A stretch of DNA of 54,849 bases from Xanthomonas axonopodis (GTDB taxonomy: Bacteria; Pseudomonadota; Gammaproteobacteria; Xanthomonadales; Xanthomonadaceae), in the NCBI RefSeq assembly GCF_001304695.1, contig NZ_JFAQ01000068.1:1-54849 (forward strand), in the 5' to 3' direction. Below are positions 1-54,849 of the stretch, piece after piece (positions within the stretch are counted from its first letter, which is position 1; each line of letters starts with the position of its first letter). A program made the position numbers and the translations under genes. Below the pieces are notes generated by a model. The model was not told the origin of the DNA and did no database searches. It worked only from the letters and a program-made list of their open reading frames with translations.

Positions 1-298
1 AGCTTGAACGGCGCTACGCGCAACGAGGGTCTTGAGTGTCTACGGAACCCTGGGCGTATCAGTCCGCTATCGCGGTCTGGCCAAGAACACGGCACAAGTG
101 CTGACCTTGTTTGCGCTGTCAAACCTGTGGATGAAGCGAAAGCAATTACTGCCTGCGATGGGGAACGTGCGCCTGTAACCCGGGAAATTCCCAAGGAAAG
201 CGCCAGAAATGGCGAGAAGTCCAAAGCTCCAAACGCGACTCTCCGGAACGATGCCACATTCCGCCCTGTTAGGTCTCGTTGTTCAGACCTTCCCTAAC
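1..298 (+). mobile_element. IS5-family insertion sequence, right end with transposase C-terminal remnant
   Basis: Reading the frame that ends with TAA at 176-178 gives a C-terminal tail containing VRYRGLAKNTAQVLTLFAL and ending NVRL, which is typical of IS5/IS1478-group transposases common in Xanthomonas. The DDE catalytic core would lie left of the window. Upstream of residue VRYRG the frame looks disturbed: the expected FGY-K-VRYRG lead-in is not clean and there is a TGA at 5-7, so the copy may be defective. Non-coding sequence after the stop runs to a TTGTTCAGACCTTCCCTAA-like end near 297, resembling IS5-group termini. The element stops only a few bases from the pilE stop codon. The exact boundary and target duplication cannot be set without the other end. 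Confidence 0.7.
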
Positions 299-304
299 AC
301 AAAG

Positions 305-754
305 CTACCAACAGCCTGGAGTGATAGTTTCACTCGGCGTCTTCACCCCTGCTTGGTTCAACGTCAGAGTGCCGCACTTGTCCTTAGCCTGATTGCCCTG
401 AGGCGCAGCGGTCAAGGTAAAGGTCGACTGCGTGGTCGCGAGCGTAATGTTGTATTGCGCCGTACCACCTTCGCGCGGCGACTGGATGGTCGTCGAGCCG
501 TTCCCGAACTTGAAACTGGCATAGGTGTTGTTGGTCGTATGCGAGCGTTCCAGCAACTGCGAGTATTCGACCAGATCGGCCTTGGCCTGCGCTCGGCGAG
601 ACTTCCGAACATGATCGGCATAGGACGGATAGGCGACAGCAGCCAGGATGCCGACGATCGCGACGACGATCATCAACTCGATCAAGGTGAAGCCACCGGC
701 ACCATCACGCTGGCGAAGTTGGCTGGACAGGGACCGCGACAGGTCTAAGGGCAT
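305..754 (-). CDS. pilE: Type IV pilin PilE-like minor pilin
   Basis: This 149-residue protein is a class-III-signal pilin: a basic leader of about 21 residues ends in Gly-Gly, followed by [18 protein letters not shown], the hydrophobic N-terminal helix cut and N-methylated by PilD. Glu at +5 of the mature protein is present. Two C-terminal cysteines (DKCGT and PGCW) probably form the disulfide loop. ATG at 754 is preferred because GGAG lies 7 nt upstream; a TTG two codons earlier is also in frame. It is the last gene of fimT-pilVWXY1E and follows pilY1 by 12 nt. Minor pilins of this set prime pilus assembly at the inner membrane. An IS end lies within about 8 nt of its stop codon. Confidence 0.9.
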
Positions 755-766
755 TGACAATCTCCG

Positions 767-3700
767 TTACTGAAGCTGGCGCCAGGACTGGCGGCCGCAA
801 GGATAAGGGACATACATGGGCGGGGCGCCAGCCACGCTGACGATCATCCAGCAGCCCGATCCTGCAGGCACGGTGGGTGCCGCAGAACCATCCTTGGGAT
901 TGACCTTCGGCTCGAGCCTGGGCACGACCGATACACCCACGTCTTTGACCGGCGCATTGCCGCCGGTATTGAGCGAGATTCCAGCCGAACCGGCGGCAAG
1001 CGTGGAGCCACCTATGCCTCCCATTCGCACACCAGATAGGGCACCCACACCCGTCCGTGGATTCAGTCCGAACAACCAGTTCACACCATCAGTGCTGCAC
1101 CCGCTGCTGATCGCGAGCGGCGAATAAGTAGGCATGAACAAGATTCCCGACACGAGTTCCGGATAACCCACAAATCGCTCACCGGCGGGCAGATCCACGT
1201 ACCAGCCAAGCGAACCTGACGGCGCGGTGCCAATTTGCAGTGAGCGGGTGCTACCGGCGGCAGCCGTACTGACCGAATATGGCGTCAGATTTGCTCTGGT
1301 CAGCGTTGTGCTAATCACACCATCGACCTGATCAGTGAACCCGTACAAGCTCTGAGTCTGGAGCGCCGAACTCGGTAGGATGTCGTCGTTGAACGAGAAA
1401 CTACCGGTACCAAATAGCACCAGTACACCACCGTTCTCACCAGAAGCAGCCTGCAGGCCGCCAGTAATCGGCTGCCGGTAAGTCAGACCACCTTCGACAT
1501 AGGTACCCGTCGTGAACGTCGGTACGGTGACCGACGTTGCAGTCGAGGTGAGATCAAACTTCCAGATCGCTCCACGAAGGTCGGCCGCATAGACCGTATC
1601 GGCGTACCCATCGCGGGTGCGAGCCGGCTTATTGGTCGCCGGGTCGATAGTCACATTATCGATGCGGTCCAGCACAACGATGTTGCCGAGCCCGTTGCGA
1701 CCGCTGATTGTGTTTCCCGGCTCCGTTGCCTCGATCATACGGACGGTCGGCGTGGCGTTGGTTCCGATATCGACCACGAACAGTACCGCCTTGCCGCTGA
1801 CACTATCGTAGCCATTGCCGAAGATCGCCTTCCAGCCGACCGTGCCATTGGCCGCTCGCACCGGGACGATGACTGGCTTGCCGAGCACATGACCGATATT
1901 CGCGCGCACGGTGGCATCGCCGCTGAGATCGTTGATCTCCCATAGGCGGCTACCCACACCGAAGGCCGCCGGATTGCTGACATCCAATGCGAAGACGCCG
2001 CGACCACCTGCCCCGGTCGTGCCCACCAGGGTTGTTTTCCAGGCGTTGCTGTAATAACTATCTCCCACCGCAATCGGACCATCGACGAAGTAGCGATGAT
2101 CAAACGGCTGGGCATTCCCCTTGTTTGCTTGATAAGGCAGCAGCAGATTTCCCATATGGCCATAAGACGTAGCGGGCACGTACGCAAAGCGTTCACGTCC
2201 GCCGCTGCCGCTGATGGCGCCGGCGCTGTCCATGCCGCCATCGAACGCATGCAACATGCCGTCATTAGCGCCCGCATACACCATATAGCCCTGACTGCTA
2301 CGCTTGCTGTTCAGGTAGTTTGTATAGCTGGTTCCGAGCGTACCACCTAGCGAGCGATAGCCGTAGTCGTCGATCGGCGCACTGATCACCGGTGCGGAGT
2401 TGATGATGTCGCCCAGCACCGTGGTTCGGTCGCGCAACTTGCCACCCTGCTGAATCTCCCCGCTCCGATCGCCCAGCAGATAATTGGCTGCAGTTACGGC
2501 TGTTGCCCCGAGGTTGGTCAGGTCAGTTTGCGAGCAGAGCGTTTGACCAGGATACAAGGTCTTGGACAAACCGCACAAGCTACTCAAATTGATAGTAGTG
2601 CCATCGAACTTCTGTACATTGCTGCCATCGTTGAAGTACACATTGCGCGCACTGGCAGCGGGCATCTGCGCGGATGCCTCCCAGAGTGGCGTAAAGCGCG
2701 CCTCCCGCGTATCCGGATCGACCGTAGCCTGATTGGCCTTCAACTTGCTCGACCAATCGGTACCGTTGCTCCTGATCTGGTACTCGGGAGTTACTGTCAA
2801 GGAACCCGCGCCGATACGCGCGCCCGTCAGGGCCAGCGTTCCTGACGGTGAATTGGCAGCACTGGCAGCCGACAGCACCCGACGCATAGCGCCGGTCACT
2901 TCATCAGGGCTCTTGGCATTGATGAACTGACCGCGGCTATTGATCGTCGCGTGCCAGAGCTCGTCGATGACGCGGCCATCGTCATCTGCGATCGGGTCGC
3001 CATTGCTGTTCCAGTCCGGAGCATTGGCGTAAGGATCATTGGTGGCCGCCTGGTTGACCTCGTAGATATTTCCCTGCGCGCCCAACGTAATCGCATAAAA
3101 ATTCATATGCAGATCTTTCTGGCAATCGAGCCGTTTCCAATCCGCAGAAGTCTTGGCGAGCGTCGCACACTTATCGTCGACGGGCACGAGGCCTGCCGAA
3201 AAACTCGGGCCAGTGACCAGTGGCGTAGATGCGCCGGAATAATAGCTGGCAGTGATATCGGCAATCGTATTGTTGTAGTTGTCGGCAAAGGGCGAAGCAG
3301 GAAAATCCACCGTGCCGGTTGAATCTGCGTTGCCATACCCTGTAGCAACATTATTGCTATTCGTATAACCATCGGTGAACAGCATGCCGCCATTTTTCTG
3401 ACACGCACGCACCACCGGCGCACCATCTCCGGTTCGCTTGAACTGCTTACCCAGGAAATCGATGGCCACACGGTTCGGCGTGCCGCCGTTCGGCTTGAGT
3501 CGGTAGATCGACCCGAAGAGCGACGTCCGCGAGGCGTCGTCGTTCATGTCGTACATGGTCACGTCAGTGCGGTTGTTAATAGTGAAATAACCAACCCGCA
3601 TCTTGTCGACATCCGCCAATGTGCGCGATGCGGACCCGATGATCGACAGGATACGATTACGGCTGTATTGGAACCAATTGGCAAAATTTTGTTGCGCAGC

Positions 3701-4645
3701 AGTATAGGCAGCGGTATTGGCCCCGTAATTTGCCGCCAATATCTGATAGCGCCGCATATTGCAACCTGGGCCACAGGCATTAGTGATAATCGGCCGATTG
3801 ACATCGCTAGTGAGATAGCCTGTCGGCGCAGGGGCGTCCACAGGCAGATAAAACGTTGCTGGGACGTAGCCAATTTGAACCTGGCAATTAGCCATGATTG
3901 AAACAGCATTGTTCAACGTCGTCCAAACTCCGCCACTGCTAGGCAATCCATTACTATTGGTCGTATTGCACGACCGACTACTTGACCGATAACGCGTACC
4001 GGACGGTATCGTCATTCCAGTCAAAAACTGAAATAACTCATCATTACCCTCGCGATACGAAAGATTGTAGGTGGTGTTATACCCCTTGGTGAAATCAGTG
4101 CCATAGACAGCAGGGTTACGTGGATCCAGGCGCGCCTGACCAAATACTGCCGCTGGCCAGAGATTGAGCGTCGCCGCAGCCTGCGTCGGCGGCGTCCACG
4201 GCTGATAGAGCACGATGGGATTGTAGTAGCTCTTATTATAGGTGGGCGATCTGGCAAACCCGAACGCGTCCAGCGGAGGCACTGCGTCGCCTGGCGAGTA
4301 AGAGGCGTTATAGCCGTCGCTTGGATACAAGTAAACATAGCAATCGGCCGAGTTATTCGCGCATCCCTCGCTGGAATTATAGAAGACACCAGCTGAGCTG
4401 AAGAAACTGCTGCCGGTCCATTGCAGACGTCCATCACCACCGGTGAAGATGCGCTCGAACGTCATCGAGTTCGAATCATCCACCGAAATGATGAATGCCG
4501 GCGGGATCGAGGTTGCGTTATTGAGTGGAGCCTGCGCCAAAGTGCCCTGCCCCTGGGCTGCAATTAAGCTGTAGACGAAGTACCCCCCCATAGCGACAAG
4601 CAGGATGACGGAGACGATAGCGGTTCGAACGGTGCGACGAGACAT
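767..4645 (-). CDS. pilY1: Type IV pilus tip-associated protein PilY1
   Basis: The product (1292 aa) is a large exported pilus biogenesis factor and tip adhesin. The N-terminus has basic residues and a hydrophobic segment (about residues 8-30). Shortly after, the motif VDDSNSM fits a MIDAS-like D-x-S-x-S of a von Willebrand A-like domain. The C-terminal half holds the PilY1 beta-propeller, with the characteristic DTVYAADLRGAIWKFDL stretch next to the usual calcium-loop position (RDGYAD). I chose ATG 4645 because it lies 10 nt after the pilX stop and precedes the signal segment; the 22 codons upstream are arginine-rich and overlap pilX. PilY1 works with PilVWXE and FimT to start pilus fibres and in surface sensing. 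Confidence 0.93.
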   Translation of the reverse strand: MSRRTVRTAIVSVILLVAMGGYFVYSLIAAQGQGTLAQAPLNNATSIPPAFIISVDDSNSMTFERIFTGGDGRLQWTGSSFFSSAGVFYNSSEGCANNSADCYVYLYPSDGYNASYSPGDAVPPLDAFGFARSPTYNKSYYNPIVLYQPWTPPTQAAATLNLWPAAVFGQARLDPRNPAVYGTDFTKGYNTTYNLSYREGNDELFQFLTGMTIPSGTRYRSSSRSCNTTNSNGLPSSGGVWTTLNNAVSIMANCQVQIGYVPATFYLPVDAPAPTGYLTSDVNRPIITNACGPGCNMRRYQILAANYGANTAAYTAAQQNFANWFQYSRNRILSIIGSASRTLADVDKMRVGYFTINNRTDVTMYDMNDDASRTSLFGSIYRLKPNGGTPNRVAIDFLGKQFKRTGDGAPVVRACQKNGGMLFTDGYTNSNNVATGYGNADSTGTVDFPASPFADNYNNTIADITASYYSGASTPLVTGPSFSAGLVPVDDKCATLAKTSADWKRLDCQKDLHMNFYAITLGAQGNIYEVNQAATNDPYANAPDWNSNGDPIADDDGRVIDELWHATINSRGQFINAKSPDEVTGAMRRVLSAASAANSPSGTLALTGARIGAGSLTVTPEYQIRSNGTDWSSKLKANQATVDPDTREARFTPLWEASAQMPAASARNVYFNDGSNVQKFDGTTINLSSLCGLSKTLYPGQTLCSQTDLTNLGATAVTAANYLLGDRSGEIQQGGKLRDRTTVLGDIINSAPVISAPIDDYGYRSLGGTLGTSYTNYLNSKRSSQGYMVYAGANDGMLHAFDGGMDSAGAISGSGGRERFAYVPATSYGHMGNLLLPYQANKGNAQPFDHRYFVDGPIAVGDSYYSNAWKTTLVGTTGAGGRGVFALDVSNPAAFGVGSRLWEINDLSGDATVRANIGHVLGKPVIVPVRAANGTVGWKAIFGNGYDSVSGKAVLFVVDIGTNATPTVRMIEATEPGNTISGRNGLGNIVVLDRIDNVTIDPATNKPARTRDGYADTVYAADLRGAIWKFDLTSTATSVTVPTFTTGTYVEGGLTYRQPITGGLQAASGENGGVLVLFGTGSFSFNDDILPSSALQTQSLYGFTDQVDGVISTTLTRANLTPYSVSTAAAGSTRSLQIGTAPSGSLGWYVDLPAGERFVGYPELVSGILFMPTYSPLAISSGCSTDGVNWLFGLNPRTGVGALSGVRMGGIGGSTLAAGSAGISLNTGGNAPVKDVGVSVVPRLEPKVNPKDGSAAPTVPAGSGCWMIVSVAGAPPMYVPYPCGRQSWRQLQ

Positions 4646-4655
4646 GCTCACGGCC

Positions 4656-5165
4656 TCAGAGCTTAAAAATGGAATCGATCGCCGCCGACGAAGATGCATC
4701 CGTCGTCGCATCGTTGGCGAAGGTGGTAATTTGATAGACCGGAGTCACCGGGTCGACCGGATCGCCCATCGCGAGCGAGCCTCCCCCGATGATGCACGAG
4801 TCGATGCGCCGCACATTAACCGCCTGGTTGACCGACACGGCCTTATTACGTGCCCAAGCCATCGGATCGAATGCTATATCGCAGTTTTGCTGGATATCAG
4901 TGTCCGCAACCGTTGCGTCGCTGGGAGCACTCTTGCGATTAGCGATGGCTTCAATCGCCCGCTCGCTCCTGCGCGTCACGCCCTCAGCATTCTGAAAGGC
5001 GATATTGGTCACCAGATAATTGGACGCCATTTTTTCCTGCATGCCTGCCACTTGCATGCCGGCGATCCCGATCAGCGCCAGCAGGATCAACATGATCAAG
5101 GCAACATAGAGCACTACACCACGAGGACGGGATGGCATTGGGCGGCGGCGAGCGACTGCATTCAT
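4656..5165 (-). CDS. pilX: Type IV pilus minor pilin PilX
   Basis: A 169-residue protein with the PilX N-terminal domain: basic start, then RGVVLYVALIMLILLALIGI, a helix that replaces the usual FTLIE pilin motif, followed by AGMQEKMASN and NAE, conserved in PilX/PilX_N families. There is no standard prepilin GFTLIE site, as is usual for PilX. A C-terminal cysteine pair (QQNCDI and DSCII) may form a disulfide. It starts 4 nt downstream of the pilW stop and its stop is 10 nt before the pilY1 start, so the genes are translated as one operon. It is a component of the minor pilin priming complex at the inner membrane. Confidence 0.9.
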   Translation of the reverse strand: MNAVARRRPMPSRPRGVVLYVALIMLILLALIGIAGMQVAGMQEKMASNYLVTNIAFQNAEGVTRRSERAIEAIANRKSAPSDATVADTDIQQNCDIAFDPMAWARNKAVSVNQAVNVRRIDSCIIGGGSLAMGDPVDPVTPVYQITTFANDATTDASSSAAIDSIFKL

Positions 5166-5168
5166 TGA

Positions 5169-6335
5169 TCAATTCCCAAACAGCCGATTGCGCAAGGCGA
5201 TCGTGGATTCGTAGGTCATTCGGTAGCGGCCATCCGTCTGGGTGGGCGGCGCAAACGAGACGCCCAATGCACTGGGATAACTCAACGCAGTTGCCGGGCG
5301 CTCGGCTGTGGAAGGTGCAGGACTGCGCGCTAGGATGCCAACTTGAACTTGCCCGACCCGTCTCCACTGGCCAGCAGCTGTGGCATCGACCGCAGTGGAT
5401 ACGTCGCTCGCGATCGCCTGGGTGCTGATGTTTCCCAACGGGGGCGAGGTATTGGACATGTTCACGGTCTGATCGAGACCGAACAGCAGCTGCATGTTCT
5501 CGATCCCTTCGACCAACTCTTCCGGCGTGCCATAGTCGTCAACACCATTGGACCGTGCACGCATCAGCGCAGGCTCGCCCGAGGTTGTCGATGTACCGAC
5601 GTAGTAAACCAGCGATTCGGCGCGATAGAGCATTGCCTGGCCGCTGGGACGGGTGGAGTAATTGGACAGATTGGTTCCTGTGGCAGTGACTTGGCCGCTG
5701 GCATAGGTGCCCTTGAACACCGTGGCATGGGCGCAGTCCGCAACCCCGAACAGGTTTGGAGCCGCCTGCCCTCCCTCTGTCAAACGTAATCCGGCAGAGG
5801 CATTGAAGCCCACGACGCTGTTGCTGCCTGTGGTCAACGTTGTGATTGGCACGCCTTCCGGAGCAAGGAAACGCAGAACCAGGATATCGCTGCCGCCGCG
5901 CGGATTGAGCTTGGTGATCGATGCTGGCAGATTCGCTGGTACTGCCCAGTTATCTCCAAGCTTCAGGCTGCCAGGAGGCGTCGTATTAGGCGCTTCGTAG
6001 CCTTGCACGCTGATGCTGAAATCCAGCGGATGACCCGAGCCGCTGGCCGCGCCGGTAGTGACCACCGGGTCGCCCTCCCCGCGCACAAAATGAGCCTGGT
6101 CGTTGACGCAACCGAAATGCCCGGCCATGCGAATGTCGCGCTGGAGGAAATCCATGGCGAAACGTCCGTTTTCCTGTGCGCGCGCACTGCCTTCGGCCAG
6201 CATTGATGCAGTACGCGAGGCAGAAAAGACCTGGATGACTCCCAGCATCAGCACAAGACCGATCACCATGGCGATCATCATCTCTATCAGGCTGATGCCC
6301 GCAGCGACGCGCTTGGAAGAAGGCGGCCGCGTCAT
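5169..6335 (-). CDS. pilW: Type IV pilus assembly protein PilW
   Basis: The protein has 388 residues. The prepilin-like N-terminus has AAG followed by ISLIEMMIAMVIGLVLMLGVIQ, the class III signal and transmembrane helix, then a PilW-type body containing NGRFAMDFLQRDIRMAGHFGC, a diagnostic block of PilW family proteins. The length fits the family. ATG 6335 overlaps the pilV stop by four bases (ATGA), supporting the start and translational coupling. PilW is a large minor pilin that joins PilV, PilX and PilY1 in the pilus priming complex. Confidence 0.92.
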   Translation of the reverse strand: MTRPPSSKRVAAGISLIEMMIAMVIGLVLMLGVIQVFSASRTASMLAEGSARAQENGRFAMDFLQRDIRMAGHFGCVNDQAHFVRGEGDPVVTTGAASGSGHPLDFSISVQGYEAPNTTPPGSLKLGDNWAVPANLPASITKLNPRGGSDILVLRFLAPEGVPITTLTTGSNSVVGFNASAGLRLTEGGQAAPNLFGVADCAHATVFKGTYASGQVTATGTNLSNYSTRPSGQAMLYRAESLVYYVGTSTTSGEPALMRARSNGVDDYGTPEELVEGIENMQLLFGLDQTVNMSNTSPPLGNISTQAIASDVSTAVDATAAGQWRRVGQVQVGILARSPAPSTAERPATALSYPSALGVSFAPPTQTDGRYRMTYESTIALRNRLFGN

Positions 6336-6808
6336 AGCTGCGATACCAGGGTAAAGGTGGTCTGGGCGTTGGGATTATTGGCGTCCCAGCGCTGGTCTCC
6401 CCAACTAATGCCAACGGTGACCTGGCCGTTGTTATTGAGAACGGTTGCGCTGGCACCTTCGCCCAATGCGCGCACGACCTGGCATTTCCAACGCGCGATA
6501 TTGTCAGCGATGGCCACGCTTCCGAGAGGTCGGCTGCAACTGGCCGAGGTCACGCTGTTTGCGGCAAAGGTGGCATCGGTATACCAGACAGACTGGAAGC
6601 GATTACTTCGCATCTGGTCCATCAGGTCATACGCTAGGTTGGTTGCCTGGGTGCGGTAGTTGGAACTCTGCACGAACCGCACATTGGCTGTCTGCAACAG
6701 CGCAAAGCCAAGCAAGCCAAATGCGAGTACGACGATGGCGATCAGCACCTCAAGCAGACTGAATCCCTTGGTGCGAGAGGGCGAAACGAAGGGACGGAGA
6801 CGCATCAT
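6332..6808 (-). CDS. pilV: Type IV pilus modification protein PilV
   Basis: This 158-residue minor pilin has leader KG followed by FSLLEVLIAIVVLAFGLLGFA, a class III prepilin signal and helix with Glu at +5. The block QTANVRFVQSSNYRTQATNLAYDLMD matches PilV proteins in the first 70 residues (shown here only as the region around residues 40-65). The reading frame is open further upstream, but the prepilin leader fixes the start at the double ATG at 6808/6805; the first ATG overlaps the fimT stop as ATGA. Two cysteines (ASCSRP and WKCQ) could pair. It is part of the minor pilin operon. Confidence 0.9.
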   Translation of the reverse strand: MMRLRPFVSPSRTKGFSLLEVLIAIVVLAFGLLGFALLQTANVRFVQSSNYRTQATNLAYDLMDQMRSNRFQSVWYTDATFAANSVTSASCSRPLGSVAIADNIARWKCQVVRALGEGASATVLNNNGQVTVGISWGDQRWDANNPNAQTTFTLVSQL

Positions 6809-7320
6809 TGGCAGGAGCTCTTCTGAGACGTGATCTGGCCGGCGACATTGACGAACAAGGTGCGCCGCAGCGCCTGCCCATCGCACGTCATCGGTTGCAA
6901 CGTGATCTGTTGATTTGTCGACGCGACCCTGCGCCCCCGCCCATCGAAAGCAATTACGGCGCCGGAGGGGCCGGTACTGGTCAGCGATGCGTCGATCGCG
7001 ACGAAGCGCAGGACGGTATCGCCAGTCTTGAACGCCCCATCGCCATCGGTATCGGCCCAGGCCAGCATTCCTGCACCCCAGTTGTTGTCGCACGCGGTCC
7101 CGGAAGCGCTGCCGCAAACACCGCCTCCACGGCGGTTGCGAATGGCCTCGCTGCGTGCTACCGATAGCAAACCGAGGGTCTCGTTGGCGCTGCTCGCGAC
7201 TCGATTAGAGCGAAGCGTTCCGCGAAAGCTGGGAAACGCAATGGTGAGAAGGATCGCCAGCACGACGATCGTGATCATGAGTTCCACGAGTGTAAAGCCG
7301 GCAGATCGGCGAAAAGACAT
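6805..7320 (-). CDS. fimT: GspH/FimT family minor pseudopilin
   Basis: A 171-residue protein with short leader MSFRRSAG, then FTLVELMITIVVLAILLTIA and PSFRGTLRSNRV, the signature of the GspH/FimT family. Mature-domain cysteines (GVCGS, TACDN, MTCDG, SSCQ) are in the expected places for two disulfides. ATG at 7320 has GGGGAG about 7 nt upstream. It is the first gene of the operon; in Pseudomonas the equivalent position is occupied by fimU/fimT. The protein is an inner-membrane-anchored initiator pseudopilin of type IV pili. Its promoter region carries an AlgR-type site. Confidence 0.88.
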   Translation of the reverse strand: MSFRRSAGFTLVELMITIVVLAILLTIAFPSFRGTLRSNRVASSANETLGLLSVARSEAIRNRRGGGVCGSASGTACDNNWGAGMLAWADTDGDGAFKTGDTVLRFVAIDASLTSTGPSGAVIAFDGRGRRVASTNQQITLQPMTCDGQALRRTLFVNVAGQITSQKSSCQ

Positions 7321-7385
7321 TGAACGCTCCCCAGCGTGACGTGTGTAAGATGCTACGCCCGCCCCCTAGCAACAAGCATAAGGGG

Positions 7386-7395
7386 GACGAACGGT
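7386..7395 (-). promoter_or_regulatory. Putative AlgR (LytTR-family) binding site upstream of the pilin operon
   Basis: On the minus strand this reads ACCGTTCGTC, identical to the core bound by AlgR in Pseudomonas aeruginosa promoters. It lies 66 nt upstream of the fimT start codon. In P. aeruginosa AlgR activates the equivalent fimU-pilVWXY1Y2E operon, so the location is what the model predicts. The match is seen directly; binding is inferred. I could not identify a convincing -10/-35 pair in the 160-nt gap. Confidence 0.55.
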
Positions 7396-7480
7396 TGTTT
7401 CAGGGTCACCGACGTATGCGTCAGACAATCTTTCCAGCCCCCACACCGCTTTTTGGCTAGAGCTTGAATATTCTTGAGCC

Positions 7481-8866
7481 CTAGGTCACCACCCGATAAC
7501 AAGGCCGGTAGTCCCCCGCGATCTTCATCCGCCGCTGCTCGACGAAGCCACGCAGCAACTCATCCAGGGCTTGCATGATTTCTGGGTCGCCGTGGATTTC
7601 GAAGGGGCCGAATTCCTCAATGCGGCGCATGCCGTCTTCCTTGACGTTGCCGGCGACGATGCCGGAGAAGGCGCGGCGCAAGTCGGCGGCCAGGGCCGGC
7701 GCCGGGCGGCCGTGGTGCAGGTCCAGCGCGGCCATCGCTTCGTGGCTAGGCTCGAAAGGCTGCTGGTACTCGAGCGGGATGTGCACGGACCAGTTGAAGT
7801 AATACGAGTCCTTCTGGTCTTTGCGGTGCGCGCGCACTCCGTGGACCCCTTCGACCATGCGGCGGGCCACGGCGACCGGATCGCCGAGGATGATTTCGTA
7901 GCGCGAGGCGGAAGCGTCTCCCAGGGTGAGGCGAATGAAGCGGTCGATCTGCTCGAAGTACGGCGCGGCGATGGTCGGGCCGGTGAGGATCAGCGGGAAC
8001 GGCACGTCCGCGTTTTCTTCGCGCAGCAGGATGCCGAGCAGGTAGAGAATTTCCTCCGCGGTGCCGACGCCGCCTGGGAAGACCAAAATGCCGTGTCCGA
8101 TGCGGACGAAGGCCTCAAGGCGCTTCTCGATGTCCGGCATGATCACCAGATGGTTGACGATCGGGTTCGGCGATTCGGCGGCGATGATGCCGGGTTCGGT
8201 GACGCCGATATAGCGGGTATTGTGCTTGCGCTGCTTGGCATGCGCGATGGTGGCGCCCTTCATCGGGCCCTTCATGGCGCCCGGGCCGCAGCCGGTGCAG
8301 ATATCCAGCCCGCGCAAGCCAAGCTCGTAGCCGACCTGTTTGGTGTAAAGGTATTCATCGCGCGAGATGGAATGGCCGCCCCAGCATACAACCAGGTTCG
8401 GATCCAGCGGTTGCAGGATGCGCGCATTACGCAGCTGACCAAATACGGCATTGGTGATGCCTTCACTGGTGTCCAGGTCGGCGCGTTGCGCTTCGAGCTC
8501 GATGGCCATGTAAGCGAGGTCGCGAACGACGGCAAACAACAGTTCCGCCACGCCGCGGATGATCTCGCCATCGACGAACGCCATTGCCGGCGCGTTGGTC
8601 AGATCGATGCGGATGCCACGGTCTTGCTGGTTCACCTGGATGTCGAAATCCGGGTAGAGATCGCGTGCGGCGCGCGGGTCGTCCGATGCGCTGCCGCTGG
8701 TCAGCACGGCCAGCGCACAGCGGCGCAACAGCTCATGCATGCCACCGCTGGATGCATCACGCAACCGGGCTACTTCTGCCTTGGACAATACATCCAGACC
8801 ACCACGCGGGTAGATCCGCGCATCCACCACCGGCAGCGCCCGTGCTGCCGTACTGCTGAGTTCCAT
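7481..8866 (-). CDS. ppnN: PpnN-type pyrimidine/purine 5'-monophosphate nucleosidase (LOG family)
   Basis: The product (461 aa) matches the long LOG-family enzyme PpnN (YgdH), which splits nucleoside 5'-monophosphates into base and ribose 5-phosphate and in E. coli is stimulated by (p)ppGpp. The Rossmann lysine-decarboxylase-like fold occupies about residues 145-340, with the signature PGGVGTAEE and the phosphate/metal region CTGCGPGAMKGPMKGA. N- and C-terminal extensions typical of PpnN rather than short plant LOG proteins are present. It is a single gene between the pilin promoter and the receptor pseudogene, cytoplasmic. Length agrees with E. coli PpnN (454 aa). Confidence 0.9.
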   Translation of the reverse strand: MELSSTAARALPVVDARIYPRGGLDVLSKAEVARLRDASSGGMHELLRRCALAVLTSGSASDDPRAARDLYPDFDIQVNQQDRGIRIDLTNAPAMAFVDGEIIRGVAELLFAVVRDLAYMAIELEAQRADLDTSEGITNAVFGQLRNARILQPLDPNLVVCWGGHSISRDEYLYTKQVGYELGLRGLDICTGCGPGAMKGPMKGATIAHAKQRKHNTRYIGVTEPGIIAAESPNPIVNHLVIMPDIEKRLEAFVRIGHGILVFPGGVGTAEEILYLLGILLREENADVPFPLILTGPTIAAPYFEQIDRFIRLTLGDASASRYEIILGDPVAVARRMVEGVHGVRAHRKDQKDSYYFNWSVHIPLEYQQPFEPSHEAMAALDLHHGRPAPALAADLRRAFSGIVAGNVKEDGMRRIEEFGPFEIHGDPEIMQALDELLRGFVEQRRMKIAGDYRPCYRVVT

Positions 8867-8920
8867 AGCATGCTCCTGTCGTATGCACGGAACTTTAGCG
8901 TACTCACCCGCACAAAAGAA

Positions 8921-8944
8921 AACGGCCGGGAGACCCCGGCCGTT
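8921..8944. terminator. Bidirectional rho-independent terminator
   Basis: Perfect 10-bp stem AACGGCCGGG / CCCGGCCGTT around an AGAC loop. It is flanked by T-runs on both strands: TTTTT on plus, TTTTCTTTT on minus. It lies 26 nt past the end of the receptor pseudogene on the minus strand, which is the transcript it would end. Confidence 0.85.
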
Positions 8945-8969
8945 TTTGCTGGTTACTTCTCAGGTTTCT

Positions 8970-11900
8970 TTAGAACTTGTACTTCAAGGTCAATTGCATT
9001 GACCAGCGGGAAACGCCGGTGTTGCCCTTGTCGTTGTTGTTTTCCTGCACGGTAGGTTCGTCGGTCGTACCGGTGAAGTTGTAGATGTACTTCCCAGTCG
9101 CAGGATAGATACCCGCATAACTGGCGACGCGGGCAGTGGAGTTGAAGCCATAGTCTTCAATGCGCCCCCACTTCTTGTTGAGCAGGTTACCCACGTTCAT
9201 GATGTCCAGCGCAAGCTCGGTCTTATGGCCTTCGAACAGTCCCAGCAATTCCTGACTGATGTGCACATCGAAGCTGTTCACCCACTTGGTACGGAACTCG
9301 TTAGCCGGGGCGATCTGCCCTTGTACGCAGCCAATTCGGGGTTCTTCGCCAGCCAGTCGAAGAACCGCTGCTCCATCGCAGCACCACCCACCCACTACTT
9401 CACATCGCCAGGTCCATTTGGCACGTAGAACAGGTCGTTGAAGTAGCCGTTACCGGAGGTCGCAGCGGCATCGCCATTCATGTCGTTGTAGTAGATGTAG
9501 CTGAAGGGACGACCAGAACGGCCTTCATAAAACAAGCCGACGCTGGTGTTGTACTTCCCGAAAAACGCCTTCTTCCAGTTGAGCGAGCCGGTGATGCGGT
9601 CCTTGAGCGCGTAGCGCGAGTCGTAAGCCACGTTCTCGTTGGCCGTGCCGATCAGCGTGCCACCCCAGTTAGAGGTGTTCTGCGAACTGGTCAGAGGGCT
9701 GACTTCCGTCGCAGCAGTATAGGTATACGCCAGCGACCAACCCCAGTTATTGATCAGCGGCTTGTTCAGACCGAAAGTGAACTGCTTGCCATCGCCCTTG
9801 TCAGTATTGCGCATGAGCATTACATCGCCCATGTCGGCTGGGCGATTCGCCTTGCCGTTGACGGAACCAAGGCTGGTGGTCTGGCCATTCTGGACAGAGG
9901 TGTTATTGCCTGTGGACGGCAGATAACCCGCTGCATTCCAGTACAGCTCACGGCCATCCTGGCCGATGCGCGTCGCGCCGACGCCTGCCTGGTTATAGAG
10001 ATCCAGGCGCTCGAGGTAAATGGCGTTATTGACCTTCGTATAAACCACTTCCGCGGACGCAACGATGCCATACCAAGGCAACTCGTGATCGAACGCAAGG
10101 TTGGTCTTCCACACCGACGGCAGCTTCAGATCGGGCGCGGCAATGTCCACGTTCTGACGCGCACCCGCGCCACTGCTCGGGATATACGGGGGGTTAGTAT
10201 TGGGAGTAAAAATACCAACCGGGTTGTTGACTGTGTACTCGGTGTAATTCAGACCGGTATTTTGGTAGACACCTGCAAGCCAGACGTTAGGCGCCGCGCC
10301 GCCAAACAGACCAAGTCCACCACGCAGCTGCGTCGGACGGTCGCTATCGAAGGTGTAGTTGAAGCCGAAGCGCGGCTGCACCAGCTTGTCATCCGGCAAC
10401 TGGGTATTGTCGTAACCGTACAAGGACATGATGCGCGGGTTGTACAAGCGCTGATCGCTGAAGTCCGGCATATCGACGCGTACGCCACCCTGCACGGTCA
10501 GGTTACTGTTGACCGCCCAGCTATCCTGCAGGAACAGGCCAGTATTCTTCAAAGTGTACTCGGCGGGGATATCGTCATAGCTACCACCCGGACGCGGCGC
10601 ACGCACGATGTACTGGTTGACACGGCCCGCAGCGAAATCGTTGAGGTTATTGAACACGTACACACCGTTGAGGTTACGGCCGTAATAGTTCAGCAGGTCG
10701 TTGTCGGAATAGTCGAAACCGAACTTGATGGTGTGGTCGCCCACGTACCAGTTGGCAGCACCGAAGGCGCTCAGTTTCTTGCTCTCGACCGCGTTGACGT
10801 GCGAGTTCTGCTCGGTACCGAAGTACAGCGAATTGTTAACGGTGGTGCCACCGAAGCCACGTATCTGGATCTGCGGCAGGGTCGAAAACGGCTCGCGGAT
10901 CGCCGAGTATTGCTTGCGCGATAGCTTGAATTCGGTCGAGAAGTTATCGGACCAATCGCTGAACAGCTCTCCCATCCAGGATTCGTAGGTCTTCGGCTGC
11001 TGGTACCAGAAAGTACTCAACGACACGGCGCTATTGCTGATTTGCGGGAAGCGCACGACGTTTTGCTCGAGCTTGTTGTAACGCACGGCAGCACGATGAT
11101 TTTCGTTGATGTTCCAGTCGATCTTCAGCGCATATTCTTCGACTTCGGTGCTGTTGACCGGCTGAGCCAGCGAACCGGCGTTGAAACCGTAGCCGGTGGC
11201 AATCTGCTGCGCACGCGCGATGTCGGCGTCGGTGATGGTGCCCTTGCCGTAAGGCGAATCGGCCAGGCTGACGCCCGGCGCCGAACGCTCCATCTTTTCG
11301 TAATTGGCGAAGAAGAACAGCTTGTCCTTGACGATCGGACCGCCCAGCGTCATGCCGTAGGTCTTTTCGTCGTCGAAGCCGTTGAAACGAACACCTTCCA
11401 GTTCCTTGCGCACCATGTCCTTATCGCGATACGCGTAATAGACCGTGCCGCCGAATTTGTTGGTCCCCGATTTGGTGACCGCATTGATCACTGCGCCGGT
11501 ACCGCCTGAAATCGTCGTGTCGTAATTGGCGACATCGATGTTGATTTCCTGGATGGCGTCCATGGACACCGGCTGACGCTCGGTCGGCAGATTGTTGGAT
11601 TCCAGACCGAACGGATCGCCTGCGCCGATGCCGTCGATACGCATGGCGTTGTAGCGCGTATTCTGGCCGCCGACAGAAATCGCACCATCCGCCTTGCTGA
11701 CCTGGGAAATGCGCGGATCCAGGCGGATATAGTCCTGAATATTCCGATTGACCGACGGCAGCGATTCGATGGTCTCGCGCGAAACGTTGGTACCGGTGCC
11801 CATCTTGTAGGCACTGAACAGGTCCGAGCCGCCGGCCACAGCCATCACTTGGACAGCTTCAAGGTTGGTGGCGGCGATATCGCCCTTGAGATCCGCATTG

Positions 11901-12223
11901 ACCGTATTGACCTGATTGAGGTTCAGGTAAACGCCCTCTTCGGTCTTTGTACCTTCACCTGACTTGGTGATGGTGTACGGCCCACCCACACGCAAGCCGC
12001 GCGCGTTGTAGCGTCCGCTGGCATCGGTGGTGGCGCGGCTGACCGTTCCGGACTCCACGTGCGTGATGGTGACTTCGGCATTCGGCACCGGCTGACCGCC
12101 GCTGCTTGTGACCACGCCAGCAACGCCAGCTGAGGTGTTTTGCGCAAACACAGGAGCGGCGGCGAGCGCGGCGACAAGGCCAAGCGTCAGCTTGGACATG
12201 CGAAGACAACGGGGGTGGGTCAT
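8970..12223 (-). pseudogene. Oar-like TonB-dependent outer-membrane receptor, interrupted
   Basis: The first part reads as an exported receptor: signal peptide ending PVFAQN, a CarboxypepD_reg-like domain (GVVTSSGGQPVPNAEVTI), a plug region and a long beta-barrel. In frame after GPGDVK comes TAG (9395-9397), then the same frame continues WVGGAAMEQRFFDWLAKNPE. At about 9320-9326 the frame must change: QGQIAPANEFRTKWVNSFDV is encoded in the next frame, consistent with loss of one base. The receptor end, finishing LTLKYKF with a terminal aromatic, is intact in that frame. Total length with one base restored is 1085 codons, normal for Oar receptors. ATG 12223 has GAGG upstream; MSKLT at 12199 is the alternative. 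The truncated product would lack the last barrel strands and should not insert properly. Confidence 0.85.
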
Positions 12224-12341
12224 TTCGGTAGCCTCGATACAGGTGGGCAGTGGCAAAAGCGCAGTCAGCCCAACCGTTCCCGGAGGTGGGCTGCCGTTGA
12301 TCTGGATTCCCTCGCCGCGCGACTGGTTGCTACTGCAACTT

Positions 12342-12358
12342 TTAACAAAATATTAACA
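12342..12358 (-). promoter_or_regulatory. AT-rich direct repeat upstream of the receptor gene
   Basis: Two copies of TTAACA (12342-12347 and 12353-12358) are spaced 11 bp apart, one helical turn, in an AT-rich island inside G+C-rich DNA about 120-135 nt upstream of the receptor start. This could be an activator or repressor site or promoter region for the receptor. No binding protein can be named from sequence. Confidence 0.3.
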
Positions 12359-12365
12359 CACTAAG

Positions 12366-12853
12366 GTCTGATTGTGACGCCGGCGTGACAAACTTCGCGC
12401 ACTGCTACATGAAATACGAAGGTAGAGGCGCAATCGCCAGATCGTGCGAGGTCGCAACCGTAGCGAGACGCGTGTCGCGACTTTGGAGCCGCCGGGTCGG
12501 CAAATGGGATCAAAACGCCCAATCGCTGCGTTCGGCCACCGCATGCGGGCTGCACATGGGGTTGCTGCTTGTCGATGCACCTTGCCGAATATGACATTCC
12601 ACCTGCTGTCTTGCGTCACTGACGGATCAGCCCCAAGACAGTCGCCAGCGGCCAATGACTGCCCCATCCCAGCCGCCCGGCGACCATCACGTCGCATCGC
12701 AACTTGTCCGGGCGCCAGGTTGCGCTGGTCAGTCGCCGGAACCATGCGTCGCGAGCACGTAACCACGGGACAATGCGGGTTGAAACCCAGGCCATCGGCG
12801 CCAGTCTGCGCCCACGCCTGGGAGCGATCAGCAAGCCGCCGGAGCGAGCTGGG
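12366..12853. other. Intergenic stretch with no identified gene
   Basis: This ~490-bp region lies between the receptor promoter and the marC stop. I recognise no conserved gene, RNA or clear repeat. The only reading frame with protein-like composition is on the minus strand, about 12616-12834 (TTG start, ~72 codons, containing GWGSHWPLATVL). It has no family I recognise and no clear ribosome site, so it may be a gene remnant or chance. Confidence 0.4.
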
Positions 12854-13453
12854 CTAGATCGACACCGGCAGCTTGAAGTACGTGCCCAGGCCGTCCAGGA
12901 ACATCTGTACCGAGATGGCGACCAGCAGCATGCCCATCAGGCGCTCGATGGCCGTCAGGGCGCGGTGGCCGAGCAGTTTGTACAACAGTGGCGCAGCGGC
13001 CAGGATCGACGAGGCGCCGATCCAGGCGATCATCAGGGCAAGGCTCCAGTCCCACAGCCGCGTGGGCTCGTTGCTGCCCATGAGCATCACCGCGGCCATG
13101 CCGGACGGGCCGGCCACCAGCGGGATGGCCAGCGGCACGATGAAGGGCTCGCCGTCGGGGATTTCGCCCATCAGGCCTTCGGGCCGCGGGAAGATCATGC
13201 GGATGCCGATCACGAACAGCACGATGCCGCCGGCAATGGCCACCGACTCCTGCCGCAGGTGCATCAGCTCCAGGGCGTACTTGCCGCCCCACAAAAACGC
13301 CATCAACACGCACAGGGCGATCAGCAGTTCACGCGCAAGCACGAAGCGCTGGCGCTTGGGCGGCAACGGCTTGAGCACGCTGAGAAATACCGGAATGTTG
13401 CCCAGCGGGTCGAGAATCAGGAACAGCAGCAGCGCCGCAGAAAGAATGGTCAT
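12854..13453 (-). CDS. MarC family integral membrane protein
   Basis: The product (199 aa) is a six-helix inner-membrane protein of the MarC/UPF0056 family: the start TILSAALLLFLILDPLGNIP is a family hallmark, followed by RELLIAL, AGGIVLFVIGIRMIF and PLAIPLVAGPSGMAAVML. Function is not established for the family; an early link to antibiotic resistance in E. coli was not upheld. ATG 13453 overlaps the stop of the preceding SDR gene as ATGA. It is the last gene of grxD-SDR-marC. Confidence 0.87.
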   Translation of the reverse strand: MTILSAALLLFLILDPLGNIPVFLSVLKPLPPKRQRFVLARELLIALCVLMAFLWGGKYALELMHLRQESVAIAGGIVLFVIGIRMIFPRPEGLMGEIPDGEPFIVPLAIPLVAGPSGMAAVMLMGSNEPTRLWDWSLALMIAWIGASSILAAAPLLYKLLGHRALTAIERLMGMLLVAISVQMFLDGLGTYFKLPVSI

Positions 13454-14193
13454 ACCGGCGGACTCCAGATCGCACCGCGATGCGCCGCCCCTGCGGCCGA
13501 CAGCACGCTGACGCACGCAGGGGCGTAACGTGCGGCATCGACCGCGTCGTTGTCTTCGTGATGGGTGAACGCGCGCGCGCGCAATGCGGTGCGCATCGGG
13601 CCGGGCTGCAGGCCGCTGACGCGCACCGGGCCGGCAGCCGTTTCATGATGCAAGGTGGCGATCAAGCCGCGCTGCGCATGCTGGGCGGCGCCATACGCCC
13701 CCCAATAGGCCTGTCCCACGCGCGCAGGGTCGTCCACCACGAAGACGACTGCCGCATCGTCCTGCTGCCGCAACAGCGGCAGGCATGCCTGGGTCAGCCA
13801 GGCGCGCGCGGTCAGGTTGACGTGCAAGGTGCGTGCGAAATCTGCAGGTGAGGCCAGTTCGGTTGGCGTCAGGCCGGAAAAGGCGGCGGCGCACTGCAGC
13901 AGGCCATGCAGGCCACCAAGCTCGGTCTGCAACCGCTGCGCAAGGGTGGCGTAGTCGTCCGGCGTGGCGCCGGCCAGATCCAGCGGATGCAGCAGCGGCT
14001 CGGCACCTAGCGCTGCCACCACGTCGTAGATGCGCTCCAGCGGACGCACCTTGCGACCGAGCAAGACCACCGTGGCGCCTGCCGCGGCGCATGCCTGCGC
14101 CGCGGCACCGCCGAGGCCACCGGCGGCACCGGTGACCAGCACGACGCGTCCCGACAAGGCAGCCGACTGCGGCTGGGCCTGCAGCAAACTCAC
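13450..14193 (-). CDS. YciK-like short-chain dehydrogenase/reductase with altered active site
   Basis: A 247-residue Rossmann protein. Near the N-terminus VVLVTGAAGGLGGAAA is the dinucleotide-binding TGxxxGxG motif, and the overall pattern (YDVVAALGA, DYATLAQRL, VNLTARAWLTQACLPLL) resembles YciK-type SDRs. The classical Tyr is kept in WGAYGAAQHA, but the Lys four residues later is Gln, and the Ser thirteen residues earlier is Asp (VVDDPARVG). A typical S-Y-K triad is therefore absent, so catalysis is doubtful or different. It overlaps grxD upstream and marC downstream by 4 nt each, suggesting a co-translated unit. Confidence 0.8.
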   Translation of the reverse strand: MSLLQAQPQSAALSGRVVLVTGAAGGLGGAAAQACAAAGATVVLLGRKVRPLERIYDVVAALGAEPLLHPLDLAGATPDDYATLAQRLQTELGGLHGLLQCAAAFSGLTPTELASPADFARTLHVNLTARAWLTQACLPLLRQQDDAAVVFVVDDPARVGQAYWGAYGAAQHAQRGLIATLHHETAAGPVRVSGLQPGPMRTALRARAFTHHEDNDAVDAARYAPACVSVLSAAGAAHRGAIWSPPV

Positions 14194-14510
14194 GGCTGGT
14201 ATGCCTCGCTGACGATGCGCTTGAGCTCGCCGGCTTCGAACAATTCCAGCGTAATGTCACAGCCGCCGATCAGCTCGCCATGGATGAACAGCTGCGGAAA
14301 CGTGGGCCAGTTGGAATAGCGCGGCAGATTGGCGCGCACTTCGGGCTCTTCCAACACATTGACCGTGCGCAGTTGGTCGGCACCGGCGGCCACCAGGGCC
14401 TGCACGGCGCGACTGGAAAACTCGCACATCGGAAATTGCGGGGTGCCTTTCATGAACAGCACGATCGGGTGTTGTTCGACTTCGGCCTGGATCCGTTCCA
14501 TTACCGGCAT
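14190..14510 (-). CDS. grxD: Grx4-family monothiol glutaredoxin
   Basis: A 106-residue glutaredoxin fold of the Grx4/GrxD family, which binds and passes on [2Fe-2S] clusters using glutathione. KGTPQFP, WPTFPQLFI and GELIGGCDI are family motifs. The active-site sequence is CEFS (Cys29), where the family norm is CGFS. ATG 14510 is chosen over the longer open frame because GGAGAG lies 4-9 nt upstream and the protein then begins where homologues begin. It is divergent from the SOD gene and heads the grxD-SDR-marC unit. Confidence 0.88.
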   Translation of the reverse strand: MPVMERIQAEVEQHPIVLFMKGTPQFPMCEFSSRAVQALVAAGADQLRTVNVLEEPEVRANLPRYSNWPTFPQLFIHGELIGGCDITLELFEAGELKRIVSEAYQP

Positions 14511-14631
14511 TGGACTCTCCTGACTGGGAGCGGCAGGCCCGACCGCCGGGTCGGATAGACTTCCGCAAAGGCGCGCATTGTAAGCCTTCAGCACGACCTA
14601 TCGCCGCACTCCCTTCGCTGCCACTGCCATC

Positions 14632-15210
14632 ATGCCGATCGAACACGTTGCACTGCCCTACTCCCGCGCTGCCCTGGAGCCGCATCTGTCCGCCGCAACA
14701 CTGGCGGCACATCACGGCGTCTGTCACCGCAGCGAGGTCGAACAACTCAACGCGCGCATCGAAGGCAGCGAATTTGCCGAGTTGATGCTGGAAGAGATCA
14801 TCGCGCAGGCGCAGGGCACGTTGTTTCATCTGGCCGCGCAGGTGTGGAACCACAATTTCTATTGGCAATGCCTGCGCCCGCGCGCTGGCGGAGAGCCGCT
14901 CGGGCGGCTGGGCGACGGCATCGCCAACTCGTTCGGCGACTTCGTGCATTTCAAGCAAGAGTTCACTCGTGTGGCGTTGACCAGCTTCGGCTCGGGCTGG
15001 GTGTGGCTGGTGCAGCGCCCGGACGGCGCACTGGCGATGGTCACCACACCCAATGCCTCCACCCCGCTCACCGGGCCGGACATCCCGCTGCTCGCCTGCG
15101 ACATCTGGGAGCACGCGTACTACCTGGACTACCAGCAGGATCGTGCGCGCTACCTGGAGGCTTTCTGGAAGCTGGTGAACTGGGATTTTGTCGCAAGCCG
15201 GCTGGGCTGA
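14632..15210 (+). CDS. Iron-type superoxide dismutase, divergent
   Basis: A 192-residue protein of the Fe/Mn SOD family, aligning along its whole length with E. coli SodB. Metal ligands are visible: His27 (AAHHG), His in QVWNHNFYW, Asp and His in CDIWEHAYY. The Gln of AAQVWNH is the Fe-type marker. Two second-sphere residues are changed: where SodB has GKHHQTYV this protein has GVCHRSEV, so the gatekeeping His and Tyr (His30/Tyr34 in SodB mature numbering) are Cys31 and Glu35. Normal superoxide dismutation may be reduced or altered. It is transcribed alone, divergent from grxD; 120 nt of promoter-side sequence is shared. Confidence 0.87.
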   Translation: MPIEHVALPYSRAALEPHLSAATLAAHHGVCHRSEVEQLNARIEGSEFAELMLEEIIAQAQGTLFHLAAQVWNHNFYWQCLRPRAGGEPLGRLGDGIANSFGDFVHFKQEFTRVALTSFGSGWVWLVQRPDGALAMVTTPNASTPLTGPDIPLLACDIWEHAYYLDYQQDRARYLEAFWKLVNWDFVASRLG

Positions 15211-15350
15211 CCTGGCAGCTCAGCTCTTAGTCGCAGATGCGGACTGGCTCATCTGCTGAAACATCGCAGAACGGGTCGCATCCGACACCAACGTACCTTC
15301 ACAGACGGCGCGCGACGTCGCACGCGCTCGCCACCGAAACGCTACGCGCA

Positions 15351-16496
15351 TCACCCTTCGTTCAAACGCGCAACCACTGGCCGAGCTTGCGCATCGCGCT
15401 GCAGCGCAGCGCCGGCATCGCTCACTGCCAGAGCGAGCGCCTGCGCTGTCTCCGCGCGCAGCGTTGCGTGCCCTACCTTGCGTCCATCGCGCGCTTGCTT
15501 GCCGTAGTCGTGCCAATGCCCGCCGGGCACCGCCAGAAACGCTCTGGCGTCTGGCATCGCGCCCAGCCAGTTCAGCATGCAGGCGTGGCCGCGCATCGCA
15601 GTACTGCCCAGTGGCAAGCCAAGGACGGCCCGCACATGATTTTCGAATTGCGAGGTCTCGGCGCCCTCGATGGTCCAATGCCCCGAGTTATGCACGCGCG
15701 GCGCCATTTCGTTGGCAAGCAACTCACCGTCGCGCACAAACAGTTCCAGCGCAAATACGCCGACATAGCCGAGCTTTTCCGCCACGGCACGCGCGTGCGC
15801 CTCAGCCGAAGCTTGGAGTGCCGCCTCCACGCTCGCCGGCGCCAGGCTGGCCGACAGCACACCGTCTACGTGCCAGTTTTCGGTCAGTGGCCACGCGCGG
15901 AATTCGCCATCGCGCCCGCGCACTACAACCACGCTGACCTCGCGCTGGAACGGCACGAACGCTTCCACGATCAATCCGACGTGCGCCGCCTGGGCGCCAA
16001 GCGCGTCCCACGCTGCATCGGCATCGGCGAGCGACTTGATACGGAATTGGCCCTTGCCGTCATAGCCGAAGCGGCGCGTCTTCAGCACGCAGGGCGTACC
16101 GATCCGCGCGAGCGCTGCATCCAGGCCAGCGCGGTCGTCGATCGCGGCAAACTCGGGCACCGGAATGCCGAGCTCGCGGAACAAGGTTTTTTCGCTGAGC
16201 CGGTCCTGCGCAACCGCAAGCGCAGCCGGACTGGGAAACACCGGCACTTGCGCGGCAAGTTGCTGCGCGCTGGTGGCTGGCACGTTTTCGAAATCGAAGG
16301 TGATCACATCCACCTGCTCGGCGAATGCGGCCAGGGTCGCCGCGTCGTCGAACGCGCCAACCTGCAGCGGCGCCACCTGGCCTGCGCAGGCATCGGCTGC
16401 CGGGTCGAAGACCGCAAAGCGTATGCCCAGCGGCGCACTGGCAAGTACCAGCATGCGCGCCAGCTGGCCGCCACCGAGAATGCCGACCGTGCTCAT
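15351..16496 (-). CDS. purK: 5-(carboxyamino)imidazole ribonucleotide synthase PurK
   Basis: The product (381 aa) is an ATP-grasp enzyme converting AIR, bicarbonate and ATP to N5-CAIR in purine synthesis. It begins [15 protein letters not shown], the PurK signature. [12 protein letters not shown] is the ATP-binding loop, with [17 protein letters not shown] near the C-terminal catalytic end. The frame stays open far upstream, but ATG 16496 overlaps the purE stop (ATGA) and gives the family length. It follows purE as a two-gene operon. The 140 nt between its stop and the converging SOD gene hold nothing I can identify. Confidence 0.95.
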
Positions 16497-16996
16497 TGGC
16501 GCGGGTCGTCGCTGGCGATGACATCGTCGGTCTGCTTGGCGCGGAACTGCGCCAGTGCCTGACCGATCTGCGCCTGCTCGGGCGCCAGCATGGCCGCCGC
16601 AAACAACGCCGCATTGGCCGCACCCGCATTGCCGATGGCAAAGGTGGCCACCGGAATGCCGGCCGGCATCTGCACGATCGACAGCAGCGAATCCATGCCG
16701 TTCAGCGCCTTGGACTGCACCGGCACGCCAAGCACCGGGACTGCGGTCTTGGCAGCCAGCATGCCCGGCAGGTGCGCCGCGCCGCCGGCGCCGGCAATGA
16801 TCGCGCGCAGTCCGCGTGCGCCCGCCTGTTCGGCGTAGGCGAACAAGACGTCCGGCGTGCGGTGCGCCGAGACCACCTTGACTTCGTACGGCACGCCCAG
16901 TGCATCGAGCTTCTGAGCTGCGTGTTGCATGGTCTCCCAATCCGAACGGGAACCCATCACGATGCCGACCAGCGGCGCGGAGTGGTTTGAGGTCAT
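16493..16996 (-). CDS. purE: 5-(carboxyamino)imidazole ribonucleotide mutase PurE
   Basis: A 167-residue class I Pur[15 protein letters not shown] (substrate phosphate binding), VVSAHRTPD with the key His, and [14 protein letters not shown] are the conserved blocks. It converts N5-CAIR from PurK to CAIR; the enzyme is a cytoplasmic octamer. It leads purEK and is divergent from the Trm112-like gene across 58 nt, which must contain both promoters. Confidence 0.95.
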
Positions 16997-17054
16997 GGCC
17001 CTGCCCTGCGGTAAAGACGTATTCTAGCCAATCTCCACGCAAGACAAGACTTCG

Positions 17055-17324
17055 ATGGATCGCAAATTGCTCGACCTGCTGTGCTCGCCCGACACCCGCC
17101 AGCCGCTTTCGCTGCTCGACGGCAAGGGCCTGGAAGCACTCAATGCCGCCATCGCCGGCGGAACCCTGCAGCGCGCCGACGGCGCCGCACAAACCCAGCC
17201 ACTGCGCGAAGCGCTGATCACCCGCGACCGCAAGCAGATCTTCCGCGTCGACGACGGCATTCCGGTGCTGCTGGCCGAAGAAGCCATCGCCACCGCACAA
17301 ATCGCCGACTTCCCCGAGAAGTGA
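17055..17324 (+). CDS. Trm112-like small protein
   Basis: An 89-residue protein of the bacterial Trm112/YcaR type: it opens DRKLLDLLCSPDTRQPL, and ends with IFRVDDGIPVLLAEEA, the family's C-terminal motif (DGIPVLL). Only one Cys (LLCSP) remains, so a zinc knuckle is unlikely. Eukaryotic Trm112 activates methyltransferases; the role of most bacterial members is unknown. Its TGA overlaps the GTG start of nadC (GTGA), which suggests coupled translation. Confidence 0.8.
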   Translation: MDRKLLDLLCSPDTRQPLSLLDGKGLEALNAAIAGGTLQRADGAAQTQPLREALITRDRKQIFRVDDGIPVLLAEEAIATAQIADFPEK

Positions 17325-18208
17325 GCCTGCCCGTGCACACCAACGTGCCGGACGCGCCGCCGGCCGAATCGATCGACGCCGACGTAGCGCGCGCCCTGGC
17401 CGAAGATATCGGCAGCGGCGATGTGACCGCTGCGCTATTGCCCGACCAGGCCGACAGCGCCTACCTGCTGTGCAAGCAGGACGCGGTGATTGCCGGCCGC
17501 CCCTGGTTCGATGCCACCCATCGCGCGCTCGACCCGCAGGTACGCATCGACTGGCAGGTGTACGACGGCCAGCACGTCGGCGCCGGCACGGTGCTCGCGC
17601 TGTTGCAGGGGCGCAGCCGTAGCCTGGTCAGTGCCGAACGCACCTCGCTCAATTTCATGCAGACGCTGTCTGCCACGGCGACCACCACCGCGGCGTACGT
17701 GGCTGCGGTGGCCGGGACGCGCGCGCGCATCCTGGACACCCGCAAGACGCTGCCTGGCCTGCGCGCCGTGCAGAAATACGCCGTGCGCTGCGGCGGTGGC
17801 GACAATCACCGCATCGGCCTGTTCGACACGGTGATGCTCAAGGAGAACCACATCCGCGCCGCCGGTTCGTTGAGCGCGGCCGTGCATGCCGCACGCGCGC
17901 AGCAACCGCAGCTGCCGCTGGTGGTCGAAGTGGAAACGCTGGAGCAACTGCATGAAGCACTGCAGGTTGGCTGCACGCGCATCCTGATCGACGACTTCGA
18001 CCAGGCCATGCGCCGAGAAGCGGTGCGTATCGTTGCTGCATTGCCACCCGAACAGCGCATTCCGCTGGAAGTCTCCGGCAGCGTGGATTTGGCCGGCATT
18101 CGCGTGATTGCCGAAGATGGGGTGGACTGCATTTCGATTGGCGGGCTCACCAAGCATGTGCAGGCAGTGGATCTATCGCTCAAACTCGGCCCGCCGCCAG
18201 CGCGCTGA
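17321..18208 (+). CDS. nadC: Nicotinate-nucleotide diphosphorylase (carboxylating)
   Basis: A 295-residue quinolinate phosphoribosyltransferase, forming nicotinate mononucleotide from quinolinate and PRPP in de novo NAD synthesis. EDIGSGDVTAALLP near the N-terminus, RTSLNFMQTLSATAT, ARILDTRKTLPGLR, YAVRCGGGDNHRIGL and VMLKENHI are conserved active-site blocks. GTG 17321 is chosen because it overlaps the upstream stop and gives family length; a second GTG at 17333 is possible. About 60 nt follow before the DUF2272 pseudogene. Confidence 0.93.
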   Translation: MSLPVHTNVPDAPPAESIDADVARALAEDIGSGDVTAALLPDQADSAYLLCKQDAVIAGRPWFDATHRALDPQVRIDWQVYDGQHVGAGTVLALLQGRSRSLVSAERTSLNFMQTLSATATTTAAYVAAVAGTRARILDTRKTLPGLRAVQKYAVRCGGGDNHRIGLFDTVMLKENHIRAAGSLSAAVHAARAQQPQLPLVVEVETLEQLHEALQVGCTRILIDDFDQAMRREAVRIVAALPPEQRIPLEVSGSVDLAGIRVIAEDGVDCISIGGLTKHVQAVDLSLKLGPPPAR

Positions 18209-18271
18209 TTTCAAGCGTGCGCGCAGCCAGCTCTGGCAGCCTGCTGCGATTGTTTCCGTGCAGGACCTGCA

Positions 18272-19328
18272 ATGACCTTCAAACCCTTGGCCGTGGATCT
18301 TGTTGCTGGCAGGTATCGGAAGTAGCGCTGCGGCTGCGGAGGCGTGCGATATCCCACCACGGTTCGGAACCAGTCCCGTCGCGATCGCCATCGTGCGCAA
18401 CACCTGCAATGAGCGCCGGTTGTGGCAACGCCCGTTTATCGATGCCAAGGGCCGCCTGGCCAGCCTGGGCGTCACCGAGGCAGAATCGGGCTATCTCGCC
18501 GATCACGGCGTGGTCGCCTGGCAACGCGTTGCAGGCTAATGGCGCGACAGCGGCACGCTTGCGTCGATGGGCGGACGCCCCGGCGCATCGAGCTGCACGG
18601 CACTGGATGGCACGCGCTACACCACCAGCGACTGCCGCGCGTTTCTGATCGACACCCCATGGTCGGCCGCTTTCATCTCCTGGGTGATGACGCAGTCGGG
18701 GCTGAGCGGTTTTCATCGCTCGGCGCGCCATCTGGATTACATCCGCAGCGCCTACAACGACGGCGCGACCGGCCCGTACCGGTTCGCCGATCCGGCGGTC
18801 GAGAAGCCGGCGCCCGGCGATCTGTTGTGTCTGCTGCGCGGCCGCACTACCGCGTTGGGCTATGCCGGCCTGAAGGCCGCGCTGGGCGGCAGTGCGCCAA
18901 TGCCGTGGCAGTCGCATTGCGATGTGGTGGTGGCCGCCAATGTCGGCGGCGATCGCACGTTGTATCTGATCGGCGGCAATGTGTTCAACACAGTGATGAT
19001 GCGCAAGATGCCGCTGGATCGCGCCGGCCGCGTGGTATTGCCAACACCGCAATCGGACAGCAACCAGGATCAGAACGAAGACAGCTTAGGCATCGCCAGC
19101 GAATGCACGCCGGCGCACGAAGAAGTTTGCGACTTCAATCGCCGCGACTGGGCCGCACTACTGAAACTGCGTCCTGATGCGGCAATGGTTGCGCCGCCGC
19201 CGACGGCGCCGCTGCCGACACCCAACACCGCGCCCGCAGAACAAGCGATGCCGCCGAGCTTCCCACGTGTCGTGCCACCACGCCCGGAAGCCCAGCCTGC
19301 GCAGACGCAACAACAGCAACCTGAGTAA
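18272..19328 (+). pseudogene. DUF2272-domain exported protein, interrupted
   Basis: The reading frame gives a signal-like segment (LLLAGIGSSAAAAEAC), then WQRVAG, a TAA stop (18537-18539), and in the same frame WRDSGTLASMGG continuing into a DUF2272 core (DCRAFLIDTPWSAAFISWVM, SGFHRSARHLDYI) and a Pro/Gln-rich tail. The continuous similarity suggests a Tyr codon became TAA. The likely start, ATG 18272 (MTFKPLAV), is in another frame; one extra G near 18293-18297 (GTGGATC) would explain this, giving a second lesion. A TTG at 18300 might allow a shorter start. The product is of unknown function and is probably not made intact. Confidence 0.75.
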
Positions 19329-19469
19329 CAAAGCCCCCTCTTCTGCGGGAGAGGGGTTGGGGTGAGGGTACGGTGCGAAGCCCTTGTTCGCTCTCCCCCA
19401 TGCGGCTTTGCACGCACCCTCATCCGGCGCTGCGCGCCACCTTCTCCCGGTGGGAGGAGGAACAAAGCC
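19327..19469. repeat. MITE-like intergenic repeat with 9-bp flanking direct repeats
   Basis: Identical AACAAAGCC copies lie at 19327-19335 and 19461-19469. Between them is a ~125-bp G+C-rich element whose ends are imperfect inverted repeats: left CCCTCTTCTGCGGGAGAGG, right (reversed) CCTCCTCCCACCGGGAGAAGG; inner GGTGAGGGTACGGTGCG pairs with CGCACCCTCATCC. Sequences of this GAGGGGTTGGGGTGAGGG type are common intergenic repeats in Xanthomonas. The left direct repeat overlaps the stop codon of the DUF2272 pseudogene. The rest of the 330-bp gap to pnp (19470-19604) shows nothing else. Confidence 0.6.
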
Positions 19470-19604
19470 TGCCGGCGACGGGTATGGATAGGGCGAGACC
19501 ACAACGCCGAAGCGCCGCATCAACTACACGAGGCAGCGCCCCCTGTCCGACGCCATGCATTTCCTCTTGGTGCGAGACGGAGTCAAACAGCCCTGCGACC
19601 TACA

Positions 19605-19629
19605 ACAAAAAAGCGGGCCGAAGCCCGCT
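19605..19629 (-). terminator. Rho-independent terminator of pnp
   Basis: Stem AGCGGGC (19612-19618) / GCCCGCT (19623-19629) with CGAA loop; on the minus strand it is followed by a T7 run. It lies 27 nt past the pnp stop codon. Confidence 0.88.
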
Positions 19630-19656
19630 CTTTTGTGACGCGTCAGCCAGTGGCGA

Positions 19657-21771
19657 TTACTCCGCCGACGCCTGCACGCCTTCGCCTTCTTCCACTGCCT
19701 TGATCGACAGACGGATGCGGCCCTGCTTGTCCACTTCCAGCACCTTGACGCGGACCAGATCGCCTTCCTTCAACTTGTCGCCGACCTTCTCCACGCGCTC
19801 GCTGGAAATCTGCGACACGTGCACCAAGCCGTCCTTGCCCGGCAGGATGGTGACGAACGCACCGAAGTCCATGATCTTGGCGACCTTGCCTTCGTAGATG
19901 CGGCCCGGCTCCACGTCCGAGGTGATCTGCTCGATGCGCGACTTCGCAGCCTGTGCGGCAATCGCGTTGACCGAAGCAATGATGATCGTGCCATCGTCCT
20001 GGATGTCGATCTGCGTACCGGTTTCCTTGGTGATGGCCTGGATGGTCGAGCCACCCTTGCCGATCACTTCGCGGATCTTGTCCGGGTGGATCTTGATGGT
20101 GAGCAGGCGCGGCGCGTAGTCGCTTAGCTCCTGACGCGGGGTGGTCAGCGCATGCGCCATCTCGCCCAGGATGTGCAGACGGCCAGCCTTGGCCTGCTGC
20201 AATGCCTGCTTCATGATCTCTTCGGTGATGCCTTCGATCTTGATGTCCATCTGCAGCGCGGAAACGCCTCCGGCAGTACCAGCCACCTTGAAGTCCATGT
20301 CGCCGAGGTGATCTTCGTCACCCAGGATGTCGGAGAGCACGACGAAGTCGTTGCCTTCCTTGACCAGACCCATTGCGATGCCCGCAACCGGCGCCTTGAT
20401 CGGCACGCCGGCATCCATCAGCGCCAGCGAGCTGCCGCAGACCGATGCCATCGAGGACGAACCGTTGGACTCGGTGATTTCCGAGACCACGCGAATGGTG
20501 TACGGGAACTCTTCCAGGGTCGGCATCACGGCCAGCACGCCGCGCTTGGCCAGACGGCCGTGGCCGATTTCGCGACGCTTCGGCGCACCGAAACGACCGC
20601 ACTCGCCCACCGAATACGGAGGAAAGTTGTAATGGAACAGGAAGTTTTCCTTGTACTCGCCCGACACCGCGTCGATGACCTGACCGTCGCGCGCGGTGCC
20701 CAGCGTGGTGATCACGATCGCCTGCGTCTCGCCGCGGGTGAACAGCGCCGAGCCATGGGTACGCGGCAGCACGCCGGCCTTGGCACTGATCGGACGCACG
20801 GTATCCAGTGCACGGCCGTCGATACGCACCTTGCTGCTCAGCACCGAACCACGCATGGTCTGGTATTCCAGCTCGCCGAATTCCTTGGCCAGATCACCGG
20901 CAGCCCAGCCTTCGATCGTGGCGCGCGGCGCCAGCGCACCCAGCACGTTCTTCTTGATCGCCGAAATCGCATCGCGGCGCTGCAGCTTGTCGCGCACCTG
21001 GAATGCCAACGCAAGCTGGGCGCCCACCGCTTCCTTCAGGGCGGCGATCATGCCGTCGTTCTTGGCCGGGGCCGCCCAATCGGACGGCTTGGTGCCGGCT
21101 TCGACGGTCAGCTCGTTGATGACGTTGATGACCTTCTGCATCTCGCGATGGCCGAACGTCACAGCGCCCAGCATCACTTCTTCCGACAGCAGCTCGGCTT
21201 CGGACTCGACCATCAGCACCGCGTTGGCGGTACCGGCCACGACCAGCTCCAGCTGCGAATCCTTCAGCTCGGTCACGGTCGGATTGAGCATGTATTCGCC
21301 GTTCTTGTAGCCGACCTTGGCCGCGCCGATCGGGCCCTTGAAGGGGGTACCGGCCAGCGACAGTGCAGCCGAGGCGCCGATCAACGCGGCGATGTCGCCG
21401 TCGATGTCCGGGTTCATCGACATCACCGTGGCGATGATCTGCACTTCGTTCTTGTAGTCCTCCGGGAACAGCGGACGGATCGGACGATCGATCAGGCGCG
21501 AGATCAACGTTTCCTTCTCGGTCGCGCGTCCTTCGCGCTTGAAGAAGCCGCCCGGGATGCGGCCGCCAGCGTAGAACTTCTCCTGATAATCGACCGTCAA
21601 AGGAAAGAAGTCCTGCCCTTCGCGCGCGCTCTTGGCGGCGACGGCGGTGACCAACAGTACGGTGTCGTCGAACTTGACGATCACGGCACCGCCTGCCTGG
21701 CGAGCGATTTCGCCCGTCTCAAGAGTGACGGTGTGCTTGCCGTACTGGAAGGTTTTGGTGATTTTTGCCAC
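19657..21771 (-). CDS. pnp: Polyribonucleotide nucleotidyltransferase (PNPase)
   Basis: The product (704 aa) is the 3'-5' phosphorolytic exoribonuclease of the RNA degradosome. It has two RNase PH domains (about residues 10-230 and 310-545), separated by an alpha-helical linker, then a KH domain ([15 protein letters not shown], about 560-620) and an S1 domain ([18 protein letters not shown], about 625-695). GTG 21771 (reading [10 protein letters not shown]) is the usual family start; a poor ribosome site (AGGG about 14 nt upstream) suggests weak or coupled initiation. It is downstream of rpsO, separated by a hairpin terminator; in E. coli this intergenic region is the target of RNase III and PNPase autoregulation. 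Confidence 0.96.
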
Positions 21772-21890
21772 GGAGGTTTTTTCCCTTAGGTATTGCTGTC
21801 TGCGTTGGACCGTCGTCGACCCATGCCGAGAACGGGCGGCCGGGAGGCTCCGGCCCAAAGTGCGCCTTGCTTAAAACGTAGTGCGATTGA

Positions 21891-21925
21891 CCAAAACAAA
21901 ACCGCGGCGCATCGCTGCGCCGCGG
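21891..21925 (-). terminator. Terminator between rpsO and pnp
   Basis: Perfect 10-bp stem CCGCGGCGCA (21902-21911) / TGCGCCGCGG (21916-21925) with TCGC loop, followed on the minus strand by TTTTGTTTTGG. It sits 13 nt after the rpsO stop and should end part of rpsO transcription, leaving readthrough or a second promoter for pnp. Confidence 0.75.
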
Positions 21926-21938
21926 CGGTAGGACTCGA

Positions 21939-22199
21939 TTAGCGGCGCAGGCCGAGCTTCTCGATCAAGGACTTGTAACGCTCGTTGTCCTTCTTCTTCA
22001 GGTAGTCGAGCAGGCCGCGGCGACGGTTGACCATCTGCAGCAGGCCACGACGGCTGTGATGATCTTTCTTATGGGTCTTGAAGTGACCGGTCAGCAGCTC
22101 GATGCGCGCGGTCAGCAAAGCGACCTGCACTTCCGGCGAACCGGTGTCCTGGGCGCTGCGCTTGTTGTCTTCAATAACTTTCTGGGTGTCGACGGACAT
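21939..22199 (-). CDS. rpsO: Ribosomal protein S15
   Basis: An 86-residue primary rRNA-binding protein of the 30S subunit. The family motifs [33 protein letters not shown] and [13 protein letters not shown] are all present. ATG 22199 is the standard start; the frame is open for 16 more codons upstream but those are not conserved. It lies between truB and pnp as in E. coli. In E. coli S15 represses its own translation by stabilising a pseudoknot in its leader; the 115-nt leader here is long enough for such control but I could not define a structure. Confidence 0.96.
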
Positions 22200-22314
22200 G
22201 ATGTTTTCTCGATAGATGCGTAGTCGACAGGAACGTGCGTGACGCACCGTCGGACTCGCCGTTTGCTTAGGATGAGCGCGCTTGGCGCTGAGGTGCCCCG
22301 ATCAGGGCCGCGAA

Positions 22315-22343
22315 ATTGTAACGTCGCCCGGCCCAGGGAACAA
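22315..22343 (-). promoter_or_regulatory. Candidate sigma-70 promoter for rpsO
   Basis: On the minus strand: -35 TTGTTC (22338-22343), 17-nt spacer, -10 TACAAT (22315-22320). The -10 differs from consensus at one base; the -35 is weak. It lies between the truB stop and rpsO, about 115 nt upstream of the rpsO start. Confidence 0.45.
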
Positions 22344-22355
22344 GTTGACAAAATC

Positions 22356-23282
22356 TTAACAGGCGGGAATTTCGTTCAGTCCATTGAACAAGCGCTGTGG
22401 GGACAAGCGCCGGTCGGCGTCGACCAGACCCAGCCCCGAGGGCGTTCCGTCAGGTCCGAATACGGCCACCTGCCCCGTTGGAAATGCGGCATCACGCAAG
22501 CGCTGGCCCATGCGAAAACGCGCTGCGTGGGTTTGATCGAGCACGACTCGCGCAAAATCGGTCAGGCCGGCCTCAATCGGCAGCAAGAGTGTCTGCGCCT
22601 CGGCGCCCGCCTCCAGCGCTGCCGACAACGCCTCCAGCGTGGTCATCTGTGGAGCGCGAAACGGCTCCAACCACAGCCGACGCAACGAGGCGATGTGCGC
22701 TCCACATCCCAGCACCTCGCCCAGGTTACGCGCCAGGCTACGGATATACGTGCCCGAGCCGCAGGTCACGCGCAGGCGCAGACGTGGGGCGCTGTAGCCC
22801 AGCACCTCGATCGCCTGCACATCCACCTCGCGCACCGGTGCTTCGATAGGTTCGCCGCGTCGCGCCTTGGCGTACAGCGGCTCGCCCCCCTGCTTGAGCG
22901 CGGAGTAAATCGGCGCTTGTTGCTGGATACGGCCGATGAAAGGCGCCAGCGCCGCCCGTAGATCGGCCTCGCTCAGATCCGGCACCGCACCCTCGCGCAG
23001 CGGCTCGCCGTCGGCATCGTCGGTATCGGTGGTGACGCCCAACACGATCTCGGCGTCGTACGCCTTTGCCGAACCAAGCAGCAGTCCGGCGATCTTGGTG
23101 GCTTCGCCAAAACAGAGCGGCAGCAGGCCGGTGGCCAGCGGATCCAGGCTGCCGGTATGGCCGCCCTTTTCTGCGCGCAATAACCGGCGTGCGGCCTGCA
23201 ATGCATTGTTGGAACTCAGCCCGGCCGGCTTGTCCAGCAGCAGGATGCCGTGCAACGGGCGGTAGACGATACGGGGTTTCAA
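22356..23282 (-). CDS. truB: tRNA pseudouridine(55) synthase TruB
   Basis: The product (308 aa) forms pseudouridine 55 in the T-loop of t[19 protein letters not shown] holds the catalytic Asp; [28 protein letters not shown] and [18 protein letters not shown] are family blocks, and a C-terminal PUA-like region follows. Normal length. It is placed after rbfA with a 79-nt gap and before rpsO, as in the E. coli locus. Its stop overlaps an AT-rich stretch just upstream of the rpsO promoter. Confidence 0.95.
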
Positions 23283-23361
23283 AAGACCGGTGCTCGAATC
23301 AGGCGCAGTGCGCGCCCGCAGGAATCAGGGCCGCGGCAGACGCGGCAGGCCGTGACAGCGC

Positions 23362-23754
23362 TCAGTGCTGTTCGGCATCTTCATCCCCGGACGCGGCCTC
23401 GGGGCCAACGTCGTCCAGGTCACGCAGCAGATTGTCGATGCGTTCGCCGCGATCGACCGAATCGTCGTAATGGAAGTGCAGCTCGGGCACGTGGCGCAGC
23501 TTCATCGCGCGCGCCAACTGCGCCCGCAGCTGGCCGGCAATTTCCTTAAGCCCCTTGACCGCTTCGGCCGAACGCTCCTGTTGCAGCGCGGTGACGAACA
23601 CCTTGGCGTGCGCCAGGTCGCGACTGATTTCGACGTCGGACACGCTGACCGACGGCAGGCCGTGGTCGCGCACGGCCGCGTGCACGATCGTGCCGAGGTC
23701 GCGACGCACCTGCGCAGATACGCGGTCGGTACGATGGAATGATTTGGTTGGCAT
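23362..23754 (-). CDS. rbfA: 30S ribosome-binding factor RbfA
   Basis: A 130-residue KH-type protein that helps mature the 5' end of 16S rRNA in the 30S subunit. SFHRTDRVSAQVRRDLG, VSVSDVEISRDLAHAKVFV and MKLRHVPELHFHYDDSVDRGERI are typical blocks; the acidic tail EAASGDEDAEQH follows. ATG 23754 fixes the family N-terminus (MPTKSFHRTD); the longer open frame reads into the intergenic hairpins. It follows infB by 143 nt. Confidence 0.93.
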   Translation of the reverse strand: MPTKSFHRTDRVSAQVRRDLGTIVHAAVRDHGLPSVSVSDVEISRDLAHAKVFVTALQQERSAEAVKGLKEIAGQLRAQLARAMKLRHVPELHFHYDDSVDRGERIDNLLRDLDDVGPEAASGDEDAEQH

Positions 23755-23812
23755 GGTCGTGGACCTTGTTGATTCGGAGGGCCAGTTGGCACCGAAACCA
23801 AAAAACGAACGC

Positions 23813-23891
23813 GGGCGGCCATGCCGCCCTCGCCTTGCAGAACCTGCATTGGAAACTCCGCCGGGCGGAGTCCGGGGCGCGCAGGCCCCGG
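23813..23891 (-). other. Three consecutive hairpins in the infB-rbfA gap
   Basis: Stems: GGGCGGC/GCCGCCC (23813-23829, CAT loop), ACTCCGC/GCGGAGT (23855-23871), CCGGGGC/GCCCCGG (23872-23891). On the minus strand the last one transcribed (23829-23813) is followed 8 nt later by T6. They could reduce rbfA expression, protect the infB 3' end or act as a partial terminator. Confidence 0.45.
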
Positions 23892-23897
23892 CAGACG

Positions 23898-26612
<2,715 letters not shown>

Positions 26613-26707
26613 TCGGATCCTATGATCTGGTTGGCGCCCCCTCGCCCAGAGCAAGGGATACGCTGGTTCTAAGCCCTGATGGGGTCAGGGCGCGGTTCAT
26701 TGCCGGC

Positions 26708-28219
26708 TCATTCGCCGCGCTCCAAACGGGCGATCTCCTCGGCACGGGCCGCCAGGATCAGCGCCGCCGCGCGCTCCTGGGTCATGCCCTCGATGCCGAA
26801 GTCGACGATCTCGTCCGCGGCCAGGTCGGACAAGTCCTCGCTGGTACGCACGCCGTGCTCGGCCAGCGCAAACGCTGTCTCCTCGTCCATCCCCTCCAGC
26901 GCCAGCAGGTCCTCGGTGGGCCGAGTTCCTTCCAGGCCTTCCTCCTCGGCCAGCGCGGCGTTGAGCAGCGCATCGCGGGCACGGGCGCGCAGCTCTTCAA
27001 CGATGTCTTCGTCAAAGCCCTCCACCGCCAGCAACTCGCCGACCGGCACGTAGGCGATTTCTTCGACCGTGTTGAAACCTTCGGAGACCAGGATCGCGGA
27101 AATTTCCTCGTCCACTTCCAGGCGGTCCATGAACAGCTGGCGTGCCGCGGCCTGCTCGGCCTCGGACTTGGCGGCCACCTGGTCGGCGGTCATCACGTTG
27201 AGCTGCCAACCGGTCAGGCGGCTGGCCAGACGCACGTTCTGGCCACCCTTGCCGATCGCCTGCGCCAGGCGGTCTTCCGCCACCGCCAGGTCCATCGAGT
27301 GCTTGTCTTCATCGACGATGATCGACTGCACTTCGGCAGGCGCCATTGCGTTGATGACGAAGTTGGCCGGGTTCTCGTTCCACAACACGATATCCACGCG
27401 CTCGCCATTGAGCTCGTTGGACACCGCCTGTACGCGCGAACCACGCATGCCGATGCACGCGCCGATGGGATCGGTGCGGGCGTCGTGCGCGATCACGGCA
27501 ATCTTGGCACGGTCGCCCGGATCGCGTGCGCAAGCCTTGATCTCGACCAGGCCCTGACCGACTTCCGGCACTTCGAGCTTGAACAGTTCGATCATGAATT
27601 CCGGTGCGGCACGGCTGATGAACAGCTGCGGGCCACGTGGCTCGGAGCGCACTTCGGCCAGGTAACCGCGCACGCGGTCGCCGGGACGCAGCACGTCGCG
27701 CGGAATGCCCTTGTCCTTCGGAATGAAGGCTTCGGCGTTGCCACCAAGATCGACAAAAATATTGCCGCGCTCTGCGCGCTTGACCACGCCAGTGATCAAC
27801 TCACCCACACGGTCCTTCCAGGCATCGACCACCTGCTGCCGCTCGGCCTCGCGCACACGCTGCACGATCACCTGCTTGGCGGCCTGCGCGGCGATACGGC
27901 CAAAGTCGGGATTGTCGATCTGCTCTTCGATGTAATCGCCCACTTCAACGCCATCGGCTTCGTCGATGGCATCCATCAGACGCACCTGGCGGTCAGGGGA
28001 TTCCATCACCACGTCATCGGCAACCACTTCCCAGCGACGGTAGGTTTCGTAAGTACCGTCCTTGTGATCGATGGTGACGCGGGCCAGCACGTCCTGGTCG
28101 GGAAAGCGCTTCTTCGCTGCGGAAGCCAGCGCGGCCTCGATCGCTTCGAAGATCACTTCGCGCGGCACGCCCTTTTCGTTGGCGACCGCATCCACTACCA
28201 GCAAAAGTTCCTTGCTCAT
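26708..28219 (-). CDS. nusA: Transcription termination/antitermination protein NusA
   Basis: The product (503 aa) binds RNA polymerase and modulates pausing, termination and antitermination. NusA N-terminal domain (SKELLLVVDAVANEKGV), an S1 domain (GVVKRAERGNIFVDLG), two KH domains (GACIGMRGSRVQAV and QAIGKGGQNVRLAS) and two C-terminal acidic repeats with helix-hairpin-helix (FNTVEEIAYVP; LALEGMDEETAFAL) are present, as in E. coli. ATG 28219 gives the family start and lies 4 nt after the rimP stop; upstream codons overlap rimP. It is co-transcribed with rimP and infB. Confidence 0.97.
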   Translation of the reverse strand: MSKELLLVVDAVANEKGVPREVIFEAIEAALASAAKKRFPDQDVLARVTIDHKDGTYETYRRWEVVADDVVMESPDRQVRLMDAIDEADGVEVGDYIEEQIDNPDFGRIAAQAAKQVIVQRVREAERQQVVDAWKDRVGELITGVVKRAERGNIFVDLGGNAEAFIPKDKGIPRDVLRPGDRVRGYLAEVRSEPRGPQLFISRAAPEFMIELFKLEVPEVGQGLVEIKACARDPGDRAKIAVIAHDARTDPIGACIGMRGSRVQAVSNELNGERVDIVLWNENPANFVINAMAPAEVQSIIVDEDKHSMDLAVAEDRLAQAIGKGGQNVRLASRLTGWQLNVMTADQVAAKSEAEQAAARQLFMDRLEVDEEISAILVSEGFNTVEEIAYVPVGELLAVEGFDEDIVEELRARARDALLNAALAEEEGLEGTRPTEDLLALEGMDEETAFALAEHGVRTSEDLSDLAADEIVDFGIEGMTQERAAALILAARAEEIARLERGE

Positions 28220-28223
28220 TTCG

Positions 28224-28814
28224 TCACTCCGCGCGCGGCTTGCCAGCCGCCGACTCGTTGGATGGTTTCTTCTTTTCGTGCCCGGGTTTTTTCGGGCCGG
28301 GCTTGTTCGGTTTCTGCGGTGCCAGACCCAGCTCAACCCAGTCCGGCACGATGCGCGCTTTGTCGATATTGTCGTAGCCGATCTGCACGTCCTTGCCATC
28401 CACGGCGAACACCACCGCATCTGCCTCGGCATCGATGCGCAGGATCTCGCCCTGGAAGCGGCGCCGACCATCCTGCGCCAGCTTCAAGACGATCTTTGCC
28501 GACTCACCGGTATGGCGCGCGAACTGTTCCAGCGTAAACAGCGGACGATCCACGCCCGGCGATGACACTTCCAGCGTGTAGTTGCCGCTGATCGGGTCTT
28601 CCACGTCGAGCTGGGCAGAGACTTCACGACTCACGCGCTCGCAGTCGTCGACATTGATGACACGCTCGGGCTGTTCGGCCAGCGGCACATCGATATAGAG
28701 GCGCAATGTGGCGCCGCCTGGAGCGGGAAGATATTCCACGCCCAGCAGTTCCAAGCCCAGGGACTCAACCGTTGGACTCAGCAGATTCGCGATTTCGGTC
28801 GCCTTTTCGCTCAC
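28224..28814 (-). CDS. rimP: Ribosome maturation factor RimP
   Basis: The product (196 aa) assists 30S subunit assembly. [44 protein letters not shown] and [14 protein letters not shown] are the RimP signatures. Past about residue 160 a Lys/Pro-rich tail extends the protein beyond E. coli RimP (about 150 aa). Start is GTG 28814. It heads the protein-coding part of the nusA operon, 72 nt after a strong terminator that separates it from the tRNA gene; its own promoter must lie in or before that gap. Confidence 0.93.
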
Positions 28815-28880
28815 AGACTGCCCTGATCAGATGATTGCCAGTAGAACCCCGGCAACCAGCAGCAAACTTTCCGGTTCCGG

Positions 28881-28909
28881 AAAAAGCAAGGGGCCCGATG
28901 GGCCCCTTG
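28881..28909 (-). terminator. Second terminator between tRNA-fMet and rimP
   Basis: 10-bp stem CAAGGGGCCC (28887-28896) / GGGCCCCTTG (28900-28909), loop GAT, followed on the minus strand by a T5 run after one C. Confidence 0.8.
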
Positions 28910-28913
28910 CGTG

Positions 28914-28940
28914 AAAAAAACCCCGACCTCTCAGGGTCGG
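28914..28940 (-). terminator. First terminator after tRNA-fMet
   Basis: Stem CCGACC (28923-28928) / GGTCGG (28935-28940) with a six-base loop; on the minus strand followed by GGTTTTTTT. It lies about 70 nt beyond the tRNA 3' end. Confidence 0.75.
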
Positions 28941-29012
28941 CGTAAGGACGGGAACATGCGTCCTTACGATCCAAGAAGATGAATTACTGCGATGAAGCAA
29001 CAATTCGAAACT

Positions 29013-29089
29013 TGGTAGCGGGGGCAGGATTTGAACCTGCGACCTTCGGGTTATGAGCCCGACGAGCTGCCAGACTGCTCCACCCCGCA
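29013..29089 (-). tRNA. metY: Initiator tRNA-Met (CAT)
   Basis: A 77-nt cloverleaf with encoded CCA. The anticodon stem has three G-C pairs (TCGGGCTCATAACCCGA), the hallmark of bacterial initiator tRNA, and the 1-72 pair is unpaired (T1-T72); E. coli has C1-A72. Other acceptor pairs match. This is the metY position immediately upstream of rimP-nusA-infB, conserved with E. coli. A good promoter lies 12 nt upstream. Confidence 0.95.
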
Positions 29090-29100
29090 GCAGAAGCGGG

Positions 29101-29129
29101 ATTATGAAGAACTTGAGCGGCAATTGCAA
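29101..29129 (-). promoter_or_regulatory. Sigma-70 promoter of tRNA-fMet
   Basis: On the minus strand TTGCAA (29124-29129), a 17-nt spacer and CATAAT (29101-29106). The -10 is 12 nt before the mature tRNA 5' end. Confidence 0.7.
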
Positions 29130-29147
29130 GCCCTAGTTTTTCATCTA

Positions 29148-29171
29148 TTGAACAGCGTGACGGCTGTTCAA
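29148..29171. repeat. Perfect 9-bp inverted repeat upstream of the tRNA promoter
   Basis: TTGAACAGC and GCTGTTCAA are separated by GTGACG. It starts 18 nt upstream of the -35 box of metY. There is no T-run on either side, so it looks more like an operator than a terminator. Its protein partner is unknown. Confidence 0.5.
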
Positions 29172-29208
29172 CGTCGCGGCGAATAGTACCCGCAATGCAA
29201 CAAGAACG

Positions 29209-29226
29209 AAACTGTAAATACAGTTT
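29209..29226. repeat. 18-bp palindrome downstream of nuoN
   Basis: AAACTGTA-AA-TACAGTTT, perfect in both arms, 64 nt beyond the nuoN stop. As a hairpin it would be AT-rich with a tiny loop, and on the minus strand it is not followed by a clear T-run (CGTTCTTG), so it is a weak candidate for the nuo operon terminator. Confidence 0.4.
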
Positions 29227-29289
29227 TATTTCAGTGTGATGCCATCCACACGATGTGGCAGCGCAAAGCCGAGCGTTGACGCGCAGGTC

Positions 29290-30753
29290 TTACACGAGAC
29301 CGGCGAACGCGTGCTGGCACCAAACCATGATCGGGCTCCAGGCCAGGCCAAGGGCAAGCAGGGCCAGCGCGTTGACGACGAGCACTGTGCCCAGCACACG
29401 ATCATTATTGGCCGGCAACGGCTCGCCTACCGGCTCGTCGAAGTACATGACCTTGATGACACGCAGGTAGTAGTAGGCACCGATCACGGCGCAGATCACA
29501 CCGACCAATCCCAGCCATAGCATGTCACCCTTGACTGCTGCGCCCAGCACCGCCAGCTTGGTCCAGAAGCCGAGGAACGGCGGAATACCTGCAAGCGACG
29601 CCATGATGCACAGCACCAGGCCAGCCATCCACGGATTACGCGCGTTGAGTCCCTTGAAGTCGTCGATGTTTTCCGCTTCGAACCCATTGCGCGACAGCGC
29701 GATGATGGCGCCGAAGGACGCGGTCGACATGATGGTGTAGCTGACCGCGTAGAACATGGCAGCCGCATAGCCCTCTTCACCGCCGCCAACCACACCCATC
29801 AGCAGGAAGCCGATGTGCGAGACCGTCGAGTACGCGAGCATGCGCTTGAGATTGCTCTGCGCAATGGCCATCAGGTTACCGACCACCAGCGACACCGCCG
29901 ACAAGCCGCCGATCAGCAGATGCCACTGCGGCGACAGCGGGCCCATACCGACTTCCAGCAGGCGATACGCCATACCGAACGCCGCAAGCTTGGGCGCCGA
30001 GCTAATGAACAATGCGATCGGCGCAGGCGCACCCTGATACACATCGGGCAGCCACATATGGAAGGGCGCAGCGCCCAGCTTGAAGGCGACGCCGGCGATC
30101 ATGAAGATGGTGCCGGTCAGCAGCAACGTGCGCTCGTTCGAGCCTTCGATCGCATCGTGGATGCCGGCCAGGCTGAGCGTACCGGTGGCGCCATAGACCA
30201 GCGACATGCCGTACAGCAGCAGACCCGACGCCAGCGACCCGAGCACGAAGTACTTCATCGCCGCTTCCGTGGCTAGGCCATTGTCGCGGTTGGAGGCGAC
30301 CAGTGCGTAGGAACATAGCGCCAGCAGCTCCAGGCCCAGATAGACCATCAGCAGGCTACCGGCCGACGCCAGCAGCATCATGCCGGCAGTGGCAAACAGC
30401 ACCAACACCGGAATTTCGCCCTGGTAGAGATTGCGCTCGCGCAGGTAGGTCCAGCCATAGACCAGGCTCAACCCGCTGACCAGCACGATCACGGTCTTCA
30501 TGACATCGGCCGCCGTGTCACGGACGAACATCCCGTTGAAGATACCGCCCTGCCCGCCCGTGCCGATCGCAAGCAACACGAGCACCACGGCAAGCACGGC
30601 AACGGAGAACAGGTGGGTCAAGACCTTGTTCCGCTGGCTCACGAACAGGTCGAGCATCAGCAGTGCAAAGGCGCCGCCGATCAGCACCAGCTCCGGAACG
30701 AGCGGACCTAGGTCAGCGGTGGTCAACGGCGCGAGCGTCGGCGTGGTCATCAT
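29290..30753 (-). CDS. nuoN: NADH-quinone oxidoreductase subunit N
   Basis: The product (487 aa) is the proton-pumping antiporter-like membrane subunit N of complex I. About 14 hydrophobic helices are visible. LVYLGLELLALCSYALVA, AGVAFKLGAAPFHMWLPDVY and SNLKRMLAYSTVSHIGFLL carry the conserved Glu, Lys and Lys residues of the channel. It is the last gene of nuoA-N; the gap to nuoM is 33 nt. The family length is normal. Confidence 0.95.
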   Translation of the reverse strand: MMTTPTLAPLTTADLGPLVPELVLIGGAFALLMLDLFVSQRNKVLTHLFSVAVLAVVLVLLAIGTGGQGGIFNGMFVRDTAADVMKTVIVLVSGLSLVYGWTYLRERNLYQGEIPVLVLFATAGMMLLASAGSLLMVYLGLELLALCSYALVASNRDNGLATEAAMKYFVLGSLASGLLLYGMSLVYGATGTLSLAGIHDAIEGSNERTLLLTGTIFMIAGVAFKLGAAPFHMWLPDVYQGAPAPIALFISSAPKLAAFGMAYRLLEVGMGPLSPQWHLLIGGLSAVSLVVGNLMAIAQSNLKRMLAYSTVSHIGFLLMGVVGGGEEGYAAAMFYAVSYTIMSTASFGAIIALSRNGFEAENIDDFKGLNARNPWMAGLVLCIMASLAGIPPFLGFWTKLAVLGAAVKGDMLWLGLVGVICAVIGAYYYLRVIKVMYFDEPVGEPLPANNDRVLGTVLVVNALALLALGLAWSPIMVWCQHAFAGLV

Positions 30754-30786
30754 TAAATCCTGGAAATCAAAACGTACGGCAAGCGG

Positions 30787-32289
30787 TCAGAGCTTGGTCG
30801 CGGCAATCTGGGTTGCCAGCTTGGCGATCGATGGTTCCATCAGATCGGTCAGCGGCTTCGGGTATAGGCCCAGGGCCAGCACGCCAGCAGCGAACACCCC
30901 CAGCACCAATGCTTCGCGGCCATTGATGTCCTTCAGCTCGGCCACGTGTGCATTGGCCACTTCGCCGAAGAACACGCGCTTGTAGAGCCACAGCGTGTAC
31001 GCGGCGGTGATCACCAGCGTGGTGGCAGCAGCGAAAGCAACCAGCGGGTGCTTCTGGAAGCTGGCCAGGATGATCATGAACTCGCCGACAAAACCACTCG
31101 TTCCCGGCAGGCCGGCATTGGCCATGAAGAACAACATGGAGAAGGTGGCGAACCACGGCATCACATTGACCACGCCGCCGTAATCGGCGATGCGGCGGGT
31201 ATGCATGCGGTCGTAGAGCACGCCGATGCACGAGAACATCGCACCGGACACGAAACCGTGCGAAATCATCTGCACCATCGCGCCCTGCAGGCCCAGACGG
31301 GCAGCATCGGTGCTGCCGTACTCGCGTACCAGGGTGAAGGCGATAAAGGTGCCGAGCGTAACGAAACCCATGTGCGCGATGGACGAATACGCCACCAGCT
31401 TCTTCATGTCGTCCTGTACCAGCGCCACCAGGCCGACATAGATCACCGCAATCAGCGAAAGCGTGATGACCAGCCAGGCGAACTCGTGACTCGCATCGGG
31501 CACGATCGGCAGGTTGAAGCGCAGGAAGCCGTAGCCACCGATCTTCAGCGCGATGGCGGCCAGGATCACCGAACCGGCCGTCGGCGCCTCGACGTGCGCA
31601 TCCGGCAACCAGGTGTGCACCGGGAACATCGGCACCTTGACCGCAAAGGCGATCAGGAACGCGAAGAAGATCCAGGTCTGTTCCTTGGCGGTCAGCTGCA
31701 GCGCGTAGAGATCGGCCAACTGGAAGCTGCCGCCCTTCAGATACAGATACACCAGGCCCACCAGCATCAGCACCGAGCCGAGGAATGTGTAGAGGAAGAA
31801 CTTCATCGCCGCGTAGATGCGCCGCGGACCGCCCCAGACACCGATGATCAGGAACATCGGGATCAGCATGGCTTCGAAGAATACGTAGAACAACATCGCG
31901 TCGGTCGCGGCGAAGATACCGACGGTGACGCCTTCCAGAATCAGGAAGGCAGCCACGTACTGATTGACACGCTTGTCGATCGAGCGCCAGGCGCCGATCA
32001 AGGCCAGCACCGTCACCAGCGTGGTCAGCACGATCAACGCAACCGCGATGCCGTCCACGCCCAGGTTGTAGCCGATGTTGTAGGCCGGAATCCAGGCATG
32101 CAGTTCGATGAACTGCATCGCGTCATTGGCGGTGTCGTAGCCCAGCAGCGGCAGACTCAGCACAAAGGTCGCCACCGCCACCGCCAAGGATGCCCAGCGG
32201 GCAGTCTCGGCGTTGCGCAACGCAAGGATCAGGGCGCCACCGATAATCGGCAGCCAGATCAAGATAGACAGTAAAGGCCAGTTCGACAC
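30787..32289 (-). CDS. nuoM: NADH-quinone oxidoreductase subunit M
   Basis: The product (500 aa) is a second antiporter-type membrane subunit of complex I with about 14 helices. FFEAMLIPMFLIIGVWGG carries the conserved Glu of helix 5, and KVPMFPVHTWLPDAHVEAPT and DDMKKLVAYSSIAHMGFV are family signatures. GTG at 32289 is the apparent start (reading SNWPLLSI). It lies 20 nt after nuoL and 33 nt before nuoN. Confidence 0.95.
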   Translation of the reverse strand: MSNWPLLSILIWLPIIGGALILALRNAETARWASLAVAVATFVLSLPLLGYDTANDAMQFIELHAWIPAYNIGYNLGVDGIAVALIVLTTLVTVLALIGAWRSIDKRVNQYVAAFLILEGVTVGIFAATDAMLFYVFFEAMLIPMFLIIGVWGGPRRIYAAMKFFLYTFLGSVLMLVGLVYLYLKGGSFQLADLYALQLTAKEQTWIFFAFLIAFAVKVPMFPVHTWLPDAHVEAPTAGSVILAAIALKIGGYGFLRFNLPIVPDASHEFAWLVITLSLIAVIYVGLVALVQDDMKKLVAYSSIAHMGFVTLGTFIAFTLVREYGSTDAARLGLQGAMVQMISHGFVSGAMFSCIGVLYDRMHTRRIADYGGVVNVMPWFATFSMLFFMANAGLPGTSGFVGEFMIILASFQKHPLVAFAAATTLVITAAYTLWLYKRVFFGEVANAHVAELKDINGREALVLGVFAAGVLALGLYPKPLTDLMEPSIAKLATQIAATKL

Positions 32290-32309
32290 GTTTTCTTATT
32301 CCGTACAGG

Positions 32310-34472
32310 TCAACGCCAGAAATGCATCAGTACCGCCAACAAGGCGATCAAACCGATGATCATTGCGAAGGCGTAGTGATAGAGGAAACCGGATTGCGTG
32401 CGACGCAGCAGATTTGCAGCCAGGTCGATCAGTCGGGCAGAACCATTGACGACCACACCGTCGACCACATGGGTATCGGCGGCACGTGACGCCTTGCCAA
32501 GGACAACACCGCCACCGGCGAAGCCATTGATCCACAGCTTGTCGAAGCCGTACTTGTTTTCCAGCAGCCACACGATCGGCGCGAACGCCTTGCGCGACTT
32601 GGTGGCCAGCTCCGGCTTCCAGAGGTAGAAAAGCGCCGCCAGCAACAGGCCCGCAACCGTCAGGAAGAACGGAGCGGCCAGCATGCCATGCAGTGCGAAT
32701 GCAACCGGACCATGGAACTCTTCGGCCAATGCACCAACGGTATCGCGTGCCGGATCGTAGAAATCGACGATGCCGGTGAAGAACGAAACTGCCTGGCCCT
32801 GCATGGCGTGCGCTGCATGGTGGCCCTGCCAGTCGGTACCGAACAACATCGGGCCGATGGTGAAGAAACCGATCGCCACCGACGGGATCGCCAGCAGGAT
32901 CAACGGCAGCGTGACCACCCACTTGGACTCGTGCGGCTCGTGCGCACCGTGGTGGCCATGTCCGTGATCGTCGTGGCTATCGTGCGCGTGCACGTCATGC
33001 GCATCGTGCGAGTGAACCTGTGCTTCTGCATCGGTGTGCGCGCTGTCGTGATGCGAATGTGCATCGTGCGCATGGGCGTCGCGAAAACGTTCCTTGCCAT
33101 GGAAGGTCAGGAACAGCAGACGGAAGCTGTAGAAGCTGGTCACCAATACGCCGCCTAGCACAGCCCAATAGCCATAGGTCGCGACCCAGTTATGCGACTC
33201 ATGCGCATGATGCGCGGCCGCTTCGATGATGGTGTCTTTCGCGTAGAACCCGGAGAAGAACGGCGTACCGACCAGCGCCAGGGTACCGATCACGCTGGTC
33301 CAGTAGGTCACCTTCATGTACTTGCGCAAGCCGCCCATCTTGCGCATGTCCTGCTCGTGGTGCATGCCGATGATCACCGAGCCAGCCGCCAGGAACAGCA
33401 GCGCCTTGAAGAAGGCATGCGTCATCAGGTGGAACACGGCTGCCGAATAGGCCGATACGCCCAATGCCACGGTCATGTAACCCAGCTGCGACAGCGTGGA
33501 ATACGCCACCACTCGCTTGATGTCGTTCTGCACGATGCCGATCAGGCCGGTGAAGAAGGCAGTGGTCGCACCGATGAACAGAATGAAGTTCAACGCGGTT
33601 TCCGACAGCTCGAACAGCGGCGACATGCGCGCCACCATGAAGATGCCGGCGGTCACCATGGTTGCGGCATGGATCAGCGCCGAGATCGGGGTCGGGCCTT
33701 CCATCGAGTCCGGCAGCCACACGTGCAACGGCACCTGGGCCGACTTGCCCATCGCACCGATGAACAGGCAGATGCAGATCAGCGTCATGACGCTCCATTC
33801 GTGGCCGGCAAACAGCTGCACCTTGGCACCGGCCATGGTGGTCGCATTGGCGAACACGGTGGAGTAATCCAACGAGCCGAACCACAACAGCACGCCGGCA
33901 ATACCGAGGATGAAACCGAAGTCGCCGACGCGATTGACCAGGAACGCCTTCATGTTGGCGAACACGGCGGTCGGGCGCTTGAACCAGAAACCGATCAGCA
34001 GGTACGACACCAGCCCCACCGCTTCCCAGCCGAAGAACAGCTGCAGGAAGTTATTGCTCATCACCAGCGTGAGCATGGAGAAGGTGAACAACGAAATGTA
34101 GCTGAAGAAGCGCTGGTAGCCCTGGTCTTCTTCCATGTAGCCGATGGTGTAGATGTGCACCAGCAGCGACACGAATGTCACCACCACCATCATCATTGCG
34201 GTCAGGCGGTCGACCATGAAACCGACATGTGCCGAGTAATTGCCGACATCAAAGAACGTGTAAAGGTTCTGGTTGAACGGGCTGGCACCCTGCTCCACCA
34301 GCTGATACAGCGTCAGGCACGACAACACGCAGCTGACCGCAACACCGAGGATGGTGACGTACTGCGCGCCCTTGCGCCCCACCTGGGGCCCTAACAGGCC
34401 GGCGATGATGCTGCCGACCAGCGGTGCAAGCACCACTGCAATCAACAGACTCTTGGAGAGAGTGATTTCCAT
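32310..34472 (-). CDS. nuoL: NADH-quinone oxidoreductase subunit L with His-rich insertion
   Basis: The product (720 aa) is the largest antiporter-like subunit of complex I. EAVGLVSYLLIGFW, KSAQVPLHVWLPDSMEGPTP and NDIKRVVAYSTLSQLGYM are signatures. It is about 100 residues longer than E. coli NuoL (613). Part of the excess is a His-rich stretch at roughly residues 461-514 (between FRDAH and EPHES), with 18 His in about 52 residues plus many Asp, placed in a loop between membrane helices. The long amphipathic C-terminal arm that spans the membrane domain follows. It lies 7 nt after nuoK. Confidence 0.94.
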   Translation of the reverse strand: MEITLSKSLLIAVVLAPLVGSIIAGLLGPQVGRKGAQYVTILGVAVSCVLSCLTLYQLVEQGASPFNQNLYTFFDVGNYSAHVGFMVDRLTAMMMVVVTFVSLLVHIYTIGYMEEDQGYQRFFSYISLFTFSMLTLVMSNNFLQLFFGWEAVGLVSYLLIGFWFKRPTAVFANMKAFLVNRVGDFGFILGIAGVLLWFGSLDYSTVFANATTMAGAKVQLFAGHEWSVMTLICICLFIGAMGKSAQVPLHVWLPDSMEGPTPISALIHAATMVTAGIFMVARMSPLFELSETALNFILFIGATTAFFTGLIGIVQNDIKRVVAYSTLSQLGYMTVALGVSAYSAAVFHLMTHAFFKALLFLAAGSVIIGMHHEQDMRKMGGLRKYMKVTYWTSVIGTLALVGTPFFSGFYAKDTIIEAAAHHAHESHNWVATYGYWAVLGGVLVTSFYSFRLLFLTFHGKERFRDAHAHDAHSHHDSAHTDAEAQVHSHDAHDVHAHDSHDDHGHGHHGAHEPHESKWVVTLPLILLAIPSVAIGFFTIGPMLFGTDWQGHHAAHAMQGQAVSFFTGIVDFYDPARDTVGALAEEFHGPVAFALHGMLAAPFFLTVAGLLLAALFYLWKPELATKSRKAFAPIVWLLENKYGFDKLWINGFAGGGVVLGKASRAADTHVVDGVVVNGSARLIDLAANLLRRTQSGFLYHYAFAMIIGLIALLAVLMHFWR

Positions 34473-34479
34473 CTACAGG

Positions 34480-34785
34480 TCAGCCCTTCAACGTATCGAC
34501 TTCGGCCACATTGATCGTGCGGCGCGTGCGGAACAGAGTCACCAGGATTGCAAGGCCGATTGCAGCCTCCGCAGCGGCAACCGTCAGAATGAAGAACACA
34601 AACAACTGACCGGCGGTATCGCCAAGCTCGCGCGAGAAGGCGATGAAGTTGACGTTGACCGACAGCAGCATCAACTCGATCGACATCAGCAGCACGATGA
34701 CGTTCTTGCGGTTGAGGAAGATGCCGGCCAGCGAGATGCAGAACAGCACCGCGCCCAGTCCGAGCAGGTGGCCCAAGGTAATCAA
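34480..34785 (-). CDS. nuoK: NADH-quinone oxidoreductase subunit K
   Basis: A 101-residue three-helix membrane subunit. [21 protein letters not shown] carries the conserved Glu of the K channel (SIELML) and [14 protein letters not shown] the second one. The start is TTG 34785 (reading ITLGHL), with GGAGG about 8 nt upstream; no ATG is available in this position. The TTG overlaps the nuoJ stop by four bases. Normal length. Confidence 0.94.
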
Positions 34786-35441
34786 GACTTCGCCTCCTGT
34801 CCGTCGGCCGCGTCGATCTTCGGCGCAACCTGTACCGGCTTTTCAACCGCCATTTTGACCATGCGCAGACGGTCGCCCGCCTTCACCCGCGACTGCTCGC
34901 CGGCATTCTGCAACTTGATGCCAGTGCGCTTGCGCAGGGTCAGCATCACTGCGGCCACCACCGCCACCGTCAGGATCACTGCCGCAAATTCGAACGGCAG
35001 CAGAAACTCGGTGTACAGGCTCTTGGCCAACCAGGTCAGGTTCGAGCTGTCTGCAGCTTGCGCAGCCGCGTTGTATGCCGGGAAGGGCGTGGCGCTGCGC
35101 GCCTTGACACCGATCAACGTGACCATCTGCGCGAGCATGGCAACCGCCACGATGACGCCAAGCGGCATGTACCTGACCCAACCCTCGCGCAGGCGGCTGG
35201 TGTCGATGTCCAGCATCATCACCACGAACAGGAACAGCACCATCACCGCGCCGACGTAGACCAGCACCAGCGTCACGCCGAGGAATTCAGCCCCGACCAG
35301 CAACCAGATGCATGCCATCGAGAAGAACGTGAGGATCAGGCACAACACGGCGTATACCGGGTTGCGCACGCTGATCACCGCACCGGCGGACACGACCGCG
35401 ACGGCGGAGAAGGCGTAGAAAGCAATAGTGACCCAGTCCAT
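34782..35441 (-). CDS. nuoJ: NADH-quinone oxidoreductase subunit J
   Basis: A 219-residue membrane subunit of complex I with five helices in the first 170 residues. [18 protein letters not shown] and [18 protein letters not shown] are the NuoJ blocks (the latter contains the conserved helix-3 pi-bulge region). A charged C-terminal tail ([11 protein letters not shown] ... DGQEAKS) extends into the cytoplasm. Two adjacent ATGs (35444, 35441); the second is chosen because GAGG then lies 5 nt upstream. Confidence 0.93.
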
Positions 35442-35448
35442 CATGACC

Positions 35449-35937
35449 TCAACGGAAGGCGGCATCGGCAGCGCGACGCTCGGCGATCTCGGTTTCTAAC
35501 CGGTCTCCGATCGCTAGCAACTGCGGCTTGTTGACAATGTTCTCGCCACGCTTCTCGAAGTGGTACTCGAGGATGTGCGTTTCGACGATCGAGTCCACCG
35601 GGCAGCTTTCTTCGCAGAAGCCGCAGAAGATGCACTTGAACAGGTCGATGTCGTAGCGTGTGGTGCGGCGGGTGCCGTCTTCGCGCTTGGCCGAGTCGAT
35701 GGTGATCGCCAGCGCCGGGCACACCGCTTCGCACAGCTTGCAGGCGATGCAGCGCTCTTCACCGTTGGGGTAGCGCCGCAGGGCGTGCAAACCACGGAAA
35801 CGCGGCGACTGCGGGAACTTCTCCATCGGATAGAGCACGGTGTACTTGGGCTTGAACGTGTATTTCAACGTCAGCCACAAACCGCCGAGCAATTCGAGCA
35901 GCAGCAGGCTCTTGAAGTAATGGGTGATCTTGTTCAT
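35449..35937 (-). CDS. nuoI: NADH-quinone oxidoreductase subunit I
   Basis: A 162-residue ferredoxin-like subunit with two [4Fe-4S] motifs, [12 protein letters not shown] and [12 protein letters not shown], that form clusters N6a and N6b passing electrons to NuoB. An N-terminal amphipathic helix anchors it to the membrane. [20 protein letters not shown] is the family lead-in region. It lies 3 nt after nuoH. Confidence 0.96.
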
Positions 35938-35940
35938 CGA

Positions 35941-37032
35941 TTACACGCCCTTCTGGATCACGCCGTAAAACACCATCAACGCCGTCACTGCGATCCACAC
36001 GATCGTGAGCGGAATGAAGACCTTCCAGCCAAGACGCATGATCTGGTCGTAGCGGTAACGCGGGAAGCTGGCGCGGAACCAGATGTAGGCACTGGCGAAG
36101 AAGAACACCTTCATCAGCAGCCACGGCCAGCCGCCCTTCCACAACCAGTCGATCAACGGCGAAATGTCCGCATTGACCCAGCCCTGGATCGGGCTCAACC
36201 AACCGCCGAGGAAGAAGATCGAGATCAGGAAGCTGACCAGGATCATGTTGGCGTATTCGGCCAGGAAAAACAGTGCGAACGCGCCGCCCGAATATTCCAC
36301 CATGTGACCGGCAACGATTTCCGACTCGCCTTCCACCACGTCGAACGGTGCGCGGTTGGTCTCAGCGACGCCAGAAACCCAGTACACGATGAACAACGGG
36401 AAAAGCGGAATCAGGAACCAGTCGAAGAAGCCGGAGTTGCCGGCCTGCGCGAACACGATCTGGCTCAGGTTGACGCTGCCGGAGGCAATCATCACACCGA
36501 CCAGCGCAAAACCCATCGCGATTTCGTAGCTCACCACCTGCGCGGCCGAACGCATCGCGCCCAGGAAAGCGTACTTCGAGTTCGACGCCCAGCCGGCCAG
36601 GATGATGCCGTACACGCCCAGCGAGGTCATCGCCAGCAGGTACAGCAGGCCGACATTGGCATTGGACAACACCAGCTTCGCGTCGAACGGCACCACCGAC
36701 CAAGCGGCGAAGGCCGGCGCCAGTGTCAGCAGCGGTGCGATGACGAACATCGCCTTGTGCGAGCTAGTTGGCTGCACGATCTCCTTGAACAGGAGTTTGA
36801 ACACGTCGGCGAAGGCCTGGAAGATGCCCATACCCACGTACATGGGCCCGTGACGCACGTGCATCCAGCCGATCAGCTTGCGCTCCCAGACCACGTAGAA
36901 GGCCACCGTCACGATCACCGGCAAGGCAATCAGCAGGATCTTCAATACCGACCACAGCACCACGCCGCCATCGCCCAACCCCAGGAACCACTGGTGCAAG
37001 GGGTCGACCAGGTTCAACAGCAATTCGTTCAT
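35941..37032 (-). CDS. nuoH: NADH-quinone oxidoreductase subunit H
   Basis: A 363-residue multi-helix membrane subunit at the quinone-binding heel of complex [35 protein letters not shown] and [18 protein letters not shown] are the NuoH/ND1 signatures with the acidic loop of the quinone chamber. ATG 37032 overlaps the nuoG stop (ATGA), so the upstream open codons are excluded. Confidence 0.96.
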
Positions 37033-39263
37033 GCAGCCACCACCGTTACACGACCGGCACCGAGCGGCGCGGTTGCGACATGGCCGGATTCGATCCACAC
37101 CGTGCCCGCTGCGACGCGCTTGTCCAGCACCACCGGCAACGTTGCCTTACCGGCATCGGTACCGACCTTGACCATCTGACCAACCTGGACCTGCAACTGC
37201 GTCGCCTGCTCCGGATGCATCGCCACGCACGGCGCGATGTTGAGCGGATGCGACTGCAGCGCAGCGGCGCGACGCACCACCGCATCGGTGCGATAGATCG
37301 CTGCCGTTGCAGCAACGTCCAGACCGTTACTTGCGGCCGCTGGCTGTGCGGAGGTCGTCGGCGTCACGCTGCGGTTCTGCATGCCGGCGCGCAGGCCGAC
37401 CAGGTCGATGAATTCGAAACCGGGCAGACCCAGTTCACCGCCAAGTGCACGCAACACGCGCCAGCCCTCGCGCGCTTCGACAGGCAAGCGGCCTGCAGCA
37501 CACGCGGTCTGCACACGACCATCGAGATTGGTCAGCGAGGCATCGATTTCCGGCAATGCGCCGATCGGCAGAATCACGTCCGCCACATCGCGCGTCGACG
37601 CACAGGCGAACTGGCTGAAGGCGACGACCTTGGCACCTGCCAGCGCGCTGCGTGCAGCGGCGGCGTCGGCAAAATCCAGGCCCGGCTCGATGCCGTACAA
37701 CACGTACCCCTGACGCGGCTGAGCCAGCATGCCGGCGACATCGCGCGCGGTGGGCAGCACGCCCTGCGACACCAGTCCCACGGCGTTGGCACCCTGCGGG
37801 ATGCGGCACAGCGAGGCGCCGGTTGCGGCAGCAAAATCGCGTGCGGCGGCACGCAGCGCGGCAGCCTGCGGATGATTTTCGGCCAACGCGCCGACCACGA
37901 TCACGGCGCGACTTGCGGCCTTGACCGTATCGCGCAGCGTCGCATCGCTCAGTGCACCCGCCAACTGCGACGGCGCCACCAAGGTGCGGCTTGCCTGGGT
38001 GAAGGCGAAATCGAAGTCGACCGGGTTGACCGAGTGAATCTGCGTACGGTTCTGGATGTGCGCCTTGCGCAGACGTGCATGCAGCAACGGGAGCTCATGC
38101 CGCACATTGGTGCCAAACAGTACGACCACGTCGGCCTGCTCGATCTCGGCCAGCGGCGTGGCAAACGGCTCGGCCACTGCCGCGTCGGAGAAGTCGCGGT
38201 TCAGCAGACGGTGATCCAGATTGCCGCTGCCCAGCCCTTCGGCCAGACGCGCGAGCAATGCGCCCTCTTCGTTGGAGGTGGACGGATGCACGAGCACGCC
38301 AAGCGAATCGCCGGCGTTTTCGCGTAGAATCTGCGTGGCGGCGGCCAGACCTTCGGCCCAGCTCACCTCGGTCCACTGCCCGTTGACCTTCTTCAGCGGC
38401 TTCACCGCACGGTCTTCGGCGTACAGGCCCTGATGCGAATAACGGTCGCGGTCGGATAGCCAGCATTCGTTGACCGCTTCGTTCTCGCGCGGCACGGTGC
38501 GCAGCACTTCGCCACGACGCACGTGCAGGAACAGGTTCGAGCCCATCGCATCGTGATAACCCAGCGATTCGCGCGCCATCAGTTCCCACGGACGTGCGCG
38601 GAACTGGAACACCTTGTTGGTCAGCGCGCCCACCGGGCAGACGTCGATGACGTTGCCGGAAATTTCGGTGGTCAGCGGCTTGCCGTCGTAGGTGCCGATC
38701 TGCAGGTTTTCGCCGCGATACATGCCACCCAGCTCATAGGTGCCGGCGATGTCTGCGGTGAAACGCACGCAGCGGGTGCACTGGATGCAGCGGGTCATTT
38801 CGGTGGCGACCAGCGGACCGATGTCCTCGTCCGGCACCACACGCTTGCGCTCGTTGAAGCGGCTCACCGAACGACCGTAGCCGAGCGAGACGTCCTGCAA
38901 CTCGCACTCGCCGCCCTGATCGCAGATCGGGCAATCCAGCGGGTGATTGATCAGCAGGAATTCCATCACGCTGCGCTGGTACTTCAGCGCCTTCTCGCTG
39001 CGCGTGGTGACCTTCATGCCATCCATCACCGGCGTGGCGCAGGCAGGCGACGGCTTGGGTGACTTTTCGACATCGACCAGGCACATACGGCAGTTGGCAG
39101 CGATCGGCAGCTTCTCGTGGTAGCAGAAGCGCGGAATCGGGATGCCGGCCTTGTCGGCCGCCTGGATGATCATCGAGCCCTTCGGCACCACCAGGGACTG
39201 CCCATCGATCTCGATGGTGACATGGTCCGGTGGTACGTTCGGGTTCACTGATTGGGCGCTCAT
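37029..39263 (-). CDS. nuoG: NADH-quinone oxidoreductase subunit G
   Basis: The product (744 aa) is the largest hydrophilic subunit of complex I. The N-terminal part binds a [2Fe-2S] cluster ([23 protein letters not shown]) and [4Fe-4S] clusters ([39 protein letters not shown]). The rest is a molybdopterin-oxidoreductase-like domain (about 220-650) without active cofactor in this family. E. coli NuoG is longer (about 908 aa); alphaproteobacterial-type proteins are nearer this size. Start ATG 39263 overlaps the nuoF stop. Confidence 0.95.
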
Positions 39264-40594
39264 GCAGCCACTCCGACTTGCGTATCGACGATAGAACGAC
39301 CGTTGACGATGTAGTACTCGAACTCGTCCCAGAACTGGCGCAGGAAGCCTTGAATCGGCCAGGCCGCCGCTTCGCCGAACGCGCAGATGGTGTGGCCTTC
39401 GATCTGGCCGGCAACAGTGCGCAGCTGATGCAGGTCTTCCATCGTGGCCTTGCCGGCGACGATGCGCTCCAGCACGCGGTGCATCCAGCCGGTGCCCTCG
39501 CGGCACGGTGTGCACTGGCCGCAGGATTCCTTGTGGAAGAACTGCGAGATGCGGCAGGCAAAGCGTACGCAGCAGACGCTGTCGTCCAGCACCACGATGG
39601 CACCCGAACCCAGACCGGTACCCAGCGCACGCAAGGTGTCGTAATCCATCTGCAGGCCAGCGACCTGGTCGGCCGTCAGCACGGGCATCGACACGCCGCC
39701 AGGCACCACGCCCTTGAGCTTGCGACCCGGGCGCAGCCCGCCGGCCATTTCCAGCAATTCGTCGAAGGTGGTGCCGAGCGGCACTTCGAAGTTGCCACCC
39801 TTCTGCACGCAGCCGGATACCGAGAAGATCTTCGGGCCGCCGTTCTTGGTCTTGCTCAAACCGAGAAACCACTCCGGGCCGTTGCGAATGATCGCCGGCA
39901 CCGACGCATAGGTCTCGGTGTTGTTGATGGTGGTCGGCTTGCCATACAGGCCGAAGTTCGCCGGGAACGGCGGCTTGTAGCGCGGCTGGCCCTTCTTGCC
40001 TTCCAGCGATTCCATCAGTGCGGTTTCTTCGCCGCAGATGTAGGCACCGGCACCCAGCGCACCGTAGATATCGATATCCACGCCGCTGCCGAGGATGTTC
40101 TTGCCCAGCCAGCCGTTGGCATAGGCATCGGCCAGCGCCAGCTCGAAGTTTTCGAACGGCTCGTGGTGGAACTCGCCACGCAGGTAGTTGTAGCCCACCG
40201 TCGAGCCGGTGGCGTAGCAGGCGATCGCCATGCCCTCCACCACCGAATGCGGGTTGTAGCGCAGGATGTCGCGGTCCTTGCAGGTGCCCGGCTCGGATTC
40301 GTCCGAGTTGCACAGGATGTATTTCTGCATCGTGCCCTTGGGCATGAACGACCACTTCAGCCCGGTCGGGAAGCCCGCGCCGCCACGGCCGCGCAGGTTC
40401 GACGCCTTGACCATTTCGATGACATCGGCCGGCGGGATCTTCTCTTCGAGGATCTTGCGCAGCGCGGCGTAGCCACCGGTTTTCAGATAGCTCTCATACG
40501 ACCACGGAGTGTCGTAGTGCAGGGTCGTGTAGACGACCTGATGCGGCTGCGGCGCCGGACCGATCGGGCCCGAGGGTGCGTGATGATGTGCCAT
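39260..40594 (-). CDS. nuoF: NADH-quinone oxidoreductase subunit F
   Basis: The product (444 aa) binds NADH and FMN and carries cluster N3. [15 protein letters not shown] is the FMN/NADH glycine-rich motif, [19 protein letters not shown] the NADH-binding region, and [12 protein letters not shown] plus a later Cys the [4Fe-4S] site. Normal length. It follows nuoE by 3 nt and overlaps nuoG. It is cytoplasmic, at the tip of the peripheral arm. Confidence 0.97.
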
Positions 40595-40597
40595 GTC

Positions 40598-41125
40598 TTA
40601 CTCCAGCCCGTCCAGCAGCGCGTCGACCTTTTCTTTCGTCAGGTGCTCGTGATAGTGGCCATTGATGACCATCATCGGCGCCGCGGAGCAGGCCGCCAGG
40701 CACTCTTCTTCGCGCTTGAGGTAGACGCGGCCATCGGCCGTCGATTGACCCAGCTTGCACCCCAGCTTCTTTTCTGCATGGGCCAACAGGTCTTCGGCGC
40801 CATTGAGCCAGCAGCTGATATTGGTGCAGAACGCCACGTTATGGCGACCGACGCGTTCGGTCTCGAACATCGAGTAGAAGCTGGCGACCTCGTAGGCCCA
40901 TACCGGCGGCAGTTCCAGATACTTGGCCACGCCCACAATCAATTCGTCGGTCAGCCAGCCCTGGTTCTGTTCCTGCGCAGCATGCAGACCCTGCAGCACC
41001 GCCGAACGCTTGCGGTCCGGCGGGAACTTGGTCAGCCAGTGATCGATGTGCGCGCGCGTCTTGTCGCTCAGCACCACCTGCGGATCGACATCGCGCGCCG
41101 CTTCGAAATTACCCGTCGCCTTCAT
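40598..41125 (-). CDS. nuoE: NADH-quinone oxidoreductase subunit E
   Basis: A 175-residue thioredoxin-like subunit with [2Fe-2S] cluster N1a. Ligands are in [12 protein letters not shown] (Cys-x4-Cys) and [13 protein letters not shown] (Cys-x3-Cys). The helical N-terminal part contains [20 protein letters not shown]. Normal length. ATG 41125 overlaps the nuoD stop by 4 nt. Confidence 0.96.
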
Positions 41126-42429
41126 CGGTCAACCTCACCGAAAACCAAATCGTAAGTACCGATCATCGCCACGACGTCGGCCAGCAAATAGCCACGCACC
41201 ACCGCGTCCATCGACGACAGATGCGCAAAACCCGGCGCGCGCAGATGCACGCGGAACGGCTTGTTGGCGCCGTCTGACATCAGGTAGCAACCGAACTCGC
41301 CCTTGGGCGCTTCGACCGCGCTATAGGTTTCGCCGGCCGGCACGCAATAGCCTTCACTGAACAGCTTGAAGTGATGGATCAGCGCTTCCATGTCGTCCTT
41401 CATGCCTTCGCGGCTGGGCGGAGCGACCTTGAAATTGGTGACCATGACCGGGCCGGGGTTGGCCTTCAGCCACTTCACGCACTGCTTGATGATGCGGTTG
41501 GATTCGCGCATCTCAGCCACGCGCACCAGGTAGCGGTCATAGCAGTCGCCGTTGGTGCCGACCGGGATATCGAAATCCACTGCGTCGTACTTGGCATAGG
41601 GCTGCTTCTTGCGCAGATCCCACTCGATACCCGAACCACGCAGCATCGGACCGGTCATGCCCCAGGCGCGCGCCAGATCCGGGCTGATGATGCCCACATC
41701 CACAGTGCGCTGCTTCCAGATGCGGTTATCGGTCAGCAGGGTCTCGTATTCGTCCACGCGTGCCGGAAAGGTGTTGGTGAACTCCTCCAGGAAGTCCAGC
41801 ATGGTGCCTTCGCGCCCCGCATTACGCTTCTTCAGCGCACCGCCCTTGTGCCAACGCGACTCCTTGTACTGCGGCATGCGATCGGGCAGATCGCGGTAGA
41901 CGCCGCCGGGACGGTAGTAGGCAGCGTGCATGCGCGCGCCACTGACCGCCTCGTAGACGTCCATCAGTTCTTCGCGCTCGCGGAATGCATACAGCATCAC
42001 CGCCATCGCACCCAGATCGAGCGCATTGGAACCGACCCACATCAAGTGGTTCTTGATGCGGGTGATTTCGTCGAACATGGTGCGGATGTACTGCGCACGC
42101 TCGGGCGCTTCGATCCCCATCAGGGATTCGATCGCGCGCACGTAGGCGTGCTCGTTACACATCATCGACACGTAATCCAGACGATCCATATACGGAACCG
42201 ACTGGTTGAACGGCTTGGACTCGGCCAGCTTCTCGGTGCCACGGTGCAGCAGGCCGATATGCGGATCGGCACGCACCACGGTCTCGCCGTCCATTTCCAG
42301 GATCAGGCGCAACACGCCGTGCGCCGCAGGATGCTGCGGGCCGAAGTTCATCGTGTAATTGCGGATTTCCTGCTTGTTTTCGACAGGATTGCTCGCGAAG
42401 GCATCGGTTGCCTGGCGGAACTCACTCAC
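41122..42429 (-). CDS. nuoD: NADH-quinone oxidoreductase subunit D
   Basis: The product (435 aa) is the 49-kDa type subunit that forms the quinone site with Nuo[30 protein letters not shown] and [10 protein letters not shown] are conserved blocks, and the C-terminal DLVFGEVDR is the typical end. Start is GTG 42429, which overlaps the nuoC stop as GTGA. Separate nuoC and nuoD genes differ from the fused nuoCD of enterics. Confidence 0.97.
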
Positions 42430-43178
42430 TTGGCAGTCTCCGACTTGCCCACTTCACCAGCGGCAGTCTCATAACGGGCATCGTCGCGAATGACACGCGG
42501 CACGCCGACGCGCGGCTCGACCGAAGTTACCGGCTCGTACACCACGCGCTTGCGCCCCTCGTCGTAACGCACTTCGACGTTGCCGATCAGCGGGAAGTCC
42601 TTGCGGAACGGGTGACCAACGAATCCGTAGTCGGTCAGGATGCGGCGCAGATCCGGGTGCCCATCGAACACAATGCCGAACAGGTCGAACGCCTCGCGCT
42701 CGAACCAGTTCACACCGGGCCAGATATCGGTCACCGACGCCACCATCGGCACCTGCTCGTCCGGTGCATAGCAACGCACGCGCAAGCGCTGGTTGTGCTG
42801 GTAGGAAATGAGCTGCGCGACCACGGCAAAACGCTGCTTGGGCAGCTGCTGCGGCTGCGTGCCAGCGGAGCTTTCCTGGCTGGGGAATTCGCCCCAGGCG
42901 AAACGACCGACCGCCTTGCCCTCCACGCCGCGACTGAAGCCTTGCGACGACACGTCGGCGGTATCCCACTCGTCGCTGCCATAGCCGAGGTAATCGACGC
43001 CGCACAGGTCGCTGAGCTGTTCGAAACCGAGCTCGTCACGCAGTGCCAGACAGGTGGCGTGCCAATCGGCGGCAGCGACTTCCAGCGTCACTTCGCCGCG
43101 CGGCAATGCCAAAGCAATCTGCGCACCGGCAAAACGTGTCGCAAGTCGGTCAGTGAAGGAGGATGCTTGCTCTGCCAT
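42426..43178 (-). CDS. nuoC: NADH-quinone oxidoreductase subunit C
   Basis: The product (250 aa) is the 30-kDa-type subunit. [19 protein letters not shown] and [24 protein letters not shown] are the diagnostic family signatures. Residues from about 200 on ([15 protein letters not shown]) form the usual tail. It follows nuoB by a 37-nt gap that I could not link to any element. Confidence 0.95.
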
Positions 43179-43215
43179 GGGGGCTTGGCTGCTCTCGGTA
43201 GAAGGAAGACGGGTG

Positions 43216-43770
43216 TCAGCGCGCGATCGTCTGGGTACGCCAGATCTTCTTCTGCAGCTGCAGGATGCCGTAGATCAGCGCCTCGGCGGTCGGCGGGCAG
43301 CCCGGGACGTAGATGTCCACCGGCACGATGCGGTCGCAACCGCGCACCACCGAATACGAATAATGATAGTAGCCGCCGCCATTGGCGCAGCTGCCCATCG
43401 AAATGACCCACTTCGGATCTGGCATCTGGTCGTAGACCTTGCGCAACGCCGGGGCCATCTTGTTGACCAGGGTACCGGCCACGATCATCACGTCGGACTG
43501 GCGCGGCGACGGGCGGAACACCACGCCGTAGCGGTCCAGATCCAGGCGCGAGGCGCCCGCATGCATCATTTCGACGGCGCAGCACGCCAGGCCGAAGGTC
43601 ATCGGCCACATCGAACCGGTGCGTGCCCAGTTCAGCAGGGCGTCGACGCTGGTGGTCACGTAGCCCTTTTCGAGCAACGGGTTTTCGCCTTCCGGGCGCA
43701 GGATGTCTTCCACCCGGCCTTCCGGCATCGGGTTGGTCATCAGACTATCCAGGGTCTGAATCACTCCCAT
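43216..43770 (-). CDS. nuoB: NADH-quinone oxidoreductase subunit B
   Basis: The product (184 aa) holds cluster N2, the last electron carrier before quinone. Ligands are visible in [11 protein letters not shown] (two adjacent Cys), [15 protein letters not shown] and [18 protein letters not shown] 43770 lies 10 nt inside the nuoA end and gives the standard start ([10 protein letters not shown]); the open frame continues upstream but overlaps nuoA. Confidence 0.97.
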
Positions 43771-44117
43771 TCCAGCGCTCCCTTCTTCCACACGTAGATA
43801 AAGCCGAGGAACAACATGCCGACGAACAGGCCCATGGTGACCAGCGAACGTGCGCCGATCTCCATGAACACCTGCGTCCACGGCACGATGAAGATGATTT
43901 CCAGATCGAACACGATGAACTGGATCGCGATCAGGTAGTAGCGCACATCGAACTTCATGCGCGCGTCTTCGAAGGCTTCGAAGCCGCACTCGTAAGGCGA
44001 GAGCTTGCGCGGGTCCGGGCTACGCGGACCGAGGAATCGACCGACCAGCATCAGCACGATGCCGATACCGGTGGCGACGATCAGAAACAGCAGACTCGGC
44101 AAATATTCGGCCAGCAC
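43761..44117 (-). CDS. nuoA: NADH-quinone oxidoreductase subunit A
   Basis: A 118-residue three-helix membrane subunit. [22 protein letters not shown] (region around residue 45-65) and [11 protein letters not shown] are the ND3/NuoA signatures. Start is GTG 44117 (reading [14 protein letters not shown]), with AGAGAGAA upstream; the codons further 5' run into the tRNA gene. It heads nuoA-N, about 100 nt after tRNA-Leu. No clear promoter was identified in that gap. Confidence 0.94.
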
Positions 44118-44219
44118 AGCGATTCTCTCTTGCCTCTGCCCGCACGCGCCGCGTGCCGGCATGGGGTATAGGCAGACCCCGCGCGCGACAAGCGATGCGC
44201 AGGAACTGCAGCCAAACAA

Positions 44220-44304
44220 TGGTGCCCAAGAGGGGACTCGAACCCCTACGACCTAAGTCGCTACCACCTCAAGGTAGTGCGTCTACCAATTCCGCCACCT
44301 GGGC
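44220..44304 (-). tRNA. tRNA-Leu (GAG)
   Basis: An 85-nt class II tRNA with long variable arm and encoded CCA. The anticodon stem-loop CTACC-TTGAGGT-GGTAG gives anticodon GAG. Acceptor GCCCAGG pairs with CTTGGGC (one G-T wobble). A TACAAT box on the minus strand at 44341-44346 is a possible -10 element 37 nt upstream. It sits between secG and nuoA. Confidence 0.95.
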
Positions 44305-44353
44305 ATACGTTGCGCCGCTGGGTATCCCAGTGCGCAGCGTATTGTAACCGGCT

Positions 44354-44827
44354 TCAGCGTTTTTGTGCTGGTTCTGAAGCGTTTTCTTCGCGTGCTGCAG
44401 GCGCCGGCTGCGCCGGTGCGGACTGCACAGGCGCTGCCGCCGGAGCGGCGGCCGGAGCAGGCTGCGACGGAGCGGTCGGCACCGCACCTGCGGCCGGAGC
44501 CTGCGGCAACGGCGGGGTGAGCTCGCCGGCGCCGGCCGGCGCCGGGGTTGCCGACTGCGACATCACGCCCAGGTTCTGATCCGTCGGACGTGCGCCGTGC
44601 GTGGCATACCAGGCCATGAACAGGCTGATGCTGAAAAACACCACCGCCAGCCACTTGGTCGACTTGGACAGGAAGTTCGACGCACCCTGCGAGCCGAACA
44701 CGGTGCCCGACGCGCCGGCGCCGAAGCCGGAACCGGCCGCCGCACCTGCGCCACGCTGCATCAGGATCAGCGCAATCATCGCCAGGGCGACCAGCACGTA
44801 GACCACATTGAGGATCAACATCAGCAT
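44354..44827 (-). CDS. secG: Preprotein translocase subunit SecG
   Basis: The product (157 aa) is the small two-helix subunit that stimulates SecYEG export. The N-terminal 85 residues match the family: helix one, QRGAGAAAGSGFGAGASGTVFG loop, and FLSKSTKWLAVVFF entering helix two. The remaining 70 residues are Ala/Pro-rich, ending EPAQKR, an extension common in Xanthomonads. A GCTTCAG/CTGAAGC inverted repeat (44351-44380) overlaps the stop. It follows tpiA by 33 nt, as in E. coli-like loci where secG is upstream of a tRNA-Leu. Confidence 0.93.
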   Translation of the reverse strand: MLMLILNVVYVLVALAMIALILMQRGAGAAAGSGFGAGASGTVFGSQGASNFLSKSTKWLAVVFFSISLFMAWYATHGARPTDQNLGVMSQSATPAPAGAGELTPPLPQAPAAGAVPTAPSQPAPAAAPAAAPVQSAPAQPAPAAREENASEPAQKR

Positions 44828-44860
44828 TTCGAAATCCGTCCCCGGACAAAACTTAATGGG

Positions 44861-45616
44861 TTAGCACGCGGCCGCCGCGCGTGCGATGGCCAGGAAATCT
44901 TCGGCGACCAGTGATGCGCCGCCGACCAGCCCGCCATCGACGTCAGGCTGTGCGAACAGCTCACCGGCGTTGTCGGGCTTGACACTGCCCCCGTACAGGA
45001 TGGGCAACGAATCGGCTATTCTAGCATCCCCCTTCGCGACTTCGCCACGGAGGAAGGCGTGCACGGCCTGGGCCTGCTCCGGGGTGGCAGTGCGGCCGGT
45101 GCCAATGGCCCAGATCGGTTCATAGGCCAGCACCGCGCCTGCGAAACCGGCACTGCCGACCAGCGCCAGGACCGGGTCGAGCTGGGCACGTAGGATTGCC
45201 TCAGTCTGACCGGCTTCACGCTGTTCCAGCGATTCGCCCACGCACAGCACCGGGATCAGCCCGGCATGGATGGCGGCGGCGAACTTGCGCGCCACCAGTT
45301 CGCTACTCTCCTGATGGTATTGGCGGCGCTCGGAGTGGCCGACCAGCCCATAGCCGGCACCGACATCGACCAGCATGGAGGCCGATACCTCGCCGGTGTA
45401 GGCGCCCTTCTCGTTGCTGCTGACGTCCTGGGCTCCGAACGACAGGTGATAGGCCTCGAAATCCTCGATCAGATCGCCGAGGTAAGGCAGTGGCGGCAGG
45501 ATGACGACTTCGACACCCTCCAGGGGCATGTGCGCGGCCACCTTGGCCACCAGTTCGGTGGCGAAGGCGCGGCTGCCATGCAGCTTCCAATTTCCGGCAA
45601 CGATCTTTCGACGCAT
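44861..45616 (-). CDS. tpiA: Triosephosphate isomerase
   Basis: The product (251 aa) interconverts dihydroxyacetone phosphate and glyceraldehyde 3-phosphate. AGNWKLHG has the catalytic Lys, LVGHSERR the His, LAYEPIWAIGTG the Glu, and ILYGGSVKPDN the phosphate-binding loop. ATG 45616 is the family start; an open frame continues upstream without homology. tpiA-secG are co-oriented with the nuo operon. A 112-nt divergent promoter region separates it from the SDR gene. Confidence 0.96.
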   Translation of the reverse strand: MRRKIVAGNWKLHGSRAFATELVAKVAAHMPLEGVEVVILPPLPYLGDLIEDFEAYHLSFGAQDVSSNEKGAYTGEVSASMLVDVGAGYGLVGHSERRQYHQESSELVARKFAAAIHAGLIPVLCVGESLEQREAGQTEAILRAQLDPVLALVGSAGFAGAVLAYEPIWAIGTGRTATPEQAQAVHAFLRGEVAKGDARIADSLPILYGGSVKPDNAGELFAQPDVDGGLVGGASLVAEDFLAIARAAAAC

Positions 45617-45728
45617 CAGGCGCAGGTTCCTGAGTTGAAGACAGGCAACAGAATAGCCCAAGGCCTGTCGGCAACCGGCACACTTCTGTCCGCCAGATGT
45701 CTTTCTCCTCCCCTTCCAGGAACCTGCC

Positions 45729-46529
45729 ATGTCCGTTTCGCCTGTCTTCGCCTTGATCACCGGCGCATCTAGCGGCATTGGCCGCGAGATTGCGCGCGCC
45801 TATGCCAGGCGTGGCATGCCGCTGATCCTGACCGCACGCCGGGTAGACCGGCTGCAGGCATTGGCCGAGGAATTGCGCAGCACGGTTCGGGTGGAAGTGC
45901 TGCCGGCCGACCTGGCCGACCCGACCGCGGCCGAAGCGCTGGCAACACAGATCCAGCGCAACGGCTGGACCGTGGGCACACTGGTCAACAACGCCGGCTA
46001 CGGCGTGCCGGGCCGCTACCTGCACAACGACTGGACCACGCATGCGCGCTTCCTGCAGGTGATGGTGGGCGCGGTGTGCGAGCTGACCTGGAGACTGCTG
46101 CCCATGATCCGTGCCAGCGGCCAGGGCCGCATTCTCAACGTGGCCTCGTTCGCCGCACTGACGCCCAGCGCCGATGGGCAGACCCTGTATGCGGCCAGCA
46201 AGAGCTTCATGCTGCGCTTCAGCGAATCGCTGGCACTGGAAAACGCCGATCGCGCGGTCAAGGTGTGCGCACTGTGCCCGGGCTTTGCCTGGTCCGAATT
46301 CCACGACGTGACCGGCACCCGCGAGGCGATGTCCACCCTGCCCGCCTGGGCCTGGCTGCAGGCCGACGCGGTGGCCGAATATGGAATCGCCGCACTGGAA
46401 CGCGGCCAGGTGCTGGCGGTGCCGGGCTGGCGCTATCGGCTGATCAACGCAGCACTGCGGCTGTTGCCGCATGCGTTTGCGCTACGCCTGATGGCGCGCG
46501 GTTCGCATCGGGTGCGGCCGCTGGCTTGA
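45729..46529 (+). CDS. Short-chain dehydrogenase/reductase
   Basis: The product (266 aa) is a classical SDR: VFALITGASSGIGREIA binds the dinucleotide, VNNAGYGVPG is the NNAG motif, and Ser (VASFA) with YAASK form an intact Ser-Tyr-Lys triad. RR after the second strand (TARRVDRLQ) favours NADP(H). The C-terminus is Arg/Leu-rich (LLPHAFALRLMARGS), perhaps membrane-touching. Substrate unknown. AGGA lies 8 nt upstream of ATG. It stands alone, divergent from tpiA; the 206 nt after it contain nothing recognisable. Confidence 0.88.
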   Translation: MSVSPVFALITGASSGIGREIARAYARRGMPLILTARRVDRLQALAEELRSTVRVEVLPADLADPTAAEALATQIQRNGWTVGTLVNNAGYGVPGRYLHNDWTTHARFLQVMVGAVCELTWRLLPMIRASGQGRILNVASFAALTPSADGQTLYAASKSFMLRFSESLALENADRAVKVCALCPGFAWSEFHDVTGTREAMSTLPAWAWLQADAVAEYGIAALERGQVLAVPGWRYRLINAALRLLPHAFALRLMARGSHRVRPLA

Positions 46530-46735
46530 CGCACCGGCAGGCTGCGTGTGCAGAAGAGATCGCCTGTGCTCGGCAGCACTTCGGGCCTGACTTCAACCTG
46601 GGCGATCGGAGAATTTGCGACGACCACGCAGGCGCAGGTCTCGAGCGTCAAATGATGTGGATGCACGCGCATGCAAGTCCAAGTCAGCGTCAGCTCACAC
46701 GCCTTGCCGCCAGCGCTAAGAACCACTCACTGTTC

Positions 46736-47164
46736 TCAGTGGTTGACGATCTCGCCGTGCATGGCCGCCAGGCGCGCCAGCAGGCGATTTTGCGTGCGAC
46801 GCGGAATCTTGCGCTGATCCATGGCCCAGTTCAGATCTTCGACCAAGGCATTGAAGTCGCCTTCGCGGATGGCCAGGTGCGCATGTGCCTGCTGCATCGA
46901 CTTGGTGGTGTCCGGGCATGGGCCGTCGGCGACATGACAGAACTTCTGCACCAGCCGATCGTTGAGCATGACGATATTGACGCGTGCGAATTTGTCGACG
47001 ATGCGTGGGTCGTCGGCGATGCGCGAGAGCATGGTTTCCACCAGCGCTTCGATGCCGGCCTGGCCGTCGAGCTCGTCGTACAGCGTCTGCCGCGGTTGCG
47101 TGCTGGCGCAGGCACTCGTCAAGCCCAGCATGCATAGCAACAACCAGCGCAACCATCGGTTCAT
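46736..47164 (-). CDS. Exported group 1 truncated haemoglobin
   Basis: The product (142 aa) has an N-terminal hydrophobic segment (residues 5-18) ending LTSACAS, resembling a lipoprotein signal with Cys19, though the -3 residue is Thr, not Leu. The rest matches group 1 truncated globins: TLYDELDGQAGIEALVETML, FARVN, FCHVADGPC, and SMQQAHAHLAI, in which His94 aligns with the proximal haem ligand. Truncated globins bind O2 or NO. An export signal is unusual in this family. Its ATG shares one base with the DUF3034 stop (TGATG). It is the last gene of the four-gene operon. A weak 7-bp hairpin overlaps its stop. Confidence 0.82.
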   Translation of the reverse strand: MNRWLRWLLLCMLGLTSACASTQPRQTLYDELDGQAGIEALVETMLSRIADDPRIVDKFARVNIVMLNDRLVQKFCHVADGPCPDTTKSMQQAHAHLAIREGDFNALVEDLNWAMDQRKIPRRTQNRLLARLAAMHGEIVNH

Positions 47165-48036
47165 CAAAACGCCACCTGCAAAGAGAGATAAGGACCGCGC
47201 TGATCGGCAAGCGTGGCGATATCGCCAAGATCGGCCCAGGCGGCGGTCAACGACACATGCTTGCTGGGGAACCAGGCGACGAACGCATCTGCCCACGCTT
47301 GCTCGCGCGCGAAGCCGAGGTTATTGGGTTTGTCGCGATATTCCGCGCCCACAGCCCAAGACGGCGAAAACACCACCGCAGCACTGACCTCGGGCACCAA
47401 ACGATAGCTATTGCGGCGATCGCCGCCGAAGCCGAGCAAGCCAGTCTGGTTGGCGCGGGTAGCGCGCAAGGTGCCGTTGAGCAGCAGCTGATATCCGCCG
47501 GCGCCCTGCAGCAACAGGCGGCTCGCGCTGACGTAGATATCGGTGCCGTGATCGTCGCGCGCACCGATCGCCAACGGCAAGGTGCCGTTGCGCAAGCGCT
47601 TGTATTGCACGCCCAGGCTGACTTGCGGCGCATGTCCGTACACAAGATCGCCGGCCAAGCGCCACTTGGCACCGAACACGTCCTGGCCAAGCGCATTCCA
47701 TGGCAAGCCGAGCCGGTCCTGCAAGGTGCCCAGATCCAGACGCTGGCGGGCAAGCGACAGCTCCAGCCGATTGCCGACCGTGAGCGCGGCGCCCTGCACG
47801 TCGAGACGGTAATCGCCGCTATCCACGTGCGTTGCGAATACGACGGTACCGAGTTCGTCGCGCGTCCCGTAACCCGACAATGTGGCCCACGGCACGATGC
47901 CGCCGCCGCTACTGCCTTCGATCATCGATACGACGCCGGTGGCGAGCAGGCGCCCGTCGCCGGCCAGGGCATGCAGCGGCGCGAACACGCCGGTCACCGC
48001 AGCAGCAAGGAACGCAACACGCAGATGCACGCTCAT
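47164..48036 (-). CDS. DUF3034-family outer-membrane protein
   Basis: The product (290 aa) has a signal peptide (MSVHLRVAFLAAAVTG to ALAG), then a repeating beta-strand pattern of alternating polar/apolar residues ending in a terminal aromatic (LSLQVAF), typical of outer-membrane beta-barrels. GGGIVPWATLSGYGT and QDVFGAKWRL are family blocks of DUF3034, of unknown function. The start ATG 48036 overlaps the GGDEF/EAL stop as ATGA; its stop shares a base with the haemoglobin start. It is likely an outer-membrane output or transport component of this operon. Confidence 0.82.
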   Translation of the reverse strand: MSVHLRVAFLAAAVTGVFAPLHALAGDGRLLATGVVSMIEGSSGGGIVPWATLSGYGTRDELGTVVFATHVDSGDYRLDVQGAALTVGNRLELSLARQRLDLGTLQDRLGLPWNALGQDVFGAKWRLAGDLVYGHAPQVSLGVQYKRLRNGTLPLAIGARDDHGTDIYVSASRLLLQGAGGYQLLLNGTLRATRANQTGLLGFGGDRRNSYRLVPEVSAAVVFSPSWAVGAEYRDKPNNLGFAREQAWADAFVAWFPSKHVSLTAAWADLGDIATLADQRGPYLSLQVAF

Positions 48037-50399
48037 CGCCGCACACCTGCATGCGCTGGCGCGGTCATGCCGAGTTGGCGCATGCACCAGGCCACCAGCG
48101 GCGCTTCTTCCAGCGGTGGCGAATACAGATAGCCCTGCACCATGTCGCAGCCGTAGCCGCGCAGCAGGGCGAGGGCCGCGGTGTTTTCGACGCCTTCGGC
48201 GATGACGCTCAGCCCCAGGTTATGCCCCAGATCGATCGTGCTGCGGACGATGAAGGCATCGTCGGTGCCTTCGGCCAACTGCATGACGAAACTCTTGTCG
48301 ATCTTCAATTCGTTCACCGGCATGCGCTTGAGTTGGGCCAACGAGGAATAGCCGGTGCCGAAGTCGTCGATGGACAGGCGCACACCCACACCGCGCAACT
48401 GATGCAGCATGTGCAGCGCGAATTCGACATCACGCATCAGGGCGCTTTCGGTCAATTCCAGCGTGACCGACTGCGCGGGCACGGCGTGATGCTCCAAACG
48501 GCTGCGCACGAAGTCGGGCAAGCCGGGGTCGGACAGATCCAGTGCGGACAGGTTGATCGCCATGCCCAGTACCAGCCCGTGCTCGCGCCATTGCGCCTGG
48601 CAGCGCAGCGCTTCGTCCAGCACGAAGCGGGTGAGCGGATGGATCACGCCGGAGTGTTCGGCGAGCGGAATGAATTCGTCCGGGCCGATCGGCCCGAGCA
48701 CCGGATGATGCCAGCGCACCAGCACTTCGACCTGTTCGACATGATCGGTGCGCAGACAAATCTTGGGCTGGAAGCGCAAGGTGAGTTCGTTGGCGCCGAT
48801 GGCCTGACGCAAGTCGCCAGTGAGGCGCAGACGCCGCAGATGCTGTTCGTCCTGGCCCATGCGGTAGACACTGGCGCCGAAGGTGGATGTCGTGCCGACT
48901 TGCCGCCGTGCGATGTCGGCCCGGCGCAACAAGGTGTCCGGGTCGGCACCGTGCTCGGGAATCAAGGCGATGCCGATGCTGGCTTCGAGCTGGATGCGCG
49001 CCTGCGGCAACACCAGCGGGCGGCGCAATTGCAACAGCAGATGCTGCGCATCCTGCTGCACGCTGGCCGCATCCGCTTGCGCCACCACCACCATGAATTC
49101 ATCGCTCCCCAGCCGGCCCACCAGATTGGGCGCTTGCACCACATCGACGAGCCGGCGCCCGGCTTCGACCAACACCTGGTCTGCGAAGTCGTGGCCCAGG
49201 CTGTCGTTGAGTTCCTTGAAGCGCTCCAGATCCAGGATCAGCACCGCGGCGGTGCCGCCGGATGCCACGGTCTGATCCACCACGTCCTTCAAGCGCTCCA
49301 GCAACCAAATCCGGTTTGGCAACCCGGTCAAGGCGTCATGGCGGGCCTGATGCAGGATGTGCTGTTCGCGGCTGGCGATCTGGTGTTGCATGCGCCCGAA
49401 ACTGTCGGCCAATTCGGCGAGTTCGCGGCCCGGCGGCACCTGCACGGCGGTGCGGTAATCGCCGCGCTGAATGCGCCGTGCGGCCTGCACCAATTGCGCA
49501 ACCGGTTTGCTCACGCTGCGCGCAAGAAAAATCGCCACGCCCAATGCAGCGACCGTGGCCAAGCCTGCCAGCAGCAGAATACGCAGCTTGAGGATGCGGT
49601 ACGGCGCCACGGCGCGATCCAGCGATGCCTGCAACGCCACCCGCACCTGGCTGTCGCCCTGGATCGATTGCAGTCTGACCAGATAACGCGCCTGGTCCAG
49701 CGTCAGCGGGATCGATGCAGCCTGCTCCTTTTCGGCCAGGGGCAGTTGCTGCGCAAATTGGGCGCGCGCCGAGGGCTCCAGGGTGGAGGCCAGCACGCGC
49801 ACCGGCGGACCATCGGTGAAGAAGGTCGCATCCAGCCCGGTAGTGGTGCGGAAATCCTGCGCCAGGCCATCGCCGGATTCGTTGCCGATCCCGATCCAGC
49901 CGACGCGGTTCGGCGCCAGCACCTGCACCACTGCCAACCGCACGATGTGTTGATTCAGCGCCACCACGCCGACCGCGCGTCCATCGCGCTGTGCCTGTTC
50001 CAGCAATGCCTGCACCGCACGCAGCTGTTCGGCCTGCGGGACCTCGGCCAGGCCGGTCAAGAATTGCCCATCGGGCGACAGCAACAGCGCGGTTTGCGCG
50101 GACATGCGCGCGGCGTGGTTGCGCAGGGCCGATTGCATGGTCGGCACATCGCCGCTGGCGACGGCCGCACGAAACCCGAAGTCGTCGGCCAGCACCGACG
50201 CCGACTGCAGCAACTGTTCGTCGCGGCGCATATTGATGCGTTGCCAGACCCGCTGCCCGATCTCCAGCTCTTCGCCAAGCTGCGCCTTGACGCTGCGCTC
50301 GGTGGCCACCTGCACGGCAAGGAATGTCAGCGCCTGCGTGGCAAGCACGACCAGCACCAGCACGGCCGCGATGCGGGTATGCAGGCGCATCGACCTCAT
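48033..50399 (-). CDS. Membrane GGDEF/EAL c-di-GMP protein with periplasmic sensor
   Basis: The product (788 aa) has two membrane helices (about 8-30 and 272-292) that bracket a periplasmic sensor region, then HAMP (about 293-345), GGDEF (about 355-515) and EAL (about 530-775). The cyclase motif reads GSDEF (residues 431-435), and the EAL motif reads EVL (558-560). In the EAL domain the metal and catalytic residues are kept: N616, E648, D678-D679 (DDFGTG), K699, E735. A phosphodiesterase role is more likely than cyclase, but either is unproven. It is co-translated (ATGA) after the cupredoxin-like gene and before DUF3034. Confidence 0.9.
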   Translation of the reverse strand: MRSMRLHTRIAAVLVLVVLATQALTFLAVQVATERSVKAQLGEELEIGQRVWQRINMRRDEQLLQSASVLADDFGFRAAVASGDVPTMQSALRNHAARMSAQTALLLSPDGQFLTGLAEVPQAEQLRAVQALLEQAQRDGRAVGVVALNQHIVRLAVVQVLAPNRVGWIGIGNESGDGLAQDFRTTTGLDATFFTDGPPVRVLASTLEPSARAQFAQQLPLAEKEQAASIPLTLDQARYLVRLQSIQGDSQVRVALQASLDRAVAPYRILKLRILLLAGLATVAALGVAIFLARSVSKPVAQLVQAARRIQRGDYRTAVQVPPGRELAELADSFGRMQHQIASREQHILHQARHDALTGLPNRIWLLERLKDVVDQTVASGGTAAVLILDLERFKELNDSLGHDFADQVLVEAGRRLVDVVQAPNLVGRLGSDEFMVVVAQADAASVQQDAQHLLLQLRRPLVLPQARIQLEASIGIALIPEHGADPDTLLRRADIARRQVGTTSTFGASVYRMGQDEQHLRRLRLTGDLRQAIGANELTLRFQPKICLRTDHVEQVEVLVRWHHPVLGPIGPDEFIPLAEHSGVIHPLTRFVLDEALRCQAQWREHGLVLGMAINLSALDLSDPGLPDFVRSRLEHHAVPAQSVTLELTESALMRDVEFALHMLHQLRGVGVRLSIDDFGTGYSSLAQLKRMPVNELKIDKSFVMQLAEGTDDAFIVRSTIDLGHNLGLSVIAEGVENTAALALLRGYGCDMVQGYLYSPPLEEAPLVAWCMRQLGMTAPAHAGVRR

Positions 50400-51079
50400 G
50401 GGCGTGGCTTCTTCGGGTCGGCGTTACGGAACTTGTCCTGCAGCGCGCGCGCGCGCGCATCCGGTGGCGCCACGGCCGGCGCGGTGCCGGTGGTCTGCAG
50501 GGTCACGCGGCGCTGCACTGGCTCGCGCGTGATCACCAACGGCTCGCTGCTGGCAGCGCCCTTGATGCGCGGGTGCCAGACGCGCAGCGTGTAATTGCCC
50601 GCAGGCGCGTCAAGCTGGACGTGGCCATCGCTGCCGGTCTTGCCGAAGTACGGCGTCTCCAGCACCACGATGTACCCCAGCATCCAATCGTGGATATTGC
50701 AGCCAATGGTGACCAGGCCAGCCTGATCGAAACGCACCGGCGTAGCCGTAGTGCCCTGGAACAATGGCAGTTCGAAGCGCTTGGCCGGCGAGAACGAATA
50801 GACCTGATGGCGAATCTGGTCTTTGTTCGGAAAGCGCACCAGGGTCCCGGTGCGCACTGCCAGCACGGCAGGCACGAACTGCGAGTTGATCTGGTCCATT
50901 TCCACGGTCTTGACCGCGCCAGGCGCAACCGGCCGCGCAGGCTCCAGACTCACGACCGCATCGACCAACACGCCATTGGCGTCGGCCACGGTCACGACAA
51001 CCGACGTGGCCGCTACCGCCCCTGAGGCGACATACGCCGCCAGCACACACATCGCACCCACCCGTTTGAACCATCGCAT
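50396..51079 (-). CDS. Periplasmic cupredoxin-like (methylamine-utilisation-type) protein
   Basis: The product (227 aa) has a Sec signal peptide cut after about residue 23 (SGAVAA). Mature residues resemble the cupredoxin-like proteins annotated as methylamine utilisation proteins: RHQVYSFSPAKRFELPLF and VTIGCNIHDWMLGYIVVL. A His91, Cys127, His130, Met133 set could form a type 1 copper site, although Cys-x2-His-x2-Met spacing is tighter than plastocyanin. C-terminal tail is Pro/Arg-rich. ATG 51079 is the first good start; TTG two codons earlier is in frame. It opens the four-gene operon. Confidence 0.82.
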   Translation of the reverse strand: MRWFKRVGAMCVLAAYVASGAVAATSVVVTVADANGVLVDAVVSLEPARPVAPGAVKTVEMDQINSQFVPAVLAVRTGTLVRFPNKDQIRHQVYSFSPAKRFELPLFQGTTATPVRFDQAGLVTIGCNIHDWMLGYIVVLETPYFGKTGSDGHVQLDAPAGNYTLRVWHPRIKGAASSEPLVITREPVQRRVTLQTTGTAPAVAPPDARARALQDKFRNADPKKPRP

Positions 51080-51156
51080 GCGCAAGCGTCCCCAACCTTA
51101 TGCAATCGGTAGCGGGCGCCAGGCGAGTCCGACGTCGCGCTAGCGATCAGACTGGG

Positions 51157-51184
51157 TTATCGGCGGGAGTGAACGCAAGCTTTA
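51157..51184 (-). promoter_or_regulatory. Putative sigma-28 (FliA) promoter
   Basis: On the minus strand TAAAGCTT (51177-51184) is followed by a 12-nt spacer and GCCGATAA (51157-51164). The -10 is a perfect match to the flagellar sigma-28 consensus TAAAGTTT-N11-GCCGATAA; the -35 has one mismatch and the spacer is one base longer. It is about 78 nt upstream of the cupredoxin-like gene's ATG. Nothing else stands out in this ~200-bp gap. Confidence 0.55.
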
Positions 51185-51289
51185 ACCGGACGCGAGCGGA
51201 AATTCATGAGCAAATATGTGGCAATCGTCACCAGCCCTATTGCGAACACAGCGATTGGCTGCGCGCAACGTATTCCGACGCGCGCTGGA

Positions 51290-52228
51290 TTACTTCAGCT
51301 TGATCTCGCGCAGACGCTCTTCCAGGAAACCATGCGCCGTGATCGCCTCCGGATACGGGCTGGGATTATCGGCACTGATGCACGAGGGCAGCACGTCGAT
51401 GAGGAAATCCGGATTGGGGTGCAGGAAGAACGGCACCGAATAGCGCGGCTGGCGCGCCTGCTCTCCAGGCGGATTGACCACGCGGTGGATGGTGGACGGA
51501 TATACATGGTTGGTCAGGCGCTGCAGCATGTCGCCGATGTTGACCACGATGGTGTCGGCGTCGGCAGTGAACGGCACCCATTCGCCATCGTGGGAACGCA
51601 CTTCCAGGCCGGCGGCACTGGCACCCACCAGCAAGGTGATGAAATTGATGTCGCCATGCGCACCGGCACGCACGTTAGAGATGTCGTCGCTGGTGATCGG
51701 CGGGTAATGGATCGGCCGCAGGATCGAATTGCCGTTGTTGGTCTTGTCGACGAAATAGTCCTGCGGCAGGCCGATATGCAGCGCCAGCGCGGACAGCACG
51801 CGCGAACCCAGTTGATCCAGTTGCTGGTACAGCTGGTAGCCGCGCTCGCGGAAACCACGCACTTCGCTGGGCCACAGATTCGGCGGCATCACTGCACGGT
51901 ACGGCGAATCGTCCGGAATCTCGCGACCGATGTGCCAGAACTCCTTGAGGTCGAAGTGCTTGGAATCCTTGGCGGTTTCCACACCGAACGCGGTGTAGCC
52001 ACGCGCGCCGCCGCTGCCTTCCATGTGATAACGGCGCTTGGTCGCTTCCGGCAACGCGAAGAACGCCTTGAACACCTCGTAGGCGGCGTCGATGTCGGCC
52101 TGGGCGATGCCGTGATTGCGGATGCCGGCAAAGCCCCACTGCCGATAAGCCGCTCCGAGCTCGGCCACGAAGGCATCGCGGTCGGTATCGAAACGGGTGA
52201 TATCCAGCGTGGGGATGCGCGCGCTCAT
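51290..52228 (-). CDS. 2-oxoglutarate/Fe(II)-dependent oxygenase (isopenicillin N synthase-like)
   Basis: The product (312 aa) has the double-stranded beta-helix fold of the isopenicillin N synthase family. The metal triad is His191-x-Asp193 (HGDINF) and His248 (STIHRV), and the R-x-S co-substrate motif is RYS (262-264). The N-terminal DIOX_N region (YRQWGFAGIRNHGI) is present. Substrate unknown; many Xanthomonas genomes carry such oxygenases near the 2OG-Fe family. ATG 52228 has family-like start; ATG 52246 is in frame. It lies after the glmM terminator, so is transcribed separately. Confidence 0.88.
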   Translation of the reverse strand: MSARIPTLDITRFDTDRDAFVAELGAAYRQWGFAGIRNHGIAQADIDAAYEVFKAFFALPEATKRRYHMEGSGGARGYTAFGVETAKDSKHFDLKEFWHIGREIPDDSPYRAVMPPNLWPSEVRGFRERGYQLYQQLDQLGSRVLSALALHIGLPQDYFVDKTNNGNSILRPIHYPPITSDDISNVRAGAHGDINFITLLVGASAAGLEVRSHDGEWVPFTADADTIVVNIGDMLQRLTNHVYPSTIHRVVNPPGEQARQPRYSVPFFLHPNPDFLIDVLPSCISADNPSPYPEAITAHGFLEERLREIKLK

Positions 52229-52260
52229 ACGGATGTCTGCAGTCAAGGTCGAAAAGGTCG

Positions 52261-52287
52261 AAAAAACCTGCTGATCAGATCAGCAGG
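52261..52287 (-). terminator. Terminator after the accD-glmM unit
   Basis: Arms CCTGCTGATC (52267-52276) and GATCAGCAGG (52278-52287) are perfect; on the minus strand a T6 run (52261-52266) follows. The stem contains the stop codon of the 29-codon ORF. Confidence 0.82.
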
Positions 52288-52364
52288 CGATACAACAGGT
52301 AAAACGTCGCGGCCTTGGCGATGACCACGCAGACGCCAATGACGATCGACTCACGCCGCGTCAC
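52275..52364 (-). CDS. Possible 29-residue membrane peptide overlapping glmM
   Basis: GTG 52364 begins a 30-codon frame (29 residues) that overlaps the last 14 bases of glmM and ends in the terminator stem. Translation starts [11 protein letters not shown] and continues as one hydrophobic helix ending YLLYRLLI, with positive N-terminal residues (inside-positive rule). No family I recognise; it could be a true small membrane protein or chance. Confidence 0.4.
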
Positions 52365-53696
52365 GCACTGCACCCGAGAGCCGGTCGAGCGTGTCCTGCA
52401 TCAGGCCGGCGTCGTCGGCTTCCACGGTCACCCGCACCACCGGCTCGGTGCCCGACGGGCGCAGGAACGCACGGCCGCGACCTTGAACGGCGGCTTGCGC
52501 CTGCTGCAATGCCTGTTGCACGTTGGCCGCTTCCACGATGGCCTTGGCGGCGCCGCCATCCAGGCGCACGTTGACGGTCTTCTGCGGCACCTTGTTCAGG
52601 CTGCCGAGCGCCTCGCGCAGGCTCTGCCCGTCGCGACCCAGCGCCTCGAGCACCTGCAGCGCGCTGACGATGCCATCGCCGGTGCTGGCACGGTCCAGGC
52701 ACAGCAGGTGACCGGACGTTTCGCCGCCCAAGGTGCCGCCGCCTTCGACCAGGGCTTGATGCACATAGCGGTCGCCGACCTTGACGCGCTGGAACGGAAT
52801 GTTCAGTGCTGCCAATGCCTGTTCCAGACCGTAATTGGTCATCAAGGTGCCGACCACGGTACCCGTCAGCCGGCCGCTGGCCTGCCACGAGCGCGCGAGC
52901 ACGTACAGCAGATCGTCGCCATCGACCGGGTTGCCCTGGTCGTCGGCCATCAGCACGCGGTCGCCGTCGCCGTCGAAGGCAATGCCCAGATGCGCACCAC
53001 ACTCGCGCACCTTCGCAGCGAGATTCTCGATATGGGTCGAGCCCACACCGGCGTTGATGTTGAGCCCGTCCGGCGCGGCGCCGATAACCATCACGTCGGC
53101 GCCCAGCTCACGAAACAGCATGGGTGCGATGTGATAGGTGGCGCCGTGCGCGCAATCCAGCACCATCTTCAACCCGTGCAGGGTGAAACCGCGCGCCACG
53201 CTGGCCTTGCAGAATTCGATATAGCGGCCGATCGCGTCACGCGTGCGGATGGCCTTGCCCAGCCGCTCCGATTCCACCGTGTGGAACGGCTCGTCCAACG
53301 CCGCTTCGATCGCCGCTTCGGTGGCGTCGTCGAGCTTCTCGCCTTCGGCGGAGAAGAACTTGATGCCGTTGTCGTAATGCGGATTGTGCGAGGCGCTGAT
53401 CACCACCCCCGCATCGGCGCGCAGCGTGCTGGTCAAAAAGGCGATGGCCGGGGTCGGCATCGGCCCGATCAGTTGCACATCGGCACCGGCGGCAACCAGG
53501 CCAGCTTCGAGCGCCGCTTCGAACATGTAGCCGGAAATGCGGGTGTCCTTGCCGATCAGCACCAACGGCCGCTTGCTGTGGCCCCGGGTCAGCACCCGGC
53601 CAAGTGCATTGCCCAAGCGCAGCACGAAATCGGCCGAGATCACGCCCTGCCCTACCCGACCGCGGATGCCGTCGGTGCCGAAATACTTGCGTGCGC

Positions 53697-53700
<4 letters not shown>
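52351..53700 (-). CDS. glmM: Phosphoglucosamine mutase
   Basis: The product (449 aa) converts glucosamine 6-phosphate to glucosamine 1-phosphate for peptidoglycan and LPS. It starts [13 protein letters not shown]; Ser104 in VISASHNP is the phosphoserine; the metal loop is FDGDGDR; GGETSGH binds sugar; FLRPSGTEP binds phosphate. ATG 53700 overlaps the accD stop (ATGA). Normal length. Although related to phosphomannomutases, the GTDGIRG start and ISASHNP favour GlmM. Confidence 0.95.
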
Positions 53701-54584
<884 letters not shown>

Positions 54585-54690
54585 GCGTGTATGACAATCC
54601 ATGCAGGGCGGCCTGGCGGGCCGCAGAGGGGCGACAGTCTAACGCGCCGTGGGAATGCCAAGGTAGCCAGGGTCATGAATGCGGAATCTG

Positions 54691-54731
54691 GCGCAGAGAC
54701 TTCCGCGCTTGGGCGGCCGGAGTCTCTGCGC
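54691..54731. repeat. 11-bp perfect inverted repeat upstream of accD
   Basis: GCGCAGAGACT (54691-54701) and AGTCTCTGCGC (54721-54731) are separated by 19 nt. No T-run follows on either strand. It lies about 107 nt upstream of the accD start. No gene is visible in the 54585-54849 stretch. It could be an operator, a folded leader or part of a dispersed repeat. Confidence 0.55.
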
Positions 54732-54849
54732 AGGATGACCGCGAACGGATCGCGGCGGCTGCGGTGGCGCGATGCGGCGCAGTGGGTTGGGTGCATGTGG
54801 CTGCGCCTGCCCCCCGGCCCCATTGCCTCTAGGTGTTTGATCCCATGCT

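What the first reader, a model, noticed from the sequence alone, without database searches (positions are those of the whole stretch)
46736..51079. Four-gene overlapping operon: cupredoxin, GGDEF/EAL sensor, DUF3034 barrel, exported truncated haemoglobin
Seen: junctions overlap by 4, 4 and 1 nt, so the four products are co-translated. Three have export signals and one spans the membrane, so all act at or across the envelope. Known: cupredoxins and globins handle redox and small gases; GGDEF/EAL proteins control c-di-GMP; DUF3034 has no known role. Inference: a periplasmic copper or haem protein senses a gas or redox state, the GGDEF/EAL protein converts it to c-di-GMP change, and DUF3034 is an outer-membrane partner. 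I know of no described pathway with this set.
Basis: partly seen in the sequence, partly recalled or inferred. Interest (0 to 1): 0.8.

Follow-up and report, generated by a model that had tools for sequence, protein, structure and literature searches.

The report
Conserved copper-haem envelope signalling operon
Four neighbouring Xanthomonas genes, for an exported copper protein, a membrane enzyme that controls the messenger c-di-GMP, an outer-membrane barrel and an exported haemoglobin, recur together in many other bacteria in shuffled orders, so they very probably form one undescribed sensing system.

Summary
In detail: cupredoxin (50396-51079), dCache-HAMP-GGDEF-EAL (48033-50399), DUF3034 (47164-48036) and exported globin (46736-47164), all minus strand, overlap by 4, 4 and 1 nt. 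Of 398 sampled genomes of the phylum, 39 carry DUF3034; 39 of 39 have this globin beside it, 38 the cupredoxin, 37 the sensor input domain; 30 of 39 have all four together. The blocks cupredoxin+sensor and DUF3034+globin recur collinear, divergent and permuted, also on Caballeronia and Novosphingobium plasmids. Cupredoxin+sensor is the wider block: it also occurs away from DUF3034, and its input half is joined to EAL, cyclase, Ser/Thr-kinase or histidine-kinase outputs. In ten order-level relatives whose DUF3034-globin pair lacks a sensor beside it, cupredoxin lies elsewhere next to a membrane sensor in all ten, eight of them Ser/Thr kinases. So the cupredoxin is probably the sensor's periplasmic partner. 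Its four copper ligands are invariant. The globin keeps the haem-ligand His but has an apolar distal pocket. DUF3034 is predicted as a 12-strand barrel. EAL motifs are intact, GGDEF often degenerate: probably a phosphodiesterase. The signal (redox, gas, copper) is inferred. Ten paper searches showed no description of the set.

The parts
50396..51079 (-). cup: exported cupredoxin, 227 aa; type-1 Cu ligands H91, C127, H130, M133; annotated 'methylamine utilization protein' in several plasmid relatives
48033..50399 (-). gg: TM - periplasmic dCache_3-like domain - TM - HAMP - GGDEF (GSDEF) - EAL (EVL), 788 aa; TMs read from the sequence
49530..50399 (-). part of gg: input half (first 290 aa), the stretch used for the A4 profile
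47164..48036 (-). DUF3034: exported, predicted 12-strand outer-membrane beta-barrel, N-terminal segment of lower confidence (possible plug), 290 aa
46736..47164 (-). glb: exported (possible lipoprotein) group I-like truncated globin, 142 aa; F8 His94, apolar distal pocket, Cys76/Cys83

Best explanation
A trans-envelope signalling system. DUF3034 forms a small outer-membrane channel. The exported globin, held at its periplasmic side, carries a haem with an apolar pocket and meets a small ligand or oxidant there. The periplasmic type-1 copper protein (cup) relays the result as its own state (copper-loaded or not, oxidised or reduced, bound or free) by docking on the periplasmic dCache domain of the inner-membrane sensor. 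HAMP passes this to the EAL domain, which changes c-di-GMP breakdown. Shown by computation: the four-gene linkage, the two blocks, the predicted barrel fold, the copper-ligand set, the pocket composition, the intact EAL motifs.
For: 398-genome sample: DUF3034 in 39, cup in 60, both in 38, Fisher 2.7e-36; globin of this family (at least 139 bits) in 41, including all 39 DUF3034 genomes; sensor domain in 51, 49 of which have cup, Fisher 2.2e-49. 46 of 58 sensor-domain hits lie within 400 nt of a cup on the same strand. Different gene orders, same set, also on the three DUF3034-bearing plasmids examined, of 13 found. Other outputs beside cup: class III cyclase (L154, L155), Ser/Thr kinase (L161), hybrid histidine kinases (L165, L166, weak similarity). 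In 10 DUF3034 genomes of the order with no sensor beside DUF3034, 10 of 10 have cup elsewhere, and its neighbour is a dCache and/or HAMP membrane protein in all 10: one GGDEF-EAL, eight Ser/Thr kinases, one cut by the contig end. Cu ligands 40 of 40. E-x-L motif kept in all 70 rows with letters, of 74. No Cys, His or Met among the 8 most conserved positions of the sensor domain.
Against: No experiment. Linkage does not give the direction of the signal. Upstream sites of gas regulators show no convincing excess (figures under Tried and rejected). The Xanthomonas globins have Asp where most relatives keep the Tyr of YxG. In X. oryzae pv. oryzicola both HAMP-containing GGDEF-EAL deletions (XOC_2120, XOC_2944) are reported without a swimming, sliding, EPS, biofilm, protease or single-mutant virulence effect (PMC4823724, passages and section 4); whether one of them is this gene was not established. 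The A4 profile was built almost wholly from cup-adjacent sensors, which favours finding such cases. 16 of 92 loci have DUF3034 and globin alone, and G138 has no cup or sensor match in the genome. Apolar B10 also occurs in 7 of 19 control globins (Leu 5, Ile 1, Val 1).
Confidence: 0.5

Rival explanations
1. Copper sensing: cup is a periplasmic copper-binding switch. Metal loading, not electron transfer or gas, is the signal; DUF3034 and other outer-membrane partners are metal or metal-complex channels, and the globin is ancillary.
For: cup is the constant element, with or without globin; all four Cu ligands invariant; one of 40 cup relatives touches the CopI copper-resistance model weakly (E 0.0051).
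Against: DUF3034 has the globin beside it in 92 of 92 loci (in L086 the globin is cut by the contig end, in L125 both are broken), which makes 'ancillary' unlikely. Neighbours were clustered but not annotated, so copper genes nearby are not excluded.
Confidence: 0.2
2. Ligand-import model: DUF3034 (or the alternative barrel) imports an organic or haem-like compound, the globin binds it or its haem, and the set adjusts c-di-GMP when the compound is present.
For: Fold similarity to FapF, KdgM/NanC porins, the COG4313 channel and FadL-type channels; the cup+sensor block pairs with a second, sequence-unrelated exported family with outer-membrane traits.
Against: Among the 60 largest neighbour clusters only the four families and two unidentified ones recur in 4 or more loci outside Xanthomonas, so no fixed pathway stands beside it; a barrel fold says little on cargo.
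Confidence: 0.2
3. Detoxification operon: the globin is a periplasmic NO dioxygenase or peroxidase reduced by cup, and gg merely shares the transcript.
For: Group I truncated globin fold; copper site of electron-transfer type.
Against: B10 Tyr in 0 of 91 and E7 and E11 Leu, Phe, Val or Ile in 91 of 91, against B10 Tyr in 8 and E11 Gln in 7 of 19 control globins; gg's input half tracks cup genome-wide, also away from the globin.
Confidence: 0.07
4. Plain genomic neighbours without common function.
For: 16 of 92 loci have only DUF3034 and globin (13 collinear, 3 divergent).
Against: Co-occurrence and shuffled gene orders.
Confidence: 0.03

Closest known systems
YfiB-YfiR-YfiN (outer-membrane lipoprotein, periplasmic regulator, inner-membrane c-di-GMP enzyme; recalled)
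   Same: Envelope-spanning chain ending in a periplasmic-input, HAMP-coupled c-di-GMP enzyme
   Different: No YfiR or OmpA-like match in the four proteins; copper protein, globin and barrel instead; EAL rather than GGDEF seems the active output
H-NOX, NosP and globin-coupled c-di-GMP enzymes (e.g. DosC, BpeGReg; recalled)
   Same: A haem protein coupled to a c-di-GMP enzyme
   Different: Those are cytosolic, and in globin-coupled sensors the globin is fused; here the globin is exported, separate and genetically tied to DUF3034
Group I truncated haemoglobins (HbN, 1idr/2gl3)
   Same: Fold family, F8 His, CD1 Phe, G-P motif
   Different: Exported; apolar B10/E7/E11; Cys pair in 89 of 91 against 3 of 19 controls
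FapF (5o65), KdgM (4pr7) and COG4313 channel (4rl8)
   Different: 9-11% identity; the DUF3034 profile finds no FapF chain by sequence, only short matches to Ika8 (E 0.00034) and Ika4 (0.037)
Amicyanin / pseudoazurin-type cupredoxins and the cupredoxin part of copper nitrite reductases
   Same: C-x2-H-x2-M ligand loop; profile touches 6hbe (E 0.00011) and 9cck (0.0019); 8 of 40 relatives touch the amicyanin model
   Different: Window protein scores 16.1 bits against the amicyanin cut-off of 110.2; extra C-terminal stretch; linked to membrane sensors

Membership tests
Type-1 copper cupredoxin | His-Cys-His-Met ligand set | tested here: met
   H91, C127, H130, M133 invariant in 40 of 40; 73-74 of 75, the rest gaps, in the wider set
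Type-1 copper cupredoxin | binds copper, blue absorbance | not testable with these tools
   needs protein
Group I truncated haemoglobin | family match with proximal F8 His | tested here: met
   PF01152 above cut-off; profile finds HbN at E 2.5e-25; His in 91 of 91
Group I truncated haemoglobin | B10 Tyr / E11 Gln hydrogen-bond pair used for O2 binding and NO dioxygenation (as in HbN; role recalled) | tested here: not met
   0 of 91 Tyr at B10, 0 of 91 Gln at E11
c-di-GMP phosphodiesterase (EAL) | catalytic motifs E-x-L, N, E, DD, K, E, Q | tested here: met
   window motifs EVL, INLSA, ELTES, IDDFGTG, LKIDKS, AEGVEN, VQGYLY; largely conserved across 74 rows
c-di-GMP phosphodiesterase (EAL) | hydrolyses c-di-GMP | not testable with these tools
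   needs protein
Diguanylate cyclase (GGDEF) | GG(D/E)EF active-site motif | tested here: inconclusive
   window GSDEF; relatives range from GGDEF to HLIADEF, RITGSEF
YfiBNR system | YfiR and OmpA-like YfiB homologues | tested here: not met
   no such Pfam match at E up to 1 in the four proteins
Globin-coupled sensor | globin fused to GGDEF or EAL output | tested here: not met
   separate genes
FapF amyloid transporter | sequence or operon relation to fap genes | tested here: inconclusive
   fold match only; no sequence match to FapF; fap genes not searched
Outer-membrane beta-barrel | closed transmembrane barrel with signal peptide | tested here: met
   model pLDDT 88, pTM 0.81, 12 long strands; outer-membrane barrels fill nearly all 50 rows shown; a prediction, not localisation

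The most novel reading that the evidence does not exclude
A family of copper-protein-gated transmembrane receptors: one kind of periplasmic cupredoxin serves as detachable input subunit for dCache-HAMP receptors whose cytoplasmic output has been swapped (EAL, class III cyclase, Ser/Thr kinase, hybrid histidine kinase), and whose outer-membrane feeder has been swapped too (DUF3034 with an exported apolar-pocket globin, or an unnamed 410-aa barrel-like family). In the DUF3034 branch haem and copper read a ligand or redox state outside the inner membrane and set c-di-GMP or protein phosphorylation.
Probability: 0.45. Interest if true: 0.85.

Novelty: new variant of a known kind. Interest (0 to 1): 0.72.

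Why it matters
It gives DUF3034 a context and a predicted fold, links exported truncated globins to a signalling output, and proposes a redox-metal protein as exchangeable receptor subunit. DUF3034 is present in 39 of 398 sampled genomes of the phylum, so a single biochemical test would inform many species.

Tried and rejected
Regulator sites upstream of cup, 74 regions against mononucleotide shuffles: FNR-type with at most 3 mismatches 54 against 34; NnrR-type with at most 2 mismatches 59 against 37; sigma-54-type with at most 2 mismatches 22 against 10.6; Clp with at most 3 mismatches 42 against 37.6; NsrR no excess. The three mild excesses rest on loose matches and on about half the rows being near-identical Xanthomonas sequences, so I do not build on them. 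Promoter and terminator scan: nothing above chance. DUF3034 in the literature: two papers, seen by passage; one is about retrons and seems to mean DUF3037, the other lists an actinobacterial membrane protein. Ten paper searches, seen as listings (20 of 339 papers), showed no account of this set; five papers were opened by passage (one also by section); subscription journals are mostly outside that library. DUF3034 against the alternative barrel-like family: no detectable relation (hhalign probability 3). Sensor-domain profile against solved structures: none at E up to 0.1. Distance correlations among the four proteins are all positive (0.41-0.66, Mantel p 0.001, 29 loci) but cannot separate co-evolution from shared ancestry. 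Two genomes have a globin of the family without DUF3034 (G386, G047; L202, L203): the six neighbouring frames scanned gave no barrel family. A plasmid copy of cup in Sinorhizobium (L225) was fetched but carries no annotation and was not pursued. Caveats on counts: the 92 loci overlap in part (some assemblies came in by two routes) and 35 of the 55 collinear ones are Xanthomonas, so rates are quoted from the 398-genome sample, which includes the window's own genome; only a few candidates a genome were scored, so tallies are lower bounds; the globin bit gap and the cup-sensor adjacency partly reflect profiles built from such loci; the 91 globins include many near-identical Xanthomonas rows; controls are 19 globins from 18 loci that I picked from the listed non-DUF3034 hits; gene starts in relatives are guessed; genome memberships were typed from printed lists and recounted.

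Full report
What is there. The window is from a Xanthomonas-like genome: DUF3034 relatives at 85-96% identity are all named Xanthomonas; the phylum (Pseudomonadota) follows from that. Pfam places the globin, DUF3034 and the dCache_3-HAMP-GGDEF-EAL architecture; the cupredoxin is weak by Pfam, but its four type-1 ligands are invariant in the 40 aligned sequences.

Is the set conserved? In a sample of 398 genomes drawn evenly from the phylum, 39 have DUF3034, 60 the cupredoxin at E 1e-10 or better, 41 the globin family at 139 bits or more, with a gap down to 97 bits for other truncated globins, and 51 the sensor input domain. Of the 39 DUF3034 genomes 39 have the globin, 38 the cupredoxin (not G138) and 37 the sensor (not G079, G138). 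Fisher p 4.6e-52 for globin and 2.7e-36 for cup. Within about 8 kb, the globin is beside DUF3034 in 38 of 38 fetched sample loci (L087-L124) plus the window; cup, sensor, DUF3034 and globin stand together in 29 of 38 plus the window (one search prints 30 because it counts L093, whose EAL hit is not of this sensor type). DUF3034 is present in 34 of 34 same-genus relatives, against 0 of 2 other genera of the family and 0 of 6 further family members listed.

Shuffled order. Arrangements among 92 loci: cup>gg>DUF>globin, 55 (35 Xanthomonas); gg and cup divergent from DUF>globin, 6, plus a Novosphingobium plasmid; DUF>globin>cup>gg, L099, plus two Caballeronia plasmids; cup, gg and globin together, divergent from DUF, L080 (Methylophilus); DUF>globin with cup but no sensor, 3; DUF>globin only, 13; globin divergent from DUF, 3 (L081-L083); duplicates, cut or broken variants make up the rest. 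67 of 92 have all four families in the fetched stretch. Keeping the set while order and orientation change is the usual mark of a functional unit. Among the 60 largest neighbour clusters, only the four families and two unidentified ones (5 and 4 loci) recur in 4 or more loci outside Xanthomonas.

Two blocks. Where DUF3034 and globin lack the sensor, cup+sensor may be elsewhere in the same genome: G056, G283, G304, G319, G447. A check made late concerns 10 genomes of the window's order whose DUF3034-globin locus (L127-L136) has no sensor beside it. All 10 have cup. The sensor profile hits 7 of 10, each beside cup; reading the ten cup loci shows a membrane protein with dCache and/or HAMP next to cup in 10 of 10. 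One is GGDEF-EAL (G040), eight end in a Ser/Thr protein kinase (G038, G039, G046, G048, G049, G050, G055, G057) and one is cut by the contig end (G045). Conversely cup+sensor occurs without DUF3034. There an exported 400-420 aa protein often follows, a probable second outer-membrane family (aromatic last residue in 10 of 13): beside cup+sensor in 8 loci and beside cup alone in 5. The three members scanned have no Pfam match; the family has no solved relative (best E 0.34) and no detectable relation to DUF3034. It was not modelled. DUF4394 takes the neighbour place in L150 and in a Comamonas plasmid.

Cup and sensor. 46 of 58 sensor-domain hits have cup within 400 nt on the same strand, and 46 of the 55 strongest cup hits have the sensor; 49 of 51 sensor genomes have cup. 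Two of the 12 non-adjacent hits are tandem sensor duplicates of an operon with cup (G295, G402); five more are GGDEF-EAL proteins elsewhere (L227-L230, L108), three are GGDEF-only proteins (L231-L233) and two lie in the genomes without cup (L234, L235). Beside cup, the input half is joined to a class III nucleotide cyclase (L154, L155), a Ser/Thr kinase (L161 and the eight above) and PAS-containing hybrid histidine kinases (L165, next to a MauG-type di-haem protein, and L166, both with weak similarity). A constant pair of cup and input half with changing outputs says that the two work together. Caveat: the profile came almost wholly from cup-adjacent sensors; the kinases of the order were found through cup, not through the sensor.

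Mechanism. I read the set as a trans-envelope chain: barrel and globin outside, copper protein as relay, sensor and c-di-GMP phosphodiesterase inside. Linkage, predicted fold, copper ligands, pocket and EAL motifs are computed; docking, direction and the signal are inferred. The apolar pocket speaks against gas turnover of the HbN type but leaves room for NO or CO binding, for a haem that only shuttles electrons, or for a hydrophobic ligand.

Known work. Two Xanthomonas oryzae papers list HAMP-containing GGDEF-EAL proteins; the passages seen do not mention this context (PMC6637768, passages; PMC4823724, passages and section 4). In the second, both HAMP-containing deletion mutants behave like wild type in the assays of the passages seen; orthology with the window gene was not tested. 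Ten searches showed no paper on the set. A paper on iron oxidisers mentions truncated globins but, in the passages seen, not this set (PMC3770913).

Verdict. Real, conserved, undescribed as far as searched; mechanism open but directly testable.

Noticed in passing
L142, L148, L149, L151-L153, L157-L160, L162-L164: Unnamed family of exported 400-420 aa proteins (13 seen), probable outer-membrane barrels, beside cup or cup+sensor; the three members scanned match no Pfam family, and the 13-sequence profile finds no solved structure (best E 0.34).
   Followed up: partly
L237-L243, L245 (G049, G048, G050, G038, G057, G055, G039, G046) and L161 (G047): Transmembrane Ser/Thr protein kinases with a dCache and/or HAMP input next to a cupredoxin of this family, in genomes of the window's order.
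   Followed up: partly
L050:5628-8873: In X. phaseoli (CP094243.1) the GGDEF-EAL and DUF3034 genes lie in one uninterrupted reading frame, unlike the window. Described only.
   Followed up: no
L076:5282-7935: In Xanthomonas sp. F10 the GGDEF-EAL gene is split over two frames.
   Followed up: no
L125 (G138:C3): Second, broken DUF3034-globin copy in a 2.3-Mb genome in which cup and the sensor were not found.
   Followed up: no
L126 (G030:C10): A second DUF3034-globin pair, without cup or sensor beside it, in a same-genus genome that also has the full operon (L137).
   Followed up: no
L165:224-4829: Cupredoxin next to a MauG-type di-haem peroxidase and a PAS hybrid histidine kinase with a weakly related input domain.
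   Followed up: partly
L087 and L088: Tandem duplication of the sensor-EAL gene on both sides of cup.
   Followed up: no
L222, L224, L226: Plasmid-borne complete four-gene sets in Caballeronia and Novosphingobium; 3 of 13 plasmid records with DUF3034 were examined.
   Followed up: partly
window 51290-52246, minus strand: 2OG-Fe(II) oxygenase gene 210 nt upstream of cup; by eye its end is seen in 14 of the 16 upstream regions aligned.
   Followed up: no
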